From: Alphaproteobacteria bacterium
GTDB lineage: Bacteria > Pseudomonadota > Alphaproteobacteria > Caulobacterales > Aquidulcibacteraceae
Reading direction: 5' to 3'
DNA: 38,983 nt
Assembly (NCBI GenBank): GCA_026400735.1
Contig: JAPLOL010000103.1
Location: 1-38,983, forward strand
Position 1 is the first letter of the stretch. Every line of letters begins with the position of its first letter. A model generated the notes under the pieces. The model saw only the letters and a list, made by a program, of their open reading frames with translations. It was not told where the DNA came from and ran no database searches. The translations under genes were made by a program, and so were the position numbers. Below, one piece after another: positions 1 to 38,983 of this stretch.

Positions 1-138
1 GGCGCCAGCCGCGAGAAGGTCAACCGCAAGCTCCATGAATGGGCCGACGAAGGTTGGATCAGCATGGGCCGCGCCGGCATCAAGATCCTGGCGCGCGATC
101 AGCTCAAGGCTCTCATAAAGGAAGCGCGGGCGCACTAG
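1..138 (+). CDS. Crp/Fnr-family transcriptional regulator, C-terminal fragment
   Basis: The window opens inside this gene; 45 codons remain before a TAG stop. The residues GASREKVNRKLHEW are the recognition-helix part of the Crp-type winged helix, and the following IKILARDQLKAL segment is the closing wing and final strand. The cyclic-nucleotide-binding half lies outside the window, so ligand and targets cannot be judged. No downstream gene is obviously in its operon, because a palindromic repeat follows immediately. Confidence 0.8.
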   Translation, partial: GASREKVNRKLHEWADEGWISMGRAGIKILARDQLKALIKEARAH

Positions 139-153
139 GCTGGCCTGTTGCAC

Positions 154-236
154 GCCTTCGACAAGCTCAGGCTGACGCTAGTGGGCGCTGCAGCGCCGGC
201 GCGTGAAATGGCGTCATGCTGAGCCTGTCGAAGCAC
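154..236. repeat. Dispersed palindromic repeat doublet, copy A
   Basis: Left half-site 154-178 and right half-site 211-236 are near-perfect inverted copies (core CTTCGACAAGCTCAGGCTGA versus its reverse complement with three changes), separated by 32 nt of unique sequence. The same half-site recurs in this window at 3653, 18604, 25935, 25992, 26331, 26382, 30166 and 30224. The element fills the gap between the Crp-type regulator and the sulfate-binding lipoprotein gene and could form a long hairpin in RNA or a cruciform in DNA. Confidence 0.85.
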
Positions 237-287
237 GACGCACGCACCAGCGATTGACTTGCGCGCCATCGTCACGATCTTTGACCA

Positions 288-1283
288 ATGCCATCGCGCC
301 GCGCCTTCGTGGGAACCGCTTCCGCCGCTCTTCTCACAGCGTGCGGCGACCAAACTTCGCAAGGGCCGCGCGGCTCGGTTTCCCTGCTCAACGTCTCATA
401 CGATCCGACGCGCGAACTCTACGCCGACATCAATCCCGTCTTCGCCCGCTTCTGGGCGCAGAACCACGGGCAGATCGGCATCACCATGTCGCACGGCGCA
501 TCGGGTTCTCAAGCGCAAGCCGTCATCGCCGGAGAGCCGGCACAAGTCGTCACCCTGGCAGTACCGTATGACATCGACCTCATCGCGGAGCACGGCCTCA
601 CCGCACGCACATGGCAAGCGCGCCTGCCGAACAACAGCGCGCCCTACACATCGATCATCGTCTTCGTCGTCCGCGCCGGAAATCCGAAGCGCGTCCGCGA
701 CTGGAGCGATCTCGCACGCAACGATGTCGGCATCGTCATGCCCGATCCCAAAACCTCAGGCGGCGCGCGGTGGACATACCTCGCGGCCTGGGCCTACGCG
801 TTGCGTCGCCTGCACGTCGAACCGCGTTCGTTCCTGCGTCTGCTGTTCGGCAACACCGCAACGTTCGCCTCAGGCGCCCGCGCCGCGACGGAGTCGTTTT
901 CTCAAGGCGAAGGCGACGTGTTACTCGCGTGGGAAAACGAAGCGCACAATCTCGTTGACCAAGGCGGCTTCGAAATCGTCACGCCGACGCTCAGCATCCG
1001 CGCGGAACCTGCCGTCGCCGTCGTCGACGCAAACACGCGCGACCCCAACGTGCGCGAAGCCGCCGAGGCCTATCTCGAATTCCTCTATACGCGCGAAGCG
1101 CAGGAAATTATCGCGCGCCGCTACTACCGCCCGTTTGACGCCGAGGTGTTGCGCGCCAACGCCGATCGCTTCCCAGACGTGCCGCTGGTCACCGTGCAGG
1201 ACGTGTTCCTGAGCTGGCACGACGCCCACCAAATGCACTTCCGCGACGGCGGCGTTTTCGATCAAATCCGTTCGTCGCAGTAG
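288..1283 (+). CDS. Sulfate/thiosulfate-binding lipoprotein (Sbp/CysP family), orphan
   Basis: 331 residues, the usual length of periplasmic sulfate-binding proteins. The N-terminus SRRAFVGTASAALLTAC combines a twin-arginine-like motif with a lipobox (LTAC), suggesting Tat export and lipidation. Family signatures follow: NVSYDPTRELYADIN, SHGASGSQAQAVI, DVVTLAL-like VVTLAVPYDID, NPKTSGGARWTYLAAW and GDVLLAWENEA. The known role of the family is to capture sulfate or thiosulfate for a CysTWA ABC importer. No permease or ATPase gene is adjacent, so it either serves a transporter encoded elsewhere or has another role. The ATG start at 288 is chosen because the signal peptide begins there; no strong ribosome-binding site is visible. 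Confidence 0.87.
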   Translation: MPSRRAFVGTASAALLTACGDQTSQGPRGSVSLLNVSYDPTRELYADINPVFARFWAQNHGQIGITMSHGASGSQAQAVIAGEPAQVVTLAVPYDIDLIAEHGLTARTWQARLPNNSAPYTSIIVFVVRAGNPKRVRDWSDLARNDVGIVMPDPKTSGGARWTYLAAWAYALRRLHVEPRSFLRLLFGNTATFASGARAATESFSQGEGDVLLAWENEAHNLVDQGGFEIVTPTLSIRAEPAVAVVDANTRDPNVREAAEAYLEFLYTREAQEIIARRYYRPFDAEVLRANADRFPDVPLVTVQDVFLSWHDAHQMHFRDGGVFDQIRSSQ

Positions 1284-1364
1284 AGTTCGCGCGCGACACT
1301 AGTGCGCTTGCCCACCCCTGCCGTTGGCGTTACGGCGCCCCATCAGTTTGGGGACGCATATCCA

Positions 1365-3227
1365 ATGATCGAACGGCGCACTCTGCTCGCGGCAACCCTC
1401 GCCGCCCCTGCACTTTCAGCCTGTGCGACCACAGATATACGTCCATCCATGCCCGCGCTGCCCCACGATCCGCACTCTTACGCCAAGCCAGACGAAGCGC
1501 GCGTGCTCAACGTCTCGCTCGATTTGCGCGCCGACTTCGAGCGCAAAATTCTCGCTGGCTCCTGCACGCTGACCATCGCTGCCAAAGATGATGCGCGCGA
1601 GATCGTGCTCGACGTACGCGACCTCAATATCGGCATCGTCAGCGGCAACGGCCAAACGCTGCCCTTCACCATCGGCGCCAATGACGGCGAACGCGGCGCA
1701 CCGATGACGGTGCAACTCAACGGCGCGCGCGAAATCACCATCATCTACGAAACCGCGCCCGACGCCGACGCACTGCAATGGCTCACGGCCGAGCAAACCG
1801 CGAGCGGCAAACCGTTCCTGTTCAGCCAAGGTCAATCGATCCTGACGCGCACCTGGGCGCCAACCCAAGACAGCCCCGGCATCCGTCAAACGTACGATGT
1901 GCGTCTCGTCGTGCCGCAAGAGCTGACTGCGGTGATGAGCGCCGAAATGCTGACGCCGAACGGCGAGCCCGCTGAGGGCGGCCACGCGTTCCGCTTCCGC
2001 ATGCGCCATCCTGTGCCGATCTATCTCATGTCGATCGCCGTCGGCGATCTCGTGTTCGGCGCCGTCGGCCCGCGCACCGGCGTCTGGACTGAACCGACAG
2101 TGCTCGAGCGCGGCCTCTACGAATGCGCCGACATGGAAGCGATGGTCCGCACGGTCGAAGCGCTCTACGGCCCATACCGCTGGGGCCGCTATGACGTGCT
2201 CATCCTGCCGCCGTCGTTTCCGTTTGGCGGCATGGAAAATCCGCGCCTCACCTTCCTCACGCCAACCTTCCTCGCCGGCGATCGCTCGCTCGTCTCGCTG
2301 ATCGCGCACGAACTTGCGCACTCATGGTCCGGCAATCTCGTCACCAACGCGGTGTGGGCCGATAGCTGGCTCAACGAAGGCTTCACCAGCTACATCGAAG
2401 GCCGCGTCACCGAAGCGCTCTACGGCGAAGAACGCGCCAACATGGCGCGCGTGCTGGATTGGGCGGGCATCCAAGAAGCCATCGCCACCATCCCCGCCAA
2501 CTCGCAACGCCTGCACCTAATCGGCGATCGCGGCGCCGACGATAGCAACAGCGCCATCGTTTACGACAAAGGCGCGCTCTTCCTGCGCACCATCGAACGC
2601 ATCATGGGTCGCACGCGCTTCGACGCGTACCTGCGTTCGTATTTCGATCGCCACGCCTTCCAACCGATGACGACCGAGATATTCCTCGCCGATTTCCGTG
2701 ACCGCGCCGTGCGCGGCGATGCGGCGTTGGAGCAAGAGCTGCAGCTCGACGCCTGGGCCTATGAACCAGGCCTGCCGTCAAACGCACAGGCTCCGCATTC
2801 AGACGCGTTCGATCGCGTCGATGCAGCTGTCGAAGCCTTCAATGCGGGTGGCGCGCCTGATGCGACGCTGTGGCAAGGCTGGGTCACGCAAGAGCGCCAA
2901 CGCTTCCTGCAAAAGCTGCCGCGCCAACTCGATCGCGCGCGCCTCGATTCACTCGAAGGCGCGCTCCACTTGAACGCCACCGGCAACAGCGAAGTCCTGT
3001 TCAACTGGCTCGAACTCGTCGTCGCCAATCATTACGACCCGGGCGTTGAGTCGCTGACGCACTTCCTATCGAGCCAAGGCCGCGGGAAGTTTGTGCGCCC
3101 GCTCTATCGCGCGCTGATGGCGCAGGGCGATTGGGGCCGCCCGATCGCACGACGTACTTACGCCGCTGCGCGGCCAACCTATCACCCCATCGTCGCCAAC
3201 GCGTTGGACCGGATCGTTACCGGCTAA
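1365..3227 (+). CDS. M1-family aminopeptidase lipoprotein, leukotriene A4 hydrolase-like
   Basis: 620 residues from the ATG at 1365. A GTG 63 nt upstream is possible but would bury the signal peptide MIERRTLLAATLAAPALSAC, which has a lipobox and twin arginines. The N-terminal beta-sandwich domain is followed by the substrate-binding GGMEN motif at 288-292 and the zinc site HELAH at 315-319 with the third ligand E338 (NEGF), spaced exactly as in M1 enzymes. PPSFPFGGMENPRLTF and the C-terminal helical region match the LTA4H branch. The family removes N-terminal residues from peptides. The tyrosine used in LTA4 epoxide hydrolysis (human Tyr378) appears to be Asn here, while the Tyr383 equivalent (VYDKG) is kept, so a pure peptidase is more likely. 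Confidence 0.88.
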   Translation: MIERRTLLAATLAAPALSACATTDIRPSMPALPHDPHSYAKPDEARVLNVSLDLRADFERKILAGSCTLTIAAKDDAREIVLDVRDLNIGIVSGNGQTLPFTIGANDGERGAPMTVQLNGAREITIIYETAPDADALQWLTAEQTASGKPFLFSQGQSILTRTWAPTQDSPGIRQTYDVRLVVPQELTAVMSAEMLTPNGEPAEGGHAFRFRMRHPVPIYLMSIAVGDLVFGAVGPRTGVWTEPTVLERGLYECADMEAMVRTVEALYGPYRWGRYDVLILPPSFPFGGMENPRLTFLTPTFLAGDRSLVSLIAHELAHSWSGNLVTNAVWADSWLNEGFTSYIEGRVTEALYGEERANMARVLDWAGIQEAIATIPANSQRLHLIGDRGADDSNSAIVYDKGALFLRTIERIMGRTRFDAYLRSYFDRHAFQPMTTEIFLADFRDRAVRGDAALEQELQLDAWAYEPGLPSNAQAPHSDAFDRVDAAVEAFNAGGAPDATLWQGWVTQERQRFLQKLPRQLDRARLDSLEGALHLNATGNSEVLFNWLELVVANHYDPGVESLTHFLSSQGRGKFVRPLYRALMAQGDWGRPIARRTYAAARPTYHPIVANALDRIVTG

Positions 3228-3276
3228 TCGCCGCCCCGCTTCGGCGTAGCTGAAGAAATCTATCGGTTCGTTGGAA

Positions 3277-3344
3277 GATTCACCTCTGCCCGTTCGTTAG
3301 GGACCAGAGCGCCCCTTCGCGTCGGCGCATCAGAGGTGTGAATC
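3277..3344. repeat. Imperfect inverted repeat between aminopeptidase and hypothetical gene
   Basis: GATTCACCTCTG at 3277-3288 pairs with CAGAGGTGTGAATC at 3331-3344, leaving a two-nucleotide bulge and a 42-nt loop. It lies in the gap after the aminopeptidase gene and just before the 88-residue gene. It could be a leader hairpin or part of a terminator, but no T-tract follows it. Function is not known. Confidence 0.4.
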
Positions 3345-3369
3345 ACGCTTCACGACTACGGACCGGCCA

Positions 3370-3636
3370 ATGCCTGACCTTGGCCCTTTGCGCTCGCTAG
3401 CAGATGAGATCACGCTTTCCGACGAGTTGTTGCCGGGATGGACGCGGGCATTCATGCTTCACGCCAATGGTCAGGTCGACGTAACTTTGACCGGGCCAGC
3501 CAATCTCTCGGGCGCGGAGCGGAACGCGCCGAGCGTCATCAAGGTGACGGGAAACGAAGAGATAGAGCACGTGCTGCGTAAGGCAGTGGAGATCGCACTG
3601 TCGCGCGCCAATACCCTGCAATCAGAAGATACGTGA
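3370..3636 (+). CDS. Hypothetical 88-residue protein
   Basis: Not recognised. The protein is soluble and mildly acidic, with no signal peptide or membrane helix. The second half (NEEIEHVLRKAVEIALSRA) looks like an amphipathic helix. The first half could form a small beta sheet (RAFMLHANGQVDVTLTG). The ATG start lacks a clear ribosome-binding site. Base composition is a little lower in GC than neighbouring genes. It sits between an inverted repeat and a solitary palindromic half-site, so it may be accessory DNA. An unused open frame cannot be ruled out. Confidence 0.5.
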   Translation: MPDLGPLRSLADEITLSDELLPGWTRAFMLHANGQVDVTLTGPANLSGAERNAPSVIKVTGNEEIEHVLRKAVEIALSRANTLQSEDT

Positions 3637-3652
3637 TCGCCAGCGCAATCCG

Positions 3653-3676
3653 GCCTTCGACAGGTTGAGGCTGACG
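3653..3676. repeat. Solitary, diverged half-site of the dispersed palindrome
   Basis: GCCTTCGACAGGTTGAGGCTGACG matches the left half-site of the doublets with two internal changes, but no right half-site is found downstream. It starts 17 nt after the stop of the hypothetical gene. It is probably a decayed remnant or a singlet of the family. Confidence 0.6.
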
Positions 3677-3764
3677 GCGACGGCCTGCACACTGCGTGAC
3701 CATCGTCACTGCTGTTGTCGCGCTCCGAACCTACGTTGTTCTCATCGAACACGGGGACGACACC

Positions 3765-3872
3765 ATGACGACCGCTATCAACACAAAGCTTGCAAGCCTG
3801 GCGCTGGCAGCCGCGCTTCTCCTTCCTGGCGCGCTGGCCGCACTGAACCAGGCTGCACAGATCGTCGCCTAA
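3765..3872 (+). CDS. Small secreted or membrane peptide (35 residues)
   Basis: A short frame preceded by a plausible ribosome-binding site (GGGGA, 9 nt upstream of ATG). It encodes a short polar N-terminus with one lysine, then a hydrophobic alanine/leucine stretch (LASLALAAALLLPGALAAL) and a short tail, QAAQIVA. The layout is that of a signal peptide with almost no mature part, or a single-helix membrane peptide. A strong intrinsic terminator follows 27 nt after the stop, which supports a free-standing short transcript. It matches no family I recognise. An alternative is that the locus is mainly a small RNA. Confidence 0.5.
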   Translation: MTTAINTKLASLALAAALLLPGALAALNQAAQIVA

Positions 3873-3899
3873 GAGCCCTATGGCGACGATCACTTAAGC

Positions 3900-3939
3900 A
3901 AGGACGCGGAGTTGCTCCCCTCCGCGTCCTTCGCTTTTT
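3900..3939 (+). terminator. Intrinsic terminator after the 35-residue peptide
   Basis: A perfect 12-bp stem (AAGGACGCGGAG with CTCCGCGTCCTT) closes an 8-nt loop and is followed by CGC and a run of five T. It ends the plus-strand peptide transcript. It also touches the 3' end of the converging minus-strand gene, but no T-run follows on that strand. Confidence 0.88.
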
Positions 3940-4360
3940 AGTTGCCGCGCCGAATTTCGACTTCGCCGGTGCCGCCGCCATCCCAAGACATGAAACCGCT
4001 CATCGATTGGCGTTGGTTGAGCGCAACGCGGTAGGTGGTCCGCGTTGTGCCATCAAAGCCCCAGATCAACTGGCCGCCCTGAACGCACCAATGCCCGTAT
4101 TGCACGCCTTGCGAAGTCGTCGTCTCGCTGAAGGTGCCATCGCGCGCAAACACGTGAGGCGCAATGTCGACCCAGTCGTAGCCGTCATCATGCTGACGCG
4201 GAATCCAAGTGCCGACATACTCGGCCGGCGTTGTCGCGCCAGGCGCTAGACACGCTGTCGGCCCGGCCGCTTGCGCCGGCGAATCCGGCGCCGCCGCTGC
4301 GGGCGATGCGTTTAGACAGAGCGCGGCAACCATCGCGCCAAGGGCTAAGCCAAATTTCAT
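3938..4360 (-). CDS. Secreted hypothetical protein
   Basis: 140 residues from the ATG at 4360, chosen because it follows GGGGATTG and begins a clean signal peptide (MKFGLALGAMVAALCLNASPAAAA). An in-frame start 54 nt further upstream would place 18 residues before the signal. The mature part contains EYVGTWIP, GTFSETTTSQGVQYGHWCVQGGQLIWGFDG and TTYRVALNQRQSMSG, resembling small lipocalin-like or META-like beta domains in which a GTW motif starts the barrel. Two cysteines remain after cleavage. No family was identified with certainty. It ends against the terminator of the converging peptide gene. Confidence 0.7.
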   Translation of the reverse strand: MKFGLALGAMVAALCLNASPAAAAPDSPAQAAGPTACLAPGATTPAEYVGTWIPRQHDDGYDWVDIAPHVFARDGTFSETTTSQGVQYGHWCVQGGQLIWGFDGTTRTTYRVALNQRQSMSGFMSWDGGGTGEVEIRRGN

Positions 4361-4414
4361 GCAATCCCCCATGTCAGCGTGGCTAACGACACTCCCGCAA
4401 ACGGCGTGTGTCAA

Positions 4415-4933
4415 TCAATCTCCGCGCGCGCTCGGACGCCACGGCGAAAAGCGCGGGCGCCAACGCGGGACGTTGGCAAAGTACTCGGGATAATCGTCAG
4501 GAAACGCGCGCCGCAAGCGCGGCTCTTCGTAGTTCAACACGAAGATCACGAACGCCAACCAGATCACGATGCCGTAGGCGATGAGCCCAGCTGAAGCGAA
4601 CAGCAGTGCTTGGCCGAAGATCAGCCCGCTCACCGCGACATACATCGGATTGCGCACGCGCGCGTAAGCGCCCGAGACAACGAGCTTGCCGGTCGGTGCG
4701 ATCGGCGCAGGCGTGCCATTGCCGTGCACCGCAAAGCGCAGGAAGCACTCAACCAGCAGCGCGAGCGAGAGAGCGATGACGATGCCGCCGATGATCAAAC
4801 CGGACATGCTGACATCGTCGCCAAAGCGCCAATGCGTGATGAGCCACGGAATAAGCCCCGCCACCGTCCCCGGCGCGAGCACCAAAAATGCCGCCGATCC
4901 GATAAGCGCGCTGTTGCGATCCATCTCGCTCAT
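4415..4933 (-). CDS. Isoprenylcysteine carboxyl methyltransferase-like membrane protein
   Basis: 172 residues with about four to five hydrophobic helices. The C-terminal half carries the PEMT/ICMT signature: GKLVVSGAYARVRNPMYVAV, then a glutamate-rich NYEEPRLRRAFPDDYPEYFANVPRWRPRF, which in the family forms the S-adenosylmethionine site. Bacterial members methylate lipids or other small substrates; the substrate here is unknown. The ATG at 4933 overlaps the stop of the GFA gene by 4 nt (ATGA), which fixes the start and indicates translational coupling. It is the last gene of the mutY operon. Confidence 0.82.
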   Translation of the reverse strand: MSEMDRNSALIGSAAFLVLAPGTVAGLIPWLITHWRFGDDVSMSGLIIGGIVIALSLALLVECFLRFAVHGNGTPAPIAPTGKLVVSGAYARVRNPMYVAVSGLIFGQALLFASAGLIAYGIVIWLAFVIFVLNYEEPRLRRAFPDDYPEYFANVPRWRPRFSPWRPSARGD

Positions 4934-5409
4934 GCCTTTGCCGAAGCCGAAGCCGCCTCGCGGCGCGCCATACTTTGAGGCGGCCACTCAGCCTGCATGT
5001 CATAAAAAATGTCGAACGCGCGTTGCCCTTCCGGGATTTGAACCCACGGCACTTTGCTCCTAGTGAAAATATGCGCATCAGGCTGGATCGCGTGCGGCGC
5101 ATCCAAAGTCGCGACACGCACGAAGCGCAGATATGGCCGCCGCCCATAGTCGCTCCACAGCGCGACTTCGCATTTGGCGCAGCGATACACGTCATGCCCA
5201 CGCCCGCTCGGGCTCGGCATTTCAACTTTCTGCGGCTCACCACTGAGCATTTCGATCCGCGCTGTTTCCATCAACGCATTGATCGCAAACGCGCCGCCGG
5301 TTTGCTTCTGGCAATCGAGGCAATGGCAGCAATGCGTGAACATCGGCCGCGACGCGAGCTTGAAACGCACCGCGCCGCACGAACACCCGCCCTCAAATGT
5401 TTCGCTCAT
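4930..5409 (-). CDS. GFA-family zinc-binding protein
   Basis: 159 residues. The cysteine pattern of the GFA/CENP-V fold is complete: CSCGAVRF (C9, C11), CCHCLDCQKQTGGAF (C27, C28, C30, C33) and CAKCEVALW (C77, C80), which bind two zinc ions. The family is named for glutathione-dependent formaldehyde-activating enzyme, but most members have no proven reaction. Both ends overlap neighbours by 4 nt (ATGA), so it is translated with the small membrane protein upstream and the methyltransferase-like protein downstream. Confidence 0.88.
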   Translation of the reverse strand: MSETFEGGCSCGAVRFKLASRPMFTHCCHCLDCQKQTGGAFAINALMETARIEMLSGEPQKVEMPSPSGRGHDVYRCAKCEVALWSDYGRRPYLRFVRVATLDAPHAIQPDAHIFTRSKVPWVQIPEGQRAFDIFYDMQAEWPPQSMARREAASASAKA

Positions 5410-5576
5410 GACCGCTTCTCTAACGCGGTCGCGATGCGCTCAAGTGCATCCACCTGACGTTGCATCAGTTGCCCGTAAGCTCCGCCGCCTATTTTTCGCA
5501 TGAAGAAATACCAAGCCGCGATCAACAACAGAATCGGGAGCATCGCGAGCAATATGTCGCCGAAACTTGGGCCCAT
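5406..5576 (-). CDS. Small single-helix membrane protein (56 residues)
   Basis: The start at 5576 shares one base with the mutY stop (TAATG), and the stop overlaps the next start (ATGA), so this gene is tightly coupled on both sides. Residues 8-25 form one membrane helix (ILLAMLPILLLIAAWYFF), followed by a basic MRKIGGG stretch and a cytoplasmic helix QRQVDALERIATALEKRS. The helix-GGG junction looks superficially like the N-terminus of FtsH, but no AAA domain exists. The role is unknown; it may be a membrane scaffold peptide. Confidence 0.75.
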   Translation of the reverse strand: MGPSFGDILLAMLPILLLIAAWYFFMRKIGGGAYGQLMQRQVDALERIATALEKRS

Positions 5577-6628
5577 TATTTTCCTCCTGCTTTTGCCGCC
5601 TTCTTGAACACAGTCGGCAACGCGCTCGCATCGCCCCACCAGCCATCATTCGGCGGCGCGGTCTCGGCGCTATATACATCCAGCGTCAGCGCGAAGTGCG
5701 TGAAAACGTGCTCGATGGCGCCGGTCTTTTTCCAATCGCCAGCCACCGGCGCGTGCTTCAGCGCCTCGGCGCGTGGCCACTTCTTATCGCGCCACTCAGT
5801 CGTCGGTAGGGCCGCCATGCCCCCGAGCAAACCCTTGTCCGGCCGTCGCACCAGCCAGAACTCACCGTTCCGCTCGATCCGAAAGACCGCGCCATATCGG
5901 CGCGGCCGCTCTGGCTTTGCAGCGCGTCGCGGATACGTTTCCGGCGCGCCAGTCGCATACGCCGCGCACTCACCGACCCACGGGCACGCATCACATTTGG
6001 GCGAACGCGGCGTGCAAACCGTCGCGCCTAGATCCATCAAAGCCTGTGCCCAATCGCCAGGCCGATCTGCGGTCACCAACTCGCTCGCAAGCGCGCGTAG
6101 CTCAGCCTTCGCATCCGGCAGCGGTGTCTCGACAGCGCGCAGCCGCGCAATCACCCGCTCGACATTGCCATCGACAACATTCGTAGGTTCATCGAACGCG
6201 ATCGCCGCGATGGCTGCAGCCGTGTACTGGCCGACGCCCTTCAGTTCGCGCCAACCTGCCTCATCTTGAGGAATGCCACCGGCCGCCATTGCTTGTGCCG
6301 CAGCGTGCAGGTTGCGAGCGCGCGAGTAATAGCCAAGCCCGGCCCAAGCCCCGAGCACATCGTCCCGCGACGCCCCCGCCAGCGCCTCCACGTTCGGCCA
6401 GCGCTCCAAGAATCGGGCGAAGTACGGGGCGACGGCGGCCACCGTTGTCTGCTGCAGCATGATCTCGGAGAGCCAAACGCCGTAAGGATCGGGGCGACCT
6501 TCACGCAGCCGCCAGGGCAGATCACGGCCCTCGTGATCATACCATTTTAGCAACGATTTCCGCAGCTTATCCCGAGCTGTCGACCCCTTATCCCCAGGCC
6601 TAGACCGTTTTTGAGCAAGCGCTGGCAT
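5576..6628 (-). CDS. mutY: A/G-specific adenine DNA glycosylase MutY
   Basis: 350 residues, the normal length. MutY removes adenine mispaired with 8-oxoguanine in base-excision repair. Visible features are LPWR at 37-40, catalytic Glu55 in SEIMLQQT, the helix-hairpin-helix LKGVGQYTAAA (129-139), catalytic Asp153 in VVDGNVER, and the [4Fe-4S] ligands C205-x6-C212-x2-C215-x5-C221. A NUDIX-like domain that reads 8-oxoG occupies about 245-345. Its ATG (6628) lies face to face with the dciA region, so the two genes are divergent. It heads the minus-strand operon with the small membrane protein, GFA protein and methyltransferase-like protein. Confidence 0.96.
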   Translation of the reverse strand: MPALAQKRSRPGDKGSTARDKLRKSLLKWYDHEGRDLPWRLREGRPDPYGVWLSEIMLQQTTVAAVAPYFARFLERWPNVEALAGASRDDVLGAWAGLGYYSRARNLHAAAQAMAAGGIPQDEAGWRELKGVGQYTAAAIAAIAFDEPTNVVDGNVERVIARLRAVETPLPDAKAELRALASELVTADRPGDWAQALMDLGATVCTPRSPKCDACPWVGECAAYATGAPETYPRRAAKPERPRRYGAVFRIERNGEFWLVRRPDKGLLGGMAALPTTEWRDKKWPRAEALKHAPVAGDWKKTGAIEHVFTHFALTLDVYSAETAPPNDGWWGDASALPTVFKKAAKAGGK

Positions 6629-6650
6629 GGGGCGTCTTTACCCTTTGTTC

Positions 6651-7232
6651 ATGGCTTTACGATTCGCTCAACGGTCCATGTCACTGCGCGACCGCTTCCG
6701 TGCGGCCGAGGACGCGTTCCTTGGTCCCAAAGCTGCCGGCCCCTCCGAGGGCCAGGCCGCGCAAGCGCTTGCGGCCAAACGCGGTCGCCAGAGCGTGGCC
6801 CCGCCGCCCAGCGCCAACAAGTCCCTAGCCGCGGTGCTGAGGCCCCTCCTGAAGGACACCGGCATGGGTCTGGCCGAGATGAAGCGCCACTGGCGGGATA
6901 TCGCCGGAGAGAGCTTCTCGCGCGCCACCCCAGTCAAACTGGCCGCCGGAACGCTGACAATCCACGTCCCAAGCGCCCTCGCGCCTTTCCTGCAGCAGCA
7001 GGCCCCGCTCCTGGTCGAGCGCCTCCGGGTTGCCGGCGCCAAGGTCAAGGCGATCCGCGTCGACCAACGCGCCCCGGCCCGCACACCCGCCCAGACCCCC
7101 AACGTCCGCCCGCTCCAAAAGCCGCTAAGCCAAGCCGAAGAGACCGCCCTGGCCAAGACCCTGGGCCCGGCCAGCGACGACGGCCTCCGCTCCGCACTGA
7201 TGCGCCTTGGGCGCGCTGTGAAGCAGGGCTAG
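6651..7232 (+). CDS. dciA: DciA-type helicase loader (DUF721)
   Basis: About 193 residues from ATG 6651. In-frame ATGs at 6627 and 6678 are equally possible and none has a clear ribosome-binding site. The DUF721 core is visible in the middle: EMKRHWRDIAGESFSRATPVKL, then GTLTIHVPSALAPFLQQQAPLLVERL. In bacteria without DnaC/DnaI, DciA loads the replicative helicase DnaB. The C-terminal half is proline- and alanine-rich and probably disordered. The gene is divergent from mutY and followed by the DsbA-like lipoprotein and smc, an arrangement known from other alphaproteobacteria. Confidence 0.85.
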   Translation: MALRFAQRSMSLRDRFRAAEDAFLGPKAAGPSEGQAAQALAAKRGRQSVAPPPSANKSLAAVLRPLLKDTGMGLAEMKRHWRDIAGESFSRATPVKLAAGTLTIHVPSALAPFLQQQAPLLVERLRVAGAKVKAIRVDQRAPARTPAQTPNVRPLQKPLSQAEETALAKTLGPASDDGLRSALMRLGRAVKQG

Positions 7233-7288
7233 AGGTTTCCACCGCTTCAAAAAAACTCTATGCCTCCCGGCCAATCTGGAGGTTTTGC

Positions 7289-7963
7289 ATGCTCGTGTTC
7301 GGACGCCGGAATTTGCTTTTGGGCGGTGGTGCGCTGGCCGCTTTGAGCGTCGCCGGCTGTAACGGTTCCAGCGGAGCCGCAGGCCCATCGCCGGACGATA
7401 TGGCAATCGGCAATCCAGACTCAGGCATCACACTGATCGAATACGGCTCCTCGATGTGCAGCCACTGCCGCGAGTTTGAAGAGACCGTCTTCGCCCGGCT
7501 GAAAGAAAACTACATCGACACGAACAAGATCTTGTTCGTGTTTCGCGAAGTGCTCGCGCCCGTCGATCCTCAACGCGTCATCCCGACGATCGCGCTCGCC
7601 GAGTACCAAGTTGCGCGCTGCAATAACGCCTCGCCCGACGATTACTTCCGCCGCCTTGCGGTTATGTTCGAACAGCAGCCGGCTATGTTCCAGGCCGGCT
7701 CGCGCCAGGGCATCGAGGCGAAGCTGGTCGAGATCGGCGGCGCCGCTAACCTGTCGCGCGAACAAGTTCTCGCCTGCATCGCCGATCCGGCAGGCGCCGA
7801 GCGCATGACCCGTCTGGGCGAACTAGCCACGCGCGATGGCGTCAGTGGCACGCCGACTTTCTTCCTCAACGGGCAAAAGCTCGATGACCCGTCGATCATG
7901 ACCTACGACGGCATGGCCGCCGCGCTCGACGCCGCTATCGCGGCGCACGCCAGCGGCAACTAA
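7289..7963 (+). CDS. DsbA-family thiol-disulfide oxidoreductase lipoprotein
   Basis: 224 residues. The ATG at 7289 is preceded by TGGAGG. The leader MLVFGRRNLLLGGGALAALSVAGC has twin arginines and a lipobox with Cys24 as the lipidated residue. The thioredoxin fold begins with ITLIEYGSSMCSHCREFEE, whose active-site pair is C57-S-H-C60, followed by a long helical insertion and the cis-proline loop GTPTFF (T188-P189). It is expected to oxidise or isomerise protein thiols in the periplasm. An extra pair, C111 and C163, lies in the helical insertion. The smc gene begins 21 nt downstream. Confidence 0.92.
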   Translation: MLVFGRRNLLLGGGALAALSVAGCNGSSGAAGPSPDDMAIGNPDSGITLIEYGSSMCSHCREFEETVFARLKENYIDTNKILFVFREVLAPVDPQRVIPTIALAEYQVARCNNASPDDYFRRLAVMFEQQPAMFQAGSRQGIEAKLVEIGGAANLSREQVLACIADPAGAERMTRLGELATRDGVSGTPTFFLNGQKLDDPSIMTYDGMAAALDAAIAAHASGN

Positions 7964-7984
7964 CCAGGGAGAGGCGCGGCTTCC

Positions 7985-10900
7985 GTGCACATCACAGAGC
8001 TGCGCCTCCTTGGCTTCAAGAGCTTCGTCGATCCGGCGCGCGCGCCGATCGAGCAAGGCCTGACAGGCGTCGTCGGCCCGAACGGCTGCGGCAAATCCAA
8101 TCTCTTGGAAGCCGTGCGCTGGGTGATGGGCGCGACCAGCGCCAAATCCATGCGCGCCGCCGACATGGACGATGTGATTTTCTCCGGCAGCGCCGCACGT
8201 CCCGCGCGTGAGCACGGCGAAGTCACGATCGTGCTCTCGAACGCACGCGGTCGCGCACCCGCGCCATTTCACAACGAAGATGTTCTCGAAGTTACCCGTC
8301 GTATCCGCCGCGGGCTCGGGTCGACCTATCGCATCAACGGCAAGGAAGTGCGCGCCAAAGACGTGCAGCTCTTGTTCGCCGACGCCGCCACCGGGGCCAA
8401 CTCGCCTGCCCTGGTTCGCCAGGGTCAGATCAACGAACTTATCTCCGCCAAGCCGCAAAACCGCCGCCGCATTCTCGAAGACGCCGCTGGCATCGCCGGC
8501 CTGCACGCGCGCCGCCACGAAGCCGATCTCAAACTCAAATCAGCCGAGACAAATCTCACCCGCCTCGACGAAGTGCTCGGCGAGATCGAGGCCCAAGCCG
8601 CAAGCTTGAAAAAGCAAGCCCGCCAAGCTGAACGCTATCGCGGCCTTGCGCAAACGCTTCGCGAAACCGAAGCGCTGCTCTTGCACCGCCGCTGGACCGA
8701 AGCGCGCGAGCGCGAAGCCGAAGCCAAAGCGCATCTGCGCGAAGCGGAGCGCGCCGTCGCCTCTGCAGCTTCAGAAGCCAGCGCCGCCGAACGCAGCGCA
8801 TCGGAAGTGCGTGAGGGCCTGGCGCCGCTACGCGAACAAGAAATGATCGCCGCCGCTGTGTTGCGCCGGCTCGAAGTTTCACGCGTAAACCTCGAGCGCG
8901 ATCTGGCGGAAGCCCAAGGCGTCATCGAACGCTGCGATCAAGACGCTGCGCGCAACCGTGATGAGAGCGAACGCCTAGAAGCCCTGAAACAAGATGCGCA
9001 AACCGCGCTCACCCGCCTCACCGAAGAATCCTCCGCGCTCGGCGTCGATGACGGCGGCAAATCGCAAGCGGCTTTGAAGAAAGCCGAAGACGCAGAGGCC
9101 GCCACTGTCGCGACCCGCGCCAAGGCCGAAGCCGAACTCGAAGCGCTCGCAGCCGCCGCCGCGGCCGCCAAGGCGCGCGCTCAAGCCCTCACTGCCGCCG
9201 CAGACGGAGCGCGCGAGCGCCTCGCACGCGCTGAAGAGCGCAAACGCACACTCGACGCACAGATCAAAGCGCTACCGGCTTCAATCGATCTCGATGCAAA
9301 GGCCACCGCTGCGAAAGCTGCCGCCGAAGCCGCACGCAAAGCCCACGAAAAGCTCTGCGCCGATCTCACCGAGGCGGAAGCAGCGCTGAAGCGCGCGGAA
9401 ACCGCTGACGACGCATCGTTCACACCACACCGCGCCGCCGAGAAAGCGCTGCAAGAACTCGACGCCGAAGTCCGCGCACTTGACAAGCTCGCACCAAAGG
9501 ACGCCGCCAAGTTTCCCCCGGTGCTCGCATCGATCGATGTCGAACCCGGCTTTGAGCGCGCCCTCGCCGCCGCTCTCGGTGACGACATCGATGCGTCAAC
9601 CAACGCCGACGCCCCCGCACGCTGGTCCGGCGCCGATCTCCCCACGCCCGCTTTGCCCACGAGCGCAGAGTCGCTGACACGCTTCGTCAAAGCGCCGGCG
9701 CAACTCGCAGCGCGCCTGGCGCTCACTGGCGTCGTCGAAACGAAGGACGGCGCCAAACTCGCGAAACAATTGCCACCGGGCGGACGCTTGGTCTCACGCG
9801 AAGGCGACCTCTGGCGCTGGGATGGCTTCGTGCGGCGCGCCGACGCACCACAACCAGCCGCCGTCCGGCTTGAACACAAAAATCGTCTGGCGGCCGCGCG
9901 CAACGAACTCGAAACCGCTCAAGCCAACGCCGCCAAAGCGAAAGCGGCGTGGGAAGTCGCAAAAGCAGAACGCCAAGTCGCCGACGCCAGAGCAAAAGCC
10001 CTGCGCGCCGACGCACCGAAGCTCGCTGCCAGCGAAGCAAATGCGCAGCGCGAATTCGAACGCCTCGAAGCCGAGCGCACACGCAACGCCGAGCGCAGCG
10101 CCGACCTCACGGCCCAAGCGCAAGCCCTAGCCACAGAGATTGGCGACGCAAGCGCCGCCGCCGGCGCCGCAAAAGGCGCAGCGGGCGAAGCGCCGGTGAA
10201 AGTAGATGAAGCCGCGATCGCTGCCGCGCGTACCGCAGTCGACGCCGCGCGTTTGGCGGCAGCGGAAGCTGCCGCTGCGACCCAAAGCATTGTCCGCGAC
10301 AAAGTTCAGCGCGACTCCCGCCGCAAAGCCGTTGACGCCGAGACCATGCAGTGGCGCGCGCGCATCGACAGCGCCGACGCACGCCTCAAATCGCTCGCCA
10401 AAGAACTCGACGAAATCGAGAAGCGCCGCGACGACGCCAGGGCTGCGCCCGAAACCGCGCGCGTCAAACTCGAAACTCTGATGGACGAAGCAAGCGCTGC
10501 CGAGCAGCGTCGCGTCGAAGCCAGCGACAAGGTCGCCGAAGCCGAAACCGCCGCGCGCGTCGCCGGCGACCGCGCCCGCTCGCTCGAGCAAGCGCACGCA
10601 GACGCCCGCGAGCGTCGCGCTAGCGCCGATGCGCACACGCAAGCGAACGCAGCCCGCGTCGCCGACATCGCCACCGCCGCCCAAGAGCAAGCTGGCGTCG
10701 CACCCGATAAGCTCGCGGATCTAGCGGGCGCCCTGCTCAACAGCGCCCTTGGCGCCGTGCCGATCGGTGAAGTCGAGCGCCGTCTCGAACGCCTCAAGGC
10801 CGAGCGCGAAGCCGCTGGCCCCGTGAACCTGCGCGCACAGGAAGAACTGGCCGAAGCTCAAGAGCGCATCGACACGCTCGCGCGCGAGAAGGAAGACGTC

Positions 10901-11437
10901 GCGCAGGCGGTTGCGAAGCTCCGCCGCGCGATCACGACACTCAACAACGAAGGCCGCCAGCGCCTGCTGCGCGCGTTCGAAGAAGTCGACGCCCACTTCG
11001 CTCAGCTCTTCGCCACGCTCTTCGAAGGCGGCCGCGCCAACCTGAAGCTCACGGAAAGCGAAGACCCACTCGAAGCCGGTCTCGAGATATTTGCTGAGCC
11101 GCCGGGCAAGCGGCTCAGCAACCTCTCGCTTCTTTCCGGTGGCGAACAGGCGCTTACCGCCACCGCACTCATCTTCGCTGTCTTCCTCGCGAACCCCGCC
11201 CCGCTTTGCGTGCTGGACGAAGTCGATGCGCCGCTCGACGACGCCAACGTCGATCGCTTCTGCCGTATGCTCGAAGAAATGAAGCGCCTGACCACGACGC
11301 GCTTCATTGTGATCACGCACAACCCAGTATCGATGTCGCGCATGGATCGCCTCTATGGCGTCACCATGCAAGAACAAGGCGTATCGCAACTCGTCAGTGT
11401 CGACCTCGGCCGCGCGCAAGCGCTGGCAGCGGAGTAA
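7985..11437 (+). CDS. smc: Chromosome segregation ATPase SMC
   Basis: 1150 residues from a GTG start, with GGGAGAGG about 8-13 nt upstream. SMC forms the ring-shaped condensin that organises the chromosome with ScpA and ScpB. The N-terminal head has Walker A GPNGCGKSN (31-39). Two long Ala/Glu/Arg-rich coiled coils (about 170-500 and 650-1000) flank a hinge at about 505-640. The C-terminal head has the signature LSGGEQ (1050-1055) and Walker B VLDEVDAPLDD (D1078, E1079). The coiled-coil codons are extremely GC-rich, which opens many meaningless frames on both strands. A weak hairpin follows the stop. Confidence 0.97.
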   Translation: MHITELRLLGFKSFVDPARAPIEQGLTGVVGPNGCGKSNLLEAVRWVMGATSAKSMRAADMDDVIFSGSAARPAREHGEVTIVLSNARGRAPAPFHNEDVLEVTRRIRRGLGSTYRINGKEVRAKDVQLLFADAATGANSPALVRQGQINELISAKPQNRRRILEDAAGIAGLHARRHEADLKLKSAETNLTRLDEVLGEIEAQAASLKKQARQAERYRGLAQTLRETEALLLHRRWTEAREREAEAKAHLREAERAVASAASEASAAERSASEVREGLAPLREQEMIAAAVLRRLEVSRVNLERDLAEAQGVIERCDQDAARNRDESERLEALKQDAQTALTRLTEESSALGVDDGGKSQAALKKAEDAEAATVATRAKAEAELEALAAAAAAAKARAQALTAAADGARERLARAEERKRTLDAQIKALPASIDLDAKATAAKAAAEAARKAHEKLCADLTEAEAALKRAETADDASFTPHRAAEKALQELDAEVRALDKLAPKDAAKFPPVLASIDVEPGFERALAAALGDDIDASTNADAPARWSGADLPTPALPTSAESLTRFVKAPAQLAARLALTGVVETKDGAKLAKQLPPGGRLVSREGDLWRWDGFVRRADAPQPAAVRLEHKNRLAAARNELETAQANAAKAKAAWEVAKAERQVADARAKALRADAPKLAASEANAQREFERLEAERTRNAERSADLTAQAQALATEIGDASAAAGAAKGAAGEAPVKVDEAAIAAARTAVDAARLAAAEAAAATQSIVRDKVQRDSRRKAVDAETMQWRARIDSADARLKSLAKELDEIEKRRDDARAAPETARVKLETLMDEASAAEQRRVEASDKVAEAETAARVAGDRARSLEQAHADARERRASADAHTQANAARVADIATAAQEQAGVAPDKLADLAGALLNSALGAVPIGEVERRLERLKAEREAAGPVNLRAQEELAEAQERIDTLAREKEDVAQAVAKLRRAITTLNNEGRQRLLRAFEEVDAHFAQLFATLFEGGRANLKLTESEDPLEAGLEIFAEPPGKRLSNLSLLSGGEQALTATALIFAVFLANPAPLCVLDEVDAPLDDANVDRFCRMLEEMKRLTTTRFIVITHNPVSMSRMDRLYGVTMQEQGVSQLVSVDLGRAQALAAE

Positions 11438-11442
11438 CTTGC

Positions 11443-11466
11443 ACCGCGGGCCTGAAGGCTCGCGGT
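11443..11466. terminator. Possible bidirectional terminator between smc and the TraG-like gene
   Basis: ACCGCGGGCC pairs with GGCTCGCGGT (10 positions, one mismatch) around a TGAA tetraloop, in the 35-nt gap between two converging genes. The position fits a shared terminator, but only a short T-rich patch follows on either strand. Confidence 0.45.
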
Positions 11467-11472
11467 CCAAGT

Positions 11473-12852
11473 TTAGCGCCCCCGCGGCGGCCTGCGCTTG
11501 GCCGGCGCTTCATCCGTCTCGAACATCGGGTTCGGATCGAACTGACCAGCAAACGGCGCATCCATCAGATAATCCGGCAGACGCGCGCTGACGGCCTTCT
11601 GGTTGGAGATCGAGATGATCTGCTGCTCTTTGGTCATCGCGCGCAGTTTATCCGCGTCGATGTCGCCGATCAGCTCCGAGCTCTCTTTCGCCATCAGGTG
11701 GTTCGCAACACCGAAGAGTTGGAAAACGCCTGCATTGTTGAAGATCGTGCGCCAATCCTTCGGATAGAGCCGCTGCAGCTGCGATAGATCCTGGAAGAAC
11801 GGCCACACCTGCAAGCCATAGCCACGCAGCAACGTCATCGACTGACGCAGCGGACCGAATTCGCCGAGCTGTGCGCACTCATCGAGCAAGAACAACGTCG
11901 AACGCTTCGGACGGCGCTTGCGGCCCATGACCGTCAGCATCAGCGCGCCGACCCACAGGCGCAGCAGCGCGCCATGGCTTTCGAGTTTATCCGGCGGAAT
12001 GACGATGTAGATCGTCATCGGATCGCCGCGGCGCACCGCATCGAGATTGATCGTCGACTTCGACAGCGAACGCAGCGCCGAATCCGAGTTCACGACCTTC
12101 AGATAGCTCTGCGCCGTCGAAAGAATGCCCGAGCGCGTTTGCTCGGTGATCGGCAAGAACGAAGAGATGTTTTGCTTCGACAGCCGGTTCAGATGCTCGT
12201 GGCCCTCGATCAGCGCCGCGAGATTGTAAACCGCGTCGTCGCTCATCAGGATTTCGCGCACCTTGCCGAAGTGACGCTCGCCCTTCGGTGAGGTCTCGGC
12301 CACGGCGGCGATCACGCCCGCCATCAGCGAGCGGCCCCAATTGTCCCAGAAGGGCTCCTTGTGGAAGCCGACATCGCCGGCCAGCAGCGAGGCTAGCATT
12401 TCAGCGTCTGCGTCCAGCAGCGCGCCAGGGCGGTTGAAGAGGTCGAAAGGGTTCAAAGAATCGGTACGCTTCGACACCGCGCCAAACGGATCGAGCAGAC
12501 GGACCTCCTGGCCCATCTCCTTCCGGCGGCGCGCGGTCACGTGCCAGGTCTCGCCCTTGGGATCGATGACGATCACCGAGCCTTCAAAGCGCAACAGGTT
12601 CGGGATGATGACGCCTCGGCCCTTGCCGGCGCCCGTAGGGGCGATGGTGAGCAAATGGCGGTCTTCGGCGAACACCACCGGAATCTCGCCCTCGATCGCG
12701 GCATCGGTCCGCGGTGCGCCGAAACCCATCGGTTCGCTGCGGCCATGGTCGGACTGCCAGCCAAGGAGCAAGTCCATGACTTCAGAGCGCAATCCCTGAC
12801 CCGAAGCCTCGGCGGGCTTCTTCTTCGGGCGGGTCGTGCGCGGCCTGGTCAT
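11473..12852 (-). CDS. Orphan soluble VirD4/TraG-type coupling ATPase
   Basis: 459 residues from ATG 12852, selected because GGAGGTG lies 6 nt upstream. Longer starts would add a region rich in Arg with no clear function. Walker A is APTGAGKGRG (71-80) and Walker B is TLFLLDECAQLG (D324, E325). Further TraG/VirD4 signatures include IDPKGETW, LDPFG, SLNPFDLF, PFWDNWGR and the block from the Walker B to GLQVWPFFQDLSQL. Classical coupling proteins feed DNA or protein into a type IV secretion channel and are anchored by two N-terminal membrane helices. None are present here, and there is no relaxase or virB gene nearby. A soluble DNA-pumping or domesticated role is possible. Confidence 0.87.
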   Translation of the reverse strand: MTRPRTTRPKKKPAEASGQGLRSEVMDLLLGWQSDHGRSEPMGFGAPRTDAAIEGEIPVVFAEDRHLLTIAPTGAGKGRGVIIPNLLRFEGSVIVIDPKGETWHVTARRRKEMGQEVRLLDPFGAVSKRTDSLNPFDLFNRPGALLDADAEMLASLLAGDVGFHKEPFWDNWGRSLMAGVIAAVAETSPKGERHFGKVREILMSDDAVYNLAALIEGHEHLNRLSKQNISSFLPITEQTRSGILSTAQSYLKVVNSDSALRSLSKSTINLDAVRRGDPMTIYIVIPPDKLESHGALLRLWVGALMLTVMGRKRRPKRSTLFLLDECAQLGEFGPLRQSMTLLRGYGLQVWPFFQDLSQLQRLYPKDWRTIFNNAGVFQLFGVANHLMAKESSELIGDIDADKLRAMTKEQQIISISNQKAVSARLPDYLMDAPFAGQFDPNPMFETDEAPAKRRPPRGR

Positions 12853-13004
12853 GAACACCTCCATCGCGGTCGCTAGGGAGCGCGACCGTGAATCAAACGT
12901 AAACATCAATCTGGGCCGGACCCGCACCGCATTGCGGCGGAACTCGCCTAAATGGTGAACGGACCGGCTGGAGGCTTCTGCCCCGCCAGACCTCCAATGG
13001 ACCC

Positions 13005-13044
13005 AAAAAATAATCCCCGCGCAACGCCTTGAAGCTGCGCGGGG
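13005..13044 (-). terminator. Second terminator of the POT transporter gene
   Basis: CCCCGCGCA (13015-13023) pairs with TGCGCGGGG (13036-13044). Read on the minus strand the hairpin is followed by ATTATTTTTT. It lies about 80 nt past the transporter stop, behind a first terminator. Confidence 0.75.
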
Positions 13045-13056
13045 CAGAACTATCCG

Positions 13057-13102
13057 AAAAAGTTACCCACCGGCCACGGATGGCCGGTGGGTATTTGTTT
13101 TT
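13057..13102. terminator. Strong hairpin terminator, T-rich on both strands
   Basis: ACCCACCGGCCA (13065-13076) and TGGCCGGTGGGT (13081-13092) form a perfect 12-bp stem with a 4-nt loop. The plus side continues ATTTGTTTTTATT and the minus side AACTTTTTCGG, so it can work in both directions. Its natural client is the minus-strand POT gene ending at 13124. Confidence 0.85.
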
Positions 13103-13123
13103 ATTCAGTTTCTTGCGTTCGCC

Positions 13124-14911
13124 TTAGCGAATGCCGCGCATGCCTTTTTGCAGGAATGGCGCGAGTAACAGCAGAACGCCGGCAGCGCCGAGGCCCCAGA
13201 TGCCGATCGTCTGGAAGACACCGAGATAGGTGTTCAACGAGACTTCCGGATTGAGCACTTGGCCGCCGACGGTCTCCGTCGAAGCGAATTGCGCGATGAT
13301 GCCGCCTGCGTACTGCGCCATCGCTGACGACATGAACCACACGCCCATCATCAAGCCGACCATCTTCGCCGGCGAGAGTTTGGTGATCATCGAAAGACCA
13401 ACCGGCGAGATGCAGAGCTCACCCACCGAGTGGATGAAGTATGCGAGCGCCAGCCAGTAAAGAGCCACTTCGAACTGCGCGTTGTGGAACTGTGCGCCAA
13501 ACACGAGCGCCAAGAAGCCGATGCCCACCAGCGCCAGAGCGATGACGAACTTGAACGGCACGGACGGTTCGAGTTTGCGTGCGCCCAACCAGTTCCACAT
13601 CAGGCTGAACAGCGGCGCCATGATGACGATGAAGAGCGGGTTGAACACCTGCGCTTGGCCCGCCGGCATCGTGTACTGACCAATGAACGGCAGAACGCCG
13701 AGGTCTCGGTCGGTGTTGCGCTCGGCGAAGAGCGTGAGTGACGAACCGGCCTGCTCGAACAGGGTCCAGAACACGACTGAGAAGATGCAGAGCACCACCG
13801 CTACGATGAGCTTGGAGCGCGCATCCTTGTCCAGTCCGGCCAGCGCCCAGATCGGCAAGCCGACCATGGCGAGGATGTAGACGGCAAACATTATCTGCCC
13901 GAGCAATGGTTGGGACAGCAGGAAGCCAACAATGCCGCCAGATGCGCCATCACCACCGCTGTGCGTCGCCGCTTCCATGGCGTTGTTCATCAGGAACCAA
14001 ATGACCGGCACCGCGAGGAGCGAGCCGATCAAAATCACCAGGCCACGCTTAGGCGCGTCTGCTGGCGGGTTGCCGTAATCCTTCAGCGTGCTGCTCGCCA
14101 ATTGGAAGCGGATCGCCGCAAACAGCATACCGAAACCAGCGAGCGCGAAGCCCCATTGGTAGCCGTACATGCCGGCGATGATCGGCGCTAAGAATTGCGA
14201 GAAGATCGAGCCGAGGTTGATGCCCATGTAGAAAATGGTGAACCCGGCGTCGCGGCGGCGGTCGGTTTGCGAATAGAGGTCGCCGACGATCGTCGAGATG
14301 TTCGGTTTGAAATAGCCGTTGCCGACGATGATCAGGCCCAAAGATGCGAAGAGCAGGATCACGCTGAGCGGATTGCGTTCAGCGTCAAACTGGTAGCCGC
14401 CTTGCGCAATCGTTGCCGGCAGCGCGCCGGTCGCGCCTTCCAGCGTCAGCGAACCATCTTCGTTACCGATAATGCGGTGACGCTGCCCATCCGCAACTAC
14501 GTACTGCGTGGTCGTGTCGTCCTGTCTCTCGACGGCGACTTCGTAGCGCGTGCCACCGATCGTGACGAACGGATCAGCCCGATCGCCGCCTGTGAATGCG
14601 AGCATCAAATAGCCCGCCGACATCAGCACGGCGCCGAGCTTCACGGAGTTTTTGTTGCCGAGATAACGGTCGGCGATGAAGCCGCCGATCAGCGGCGTCA
14701 GATAAACGAGCGAGGTGAAAGCGCCATAGAGGCCGTTGGCGACGCGGTCGGCGAACACGAAGTGCTCAACCAGATACAGGATGAGCAGCGCCCGCATTCT
14801 GTAATAACCGAAGCGCTCCCAGGCTTCGGTCGTGAAGAGAAGTGCGAGTGGGCGGGGATGCCCGAACCAAGTCTTCTCGCCGCCGCCTCCGGCGGTTTCC
14901 GTTGTGCTCAT
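13124..14911 (-). CDS. POT-family proton-dependent peptide transporter
   Basis: 595 residues with about 12-14 membrane helices. It imports di- and tripeptides with protons across the inner membrane. The proton-coupling motif ExxER appears in helix 1 as TEAWERFGYY (E29, E32, R33). GGFIADRYLG and GYFKPNIST are further PTR2 signatures. An insertion of about 60 polar residues (about 109-171, including RYEVAVERQDDTTTQYVVADG) separates the third and fourth helices and probably forms a small periplasmic domain. A GGGGGA ribosome-binding site precedes the ATG. Two tandem terminators follow. The gene fits a lifestyle feeding on peptides. Confidence 0.93.
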   Translation of the reverse strand: MSTTETAGGGGEKTWFGHPRPLALLFTTEAWERFGYYRMRALLILYLVEHFVFADRVANGLYGAFTSLVYLTPLIGGFIADRYLGNKNSVKLGAVLMSAGYLMLAFTGGDRADPFVTIGGTRYEVAVERQDDTTTQYVVADGQRHRIIGNEDGSLTLEGATGALPATIAQGGYQFDAERNPLSVILLFASLGLIIVGNGYFKPNISTIVGDLYSQTDRRRDAGFTIFYMGINLGSIFSQFLAPIIAGMYGYQWGFALAGFGMLFAAIRFQLASSTLKDYGNPPADAPKRGLVILIGSLLAVPVIWFLMNNAMEAATHSGGDGASGGIVGFLLSQPLLGQIMFAVYILAMVGLPIWALAGLDKDARSKLIVAVVLCIFSVVFWTLFEQAGSSLTLFAERNTDRDLGVLPFIGQYTMPAGQAQVFNPLFIVIMAPLFSLMWNWLGARKLEPSVPFKFVIALALVGIGFLALVFGAQFHNAQFEVALYWLALAYFIHSVGELCISPVGLSMITKLSPAKMVGLMMGVWFMSSAMAQYAGGIIAQFASTETVGGQVLNPEVSLNTYLGVFQTIGIWGLGAAGVLLLLAPFLQKGMRGIR

Positions 14912-15011
14912 GTTCCCCCTGCTCCGTCTTATCTGGTTGCGCCCTCGCGCGATTGGTCACGACCCTTGCCTAAGGTTCACCCGTTAGACAAGCACGGCGT
15001 TCACCGGTGCA

Positions 15012-15539
15012 TCAAGCGCGAGGCGTCGGACGGAGGTCAGGGGCGAGCACCCACCAGAAGGTTTGCCCCGGATTGGAGTCGAGCCAGAAGCCCAGACGGC
15101 GCAGCGTCTTCACCGACGCAATGTTCCCGGCATCGCAGCCTGCGAGCACAGTTTCCGCACCTGCGTCCTCGAACAGCCAGTCGATCACGCCGTTTACCGC
15201 CTCGACCGCATAGCCCTGACGGCGGCGGCTGCGCGCAATGCCATAGCCAATCTCAAATTCGCTTTGCGAGCGAGACGACGGCTCAAAGCGCACGTCGCCG
15301 ATGACAACGCCCTCTTGGCGATGAATGGCGATCGCCCGCGTCGGCGCTGGCGCATTGCCAACATTGGAGATGGAGCGAGCGACGAGCCCAAGACTCGCAG
15401 CGCACCAATCTTCCGGCGCATCCGCGCCAATCACATGCGCAAACGCGTTCGGGCCGACACGCGCGGCGTCGGCCATTTCCGGCGTCACCGGTTCAAGGCG
15501 CAGACGCGCTGTAAAGAGCGGATGGTCGAGGACGTTCAT
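15012..15539 (-). CDS. GNAT-family N-acetyltransferase (RimJ/RimL-like)
   Basis: 175 residues. The opening TARLRLEPVTPEMADA and the block EIGYGIARSRRRQGYAVEAVNGVIDW are typical of the RimJ/RimL branch; RRRQGYA is the acetyl-CoA pyrophosphate-binding loop. The C-terminal NIASVKTLRRLGFW is the conserved Asn-x-Ala-Ser segment with the following beta strand. Members acetylate protein N-termini, amino sugars or small amines, so the substrate cannot be named. The gene lies upstream of and in line with the POT transporter gene, with about 100 nt between them. Confidence 0.85.
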   Translation of the reverse strand: MNVLDHPLFTARLRLEPVTPEMADAARVGPNAFAHVIGADAPEDWCAASLGLVARSISNVGNAPAPTRAIAIHRQEGVVIGDVRFEPSSRSQSEFEIGYGIARSRRRQGYAVEAVNGVIDWLFEDAGAETVLAGCDAGNIASVKTLRRLGFWLDSNPGQTFWWVLAPDLRPTPRA

Positions 15540-15604
15540 AAGTAGCCAGTACCTTTGCCTGCCCTCAAAGCGCCAGCAAAGGAAAACCCGCAGTAGGCCA
15601 TGGT

Positions 15605-16267
15605 TCAGGCCGGGTTCGCCTCGGGCGGCGTTTCCGGTTGCGTTGCCGGCGCAGGCGCACTCGCCTGAGGCGCGTACGTATTCGCCCGCGCTTGCATCTC
15701 ACCCAGGAAGCGCTTCTTCGCGGCCCGATAGCGCATCCGTTCAGTGATGCGGTCCCAGGTGCGCGCCAACCACCACCAGACTGGATACGTCAAAAACGCG
15801 AACATCACCGCGAGCCACATCGACCCTGTGCCGCCCTCGCCATGATGCGTCTCAAAGTTTGAGATCAACCAAAACACAACCGCCACCGCGATCGAGACTA
15901 CGGCAGCTTTCCAAATCGGCCCGAAGAACGGCGTGTGCCCGAGGTATGTGCGAAGCCCACCTTCAAACTCACCGCGCTCCCCGCTCGACACGTTGAAGAG
16001 GACGATGTTGTAGGGACCGCGGTCACGCTTGCCTTTGCCCTGGCCGCGCACAACCACAACGCGCTGTGTCTCGCGCACGCCAAGCTCAGTGTCTTCGAAA
16101 TCGTACTTCTGCTCTTTGCCGTCTGTGAGCTTCACAAACAGGCGCATGCGATTGGTGATGTGACCCGGCTCGACGTGGCGCCGGTCAGCGCCCTCGATGA
16201 CAACTGTTTCCGAAGTGAGTTGCACGTCGATGACGTCCCCCGCGGCCACATGCAGCTTGTCAGGCAT
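15605..16267 (-). CDS. Two-helix membrane protein of unknown function
   Basis: 220 residues; not recognised as a named family. The first 105 residues are soluble and beta-rich and contain QKYDFEDTELGVRETQRVVVVRGQG. Two membrane helices follow (about 118-136, AAVVSIAVAVVFWLI, and about 150-168, WLAVMFAFLTYPVWWWLA). The rest is a basic cytoplasmic stretch and a disordered Pro/Ala tail. GAGGGG lies just before the ATG. It is divergent from rsmE, with a small hairpin in the 100-nt gap. Confidence 0.72.
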   Translation of the reverse strand: MPDKLHVAAGDVIDVQLTSETVVIEGADRRHVEPGHITNRMRLFVKLTDGKEQKYDFEDTELGVRETQRVVVVRGQGKGKRDRGPYNIVLFNVSSGERGEFEGGLRTYLGHTPFFGPIWKAAVVSIAVAVVFWLISNFETHHGEGGTGSMWLAVMFAFLTYPVWWWLARTWDRITERMRYRAAKKRFLGEMQARANTYAPQASAPAPATQPETPPEANPA

Positions 16268-16369
16268 AATCCCCTCCCGCGAAAAGCGGCGGGATGGAGC
16301 GCCAGGGCGGGCCTCCGGTCAAGAGGAACGCTTGCACGCCGGACGCGAGCGCGGCAGCAAGGACACGCA

Positions 16370-17134
16370 ATGCCCGAACCACGCCTGTTGATAGATCAAG
16401 ATTTGCACGCCGGCGCCGAGATCGCGCTGGACGAAGCCCAGGCGCGCCATGTCGGCACGGTGCTACGGCTCGATGTCGGCGGCATCCTCCGCCCCTTCAA
16501 CGCACGAGACGGCGAATGGCGCGCGCGCATCACCGTGCGCGAAAAGCGCAGCATGCGCGTTGTGCTCGAATCTTTGCTGCGGCAGGCCAAGCCATCACCG
16601 GATCTCGATCTGCTGTTTGCGCCAGTGAAGCGCCACGCGACGGATCTCATCGTTGAGAAAGCCACCGAACTTGGCGCGCGCCGCATCCGCCCCGTCGTCA
16701 CGCAACGCACCATCGCCGAAACCGTGCGCGTCGATCGCCTCGAAAGCATCGCCCGCGAAGCCGCCGAACAAACCGAGCGCTTCGATACGCCGGAGATTTT
16801 CGACGCCGTATCGCTCGTGCGCGCGCTAGACGGCTGGGACATGGCACGTCCGCTTATCTACGCTGACGAGAGCGGCGACGAAGACGGCAAAGCCTGGGGC
16901 GGAGACTCCGGCCGCGCACGCCCGATTGGCGAAGCAATATCGGCCAAGTCCGAGAAGCTCGCCCTCCTCATCGGCCCCGAAGGCGGCTTCACACCTGAGG
17001 AGCGCCGCATGCTTCGCGCCATGCCGTATGTCATTCCGGTGTCGCTCGGCCCGCGCATCTTGCGCGCCGAGACTGCGGTGATCGCAGCGTTAAGCATCAT
17101 ACAGTCGGTATGGGGCGACTGGCGCGGGGCGTAA
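16370..17134 (+). CDS. rsmE: 16S rRNA m3U1498 methyltransferase RsmE
   Basis: 254 residues. RsmE methylates N3 of U1498 in the decoding region of 16S rRNA using S-adenosylmethionine. The N-terminal PUA-like domain includes [19 protein letters not shown]. The SPOUT knot is marked by [11 protein letters not shown] (201-211) and [12 protein letters not shown] (225-236). [18 protein letters not shown] is also characteristic. An acidic, glycine-rich insertion around residues 166-188 is longer than usual. The start is preceded by AAGGA. The gshA gene follows 65 nt downstream on the same strand. Confidence 0.94.
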
Positions 17135-17199
17135 CCGCTTGCGAATGCGGGCCGAAGCCTTACATGCCCGCCATAAGAGCCTGCGCCCGGGAGGAAAGC

Positions 17200-18567
17200 T
17201 TGGCCGACGTTACTGAGAAGTCTCCCGTGCTTACGGGGTTCAACGATCTTGTCGCGCATCTGGAGAAAGGTCCCCGACCGGATCGCTCAACCTGGCGCAT
17301 CGGCACTGAACACGAGAAGTTCGCCTTCTATCGCGATACGCTGAAGCCGGTCCCCTACGAGGGCGAGAACGGCATCGGCGCGTTGTTGAACAAGCTCGCT
17401 GACAAATACGGCTGGGAGCGCGTGTACGAAGGCGAAAACGTTATCGCGCTGAAGCAAGGCATCGCGTCGATCTCGCTCGAACCCGGCGGCCAGTTCGAAC
17501 TCTCCGGCGCCCCACTCGAGCATCTGCATCAGACATGCGCCGAAACCGGCTCGCACCTTAGCCAACTGCGCGATGTCTGCGGCGACATGAACATCGCCTT
17601 CCTCGGCGTCGGCTTCCAACCGCTCTGGGCACTGGAAGACATCCCGATCATGCCGAAGGGCCGCTACAAGATCATGCGGGACTACATGCAGAAGGTTGGC
17701 CGCCTCGGCCGCCAGATGATGTTCCGCTCGTGTACGGTGCAAACCAATCTCGACTTCGCCTCCGAAGCCGACATGGTCAAAAAATTTCGCGTCGGCATCG
17801 CGCTGCAACCGATCGCCACCGCGCTCTTCGCCGCTTCGCCCTTCGCCGAAGGCCGCCTGAACGGCTTCCTCTCGTATCGCGGCCACGTCTGGACCGACAC
17901 TGATCCCGATCGCACCGGCATGCTGCCGTTCGTGTTCGAACAAGGCATGAGCTTCGAGCGCTACGCCGACTACGCACTCGATGTGCCGATGTACTTCGTT
18001 TATCGCGACGGCAAATACATTGATTGCTCAGGCATGAGCTTCCGCAAATTCATGGAAGGCAAACTCCCCGCGCTGCCGGGCGAACTGCCGACGCTGAAAG
18101 ATTGGGAAGACCACCTCACGACGATTTTCCCGGAAGTGCGTTTGAAGACGTACCTCGAAATGCGCGGCGCCGACGCGGGCCCCTGGTCGCGCCTCTGCGC
18201 GCTACCCGCTTTCTGGGCCGGCATCTATTACGACGACGCTGCACTCGAAGCCGCCTGGTCACTCGTAAAAAGCTGGACGGCGGAAGATCGCGAAAGCCTG
18301 CGCCGCGCCGTGCCTGTGCTCGGCCTCCGCGCCCCAATCCGCGGCAACAAAGCTCAGGACATTGCGCAAGCCGCGCTCGCCATCGCGCGCCAAGGCTTGA
18401 AGGCGCGTGCGTGCGTCGACGCCGCCGGCCAAGACGAGACGCACTTCCTGATGGAGCTCGACGACATCGCCTCCAGCGGCATCACACCCGCCGAACGCCT
18501 CATCGAACGCTACAAAACCGAATGGGGCGGCGACGTGAAGCGCGTCTTCGAGGCCTGCGCTTACTAA
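17200..18567 (+). CDS. gshA: Glutamate-cysteine ligase (proteobacterial/plant type)
   Basis: 455 residues from a TTG at 17200, which has a good GGAGGA 5 nt upstream; earlier in-frame starts run into rsmE. The enzyme makes gamma-glutamylcysteine, the first step of glutathione synthesis. [14 protein letters not shown] near the N-terminus carries the acidic ATP/metal ligands (E37, E39). [20 protein letters not shown], the [25 protein letters not shown] region and FRKFMEG are diagnostic of the GCS2 plant-type group. The non-ATG start may reduce expression. A palindromic half-site follows the stop. Confidence 0.95.
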
Positions 18568-18600
18568 GCGACTGAGACACCTAAAGCCCGACCGCCAGAA

Positions 18601-18637
18601 GTGGCGTCACCCTGAGCTTGTCGAAGGGCGACGCCAC
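18601..18637. repeat. Solitary half-site of the dispersed palindrome, with its own hairpin
   Basis: The right half-site GCGTCACCCTGAGCTTGTCG, continuing to 18634, lies between two converging genes. The outer bases GTGGCGTC (18601-18608) and GACGCCAC (18630-18637) pair, so even a single half-site can form a stem with a 21-nt loop. It may help end transcription of gshA and the ABC exporter gene. Confidence 0.75.
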
Positions 18638-18649
18638 ACGCTGTCCGGC

Positions 18650-20467
18650 TTAAGCCGCCTCATCCGCAATCAAATCACCACGGCTCAACGCGTTGAGCTT
18701 AGCGTAGAGCCCGCGTGCGCTGATAAGTTCGGCATGCTTGCCTTGCTCGACGATGCGACCCTCGTTGAACACGAGGATGCGATCAGCTTCGCGGATAGTG
18801 CTCAGCCGGTGCGCAATGACAATCGTCGTCCGCCCCTGCTTCAACTCCGCCATCGCCGCCTGCACCTCGCGCTCCGTCGCCACATCGAGCGACGACGTCG
18901 CTTCGTCCAGGATCAGGATCGGCGCGTCCGCCAGGAACGCCCGCGCCAACGCCACACGCTGACGTTCACCGCCGGAGAGCTTCACGCCGCGCTCACCCAC
19001 TTCCGTCTCATAAGCAAACGGCAACTTCTCGATGAATTCATGCGCACGCGCCCGTTTGGCGGCGGCGATGATCTCATCCATTGAAGCGTCAGGCTTCGCG
19101 TAAGCGATGTTCTCGCGCAGCGTCCGGTGAAACAGCGCCGGGTCCTGCGGCACGAGCGCTATGCTCTGCCGGAGGCTAGCTTGCGTTACCGCGTGCACGT
19201 CCTGCCCGTCAATGCGGATGTGCCCCGCGTCAACATCATAAAGACGCTGAACCAACTTCACGAACGTCGACTTGCCCGAACCCGTCGGCCCAACCAGCGC
19301 CACCGTCTCGCCCGCAGTGATCTCCAACGAGAAATCACTGTAGAGCGCTTCAGCGGCATTCTTGTAGCCGAACGACACCTTGTCGAACGAGATGCGACCC
19401 GCGCCTCGTGCAAACGCCTGCGCATCCGCCGCATCCACAACGCCGGCCTTCTCAGCCGCGTAAGCAACAACGTCCTCGATATCGGCAATGCCCTTCTGCA
19501 GATTCTGCACGTTCTCACCGAGCGTCCGCAAATAGCTAGACACCAGCATGAACGAGGTGATCGCAAAGACGGCATCACCCGCCGTCGCGCGCCCGTGACT
19601 CCACTCCAGCAGCACCAGGCCAAGCAAGCCCGCCTGCAGCAGCCAGAGCAGCAAGTTCTGAATCACCCACGCATTGGTGAAGCGCGACCACGTGTGGTTC
19701 GCCTCCTTCGTCCAAGCCTGCACGACGCCATCGAAGCGCTTCTGCTCCCGCGCTTCCGCGCCGAAGGCTTTCACCGTCGCGTTCGAAGCAACAGCGTCAG
19801 CCAGAGCCGCGCCAATCGCAGTGTCCGCCTTGATGTACCGCTTTAGCGGCTCGGTCACATAGAAACGGCTCGACAGATACGCCACCGCCACGAACAGCAG
19901 GATCGTCACGCCCGTAAACGTGCCGATCACCGGCCATTGCATGAAGGTGAGCACCGTCACGCCGATCAGCACGCCGATCGCCGGGATCATGAACCACACC
20001 AAAGTATCCGAGATCGTGTCGTAAGCGTTCATCGCCCGCGACACGCGCCGCACCGTTGCGCCGGCGAAGTTATCCGCGTGCCAATCAGCGGAAAACCGCT
20101 GCACATCACGGAAACCGTCCGTCACGATCCGCTCCATGTTCTTGGAGGCGAACGGGATATGGAAGCGCACGCCGGTGTTGCGCGACATGTAGAACACGAA
20201 CGCCAGAAAGATCAGCACGCCGTAGCCAAACGCCGCCGCCGCTTGGCCAGCCTCTGAAGGCCCAGCTGTCAGCGCATCAACCAGATGCTTCGATGCGAAT
20301 GGCATCGAAAGGTCGGCAACAATCGCAAAACCGAATAGCAATGCGACCGCAGCCAGCTTTCCCGGCTGGCTTGACCAATGTTTCCACATGAACGCGGCCA
20401 CCTGGCGCAAACTTGCTTTGCGCTGGCCGTCATCTCTGTGGTCGTCGTTATCGTATGCGTCGCTCAT
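18650..20467 (-). CDS. ABC exporter, fused permease and ATPase
   Basis: 605 residues from ATG 20467; an upstream extension of 51 codons is basic and unlike a protein. Six membrane helices lie in about 37-320. The ATPase domain has Walker A GPTGSGKS (393-400), signature LSGGERQRVALARAF and Walker B ILILDEATSSLD. The architecture is that of type IV (MsbA/ATM1-like) exporters that work as homodimers. The substrate is unknown. A second exporter at 30267 is the better MsbA candidate because of its lipid A context. The gene stands alone, divergent from ubiA. Confidence 0.9.
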   Translation of the reverse strand: MSDAYDNDDHRDDGQRKASLRQVAAFMWKHWSSQPGKLAAVALLFGFAIVADLSMPFASKHLVDALTAGPSEAGQAAAAFGYGVLIFLAFVFYMSRNTGVRFHIPFASKNMERIVTDGFRDVQRFSADWHADNFAGATVRRVSRAMNAYDTISDTLVWFMIPAIGVLIGVTVLTFMQWPVIGTFTGVTILLFVAVAYLSSRFYVTEPLKRYIKADTAIGAALADAVASNATVKAFGAEAREQKRFDGVVQAWTKEANHTWSRFTNAWVIQNLLLWLLQAGLLGLVLLEWSHGRATAGDAVFAITSFMLVSSYLRTLGENVQNLQKGIADIEDVVAYAAEKAGVVDAADAQAFARGAGRISFDKVSFGYKNAAEALYSDFSLEITAGETVALVGPTGSGKSTFVKLVQRLYDVDAGHIRIDGQDVHAVTQASLRQSIALVPQDPALFHRTLRENIAYAKPDASMDEIIAAAKRARAHEFIEKLPFAYETEVGERGVKLSGGERQRVALARAFLADAPILILDEATSSLDVATEREVQAAMAELKQGRTTIVIAHRLSTIREADRILVFNEGRIVEQGKHAELISARGLYAKLNALSRGDLIADEAA

Positions 20468-20790
20468 TTGAGTACCGAAGTTGAATCGCGGCCGCGCGCA
20501 CGCGGACTTGCGATAGAGAGATGGGGTCGAAGTGCTGGAAGCGAAGCGCTGAAACGCAAAATCACCCGCAACACGGCTCGGCGAACGAGGTCTCCCAGAA
20601 GCGATTGCGAAAACCCGCAATCTGTTTCGGGATTTGGAGCCGAGGCAGCTAGCGCTTCCTCAAAGCTCGGCGGCGACCGTTCGCGGCGCCGTATTATTTC
20701 GTGCGGGTGTTCATTCAGCTTCTCCGAAGGCGGCTCACATAGCGTTTGTGTCGCCTTGCGTAAAGGAAAAGCCACGCGCATTACGCCGAT
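20468..20790. other. Intergenic region between ABC exporter and ubiA
   Basis: 323 nt between divergent genes, so promoters for both should lie here. A small hairpin (GATTGCG with CGCAATC, 20603-20622) is visible. No convincing gene, RNA or clear promoter boxes could be identified. GC content is lower than in the flanking coding regions. Confidence 0.5.
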
Positions 20791-21747
20791 GTGACTGAAT
20801 CCAAACCAGCCGATGCACTGAAGCAACATTGGACGGACGCGCTACCCATCGCGTGGAAACCGTTCGCGCAACTCTCGCGTCTCGATCGCCCGATCGGTTG
20901 GCAATTGTTGCTGCTGCCCTGCTTCATGGGGCTTTCCGTGGCTAACATCGGCTACGGTTTTTACTGGGAAGATGCACGCTACGCGCTGGCCTTCGTTCTC
21001 GGCGCCATCGCCATGCGCGGTGCCGGCTGCACCTATAACGACATTCTAGATAAGGATATCGACGCCCAAGTCGAACGCACGCGCCTGCGCCCACTACCCT
21101 CCGGCGCAGTCACTACAAAGGCCGCGTGGATCTGGCTCTTCGCACAATGCGCCGCCGGCCTCATTGCGCTCTTGATGCTGCCGCCGCTCGCGCAGATCGT
21201 CTCGCTGATCGCCATCCCGCTGGTCGCGCTCTATCCGCTGATGAAGCGCATCACGTGGTGGCCGCAAGCGTGGCTGGGCATCGTCTTCTCATGGGGCGCG
21301 CTCGTCGGCGCCGCCGCCTCCACCTACGAAACCGGCATCGTCCCGCAAGAAGCGTTCGCGCTCTATGCCGGCTGCATCATGTGGACCATCGCCTACGACA
21401 CCATCTACGCGCTGCAAGACCGCGAAGACGATGCACTTATTGGCGTGAGATCTACCGCCCGCCTCTTCGCCGAGAAGTGGCGCACCTGGACAAGCGTGTT
21501 CTATGTGATGGCTCTGACGCTCTGGGCCGTTGCGGGCGCGATGTCGGGCGCAGGGATTTGGGTTACCGCGCCACTCAGCCTCATCGGCGCTCTGATGATC
21601 TGGCCGATGCTGTCCGGCATCGACGACAAACGTCCGGAAACGGCGCACGCGGCGTTTAAGTTCAACGGCTTCATCGGCCTCGCCATCTTGCTTGCCTTTT
21701 CAATCGAACCCATCTGGCGCACCATAAGGCCTGCGCTAGGAGGGTGA
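20791..21747 (+). CDS. ubiA: 4-hydroxybenzoate polyprenyltransferase UbiA
   Basis: 318 residues from a GTG start. UbiA attaches the polyprenyl tail to 4-hydroxybenzoate in ubiquinone synthesis at the inner membrane. The first Asp-rich motif N83-D84-xx-D87-xxx-D91 (YNDILDKDID) and the second DTIYALQDREDD bind the Mg-prenyl diphosphate. About eight membrane helices are evident, and RTRLRPLPSG is conserved. The stop is followed after one base by the start of the next gene, so the glycosylase gene is cotranscribed. Confidence 0.95.
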   Translation: MTESKPADALKQHWTDALPIAWKPFAQLSRLDRPIGWQLLLLPCFMGLSVANIGYGFYWEDARYALAFVLGAIAMRGAGCTYNDILDKDIDAQVERTRLRPLPSGAVTTKAAWIWLFAQCAAGLIALLMLPPLAQIVSLIAIPLVALYPLMKRITWWPQAWLGIVFSWGALVGAAASTYETGIVPQEAFALYAGCIMWTIAYDTIYALQDREDDALIGVRSTARLFAEKWRTWTSVFYVMALTLWAVAGAMSGAGIWVTAPLSLIGALMIWPMLSGIDDKRPETAHAAFKFNGFIGLAILLAFSIEPIWRTIRPALGG

Positions 21748-21748
21748 G

Positions 21749-22372
21749 ATGGGCGAAGCAGAAGAGCATCTCAGCAAAGTCTGCAAACGCTTCGCCCGCG
21801 TGATCCCAAAGCACGAGCCCTACCCAACCACATTCGAAAAGAAGAAAGACCCGTACCGCTCGCTGGTGCGCTCTGTCGTCTATCAACAGCTCTCCGGCAA
21901 AGCCGCCGGCACCATTCACGGCCGCATGATCGCGCTCTTCCCGGACAAAGATCACCCAGATCCAGAAGATCTGATCGAAGCCTCACCGGAAATGCTGCGC
22001 ACCGCCGGCCTCTCGCGTCAGAAGATCGCCGCCATCAAAGACGTTGCGCAAAAGCGCCTCGATGGCGTCATCCCCGAAGCGCGCAAACTTTCACGAATGC
22101 CCAACGAAGAGATCATCGAACGCCTCACCGCCGCGCGCGGCGTCGGCCGTTGGACGGTCGAGATGTATCTCATGTTCACGCTCGGCCGCCCCGACGTACT
22201 GCCGATCGACGATCTCGGCGTCCGCAAAGGCGCCGAAAAACTCTACCGCCGCGAATTCACGCCAAAAACACTGGGCGCCTACGGCGAACGCTGGGCCCCG
22301 TTCCGCAGCGCCGCTGCCTGGCACTTGTGGCGCTTCATCGACACGCAAACGCCAGAGCAAAGCAAGATTTAG
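21749..22372 (+). CDS. AlkA-type DNA-3-methyladenine glycosylase
   Basis: 207 residues. It is expected to remove alkylated purines from DNA. The HhH-GPD core is complete: SLVRSVVYQQLSGKAA, the hairpin LTAARGVGRWTVEMYL (126-141) and LPIDDLGVRKG with the catalytic Asp155. The N-terminal AlkA domain found in E. coli is absent, as in many compact bacterial homologues. AGGAGGGTGAG serves both as the end of ubiA and as the ribosome-binding site. A large palindrome begins 8 nt after the stop. Confidence 0.9.
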   Translation: MGEAEEHLSKVCKRFARVIPKHEPYPTTFEKKKDPYRSLVRSVVYQQLSGKAAGTIHGRMIALFPDKDHPDPEDLIEASPEMLRTAGLSRQKIAAIKDVAQKRLDGVIPEARKLSRMPNEEIIERLTAARGVGRWTVEMYLMFTLGRPDVLPIDDLGVRKGAEKLYRREFTPKTLGAYGERWAPFRSAAAWHLWRFIDTQTPEQSKI

Positions 22373-22379
22373 TTCGGTC

Positions 22380-22486
22380 CGTCATCCTGGGCGCGCCAAA
22401 GCGCGACCGGGATCCAGGAGCAACAAGCTGCGCTCTACGATCCCCTGGATCCCGGGCCGTTGGCGTCGCCAACGCCCAGGATGACG
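22380..22486. repeat. Large palindromic element, second family
   Basis: Outer arms CGTCATCCTGGGCG (22380-22393) and CGCCCAGGATGACG (22473-22486) are perfect inverted copies. Inner arms ACCGGGATCCAGG (22406-22418) and CCTGGATCCCGGG (22444-22456) pair with one mismatch. The whole 107-nt unit would fold as a long interrupted hairpin. Repeats beginning GTCATCCTGG are familiar from many alphaproteobacterial genomes, but only one copy is in this window. It lies between two converging genes and overlaps the 3' end of the ABM gene. Confidence 0.85.
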
Positions 22487-22824
22487 TTCGTATGCACCCG
22501 CACAGAGTCAGACGGCGCCTCATCCCGCTCCATCATCCCATAATCCCGCACCACCGCCGCAACGCGCAGCCGATAATCCCGAAACACTCCGCCTCTTCCC
22601 GCCGCCTGCGCGACGCGATGCGCCTCGAGATTTCGCCATCGCGCCACCGCCTCCTCATCGCGCCAGAACGACAACGACAACACCCGCCCATCATCGTTCA
22701 AGCTCTGAAACCTCTCGATCGAAACAAACCCATCGATCTCATCCAGCAACGGTCGCAACTCACCGGCGATCCGAAAATACGCATCGCGATCCGCAGGCTC
22801 GACCTCAAAGATCACCGCAATCAT
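22435..22824 (-). CDS. Antibiotic-biosynthesis-monooxygenase (ABM) domain protein
   Basis: 129 residues. The ABM dimeric alpha-beta barrel is recognisable from MIAVIFEVEPADRDAYFRIAGELRPLLDEIDGFVSIERFQS, SLSFWRDEEAVARWRNLEAHR and FRDYRLRVAAVVRDYGM. Members include small oxygenases acting on quinones or haem, and stress proteins. The ATG at 22824 overlaps the NIPSNAP stop by 4 nt. About the last 18 residues (from TNVILGVGDANG onward) are encoded by a palindromic repeat and are not part of the family fold, so the original stop was probably lost or displaced. Confidence 0.85.
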   Translation of the reverse strand: MIAVIFEVEPADRDAYFRIAGELRPLLDEIDGFVSIERFQSLNDDGRVLSLSFWRDEEAVARWRNLEAHRVAQAAGRGGVFRDYRLRVAAVVRDYGMMERDEAPSDSVRVHTNVILGVGDANGPGSRGS

Positions 22825-23126
22825 TTCGAGCACAATTTCAGAAACGTCCGATCCTCGCGCAGAATAAATCGCTCCGCTTTCGCGAACTCGTAGTTCTCAC
22901 GCCCAGCCGGATCGGCAGCCAATCGCGCGCGGTATTCCTCGTAAGCCGCCAAACTGGCGATGTTGTACAATCCGTACGCCAGCGTCGCCGAGCCCTCGTG
23001 CGGCGCGAAATACCCAATGAGGTCGGCCCCACAGCGGGGAATGGCTTCTCCCCAGACGCGCGCATAACGCTGAAATTGCGCCTTTTTGAATGGATCGATT
23101 TCGTAACGAATACAGCATGTCAGCAT
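22821..23126 (-). CDS. NIPSNAP-family protein
   Basis: 101 residues. MLTCCIRYEIDPFKKAQFQRYARVW and IPRCGADLIGYFAPHEGSATLAYGLYNIASLAAYEEYR are characteristic of NIPSNAP, a dimeric alpha-beta barrel related to ABM. The biochemical role of bacterial members is unknown. It is the first gene of a coupled pair with the ABM gene and is divergent from the ArsR-type regulator, with a palindrome between them. Pairing of two related barrels suggests they act on the same small molecule or form a mixed complex. Confidence 0.86.
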   Translation of the reverse strand: MLTCCIRYEIDPFKKAQFQRYARVWGEAIPRCGADLIGYFAPHEGSATLAYGLYNIASLAAYEEYRARLAADPAGRENYEFAKAERFILREDRTFLKLCSK

Positions 23127-23171
23127 AGGGAGGCTCCTTCGCCTCCAGACCTAGCGGATTGCTGCATCCCC

Positions 23172-23195
23172 ATGGTTCGATTATGGTCGAACCAT
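23172..23195. promoter_or_regulatory. Candidate operator: 24-bp palindrome
   Basis: ATGGTTCGA, a 6-nt spacer and TCGAACCAT form a perfect dyad 46 nt upstream of the NIPSNAP start and 7 nt before the regulator start. Size, symmetry and position in a divergent gap match an ArsR-type operator. Binding there would block both promoters. Confidence 0.7.
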
Positions 23196-23201
23196 CCCTA
23201 T

Positions 23202-23828
23202 ATGAGCTGCGACGCGTTCACGGCAAGCGAACTCGCGCTCGAAGCCGGCGTGACAAAACAAACCGCAAGCTCACATCTTTCAAAGCTCGTTGATGGCGGC
23301 TTAGTCGCTGTCGAAGCGCAAGGCCGCCATCGCTACTATCGCCTCGCCGATGCTGACGTTGCAGGCTTGCTCGAAACACTGATGGGCGTTGCCGCGCGCG
23401 CCAAAGCACTGCGCACGCGCCCCGGCCCGAAAGAACCAGCGCTTCGTCACGCACGCGTTTGCTACGATCACCTCGCCGGCGATCTCGGCGTTGCACTCTT
23501 CGACGCGTTCCACAAAAACAAGTGGATCATTCCCGGCCCGGAAAAGACCTTCACGCTCACCAAGCTCGGCCGCGTGAAAGTGCAAACCTTCGGCGTCGAT
23601 CTCGAAGACCTCGAGAACGGCGCACGCCCCGTCTGCCGCGCCTGCCTCGACTGGAGCGTCCGCCGCCATCACATCGCCGGCGCACTTGGCGCCGCCATCC
23701 TCGACGAAGTGTTCGAGCGCGGCTGGGTCACGCAAAAGCGCGGTAGCCGCGTCTTAGAGTTCACGCGCGTTGGCGAAGCGGGTTTGCGCCGCGTCTTCGC
23801 ATTTGCGGAAACACTGCCCACAAGCTGA
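23202..23828 (+). CDS. ArsR-type winged-helix regulator with C-terminal sensor domain
   Basis: 208 residues from ATG 23202. FTASELALEAGVTKQTASSHLSKLVDGGLVAVEAQGRHRYYRLAD is a clear ArsR helix-turn-helix and wing. The rest (FDAFHKNKWIIPGP..., LGRVKVQTFGVDLEDLENGARPVCRACLDWSVRRHHIAGALG) is a domain often found behind such helices, with two cysteines in CRAC that could bind metal or sense redox. The first helices of the usual ArsR fold seem to be missing. The frame remains open upstream through the palindrome (ATG at 23172), but those residues do not resemble the missing part. It is probably an autoregulator of itself and the NIPSNAP-ABM pair. Confidence 0.8.
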   Translation: MSCDAFTASELALEAGVTKQTASSHLSKLVDGGLVAVEAQGRHRYYRLADADVAGLLETLMGVAARAKALRTRPGPKEPALRHARVCYDHLAGDLGVALFDAFHKNKWIIPGPEKTFTLTKLGRVKVQTFGVDLEDLENGARPVCRACLDWSVRRHHIAGALGAAILDEVFERGWVTQKRGSRVLEFTRVGEAGLRRVFAFAETLPTS

Positions 23829-23859
23829 CACGCCAGCCGCTTTGCGCTAAGCCACACTC

Positions 23860-24786
23860 ATGCCTGCCGTCGCGCGCATCGACCCGAAAGACGTGTTCAC
23901 GCCCGAAGAATGGGCGCGCTTCTCCAAGCGCTCATCGTGGCTCGGGCTCGTGTGCGTCGCTGGCGCATGGGCACTCATCTTCGTAGCCGGCGCCATGTTC
24001 GTCATCTGGCCGAACCCGCTAACTTACATCCTAGCCGTTATGCTCATCGGCGCACGCCAACTCGGCCTCGCCATTCTCATGCACGACGCCGCCCACGGCG
24101 CGCTTCTCCCCAACACGAAACACAACAACTTCGTCGGCGAATGGCTCTGCGCCGCGCCCGTCGGCGCGCGTCTCGCCTCCTATCGCGAATATCATTTGAA
24201 GCACCACCGCTTCACCGAGCAACCGGAGGACCCAGACAAATCGCTCTCCGCTCCATTCCCGATCACACGCACATCTCTTTGGCGTAAAATCGTCCGCGAC
24301 CTCACCGGCCAAACCTTTCTCAAGCAACGCACCGCGCAAATTTTCGGCAACCGAAAACCCGGCGAAGTCGTCAACGGCAGCAATGCCCACTTCCTGTTCG
24401 CCAACGCCGTCCTACTCATCGGCCTCAGCCTCGCCGGTTATTGGTGGGCGTTCTTCGCACTCTGGATTGTGCCGATGGCGACATGGCTCCCGCTCGTCAC
24501 GCGCCTGCGCAACATCGCCGAGCACGCCTGCGTCAACACCAAGGACGATCCCTTCACCCACGCGCGCACAGCGCTCGCCAACGTTCTCGAACGCCTCTTC
24601 ATCGCGCCCTACTGGGTCCACTTCCACGGCGAGCACCACGTCTTCATGCACGTGCCCTGCTATCGCCTCGAACGCCTCCACAAATCGCTGATGGACAAAG
24701 GCTACTGGTCTCGCATGCACATCGCGCCGGGCTATGTGAGCGTGCTGGGTGAAGCAACGAACAAGCCAGCGGCTGTCGCTTCTTGA
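23860..24786 (+). CDS. Membrane fatty acid desaturase family protein
   Basis: 308 residues with about four to five membrane helices. Three histidine boxes that hold the di-iron centre are visible: HDAAH (75-79), HLKHH (112-116) and HGEHH (256-260). Family members introduce double bonds or hydroxyls into acyl chains or related lipids. Exact regioselectivity and substrate cannot be read from the sequence. The next gene begins at the TTG overlapping this stop, so the three following plus-strand genes look like one transcript. Confidence 0.88.
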   Translation: MPAVARIDPKDVFTPEEWARFSKRSSWLGLVCVAGAWALIFVAGAMFVIWPNPLTYILAVMLIGARQLGLAILMHDAAHGALLPNTKHNNFVGEWLCAAPVGARLASYREYHLKHHRFTEQPEDPDKSLSAPFPITRTSLWRKIVRDLTGQTFLKQRTAQIFGNRKPGEVVNGSNAHFLFANAVLLIGLSLAGYWWAFFALWIVPMATWLPLVTRLRNIAEHACVNTKDDPFTHARTALANVLERLFIAPYWVHFHGEHHVFMHVPCYRLERLHKSLMDKGYWSRMHIAPGYVSVLGEATNKPAAVAS

Positions 24787-25277
24787 AATTTTGCGGCCCT
24801 CTAATGTCAGGCCTCGCACTAATCATGCTCGTTGCGGCATGTGACGGGCGGCCAATCGGTCGCGAAAATGCGACCGACTATTTTGAAGCGCATCGCGCGG
24901 CACTCAATAGCGTCGTGGCGGAAGTGGAACGATGTCAGCCGGCGCATGGTCGTCTTCGCACGGTGCAGCACATCCAATGCTCAAACCCAAATGCCAGCGC
25001 AGCAGACCTGTTCACGGCGATGTCCGGCGCCAATGCGATTTGGGTCTATCCAAGCTATAATCGACCAGACAACGGCACCGCCACTTTGAACTCAGTGCGC
25101 ATTGGTATGTACGCGACGGGATCTGCCGTCGGCGGGGAGATCGAAGAGTTCGTTTATCAGGTCGAACCTGCCTCGTCGGCAGAGTATGAGCGGGATGACG
25201 ACGGCATAGCCATAAGACAGAGACAGCCTCTGACGGACGCGCCGCATCACTGGTACTGGTGGAAGATCGATCGGTGA
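24783..25277 (+). CDS. Hypothetical lipoprotein
   Basis: 164 residues from a TTG at 24783 that overlaps the desaturase stop. The alternative ATG at 24804 would remove the only basic residue of the signal peptide. A lipobox VAAC precedes DGRPIG. The mature part has two further cysteines (ERCQPAH, HIQCSNP) that could bond, and a C-terminal HHWYWWKID motif. No family is recognised. Codon use is less GC-rich than in its neighbours, hinting at a newer arrival, yet it overlaps both flanking genes. Confidence 0.7.
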   Translation: MKFCGPLMSGLALIMLVAACDGRPIGRENATDYFEAHRAALNSVVAEVERCQPAHGRLRTVQHIQCSNPNASAADLFTAMSGANAIWVYPSYNRPDNGTATLNSVRIGMYATGSAVGGEIEEFVYQVEPASSAEYERDDDGIAIRQRQPLTDAPHHWYWWKIDR

Positions 25278-25918
25278 TCTCCGACATCCCCGCCTTCATC
25301 CGCGAAAACACACGCGTCCTCGCGCCGAGCCATGTGCCGGAGCTTCAGCTGCATCTTGCCGACGACGCCGTAAGCCTCTGGGAGCTAACCGAAGAACAAC
25401 TCGGCGAACTCGGCCTGCCGCCGCCGTTCTGGGCCTTCGCGTGGGCCGGCGGCCAAGCGCTCGCGCGCTACATCCTCGATCATCCCGAAACCGTGCGCGG
25501 CAAAACCGTGATGGATGTGGCCTCCGGCTCTGGCCTCGTCGCCATCGCCGCAATGAAGGCTGGCGCCACATCCACGCTCGCGATCGACATCGATGCCTTC
25601 GCCTCACACGCCGCGATCCTCAACGCCGAACTCAACAGCGTCGTCGTCGAAACCAGCGGCGCCGATCCCGTTGGCAAGCCAACAGAAGCAGAAGTTATTC
25701 TCGTCGGCGATCTCTTCTACGATCGCGATCTCGCGCCGCGCGTGCTCGCCTGGCTCATCGAACAACAAGCCGCCGGCAAAACAATCCTCATCGGCGATCC
25801 CGGTCGCACCTACCTACCGCGCGACAAACTCGAACAAATCGCCGCCTACGACATCCCCGTCACCCGCGCGTTGGAAGACGCCGAGGTGAAGCGCGCCGCG
25901 GTTTGGAAGCTGCGTTAG
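25274..25918 (+). CDS. ETF-beta-type protein lysine methyltransferase (METTL20-like)
   Basis: 214 residues from a GTG at 25274 that overlaps the preceding stop (GTGA), with GGAAGA upstream. PPFWAFAWAGGQALARYIL (50-68), motif I DVASGSGLVAIAAMKAGA and the post-motif VILVGDLFYD match the family that methylates lysines on the beta subunit of electron transfer flavoprotein. The known bacterial homologues come from alphaproteobacteria. Modification would tune electron transfer from acyl-CoA dehydrogenases. A palindromic doublet follows 16 nt after the stop. Confidence 0.85.
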   Translation: MISDIPAFIRENTRVLAPSHVPELQLHLADDAVSLWELTEEQLGELGLPPPFWAFAWAGGQALARYILDHPETVRGKTVMDVASGSGLVAIAAMKAGATSTLAIDIDAFASHAAILNAELNSVVVETSGADPVGKPTEAEVILVGDLFYDRDLAPRVLAWLIEQQAAGKTILIGDPGRTYLPRDKLEQIAAYDIPVTRALEDAEVKRAAVWKLR

Positions 25919-25934
25919 GTCCGTGCGCGGCCCT

Positions 25935-26022
25935 GCCCTTCGACAAGCTCAGCGTGACGCCGTTGCAAACATCGGCGCCAATGCCCAGTGAGCGTCACCC
26001 TGAGCCTGTCGAAGGGCGACGC
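25935..26022. repeat. Dispersed palindromic repeat doublet, copy D
   Basis: Left half-site 25935-25960 and right half-site 25992-26022, 31 nt apart, are inverted copies. The right half holds the stop codon of the GIY-YIG gene (25995-25997), which encodes its terminal RRPSTGSG residues. This is one of two doublets bracketing that gene. Confidence 0.88.
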
Positions 26023-26306
26023 TTCGTTCCGTCCCTCGACTTAGCCAATCGCTGAACGTCAGCCCAATCGCCGCGCATGAGCGCCTCTTTCTTCGCGCGC
26101 GACCAGCCCTTCACTTTTTTCTCGAAAGCGATGGCGTCATCAATGTGCGCAAACTCATCGGACCACAGAAACTCGAATGGCTTCCGTGAAGCGGTGTAGC
26201 CAATCTCGCCATGATAATGCTGATCGAGCCTACGCTCGATGTTCGACGTCACGCTCGTATAGTACGAGCTGTCAGAGCATCGAAGGATGTAAACCCACGA
26301 AGGCAT
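25995..26306 (-). CDS. GIY-YIG nuclease family protein (UPF0213-like)
   Basis: 103 residues from ATG 26306. WVYILRCSDSSYYTSVTSNIERRLDQH is the GIY-YIG core; the conserved Arg (R25 or R26) and metal-binding Glu62 (AFEKKVKGW) are present. The second half of the motif is YTS in place of the usual YTG. SRAKKEALMRGDWADVQRLAK is typical of the branch common in Caulobacterales and sphingomonads. The last eight residues are encoded by the flanking palindrome. Only 24 nt separate the start from the upstream palindrome, so transcription probably comes through from the lipoprotein gene. Confidence 0.85.
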   Translation of the reverse strand: MPSWVYILRCSDSSYYTSVTSNIERRLDQHYHGEIGYTASRKPFEFLWSDEFAHIDDAIAFEKKVKGWSRAKKEALMRGDWADVQRLAKSRDGTKRRPSTGSG

Positions 26307-26330
26307 GCCGCCGACACTGTGCCACGCGCC

Positions 26331-26413
26331 GCCCTTCGACAAGCTCAGGGTGACGCGAATGGGGCGCCGGGTCAGAAAATGGCGTCACGCTGAGCCTGTC
26401 GAAGCACGACGCC
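26331..26413. repeat. Dispersed palindromic repeat doublet, copy E
   Basis: Left half-site 26331-26356 and right half-site 26382-26413 are inverted copies separated by 25 nt. The element lies between the start of the GIY-YIG gene and the stop of the lipoprotein gene at 26425. Confidence 0.88.
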
Positions 26414-26424
26414 ACACACCGGCC

Positions 26425-26910
26425 TCACTCCATCGGGCAAACGGCCATCCGCTCTTCTTCCGGCACGCGCGACTTCGCATCGTCGCAAACAGCGCCCCAA
26501 AGTGTCTGCACTTCAGTCCCGAGCGCATCGCTCCGCGATTGTATCTCCGCCAACGTCGGCTCAACTGTGCTCGGCTCGGAAATCCAAACCGGCTCATACG
26601 CTGAGCCGCACGCGACTTCGGTGAACAGCCCCTTCGCGCACAGCTGCGAGCGTTGAATGTTGTAATTCCAAACCGCCTCACGCAGCCGCCGCGCCAGATC
26701 GCGTGTTTCGGTGCCTTCAGGTTCTACGGAGCCAGGGCGCGCCATGCTCAGATCGTTCACTTGAGAGAGCATCGCGCCATAGCGGCCGATCTCGATGTTC
26801 AGCGTGGCCGGATCGGGCCCAGCGGGTCCGGTTGGAACTTCGGCTTGTTGTTCGCTGGTTTGTCCGCACGCGGCCAAAGCCAACGCCAACACGATCGCAC
26901 GTAATTTCAT
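26425..26910 (-). CDS. Hypothetical lipoprotein
   Basis: 161 residues. The ATG at 26910 is followed by a compact lipoprotein leader, MKLRAIVLALALAAC. The mature protein begins with a flexible acidic linker, then a helical domain containing DLARRLREAVWNYNIQRSQLC and EIQSRSDALGTEVQTLWGAVCDDAKSRVPEEERMAVCPM. Four further cysteines suggest two disulfides. No family is recognised. It could be a small envelope protein. It is transcribed towards the GIY-YIG gene. Confidence 0.72.
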   Translation of the reverse strand: MKLRAIVLALALAACGQTSEQQAEVPTGPAGPDPATLNIEIGRYGAMLSQVNDLSMARPGSVEPEGTETRDLARRLREAVWNYNIQRSQLCAKGLFTEVACGSAYEPVWISEPSTVEPTLAEIQSRSDALGTEVQTLWGAVCDDAKSRVPEEERMAVCPME

Positions 26911-26975
26911 GAACACGCCTCCACACGCAGACCTTAGCGGCGCTGCGCGATGCGTGTCGTTTTGTTTTTTGTAAT

Positions 26976-27167
26976 TTAGTCGCCGGTTACAGGCGCGAGC
27001 GCGTTGTAGCCCGCCGCAAAATCGTAATCGCCATCTTCAGCTTTACGGAACAAGGCTATCGCGACGGCTGCGAGGCCTATGCCTGCTGCCGCCGCGAACA
27101 TCGCCCATGCGACGCCTGAGATGAAACCCGCGTCGATCAAAACCACCCAACCCTGCCTTCGAGGCAT
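26976..27167 (-). CDS. Small single-helix membrane protein
   Basis: 63 residues from ATG 27167. A TTG at codon 10 with GGGTGG upstream is an alternative start and would give a 54-residue product. One helix (about 16-40, SGVAWAMFAAAAGIGLAAVAIALF) is followed by an acidic tail KAEDGDYDFAAGYNALAP. No family is recognised. The 115-nt gap upstream is shared with the divergent MAPEG gene. Confidence 0.55.
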   Translation of the reverse strand: MPRRQGWVVLIDAGFISGVAWAMFAAAAGIGLAAVAIALFRKAEDGDYDFAAGYNALAPVTGD

Positions 27168-27282
27168 TCTTTGTTGGGCAGATAATGCCTAGTCCGTGTG
27201 AACACGCGGTTTCTGAAAGCAAAACAAAAGGTTGAAATGCGAATTGTCTGCGGCCTAGAGCAGACGCGTAGGGAGTTCATTC

Positions 27283-27687
27283 ATGCTGCGTCTTGAGGTT
27301 GCCGCGCTTTATGCAGGCGTAAACATTCTCATTCTGCTGGTGCTCGCAGTGCTAGTGGTCGCCGGTCGCCGCAAGCACAAGATCACGTTGGGCCACGGCG
27401 ATAACGAAGCGTTCGGCCGCGCCGTTCGCGCCCACGGCAACGCCGCCGAGTACATCCCCGCAGGTCTCGTCGGCATCGTTTTGCTGGCGCTTTTCGACCC
27501 CGCGACGCCGATCTGGCTTTTGCACGCCGCAGGAATTTCTTTGACCCTCGGCAGAATTTTGCACGCCTGGGGTCTCCACACCGGCACCCTCAACGCAGGC
27601 CGCATGTTCGGCATGGTGCTGACCTGGCTCTCTTACGCCCTGCTCGGCGGCGGCCTCATCTGGGCCGGCCTCGCCCAACAGCTCTGA
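27283..27687 (+). CDS. MAPEG-family membrane protein
   Basis: 134 residues with four membrane helices. RAVRAHGNAAEYIPAGLV is the conserved glutathione-binding region of the MAPEG superfamily, and GRILHAWGLH a second signature. Eukaryotic relatives conjugate glutathione to lipid or xenobiotic electrophiles; bacterial members are poorly characterised. TAGGGAG precedes the ATG. Its presence together with gshA and the GFA protein is consistent with glutathione-dependent chemistry in this organism. Confidence 0.88.
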   Translation: MLRLEVAALYAGVNILILLVLAVLVVAGRRKHKITLGHGDNEAFGRAVRAHGNAAEYIPAGLVGIVLLALFDPATPIWLLHAAGISLTLGRILHAWGLHTGTLNAGRMFGMVLTWLSYALLGGGLIWAGLAQQL

Positions 27688-27747
27688 ATAACGGGCTACC
27701 GCAGCTAGCCGATTGCCCCGAGGAACCGGCAGGCCCATGTTGGCGCC

Positions 27748-29094
27748 ATGGCCTTCGACACTGAGTCCCACGCCGCTCTCGCGGCCCTGATCGATTACGC
27801 AAAACAAGCCGGCGCCGACACGTCCGAGGCCTCTTTGGCCATCCGGGAGAGCATCTCCGCCGAAGTCCGCATGGGCGAGCTTGAGGGCATGGAGCGCGAA
27901 GAAGCTCGCTCGGTCGCGCTGCGCGCCTTCATCGGCAAGAAGCAAGCGGCGGCCTCCTCAACCGATCTCTCCGCCAAAGGCCTGAAGGACCTCGCCGAGC
28001 GCACCGTCGCGATGGCCAAGTTCGCGCCCGAGGACAAATTCGCCGGCCTCTTGGACGCGCGTTATCACGCCAAAGGCCCGGCGCCCGACCTCGAACAATC
28101 CGACACCGCGCGTCCAACGCCCGAGCAATTGCTCGACCTCGCCAAACGCTGCGAAGCCGCTTCGCTCGTCATCCCCGGCATCGCCAATTCTAGTGGCGGC
28201 GGCGCATCGAGCGAACACTCCACCTTCGTCCACCTCACCTCCAACGGCTTTGAGGGTTACGAAGCCGGCACCTCCTATTCGCTCGGCACGCAACCGGTGG
28301 CGGAGAAGGACGATGAGATGGAGCGCGACTATGAGTGGCGCACCAAACGCTTCTTCGCCGATCTTCCGTCACCCGAAGAAATTGGCCGCATCGCCGGCGA
28401 ACGCACGGCAAAACGCATCGGTGCAAAGAAGATCGCCAGCCAAAAAGCATCGGTGATCTTCGAGAACCGCCTCGCGGGCCGCATCATCTCGCCGTTCTTC
28501 TCAGCGATATCCGGCGCCGCTGTCGCGCGCGGTGTCTCATTCCTTAAAGACAAGATGGGTCAGCAGATTTTCGCTGATGGCTTTCGCATCCACGAAGATC
28601 CGTTCGTGAAGCGCTTGCCCAGCAGCCGCTGGTTCGACGGCGAGGGCGGCGCTGTTTCGGCAGCGACGCTCATCGACGACGGCGTCCTCACCATGTGGCT
28701 CCTCAACGCCTCCGCCGCGCGCCAGCTCAATCTTGAGCCCAACGGTCACGCGACCGCCGGTCACGGCGGCCCGCCCGGCATCGCGACCTCGAACGTGTTC
28801 GTGAAGCCAGGCACGGAAGATCTGCCAACGATGATGAAGAACGCCGGCAAAGGCGTTTTCGTCACCGACATGTTCTCGCCTTCGCTCAATCCCAACACCG
28901 CCGACTGGTCCGTCGGCGTCTCGGGCTATTGGTTCGAGAACGGCGAGATCGCGCATCCTGTCAGCGAGATCACCGTCGCCGGCAATCTGCTCGACATCTT
29001 CAAACGCCTGCGCACCGGCTCCGATATCGACAATCGCGGCTCCCTCGAAATTTCCAGCTTGATCGTGGACGACCTTGCAATCGGCGGCGTCTGA
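27748..29094 (+). CDS. pmbA: TldD/PmbA-family protein (TldE/PmbA subunit)
   Basis: 448 residues, the normal length. The N-terminal SEASLAIRESISAEVRMGELEGMEREE and the C-terminal region with LPNxx-like LPSSRWFDGEGGAVSA, GVLTMWLLNASAARQLNLEPNGHATAGHGG match PmbA. TldD and TldE form a heterodimeric metalloprotease that processes modified peptides such as microcins; the TldE/PmbA subunit lacks the HExxxH zinc site, and none is seen here. The next gene starts inside its 3' end. Confidence 0.92.
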   Translation: MAFDTESHAALAALIDYAKQAGADTSEASLAIRESISAEVRMGELEGMEREEARSVALRAFIGKKQAAASSTDLSAKGLKDLAERTVAMAKFAPEDKFAGLLDARYHAKGPAPDLEQSDTARPTPEQLLDLAKRCEAASLVIPGIANSSGGGASSEHSTFVHLTSNGFEGYEAGTSYSLGTQPVAEKDDEMERDYEWRTKRFFADLPSPEEIGRIAGERTAKRIGAKKIASQKASVIFENRLAGRIISPFFSAISGAAVARGVSFLKDKMGQQIFADGFRIHEDPFVKRLPSSRWFDGEGGAVSAATLIDDGVLTMWLLNASAARQLNLEPNGHATAGHGGPPGIATSNVFVKPGTEDLPTMMKNAGKGVFVTDMFSPSLNPNTADWSVGVSGYWFENGEIAHPVSEITVAGNLLDIFKRLRTGSDIDNRGSLEISSLIVDDLAIGGV

Positions 29095-29887
29095 ACTCGA
29101 ACTGCTGGAGAGCTGCGCCCGTGAAGCGGGAACGATGGCGCGCGAGCTGTCGTTGAAGCCGCTTGAGATCGAATCCAAAGGCGAAGCTGGCCCCGTCACC
29201 AACGTCGACAAAGCTGTCGACGCGATGCTGGAGATCAAACTCCTCTCCAAGCGCCCCGATTACGGCTGGCTCTCGGAAGAGACGCCCGACAATCCCGAAT
29301 ATCGCGTCGGCAAAGAGCGCACCTTCATGCTCGATCCGATCGACGGCACCGCCTCGCTCATCGGCAAGACGCCACAATGGACGATCAGCATCGGCCTGCT
29401 CAACGGCACCAGCGCCTATGGCGGCGTCATCTACAATCCAATGACCGATGAGATGTTCACGGGCATCGTCGGCTATGGCGCGTTCTTCAACGGCATGCCT
29501 ATGAAGGTCTCCGACATCGCCAATCTCGAAGGCGCCCGCATCATCGGCCAGAAGTCGCGCTTCGCTGACAAACGCTGGCCGACGCCGTGGCCCAAGATGG
29601 ACGTGATCGAGCGTCACTCGATCGCTTATCGACTAGCGCTGGTCGCCGCCGGCATGGGCGATGCGACGATGCTCTTCGGCTGGAAGCACGAATGGGATGT
29701 GGCTGCGGGCGCAGCCATCGTCGAAGCGGCTGGCGGCACGGTCACCGACATGTGGGGCGGGCCACTCGCCTTCAACAACGAGAACCCGCGCGTCCCCGGC
29801 GTTGTCGCCGCTGGCGCGGGCCTGCATGCTTTGCTAATCGAGCGCACCAAATCCCTGCCCGATATGCGTGAGCAGGCCAGCGGCTAA
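29075..29887 (+). CDS. cysQ: Inositol monophosphatase/CysQ-family phosphatase
   Basis: 270 residues from a TTG that lies inside pmbA (20-nt overlap). The metal-binding signatures are SEET (67-70), LDPIDGTASLI (D87, D90 with the backbone of I89) and the C-terminal WDVAAGAAIVEAAGG (D208). The family includes inositol monophosphatase and 3'(2'),5'-bisphosphate nucleotidase. In alphaproteobacteria the copy next to DUF4170 and Kdo genes is usually named CysQ. Exact substrate is not proven. Confidence 0.86.
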   Translation: MQSAASELELLESCAREAGTMARELSLKPLEIESKGEAGPVTNVDKAVDAMLEIKLLSKRPDYGWLSEETPDNPEYRVGKERTFMLDPIDGTASLIGKTPQWTISIGLLNGTSAYGGVIYNPMTDEMFTGIVGYGAFFNGMPMKVSDIANLEGARIIGQKSRFADKRWPTPWPKMDVIERHSIAYRLALVAAGMGDATMLFGWKHEWDVAAGAAIVEAAGGTVTDMWGGPLAFNNENPRVPGVVAAGAGLHALLIERTKSLPDMREQASG

Positions 29888-29893
29888 AGGCAC

Positions 29894-30139
29894 ATGAGCG
29901 AACAGAACCGCCAACTTCTCCACCTCGTCATCGGCGGCGAGATGAAGGACCTCGATCGCCCTGAGTTTATCGATCTGAAGGCCGTCGATTTCGTCGGCGC
30001 CTATCCGAACTACCGCGCCGCCTACGACGCCTGGAAGGGCGCTGCCCAGCGCACCATCGACAACGCCCGCATGCGCTACTTCATCATCCACGCGCACCGC
30101 CTCCTCGATCCCGGGACCGATCCCGAAGGCGAGATGTGA
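29894..30139 (+). CDS. DUF4170 family protein
   Basis: 81 residues. HLVIGGEMKDLDRPEFIDLKAVDFVGAYPNYRAAYDAWKGAAQRTIDNARMRYFIIHAHRLLDP matches DUF4170 along its length. Its function is unknown, but it regularly sits between a CysQ-type phosphatase and the Kdo transferase/LpxK genes in alphaproteobacteria, which suggests a link to envelope lipid synthesis. It begins 6 nt after the CysQ stop. A palindromic doublet separates it from msbA. Confidence 0.85.
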   Translation: MSEQNRQLLHLVIGGEMKDLDRPEFIDLKAVDFVGAYPNYRAAYDAWKGAAQRTIDNARMRYFIIHAHRLLDPGTDPEGEM

Positions 30140-30165
30140 TGCGCGCTACTACCGTGCGTGCCGTC

Positions 30166-30253
30166 GCCCTTCGACAAGCTCAGGGTGACGTCAATTCTGA
30201 CAGTCGCACCGATGCCCAAAGTAGCGTCATGCTGAGCCTGTCGAAGCAGACGC
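30166..30253. repeat. Dispersed palindromic repeat doublet, copy F
   Basis: Left half-site 30166-30190 and right half-site 30224-30253, 33 nt apart. The element ends 13 nt before the msbA start, so in a transcript from the cysQ operon it would fold into a hairpin almost touching the msbA ribosome-binding region. Confidence 0.88.
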
Positions 30254-30266
30254 GGGCCACGCACGC

Positions 30267-32009
30267 ATGACGGCAAGCGCCATCCTCAAACGGCTCTGGC
30301 GACAGTACATCTGGCGCTACAAGATGGACTTGCTCGCGCTTGCGCCGGTGCTGATGCTCGTCGCCGCAGCGTCCGCGTCCTATGCGTGGATCTTGAAGTT
30401 CGCGACCGATAGCATTCAGTCGGAAAACCTCGAACTCATCGCACTCGTTCCGATCGCCGTGATCGGCATCGTCACCGCCCGCGCCGCCGGCATGTGGGGC
30501 CAGGCGATCATGACCCAAGGCCTCGCGCTCAAGATCCTGCGCGATCTGCAAAGCGCGATGTTCGCCAAGCTGATGAGCGTCGACTTCGCCCGCTTCGCCC
30601 GCGAGGACATCGGCCGCCTCGTCTCGCGCTTCACCAACGACATCACCATTGTCGGCTACGCGCTCGTCCGCGCCGCGCAAACCTCCATCCGCGATAGCCT
30701 CACGCTGATCGGCTCGATCGGCATGATGTTCTACCTGGACTGGGTGCTAGCCGGCGTCGTCATCGGCGTCTTCGCGCTCGCCGCCCGCCCGCTCGGCGCC
30801 ATCGCTAGCCGCGCGCGCAAGCAAACCAGCGTCGCTCAAGAGCAAATCGGCCACGTCACGGCTCTGCTCGGCGAAATCTTCGGCGCCTCGCGCTTTGTAA
30901 AAACCTACAGCCTTGAAAAGCGCGAAACCGAGCGCGCCAACGCCTCGTTCGAAGAACAACGCCGCCTCGGCATGAAGCTGGCGCACAATCGCGCCCGCAG
31001 CGAACCTCTTCTTGAAATCCTCGGCGGCGTCGCGCTCGCGGGCGTTCTCTATCTCGCCGGCGTCCGCATCGCGCACAACCTCATGACACTCGGCGACCTC
31101 TTCGGCATGATCGGCGCTGTCGGCGTCGCGACGCCTGCCGCGCGCTCGATCAGCGGCTTCAACACGATGCTGAACGAAGCGCTGGCGGCCATCCAACGCA
31201 TCTTCTCGCTCATCGATGAGCCCGAAACCATCAACGACAAGCCCGGCGCCAAACCGCTCCACGTCGCCGCCGGCCGCATCGAGTTCTCCGGCGTCGGCTT
31301 CAGCTATGGCGATGCGCCTGCCGTAGAAGACGTGAGCTTCACAGTCGAGCCGGGTGAAACCGTCGCCCTCGTCGGCCCATCGGGCTCCGGCAAGTCCACC
31401 ATCTTCAACCTGCTCCCGCGCCTCTACGACGTCACCCACGGCGCCGTGCGCGTCGATGGCCAAGACGTGCGCGATGTCACCGTGGTCTCGCTGCGCAACT
31501 CAATTTCACTCGTTGCGCAAGAATCCGCACTCTTCAACGACACCATCCGCAACAACATCGCGCTTGGCCGCGCCGGCGCCACCCATGCCGAAATCGAAGA
31601 AGCCGCGCGTAACGCCGCCGCGCACGATTTCATCACCGCGCTCCCCAACGGCTACGACACCATGGCCGGCGAGCGCGGCGGCAATCTCTCCGGCGGCGAA
31701 CGTCAACGCATCGCGCTCGCGCGCGCCTTCCTGCGTGACGCACCAATCCTGTTGCTAGACGAAGCCACCAGCGCGCTCGACGCGCAAAGCGAAGCTCAAG
31801 TGCAAGAAGCGCTAAAGCGCCTCTCCAAAGGCCGCACCGTACTTGTCATCGCCCACCGCCTCGCCACCGTGCGTGATGCCGATCGCATCCTGGCGCTGGA
31901 GAATGGCCGCATAGTCGAGGTCGGCCGCCACGATGAGCTGGTCGCCCAAGGCGGCCTCTACGCGCGCCTCTCACGCCTCCAATTCCAAACGACGGAACAA
32001 GCGAGTTAA
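30267..32009 (+). CDS. msbA: Lipid A exporter MsbA (ABC transporter, permease-ATPase)
   Basis: 580 residues with six membrane helices in about 20-300. The ATPase domain has Walker A GPSGSGKST (370-378), signature LSGGERQRIALARAF, Walker B ILLLDEATSALD and H-loop IAHRLATV. MsbA flips lipid A-core across the inner membrane. The call relies on clustering with DUF374, waaA, lpxK and an LpxL-type acyltransferase, because the sequence alone fits any homodimeric lipid exporter. The start is an ATG with no strong ribosome-binding site, directly after a palindromic repeat. Confidence 0.87.
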   Translation: MTASAILKRLWRQYIWRYKMDLLALAPVLMLVAAASASYAWILKFATDSIQSENLELIALVPIAVIGIVTARAAGMWGQAIMTQGLALKILRDLQSAMFAKLMSVDFARFAREDIGRLVSRFTNDITIVGYALVRAAQTSIRDSLTLIGSIGMMFYLDWVLAGVVIGVFALAARPLGAIASRARKQTSVAQEQIGHVTALLGEIFGASRFVKTYSLEKRETERANASFEEQRRLGMKLAHNRARSEPLLEILGGVALAGVLYLAGVRIAHNLMTLGDLFGMIGAVGVATPAARSISGFNTMLNEALAAIQRIFSLIDEPETINDKPGAKPLHVAAGRIEFSGVGFSYGDAPAVEDVSFTVEPGETVALVGPSGSGKSTIFNLLPRLYDVTHGAVRVDGQDVRDVTVVSLRNSISLVAQESALFNDTIRNNIALGRAGATHAEIEEAARNAAAHDFITALPNGYDTMAGERGGNLSGGERQRIALARAFLRDAPILLLDEATSALDAQSEAQVQEALKRLSKGRTVLVIAHRLATVRDADRILALENGRIVEVGRHDELVAQGGLYARLSRLQFQTTEQAS

Positions 32010-32078
32010 GCAGGAACAGATCGCAGCGGAGCGGGTTAGAAACGCCAAGGGGCGGGGTCATGAGGAGATTCAGAATCC

Positions 32079-32504
32079 ATGTCCCGCTCACTGCACCTCG
32101 CTATCGCCACTGCCATCGGCCTTGCCTTCGCTGCCCCCGCCTTGGCTCAATCGCAACCTGAAGAACGCGTCGTGACTTACGGCGATCTCAATCTCAACAG
32201 CCGGGCCGGCGCGGACGCCCTTATAAGCCGCATCGACAACGCCGCCGAGCAAGTCTGCGGTGTGAACGACGGCCGCACCAGCGTTCGCCAATCGCAAATC
32301 AATCGCGCGTGTGAACAGGAAACCACCGACAATGGCGTTTATGACATCGGCCATCCGGTCGTCATCGCGCGCTACGAAGGATCAGGTTATGCGACGATCG
32401 AAGAAGGCGACGCGCCCTATTACGATCCACGCCTCGATCCCACTTCGCCGCAATACGACGCGACGCTGGATCCAGCGTCACCGTACTACATCCCGCCTAA
32501 GTGA
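32079..32504 (+). CDS. UrcA-family secreted protein
   Basis: 141 residues. A signal peptide ends at APALA-Q. RVVTYGDLNLNSRAGADALISRIDNAAEQVCG is the UrcA signature, and two cysteines (C60, C78) can form the family's disulfide. UrcA proteins have no proven function and are frequent in alphaproteobacteria. After the family domain there is an extra tail with two copies of an 11-residue unit, YDPRLDPTSPQ and YDATLDPASPY. A GAGGAG ribosome-binding site lies 10 nt upstream of the start. Confidence 0.82.
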   Translation: MSRSLHLAIATAIGLAFAAPALAQSQPEERVVTYGDLNLNSRAGADALISRIDNAAEQVCGVNDGRTSVRQSQINRACEQETTDNGVYDIGHPVVIARYEGSGYATIEEGDAPYYDPRLDPTSPQYDATLDPASPYYIPPK

Positions 32505-32545
32505 TCTGAAGCTGCGAAGAGTGGCGGCTTGAGAACCGCCGCCGC

Positions 32546-34426
32546 TCATTCGTCCAACACCGCACGCACTTTACGCGCGAGATCGTCGATCGAATACGGC
32601 TTCAGCAATAGACGCGCATCCGCATCGACAGCGCCGTTGTGAACGATCGCGTTCTGCGTATAGCCCGTCGTGTAGAGCACCTTAAGCTCCGGATACCGCG
32701 CCTTGGCCTCATCGGACAATTTGCGCCCGCTCATCCCTGGCATCACAATGTCGGTGAACATCAGCGTCACCGCCGGCTTGTTCTCCAGCTTCTGCAACGC
32801 CTCTTCGCCGCTCGACGCGTGCACCACGGTGTAGCCCAGCTCGCGCAGCGATGCGACGCTGAGATTGCGCACACGCTCTTCGTCCTCAACCACCAGCACG
32901 ATGGTGCCGGAATCGCCCAAAGGCAGCTCCGCGCTGGACTGCAGCGGTGCTGCCGCTTCCGACTCTTCCATCTTCGTTCGCGGCAGATAAAGTTTCACCG
33001 TCGTGCCAACGCCGACCTCCGAATAGATCGCTACGTGCCCGCCGGTCTGCTTCAAGAAGCCATGCACGTGCGCAAGGCCAAGCCCAGTGCCTTTGCCGAC
33101 TTCCTTCGTCGTAAAGAACGGCTCAAACACGCGCGTCTTCACCTCCGGCGGGATGCCACTGCCCGTATCGGTGACAGCGATCATCACATACTGACCGGCG
33201 TTCACTTCCGAATTCGCCGACGCGTAAGCTTCGTCCAAAAACGCGTTCGAGGTCTCGATCGTCAGCTTGCCGCCGTCCGGCATCGCGTCGCGCGCATTGA
33301 CGCAAATATTGAGGATCGCGTTCTCAACCTCGCTCTGATCCGTGTGCGAGCGCCAAACGCCGCCACCGAGCACGACTTCGAGTTGAACGTTCCCGCCCAA
33401 CGTCCGGCGCAGCAAATCCGACATGCCGCCGACGACGCGGTTCACGTCAATCACCTGCGGCTGCAACGGTTGGCGGCGCGCAAACGCCAGCAACCGGCTT
33501 GTCAGCGTCGCCGCGCGCCGCGCGCCGTCCATGGCCGCATCGGTAAAGCGCGCGATATCGGTGTCGCCGCGCGCGATGCGGCGCTGGGCCAATTGCAGCG
33601 CGCTGATGATGACCGCGAGCATATTGTTGAAGTCGTGCGCGACGCCGCCGGTAAGTTGGCCGATCGCCTCCATCTTCTGCATCTGGCGAACCTTGGCTTC
33701 CGCCTGCTCGCGCGCGCCCATTTCCTGCAGCACGCGCTCATGGGCGCTGCGAGCGTCATCGCGCGATTGGCGCAACTCGCTCATCGCGTTGCGAACCGCA
33801 ACAACCAGTAGCGCGCCTATGCCAAGCAGCAACAAGCCAGCCAGCAGAACCACCAGCCGCAAGCGCCCAGCGCTCCGATCCACCGCCGCCATGTTCTCGA
33901 CAACGAGCTGCTGCTCGCGCGCTTCGGCCGCTGCGATCATCGCGCGGAATTCATCCATCACCTCTTTGCCGCGCCCAGAGCGCACCCGCTCCAACGCGAC
34001 ATTGCCACGCCCATCGCGGCGCATGTCGATGGTGATCTGCAATTCTTCGAGCTTGGAGCTCACCAGCTCACGGAAACGCTGCGCTTCGCCAACCCGTAAG
34101 GCGTCGTCGCCCGCATAGCCTTCAATATTCGTGAGTTCGCGCTCGATCTCGTCACGCGCCGCCAGATACGGTTCGAGATAAGATTCCTGACCTGTCAGCA
34201 GATAACCGCGCTGGCCCGTCTCAGCGTCCTGCATGCCGCGCATCAACAGGCGCAAACTTGAGCGCTGCGCCAGCGATTGGCGAACTTCCGCGTTGAGCTG
34301 GATACCTTGTTCGGTTTGCCAAAGCGCGCCAGCGACTGTGACGACAAGGAGCAAGAACGCGGCAGCCAACGCCGCAACATAGGTTGCAGCCGCTGGTAGG
34401 CGCCGCCCCAACACTTGAACCGTCAC
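32546..34426 (-). CDS. Hybrid sensor histidine kinase with CHASE3 domain and receiver
   Basis: 626 residues. A membrane helix (about 12-34) is followed by a CHASE3-like sensor (about 40-190; AETGQRGYLLTGQESYLEPY is diagnostic), a second helix (191-211), the HisKA dimerisation helix with phospho-acceptor H264 (GGVAHDFNN), a HATPase domain (NICVNARDAMPDGG, GSGIPPEV, GTGLGLAHVHGF), and a C-terminal receiver with phospho-acceptor D559 (FTDIVMPG). There is no DNA-binding output, so the signal passes to another protein or the receiver acts as a sink. The kinase is on the opposite strand, inside the lipid A gene block. Confidence 0.93.
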   Translation of the reverse strand: MTVQVLGRRLPAAATYVAALAAAFLLLVVTVAGALWQTEQGIQLNAEVRQSLAQRSSLRLLMRGMQDAETGQRGYLLTGQESYLEPYLAARDEIERELTNIEGYAGDDALRVGEAQRFRELVSSKLEELQITIDMRRDGRGNVALERVRSGRGKEVMDEFRAMIAAAEAREQQLVVENMAAVDRSAGRLRLVVLLAGLLLLGIGALLVVAVRNAMSELRQSRDDARSAHERVLQEMGAREQAEAKVRQMQKMEAIGQLTGGVAHDFNNMLAVIISALQLAQRRIARGDTDIARFTDAAMDGARRAATLTSRLLAFARRQPLQPQVIDVNRVVGGMSDLLRRTLGGNVQLEVVLGGGVWRSHTDQSEVENAILNICVNARDAMPDGGKLTIETSNAFLDEAYASANSEVNAGQYVMIAVTDTGSGIPPEVKTRVFEPFFTTKEVGKGTGLGLAHVHGFLKQTGGHVAIYSEVGVGTTVKLYLPRTKMEESEAAAPLQSSAELPLGDSGTIVLVVEDEERVRNLSVASLRELGYTVVHASSGEEALQKLENKPAVTLMFTDIVMPGMSGRKLSDEAKARYPELKVLYTTGYTQNAIVHNGAVDADARLLLKPYSIDDLARKVRAVLDE

Positions 34427-34495
34427 AGACGCAGCCCCGAGTAACTCACACCACGCTTGTTTCTGAGTTCCCAGGTTCCCGCAACGGGTTTCAGC

Positions 34496-35179
34496 TTATT
34501 CGCGCCGCAGGATTTTATCGGTCAAAATGTTCGCCCACCATTGCCCAGTGAACGCAGCTTTGACGCGCTCCATCTCGTAGTCTTCTTTAACCCAATCGAT
34601 GAACGCCTTGTCGCTCTCAGCAGTTTCTTTGAGATACGTCTCAAAGAAAAAGTCGATCATCCCGGTCTTGCCCTGCTTCACGTGCAAGTATTTGAGCGAG
34701 AGCTGTTCCACTGCTTCGCGGATTGGCAGGCCCATCTTGAAGTGCTTGTAGAGCACCGCCGCCACGCCCGCGCGATCCGCGCCTGACTTGCAATGCAAGA
34801 GCGCCGGGTACGCGATCGTCTCGAAAATCTGTTTGCAGCGATGGATCGCCTCGATGCTCGGCGGCTCGCGCGAGCGTAGGCGAAGATCAATCAAAGTGAT
34901 GCCGTGCTTTTCGCAGGCCTCCTTCTCAAGCGCATAATAGCCGGTGTCCGATTTTCCGCGCGCATTGATGATCGTCTTGAACCCCTGCGCCGCGTAGCCC
35001 GCGATGTGCTCAGGCGATGGTTGGTTCGAGCGGGCCATGACGCCCGGCTCGATCCAATGGAAGTTCTGATAGAGGTTCCGCAGAAATCCATGGTCCGCCC
35101 AGATCAGGTCATGCTGCGCCGCCCTGCGCCCTTCAGGCGTCGAGAGATCAAAAGCAGGGAATTTGACCGGGGTGGGCAT
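34496..35179 (-). CDS. Protein tyrosine/dual-specificity phosphatase
   Basis: 227 residues from ATG 35179. The catalytic loop HCKSGADRAG has C130 and R136 in the CX5R layout of cysteine phosphatases. RSNQPSPEHIAGYAAQGFKTIINARG is the N-terminal region of the Siw14-like/atypical DSP group, and LRLRSREPPS holds the general-acid loop. Targets may be phosphotyrosine proteins or phosphorylated lipids or inositols. It is in line with the hybrid kinase gene on the minus strand and divergent from DUF374, with a long palindrome in between. Confidence 0.86.
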   Translation of the reverse strand: MPTPVKFPAFDLSTPEGRRAAQHDLIWADHGFLRNLYQNFHWIEPGVMARSNQPSPEHIAGYAAQGFKTIINARGKSDTGYYALEKEACEKHGITLIDLRLRSREPPSIEAIHRCKQIFETIAYPALLHCKSGADRAGVAAVLYKHFKMGLPIREAVEQLSLKYLHVKQGKTGMIDFFFETYLKETAESDKAFIDWVKEDYEMERVKAAFTGQWWANILTDKILRRE

Positions 35180-35215
35180 GAGTTCTGTTGACGGCTCGCT
35201 TGGGCTTCTGGCGCG

Positions 35216-35255
35216 GAACGGGGGACGCCCCCTATAAGGGGCGTTGGCCCCGTTC
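35216..35255. promoter_or_regulatory. Long nested palindrome in the divergent gap
   Basis: Outer arms GAACGGGG (35216-35223) and CCCCGTTC (35248-35255) enclose inner arms ACGCCCC (35225-35231) and GGGGCGT (35238-35244) around CTATAA. Fifteen of the possible pairs are perfect. The dyad lies between the phosphatase start (35179) and the DUF374 start (35284) and may be an operator or an RNA leader hairpin; CTATAA might also be a -10 element. Confidence 0.55.
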
Positions 35256-35283
35256 GGAAGCGGGCGCGCCAGCAGGTCCAAGC

Positions 35284-36054
35284 GTGAAGTCCCTACTCGG
35301 CAATCCGGTTATCCAGTTCATCCTGGGGCGTCTTATCGGCAGCTATATGCTGTTCGTGGGCGTCACCACGCGCTGGGAGCGGGTGAACCGCGAGGCTATG
35401 GAGCCGTTCTGGAAGCGGGACGGCGGCAAACTGATCGCTTGCATCTGGCACGGGCGGTTCTCTCTCATCCACAAAATGTGGGTGTTCGGTCAGTCCGCCT
35501 CCAAGCCCAAAATGCTGATCTCAAATTCGCGCGAGGGCGGCATTGTCGCCCACACCGCGGCGACCGTTGGCGCTGAGGTGATCCGGGGCTCCGAGGCCAA
35601 GCGCGGCAAACCCAAGGGCGGCGTCGAGGCGACGTTACGCATGGCTCGCCACATTGACGGCGGTGGCGTCATCGCCATGACGCCTGACGGCCCTCGCGGT
35701 CCGCGCATGCGCGTGAGACGCGGCCCGATCATGCTGGCCAAAATCGCCGGCGCGCCGTTGATGGCCGTGACCTGGGCGACATCCAGCCGGATCGTGTTCC
35801 ACAAAAGCTGGGATCATTTCGTGCTGCCACTTCCTTTCGGCAAAGGCGCGCTGGTCTGGGGCAACCCGATCGCGCCACCCGCGCCCGACGCAAGCGACGC
35901 CGAAATCGAAGCCGTGCGTATCGCGCTGGAAGGCGAGATGAACCGCATCGCCGCCGAAGCCGATCGCATCGCCGGCGTTCCGAACATTGAGCCAGCGCCG
36001 CCGCGCGCCGAAGCATTGAGGGAAGCCGCAGAACCGGCGGCGCAAGCGACGTGA
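35284..36054 (+). CDS. DUF374 lysophospholipid acyltransferase-like protein
   Basis: 256 residues from a GTG at 35284 (AGG-containing site upstream). An earlier TTG at 35188 would run through the palindrome and gives an unlikely N-terminus. IACIWHGRFSLIHKMW, ISNSREGGIVAHTAATVGAEVIRGSEAKRGKPKGG and MTPDGPRGPRMRVRRGPIMLAKIAGAPL are DUF374 signatures; the fold is that of PlsC-like acyltransferases. In alphaproteobacteria it precedes waaA and may add an acyl chain to lipid A precursors. The stop overlaps the waaA start (GTGA). Confidence 0.87.
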   Translation: MKSLLGNPVIQFILGRLIGSYMLFVGVTTRWERVNREAMEPFWKRDGGKLIACIWHGRFSLIHKMWVFGQSASKPKMLISNSREGGIVAHTAATVGAEVIRGSEAKRGKPKGGVEATLRMARHIDGGGVIAMTPDGPRGPRMRVRRGPIMLAKIAGAPLMAVTWATSSRIVFHKSWDHFVLPLPFGKGALVWGNPIAPPAPDASDAEIEAVRIALEGEMNRIAAEADRIAGVPNIEPAPPRAEALREAAEPAAQAT

Positions 36055-37349
36055 GCTTCTCGCCCATTCTTGCTGTTTATCGCGTGGCAAGTGCGGCGCT
36101 CGGCGCTTTCGCTGGGTTCTATCTCAGCGACCGCGCAAAACGTGGCAAAGAAGATCCCGCCCGCCTCGGGGAGCGTTTTGGCCGCTACATAAGGATGCGT
36201 CCCAACGGCGCTGTCGTCTGGGTCCACGCCGCCAGCGTCGGCGAAAGCGGCGTCGCGATCGCGCTCATCGAAGCGCTCGCGACGCAAAATCCCGCACTCT
36301 CATTCGTGCTCACCACCGGCACACGCACCTCCGCCGAACTCGTCGCGCGCCGCGCACCGGCACGGACAACACACGTCTACGTCCCGCTCGACCGCGCCGA
36401 TTGCGTGCGCCGCTTCCTTGATTACTGGCGCCCGGACGTCGGCGTGTTCGTCGAAAGTGAACTTTGGCCCAACCTCATCCTCGAAGCTGAAGCGCGTGGC
36501 GTGAAACTCGCACTCGTCAACGCCCGCATGAGCCCGCGTACTTTGCGCCGTTGGACCAGCTGGCGCACCGCCGGCCGCCGCCTTGTCGGCGCTTTTCGTT
36601 ACGTCTCCGCCGCCGATGAACGCACCAAGGACGCGCTTGCCCAACTCCGCCCCGCGCCACTGGGCGCACCGGGCAACCTCAACCTCGCTGCGCCCGCCCC
36701 GCGCGTTGATGCGAACTCACGGGCAGCGCTCGCCGCCGAGATCGGACAGCGCCCCATCTGGCTCGCCGCCTCCACGCACCAAGGCGAAGACGAGATCGTC
36801 CTCGCCGCTCACGCCATCCTGCAGCGCGACTTTCCCAAGGCATTGCTGATCATCGCGCCGCGTCACCCCGAGCGCGGCGCAGACGTCGCGCGGCTGGCCA
36901 ACAACGCACCACTCCGCTCAACCGGCGCCGGCCCAGGCAACGCGCCAATTTACGTTGCCGACACACTCGGTGAACTCGGCACGCTTTACGATCTCGCGCC
37001 CGTTTCGCTCGTCGCCGGCAGCTTGCTGCCGCATCTGAAGGGCCACAACCCGATCGAACCGGCAAAGCTCGGCTCTGCCATCATCACCGGGCCGTACGTC
37101 GAAAGCTTCCAGGATCTCTTCGCCGAAATGCTCGTCGCCAACGCCGCGCGCCGCGTCACCGATGCCGAAAGCCTCGCAGCTGAAGTCGCAAACCTCTGGC
37201 GCGATGAAGCCGCACGCACCAAGCAACTCGAAGCCGCGCGCACCGTGACCGCGCAAGGGGCCGACGCCTTCGCTCGCACGCTCAACGCCATCTTGGCGCT
37301 TGCGCACGCAGCCGGCGCGCCGCAAAGCACCGCCAATGCGTCCGCCTGA
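36051..37349 (+). CDS. waaA: Kdo transferase WaaA (KdtA)
   Basis: 432 residues from a GTG. WaaA adds Kdo sugars from CMP-Kdo to lipid IVA at the inner leaflet. The N-terminal membrane anchor precedes LGERFG with the likely catalytic base E41. WVHAASVGE (57-65), VFVESELWPNLI and RHPERG follow, with the CMP-Kdo region GTLYDLAPVSLVAGSLLPHLKGHNPIEPA in the second Rossmann half. It overlaps DUF374 by 4 nt and lpxK by 14 nt, showing translational coupling. Confidence 0.95.
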   Translation: MSFSPILAVYRVASAALGAFAGFYLSDRAKRGKEDPARLGERFGRYIRMRPNGAVVWVHAASVGESGVAIALIEALATQNPALSFVLTTGTRTSAELVARRAPARTTHVYVPLDRADCVRRFLDYWRPDVGVFVESELWPNLILEAEARGVKLALVNARMSPRTLRRWTSWRTAGRRLVGAFRYVSAADERTKDALAQLRPAPLGAPGNLNLAAPAPRVDANSRAALAAEIGQRPIWLAASTHQGEDEIVLAAHAILQRDFPKALLIIAPRHPERGADVARLANNAPLRSTGAGPGNAPIYVADTLGELGTLYDLAPVSLVAGSLLPHLKGHNPIEPAKLGSAIITGPYVESFQDLFAEMLVANAARRVTDAESLAAEVANLWRDEAARTKQLEAARTVTAQGADAFARTLNAILALAHAAGAPQSTANASA

Positions 37350-38352
37350 GTTCTGGAAACACAAAGATCAGATCGAGAGCCGCGACGCCGCCGTCGTGCT
37401 CAAAGCGCTGCTGACGCCAGTGTCATGGGCCTACGCCGCCGTCGCCGCACAACGTCAGCGCACGACAATTTCGCGCCACGCGCCCGTGCCTGTCGTCTGC
37501 ATCGGTAACTTCACCGTTGGCGGCGCTGGCAAAACACCGATCAGCCGCGCCATCCGCGCCAAGCTCGGCCCGCACACGCACACGCTCTCGCGAGGTTACG
37601 GCGGTCGCGCCATCGGCCCGCTGCGCGTCACGCCCGACATGGAAGCGAGCGAAGTCGGCGACGAACCGCTTTTGCACGCGCGCGACGGCGCAGCCTGGGT
37701 CTCGCAAGATCGCTACGCCGGCGCACTCGCCGCTGCGCAAGCCGGGGCCCATGTCATCGTCATGGATGACGGTTTCCAAAACCCGGCGCTCGCGAAAGAC
37801 CTCTGCATCGTCGCCGTCGATCCCGCCTACGGCGTCGGCAACGGCCAAGTCTTTCCCGCCGGCCCTCTACGCGAACGCCTCACGGATGGCCTCGCTCGCG
37901 CCGACGCCATCGTCATGCTCCACAACACCTGGAGCGAAGACACGCCCGAACAACCAGATTGGCTTGAGAGCTTCTCCAAGCCCGTCCTCCACGCCTCGCT
38001 CTCGCCCGCAGGCGAAACGCCAACCGGCACGCTTGTCGCCTTCGCCGGCCTGGCGCGCCCAGAAAAATTCTTCGACACGCTCGAAGCCGTCGGCGCCGAC
38101 GTCGCGGATGTCGTTCCGTACCCCGATCACCACCCCTATTCCGAAGACGATCTGAATTGGCTGGCGCAGATGGCGGAAGAGCGCGGCGCGCGCCTCATCA
38201 CCACCGAGAAAGACGCAGCGCGCCTCTCGCCTGCCTGGCGCGAACGTGTGGCCGTGTTGCCCGTCGCCGCGCGATTTGCCGACGAAGCCGCGCTCGACGC
38301 CTTGCTTGCGCCCATCCAATCGCGGATTACGGCAGCGCATGGCGAAGCCTAA
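37336..38352 (+). CDS. lpxK: Tetraacyldisaccharide 4'-kinase LpxK
   Basis: 338 residues from ATG 37336, which overlaps waaA by 14 nt. LpxK phosphorylates the 4' position of the lipid A disaccharide. The P-loop is GNFTVGGAGKTP (57-68; GGAGKTP where GGTGKTP is more usual). VIVMDDGFQNPAL, FPAGPLRE and LITTEKDAARL are family signatures. The N-terminal part is membrane-associated. The acyltransferase that follows also begins 14 nt before the stop. Confidence 0.95.
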   Translation: MRPPEFWKHKDQIESRDAAVVLKALLTPVSWAYAAVAAQRQRTTISRHAPVPVVCIGNFTVGGAGKTPISRAIRAKLGPHTHTLSRGYGGRAIGPLRVTPDMEASEVGDEPLLHARDGAAWVSQDRYAGALAAAQAGAHVIVMDDGFQNPALAKDLCIVAVDPAYGVGNGQVFPAGPLRERLTDGLARADAIVMLHNTWSEDTPEQPDWLESFSKPVLHASLSPAGETPTGTLVAFAGLARPEKFFDTLEAVGADVADVVPYPDHHPYSEDDLNWLAQMAEERGARLITTEKDAARLSPAWRERVAVLPVAARFADEAALDALLAPIQSRITAAHGEA

Positions 38353-38983
38353 GCCGAACAGTTTTGGATTTCAGGTCGAGGCGCTGGCCTGGAACACCTA
38401 TGTCGGCGGCCTGAGCGCGCTCGGCCTCGAACGCGCCTCACGCTGTGGCGCGGCCATCGTGCCCGCGATCGCGCCGATCAACAGCGCCTGGAAAACCGCG
38501 ATCCGCAATATCCGCATGTCGTTCCCAAACGAGAGCGATGCGTTCCACAACGAAGTGCGCAAGGAAACCTTCGCCGAACTCGGCCGCATGACCGGCGAAT
38601 TTCCGCACATGCCGAAATTCCTCGATCTCTACAACAAAGGCGTCGTCGAGTTTCATGGCAAGGAAATCATCGAAGCCACGCGCGGCAAAGGCGCGGTCTT
38701 CATCGGCGGCCACTTCTCGAACTGGGAGATCACCTCGCTCTGCCTCGCGCAGGTCGATCCAGATTCCCACTTCACCTACCGCCCCGCCAACAACCCGATC
38801 ATCGACAAATACATCGTCGACACCCGCGCCCAGTTCGGCCTCAAGCTGCAAGCCGCGAAGGGCAAAGAAGGCGGCATGGGCTTGCTGCGTTCGCTCAAAC
38901 GCGGCCGCTCCATCGCGCTGATGAACGACCAAAAATACAATGCCGGCCTCGCCGTCCCATTCTTCGGTCACAACTGCATGACC
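38339..38983 (+). CDS. LpxL/HtrB-type lipid A acyltransferase, 3' truncated by window
   Basis: 215 codons are visible and the frame is still open at the window end. GGHFSNWEI carries the catalytic H125-x4-E130 dyad, and FTYRPANNP and IALMNDQKYNAGLAVPFFG are conserved in LpxL/LpxM. Such enzymes add secondary acyl chains to Kdo-lipid A, the step after waaA, which fits the position downstream of lpxK. Which secondary position it acylates cannot be said. Confidence 0.92.
   Translation, partial: MAKPKPNSFGFQVEALAWNTYVGGLSALGLERASRCGAAIVPAIAPINSAWKTAIRNIRMSFPNESDAFHNEVRKETFAELGRMTGEFPHMPKFLDLYNKGVVEFHGKEIIEATRGKGAVFIGGHFSNWEITSLCLAQVDPDSHFTYRPANNPIIDKYIVDTRAQFGLKLQAAKGKEGGMGLLRSLKRGRSIALMNDQKYNAGLAVPFFGHNCMT

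Follow-up and report, generated by a model that had tools for sequence, protein, structure and literature searches.

A stand-alone GIY-YIG nuclease gene and its flanking CGTC-ended palindromic repeats: a candidate two-part repeat system in Alphaproteobacteria and other bacteria

The GIY-YIG locus and its palindromic repeats

The window, i.e. the whole 38,983-nucleotide stretch of DNA analysed here, carries on its minus strand a gene for a GIY-YIG nuclease of 103 amino acids (25995..26306, ATG at 26306, stop at 25995-25997; PF01541, E 1.5e-15). Two palindromic doublets bracket this gene, one at its 3' end (25935..26022), consisting of two opposed half-sites and containing the stop and the last eight codons, and one upstream (26331..26413), recognised by its half-site matches and its fold. 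The half-site CTTCGACARGCTCAGSRTGA was located at 25938(+), 25995(-), 26334(+) and 26385(-), which together with the Pfam match confirms what the first-pass annotation had described, namely a nuclease gene enclosed by two doublets and ending within one of them. It had also claimed that half-sites occur elsewhere in the window without the gene; they are indeed present as solo doublets at 156..233 and 30169..30246 and as a lone half-site on the minus strand at 18607..18626. A weak, unpaired half-site with 2 mismatches lies at 3655. The window contains nine half-sites (≤3 mismatches), where shuffles predict 0.01, and genome-wide there are 54 (≤1 mismatch) against 0 for the reversed pattern (3.58 Mb, 173 contigs). 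The source genome contains four GIY-YIG matches and only the stretch of the window's gene holds the half-site; at another of the matches (L004) a single related palindrome lies 71 nt away. The left neighbour of the unit encodes a PrmA-like methyltransferase (25259..25918, plus strand), which was matched in 30/30 genomes of the genus and served to locate the bare site, and the right neighbour, convergent with it, a 163-aa protein with no Pfam match (26425..26916, minus strand).

The repeat consensus was built from 51 half-sites (≤2 mismatches), of which two or three are doubtful, taken from the window and from 20 stretches around other genomic sites, and reads GGCGTCG[CC]CTTCGACARGCTCAG[GG]TGACGCC, with CGTC/GACG ends. 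Among the 51 half-sites there are 23 opposed doublets, of which 22 share one arm orientation and one is reversed; the commonest spacer is 41 nt (8/23). The two adjacent bracketed pairs covary, being complementary in 42/47 and 40/47 half-sites (≤1 mismatch) against shuffle means of 25.3 and 19.2 and maxima of 36 and 31. At the gene, the arms 25935-25960 and 25992-26017 are 92% complementary, and the segment 25935-26017 folded as single-stranded DNA with -27.3 kcal/mol (z -7.2), a value equalled by 0/200 shuffles. The upstream doublet (26331-26413) folded with -23.7 kcal/mol (z -3.8, again 0/200 shuffles), and the fold of a lone half-site was unremarkable (z -1.5, 15/200 shuffles equally good). 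The hairpin scheme of each half-site comprises a stem, X-GAG-loop-CGA-X' (tandem G·A mismatch with closing pair) and an apical loop. On the opposite strand the half-site is CTGAG-CYTGT-CGAAG, which in our reading would form a stem broken by G·A and A·G and closed by a G-C pair below a loop of 5 nt; in the computed folds this region stays open. At L088 and L096, on the downstream side of the gene, a short-loop half-site appears to be nested within the apical portion of a long-loop repeat (CTGAGGAG..CGAAGG), an arrangement suggestive of one repeat having inserted into the other.

Among proteins of solved structure, the nearest are the UPF0213 entries 1zg2 and 1ywl (profile E 3.3e-18 to 1zg2). 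The catalytic residues of GIY-YIG enzymes are Tyr, Tyr, Arg and Glu; Y6, Y16, R26, H30 and E62 were invariant in 61 chosen aligned sequences, and the catalytic set thus appears to be kept in the clade. The gene is under purifying selection, with dN/dS of 0.05-0.17 in seven pairs (gap-free alignment). At six loci and in Sphingomonas parapaucimobilis it was found between nrdR and an RNA methyltransferase gene, the flank types differing among them; at three loci and in S. paeninsulae it stood between rnc and era, the last of these without palindromes. Since some lineages hold the gene at one chromosomal place, it seldom moves, which recalls the RAYTs, reported in the pertinent passages of PMC3116915 to be single-copy and seemingly not self-mobile. 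Among plasmid records 3/72,556 matched at E ≤1e-12, all called non-mobilizable and two of the three palindrome-flanked, and among 50,697 phage records there was one weak match at E ≤1e-8; a plasmid or phage origin of the gene is unsupported by these numbers. As a separate observation, the GIY-YIG frame meets no stop in the repeats and continues into the following gene at L044, L045, L049, L053, L060, L081 and L116, at L072 and L078, and at L018 and L019, the genes reached being presumably MeaB-like, RluD-like and MaoC-like. The frame exceeds 250 aa from the matched start in 23/80 loci (the best 80 of at least 524). Fusion, translational coupling or a mere lack of stops could each account for such frames.

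Association of the gene with the repeats across genomes

We examined the physical link in three samples. In a family sample of 60 genomes, close relatives of the gene (E below 1e-23) were present in seven, and a half-site adjoined the gene in 7/7, on both sides in five and on one side in L018 and L019; the more distant GIY-YIG genes of the family had a half-site in 0/23 fetched loci (stretches of 1.9-3.3 kb). A wide scan of the genome collection returned at least 590 pattern stretches, and among those listed 524 were confirmed as relatives, the best 80 of which were taken as loci. Within 400 bp of the gene the exact half-site (≤2 mismatches) occurred in 53 of these 80 (both sides in 23), and within 300 bp a widened palindrome occurred in 75 (both sides in 44). 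Control placements elsewhere in the same 80 loci met the widened palindrome in 172/8,599 cases and never on both sides; its density was 4.0 per kb near the gene against 0.07 per kb far from it. The adjacency of gene and repeat is not a matter of chance, and it is specific to the clade. The palindrome-flanked relatives come from records named as alpha-, beta- and deltaproteobacteria, Bacteroidetes and Omnitrophota.

The widened pattern (CTGAG-N3-36-CGAAG plus an outer pair) was devised after inspection of loci lacking the exact half-site, and for this reason the class sample, for which 289 genomes of alphaproteobacteria with a completeness of 90% or more were drawn irrespective of repeats, is a fairer check than the wide scan. 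The clade gene (E ≤1e-20) was present in 29 of them. Apart from the window's own locus, and with L158 (E 6e-19) left out of the count, the widened pattern lay at 23/28 class loci, on both sides in 14. The remaining five (L137, L138, L150, L152 and L154) showed by eye near variants, including GTGAG..CGAAC and CCGAG..CGAGG, in which the outer pairs vary and the G·A core is kept. Placement controls in the short class loci, few in number, gave 0/61. A palindrome also adjoins each of seven further clade copies (L159-L165). Among 13 weaker relatives in the class, a palindrome with a CGAG..CGAG core was found at L166 (both sides) and L169 (one side), L167 had one weak match, and none was found at the other ten (L158, L170-L178). 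L166 (G114) is a more distant GIY-YIG gene, off-clade on the protein tree, with ATTCCGAGCGCAGCGAGGAAT-type palindromes on both sides, and is possibly a second gene-repeat pairing. Furthermore, the position of the hairpin relative to the gene falls in a narrow range: of 108 loci examined, 41 have a short-loop hairpin within 150 nt upstream, and in 30 of the 41 it lies 34-45 nt before the matched start.

Repeat number also tracked the gene. In the family, repeats were present in 7/7 gene-bearing genomes (6 to 105 half-sites) and in 13/53 gene-less ones (up to 39; p 2e-4, relatedness ignored), and outside the window's genus in 3/3 against 0/27. In the class, where the counts cover two repeat types (patterns), at least one repeat was found in 27/29 gene-bearing against 30/260 gene-less genomes (p 6e-20, relatedness ignored) and at least five in 20/29 against 12/260 (p 4e-16, relatedness likewise ignored). 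Within the 14 families that contain both states, the mean repeat count of the gene-bearing genomes was higher in 12 (sign test p 0.013). The gene-bearing genomes of the class sample hold one or two clade genes each and, with the two types combined, up to 243 repeats; second gene copies within a genome differ in sequence, as judged by eye. The two outcomes that the first-pass annotation had named beforehand as contrary to its idea, GIY-YIG genes no nearer to the repeats than other genes and repeat numbers unrelated to the gene, were neither of them seen.

In addition, the repeat type beside the gene was the abundant type of the genome in 18/19 genomes (p 1.6e-4), in 11/11 with the short-loop and 7/8 with the long-loop type, the exception being G112. 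The 19 are the 29 gene-bearing genomes minus nine with fewer than five repeats and minus the mixed G306, which has one gene of each kind and both repeats in number (143 and 100); G069 and G082 were scored by the flank of their second gene. On a protein tree of 128 rows and 91 columns (64/122 inner forks open), the A/B/C repeat labels require 14 changes, whereas shuffled labels need 29.6 on average, and 0/200 shuffles were as low, i.e. the labels cluster. Automatic loop classes being noisy, the labels were set by hand, rows not otherwise listed receiving the short-loop type, and are to that extent subjective; L015, L016, L156, L157 and L165, broken or cut short, were omitted from the tree.

Comparison with relatives revealed bare sites for both kinds of unit. 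The methyltransferase and 163-aa neighbours were found together in 24 relatives. In the window 513 bp separate them; in 12 of the 24 they stand 7-13 bp apart and in 11 they are separated by 51 to 1315 bp, with gene and exact half-site absent from both groups, and in G042 a gap of 315 bp holds a gene remnant and repeats at the window's site. From the frequency of the bare state we infer that it is the older one. The solo doublet 30169-30246 is missing at the matching place in G032 (15 bp opposite 136 bp of the window), and by eye G044, G046 and G031 have a short spacer there; in G042 the doublet has an altered form and in G049 the contig starts inside it. Empty sites, for which the first-pass annotation had suggested comparing strains, thus exist for the gene unit and for this doublet. 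The outer ends of the gene unit agree with the half-site consensus at 16/21 and 18/21 positions and those of two solo doublets at 19, 7, 11 and 12 of 21, and on these scores the idea that the gene unit and the solo doublets share their ends is only partly supported. A target-site duplication was sought by eye at two sites against bare relatives, where the neighbouring bases were too diverged to call. The methyltransferase/163-aa junction appears to be an insertion-prone spot: it carries inserts of 1315 bp in G032 (L201), 584 bp in G046 (L200) and 736 bp in G058 (L208), and shorter inserts with other palindromes in further relatives.

Proposed repeat spreading and alternative readings

We favour, with a probability of roughly 0.6, a two-part system in which a stand-alone GIY-YIG clade acts on the palindromic repeats, the enzyme cutting the hairpins and host copying spreading the doublets. 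The nuclease would recognise the G·A hairpin formed by extruded DNA or by single strands, for instance on the lagging-strand template, and would cut near the hairpin base; host replication or repair would then copy the doublet to new sites or capture it there, and the gene would be retained beside the repeats that its enzyme serves. Cleavage by GIY-YIG enzymes is hydrolytic and leaves no DNA end covalently bound to the protein; therefore the joining step would have to come from the host, or else the role of the enzyme would be hairpin management.

Several genomes stand against spreading, and so does a gene that seldom moves. Among gene-less genomes, 13/53 in the family carry some repeats. Three class genomes are repeat-rich and gene-less, G148 (44), G163 (34) and G319 (76), the first two without any A1 match, and nine of the 29 gene-bearing class genomes have fewer than five copies of the two counted patterns, two of these genomes none. 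Two of the seven family genes, those of G034 and G042, have broken frames. G042 has the most half-sites in the family (105) with only a frame-broken copy and a remnant: on its contig C44 (L016, L168, L205) the broken copy lies amid many repeats, and the remnant sits at the window's site. The broken frames of G034 and G042 are possibly draft errors. Loss after spreading, or draft errors, could explain G042 and the repeat-rich gene-less genomes; in G148, G163 and G319, whose repeats occur with no clade gene present, the gene may have been lost or missed in draft gaps, or something else may drive the repeats. The first-pass annotation had proposed that a GIY-YIG enzyme may nick or cut the hairpins and drive their copying in parallel to RAYT. 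Of this proposal, the flanking, the repeat numbers and the empty sites held up; the 12/260 gene-less genomes with at least five repeats and the solely broken copies of G042 tell against the copying part.

A reading without spreading, which we consider unlikely though a serious contender, is that the nuclease cuts or resolves hairpins or cruciforms formed by the repeats, or that the repeats are operators of its own gene, and that genomes with repeats benefit from keeping the nuclease. GIY-YIG enzymes of the Slx1 or UvrC type act on unusual DNA structures. Such a role agrees with the catalytic residues invariant in all 61 sequences and the purifying selection, with a gene place that is fixed while the adjoining repeat type differs, and with the persistence of repeats in genomes that lack the gene or hold broken copies. 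Taken alone, however, it leaves unexplained the narrowly spaced position of the gene between repeats, with the hairpin 34-45 nt before the matched start in 30/41 loci, and the zero copies in 27/27 gene-less family genomes outside the genus.

Homing endonucleases of the GIY-YIG type exist, and the gene sits between or beside repeats, so the repeats might be only landing sites for a passenger gene, with something else moving them. We regard this as improbable, given that the flank type matches the abundant type, that gene-less family genomes outside the genus are without repeats, and that in 12/24 relatives a gap of 7-13 bp, holding no gene or half-site, lies between the neighbours. Because these relatives are bare, no repeat would have awaited the gene at that site if the bare state is the older one.

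Still less credible is that a Y1/HUH transposase encoded elsewhere (RAYT or IS200-like) moves the repeats and the GIY-YIG link is secondary. The source genome has one PF01797 match, and Y1 genes occur in 14/20 repeat-bearing against 13/40 repeat-free family genomes (p 0.012, relatedness ignored). However, of six listed Y1 places examined, five were without a widened palindrome in the stretch and one had a single palindrome about 1.4 kb away; on the contig of the source genome's own Y1 gene the nearest listed half-site is about 74 kb off, and six repeat-bearing genomes are without a Y1 match, one of them with 32 half-sites. Moreover, the relevant passages of Di Nocera et al. 2013 (PMC3733652) describe no gene for a tyrosine transposase with CGTC repeats at its flanks. 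A RAYT origin of the repeats is weak despite the mild Y1-repeat correlation. Finally, chance placement of a common repeat next to a common small gene has practically no probability, being ruled out for the sampled loci by the placement controls (both sides 44/80 against 0/8,599, either side 75/80 against 172/8,599).

Relation to known repeat systems

The closest analogue in working of the two-part system that we favour is RAYT/REPIN, i.e. REP-associated tyrosine transposases and doublets of REP sequences, as set out by Bertels and Rainey 2011 (PMC3116915). According to the parts of that paper describing the elements, both systems have imperfect palindromes of short length that are paired as opposed doublets around a spacer and reach high copy numbers, and in both a genome holds one or two distinct enzyme genes with its abundant kind of repeat at their flanks. 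A repeat-flanked partner gene, opposed foldable doublets and few enzymes with many repeats were all found here. The partner in RAYT/REPIN, in contrast, is a HUH/Y1 enzyme (IS200/IS605-like), whereas the window's gene matches only PF01541 in Pfam, and the repeats there carry a GTAG tag, whereas those here end in CGTC/GACG and have tandem G·A mismatches at the core. For a GIY-YIG enzyme, unlike RAYT, no covalent intermediate is expected. Because the defining enzyme and the tag are both absent, the present system is not a member of RAYT/REPIN, though similar in working.

The repeats resemble by description, and not by a match to a named family consensus, the CGTC-tagged REPs, which were reported without a dedicated transposase (Di Nocera et al. 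2013, PMC3733652, in the passages on these elements). In the same passages, CGTC (or TGTC, CCTC) adjoins the stem, the tag is unpaired, and the stem of 8-9 bp opens with A-T pairs. In our own copies the tag is in many cases able to pair with the opposite end, the C at -4 being complementary to the G at +4 in 41/47, and an A-T stem start is present in CATCCTGAG variants and absent from most of our own copies. Shared with the published description (PMC3733652, as far as these passages go) are the CGTC end, the predominance of HH doublets and an occurrence mostly in alphaproteobacteria, with Bacteroidetes among the other phyla represented. Provided that the G·A pairs are taken as part of the stem, ATCCTGAG-CTTGT-CGAAGGAT agrees with the stem of 8 bp and loop of 5 nt given there. 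The difference is that a candidate dedicated enzyme, the GIY-YIG nuclease, is available here and none appears in those passages of PMC3733652.

Two further comparisons are informative. The small UPF0213-type GIY-YIG proteins (1zg2, 1ywl) have the same domain by sequence and a similar size, but the more distant small GIY-YIG genes are mostly without flanking palindromes (0/23 in the family; none at 10/13 weaker class relatives). Autonomous IS with their MITEs likewise combine a gene-bearing unit with gene-less doublets from the same repeat; here, in contrast, there is no transposase and no proven target-site duplication, the ends are partly alike and the gene rarely moves. In the open-access literature, to which the search was confined (subscription papers and preprints lay outside it), the papers listed, as judged by their titles and the opening lines of their abstracts, included none linking GIY-YIG nucleases with such repeats, and the sequence letters of the repeat were found in no open-access paper. 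A gene table in PMC9465073 contains RayT and a GIY-YIG protein, listed apart in the portion concerned, and a term search for 'GIY' in the text of a 2018 paper citing the CGTC work (PMC6006769) gave no hit.

A broader form of the proposal is that a system spanning several phyla, in which a stand-alone GIY-YIG enzyme reads a tandem G·A hairpin and disperses CGTC palindromes by cut-and-copy, is the missing partner of the CGTC REPs and an independent invention of the RAYT/REPIN arrangement; for this the odds seem to us about even. Few small elements of bacterial genomes are as common as palindromic repeats, and for the CGTC superfamily, whose partner enzyme was described as missing in the 2013 account (PMC3733652, in the passages cited), the GIY-YIG gene is a concrete candidate. 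The analysis supplies a structural signature, the tandem G·A hairpin, together with named cultured strains whose genes have clear flanks, for example Xenophilus aerolatus DSM 19424 (L043), Methylorubrum rhodinum DSM 2163 (L103) and Erythrobacter crassostrea WH158 (L105). If true, the proposal would give REP biology a second, unrelated enzyme and GIY-YIG nucleases a new role, and would open the manner in which such repeats spread to direct testing. The co-occurrence of gene and repeats in many bacteria suggests that this enzyme may be the partner, long missing, by which a large class of genome repeats is spread or managed.
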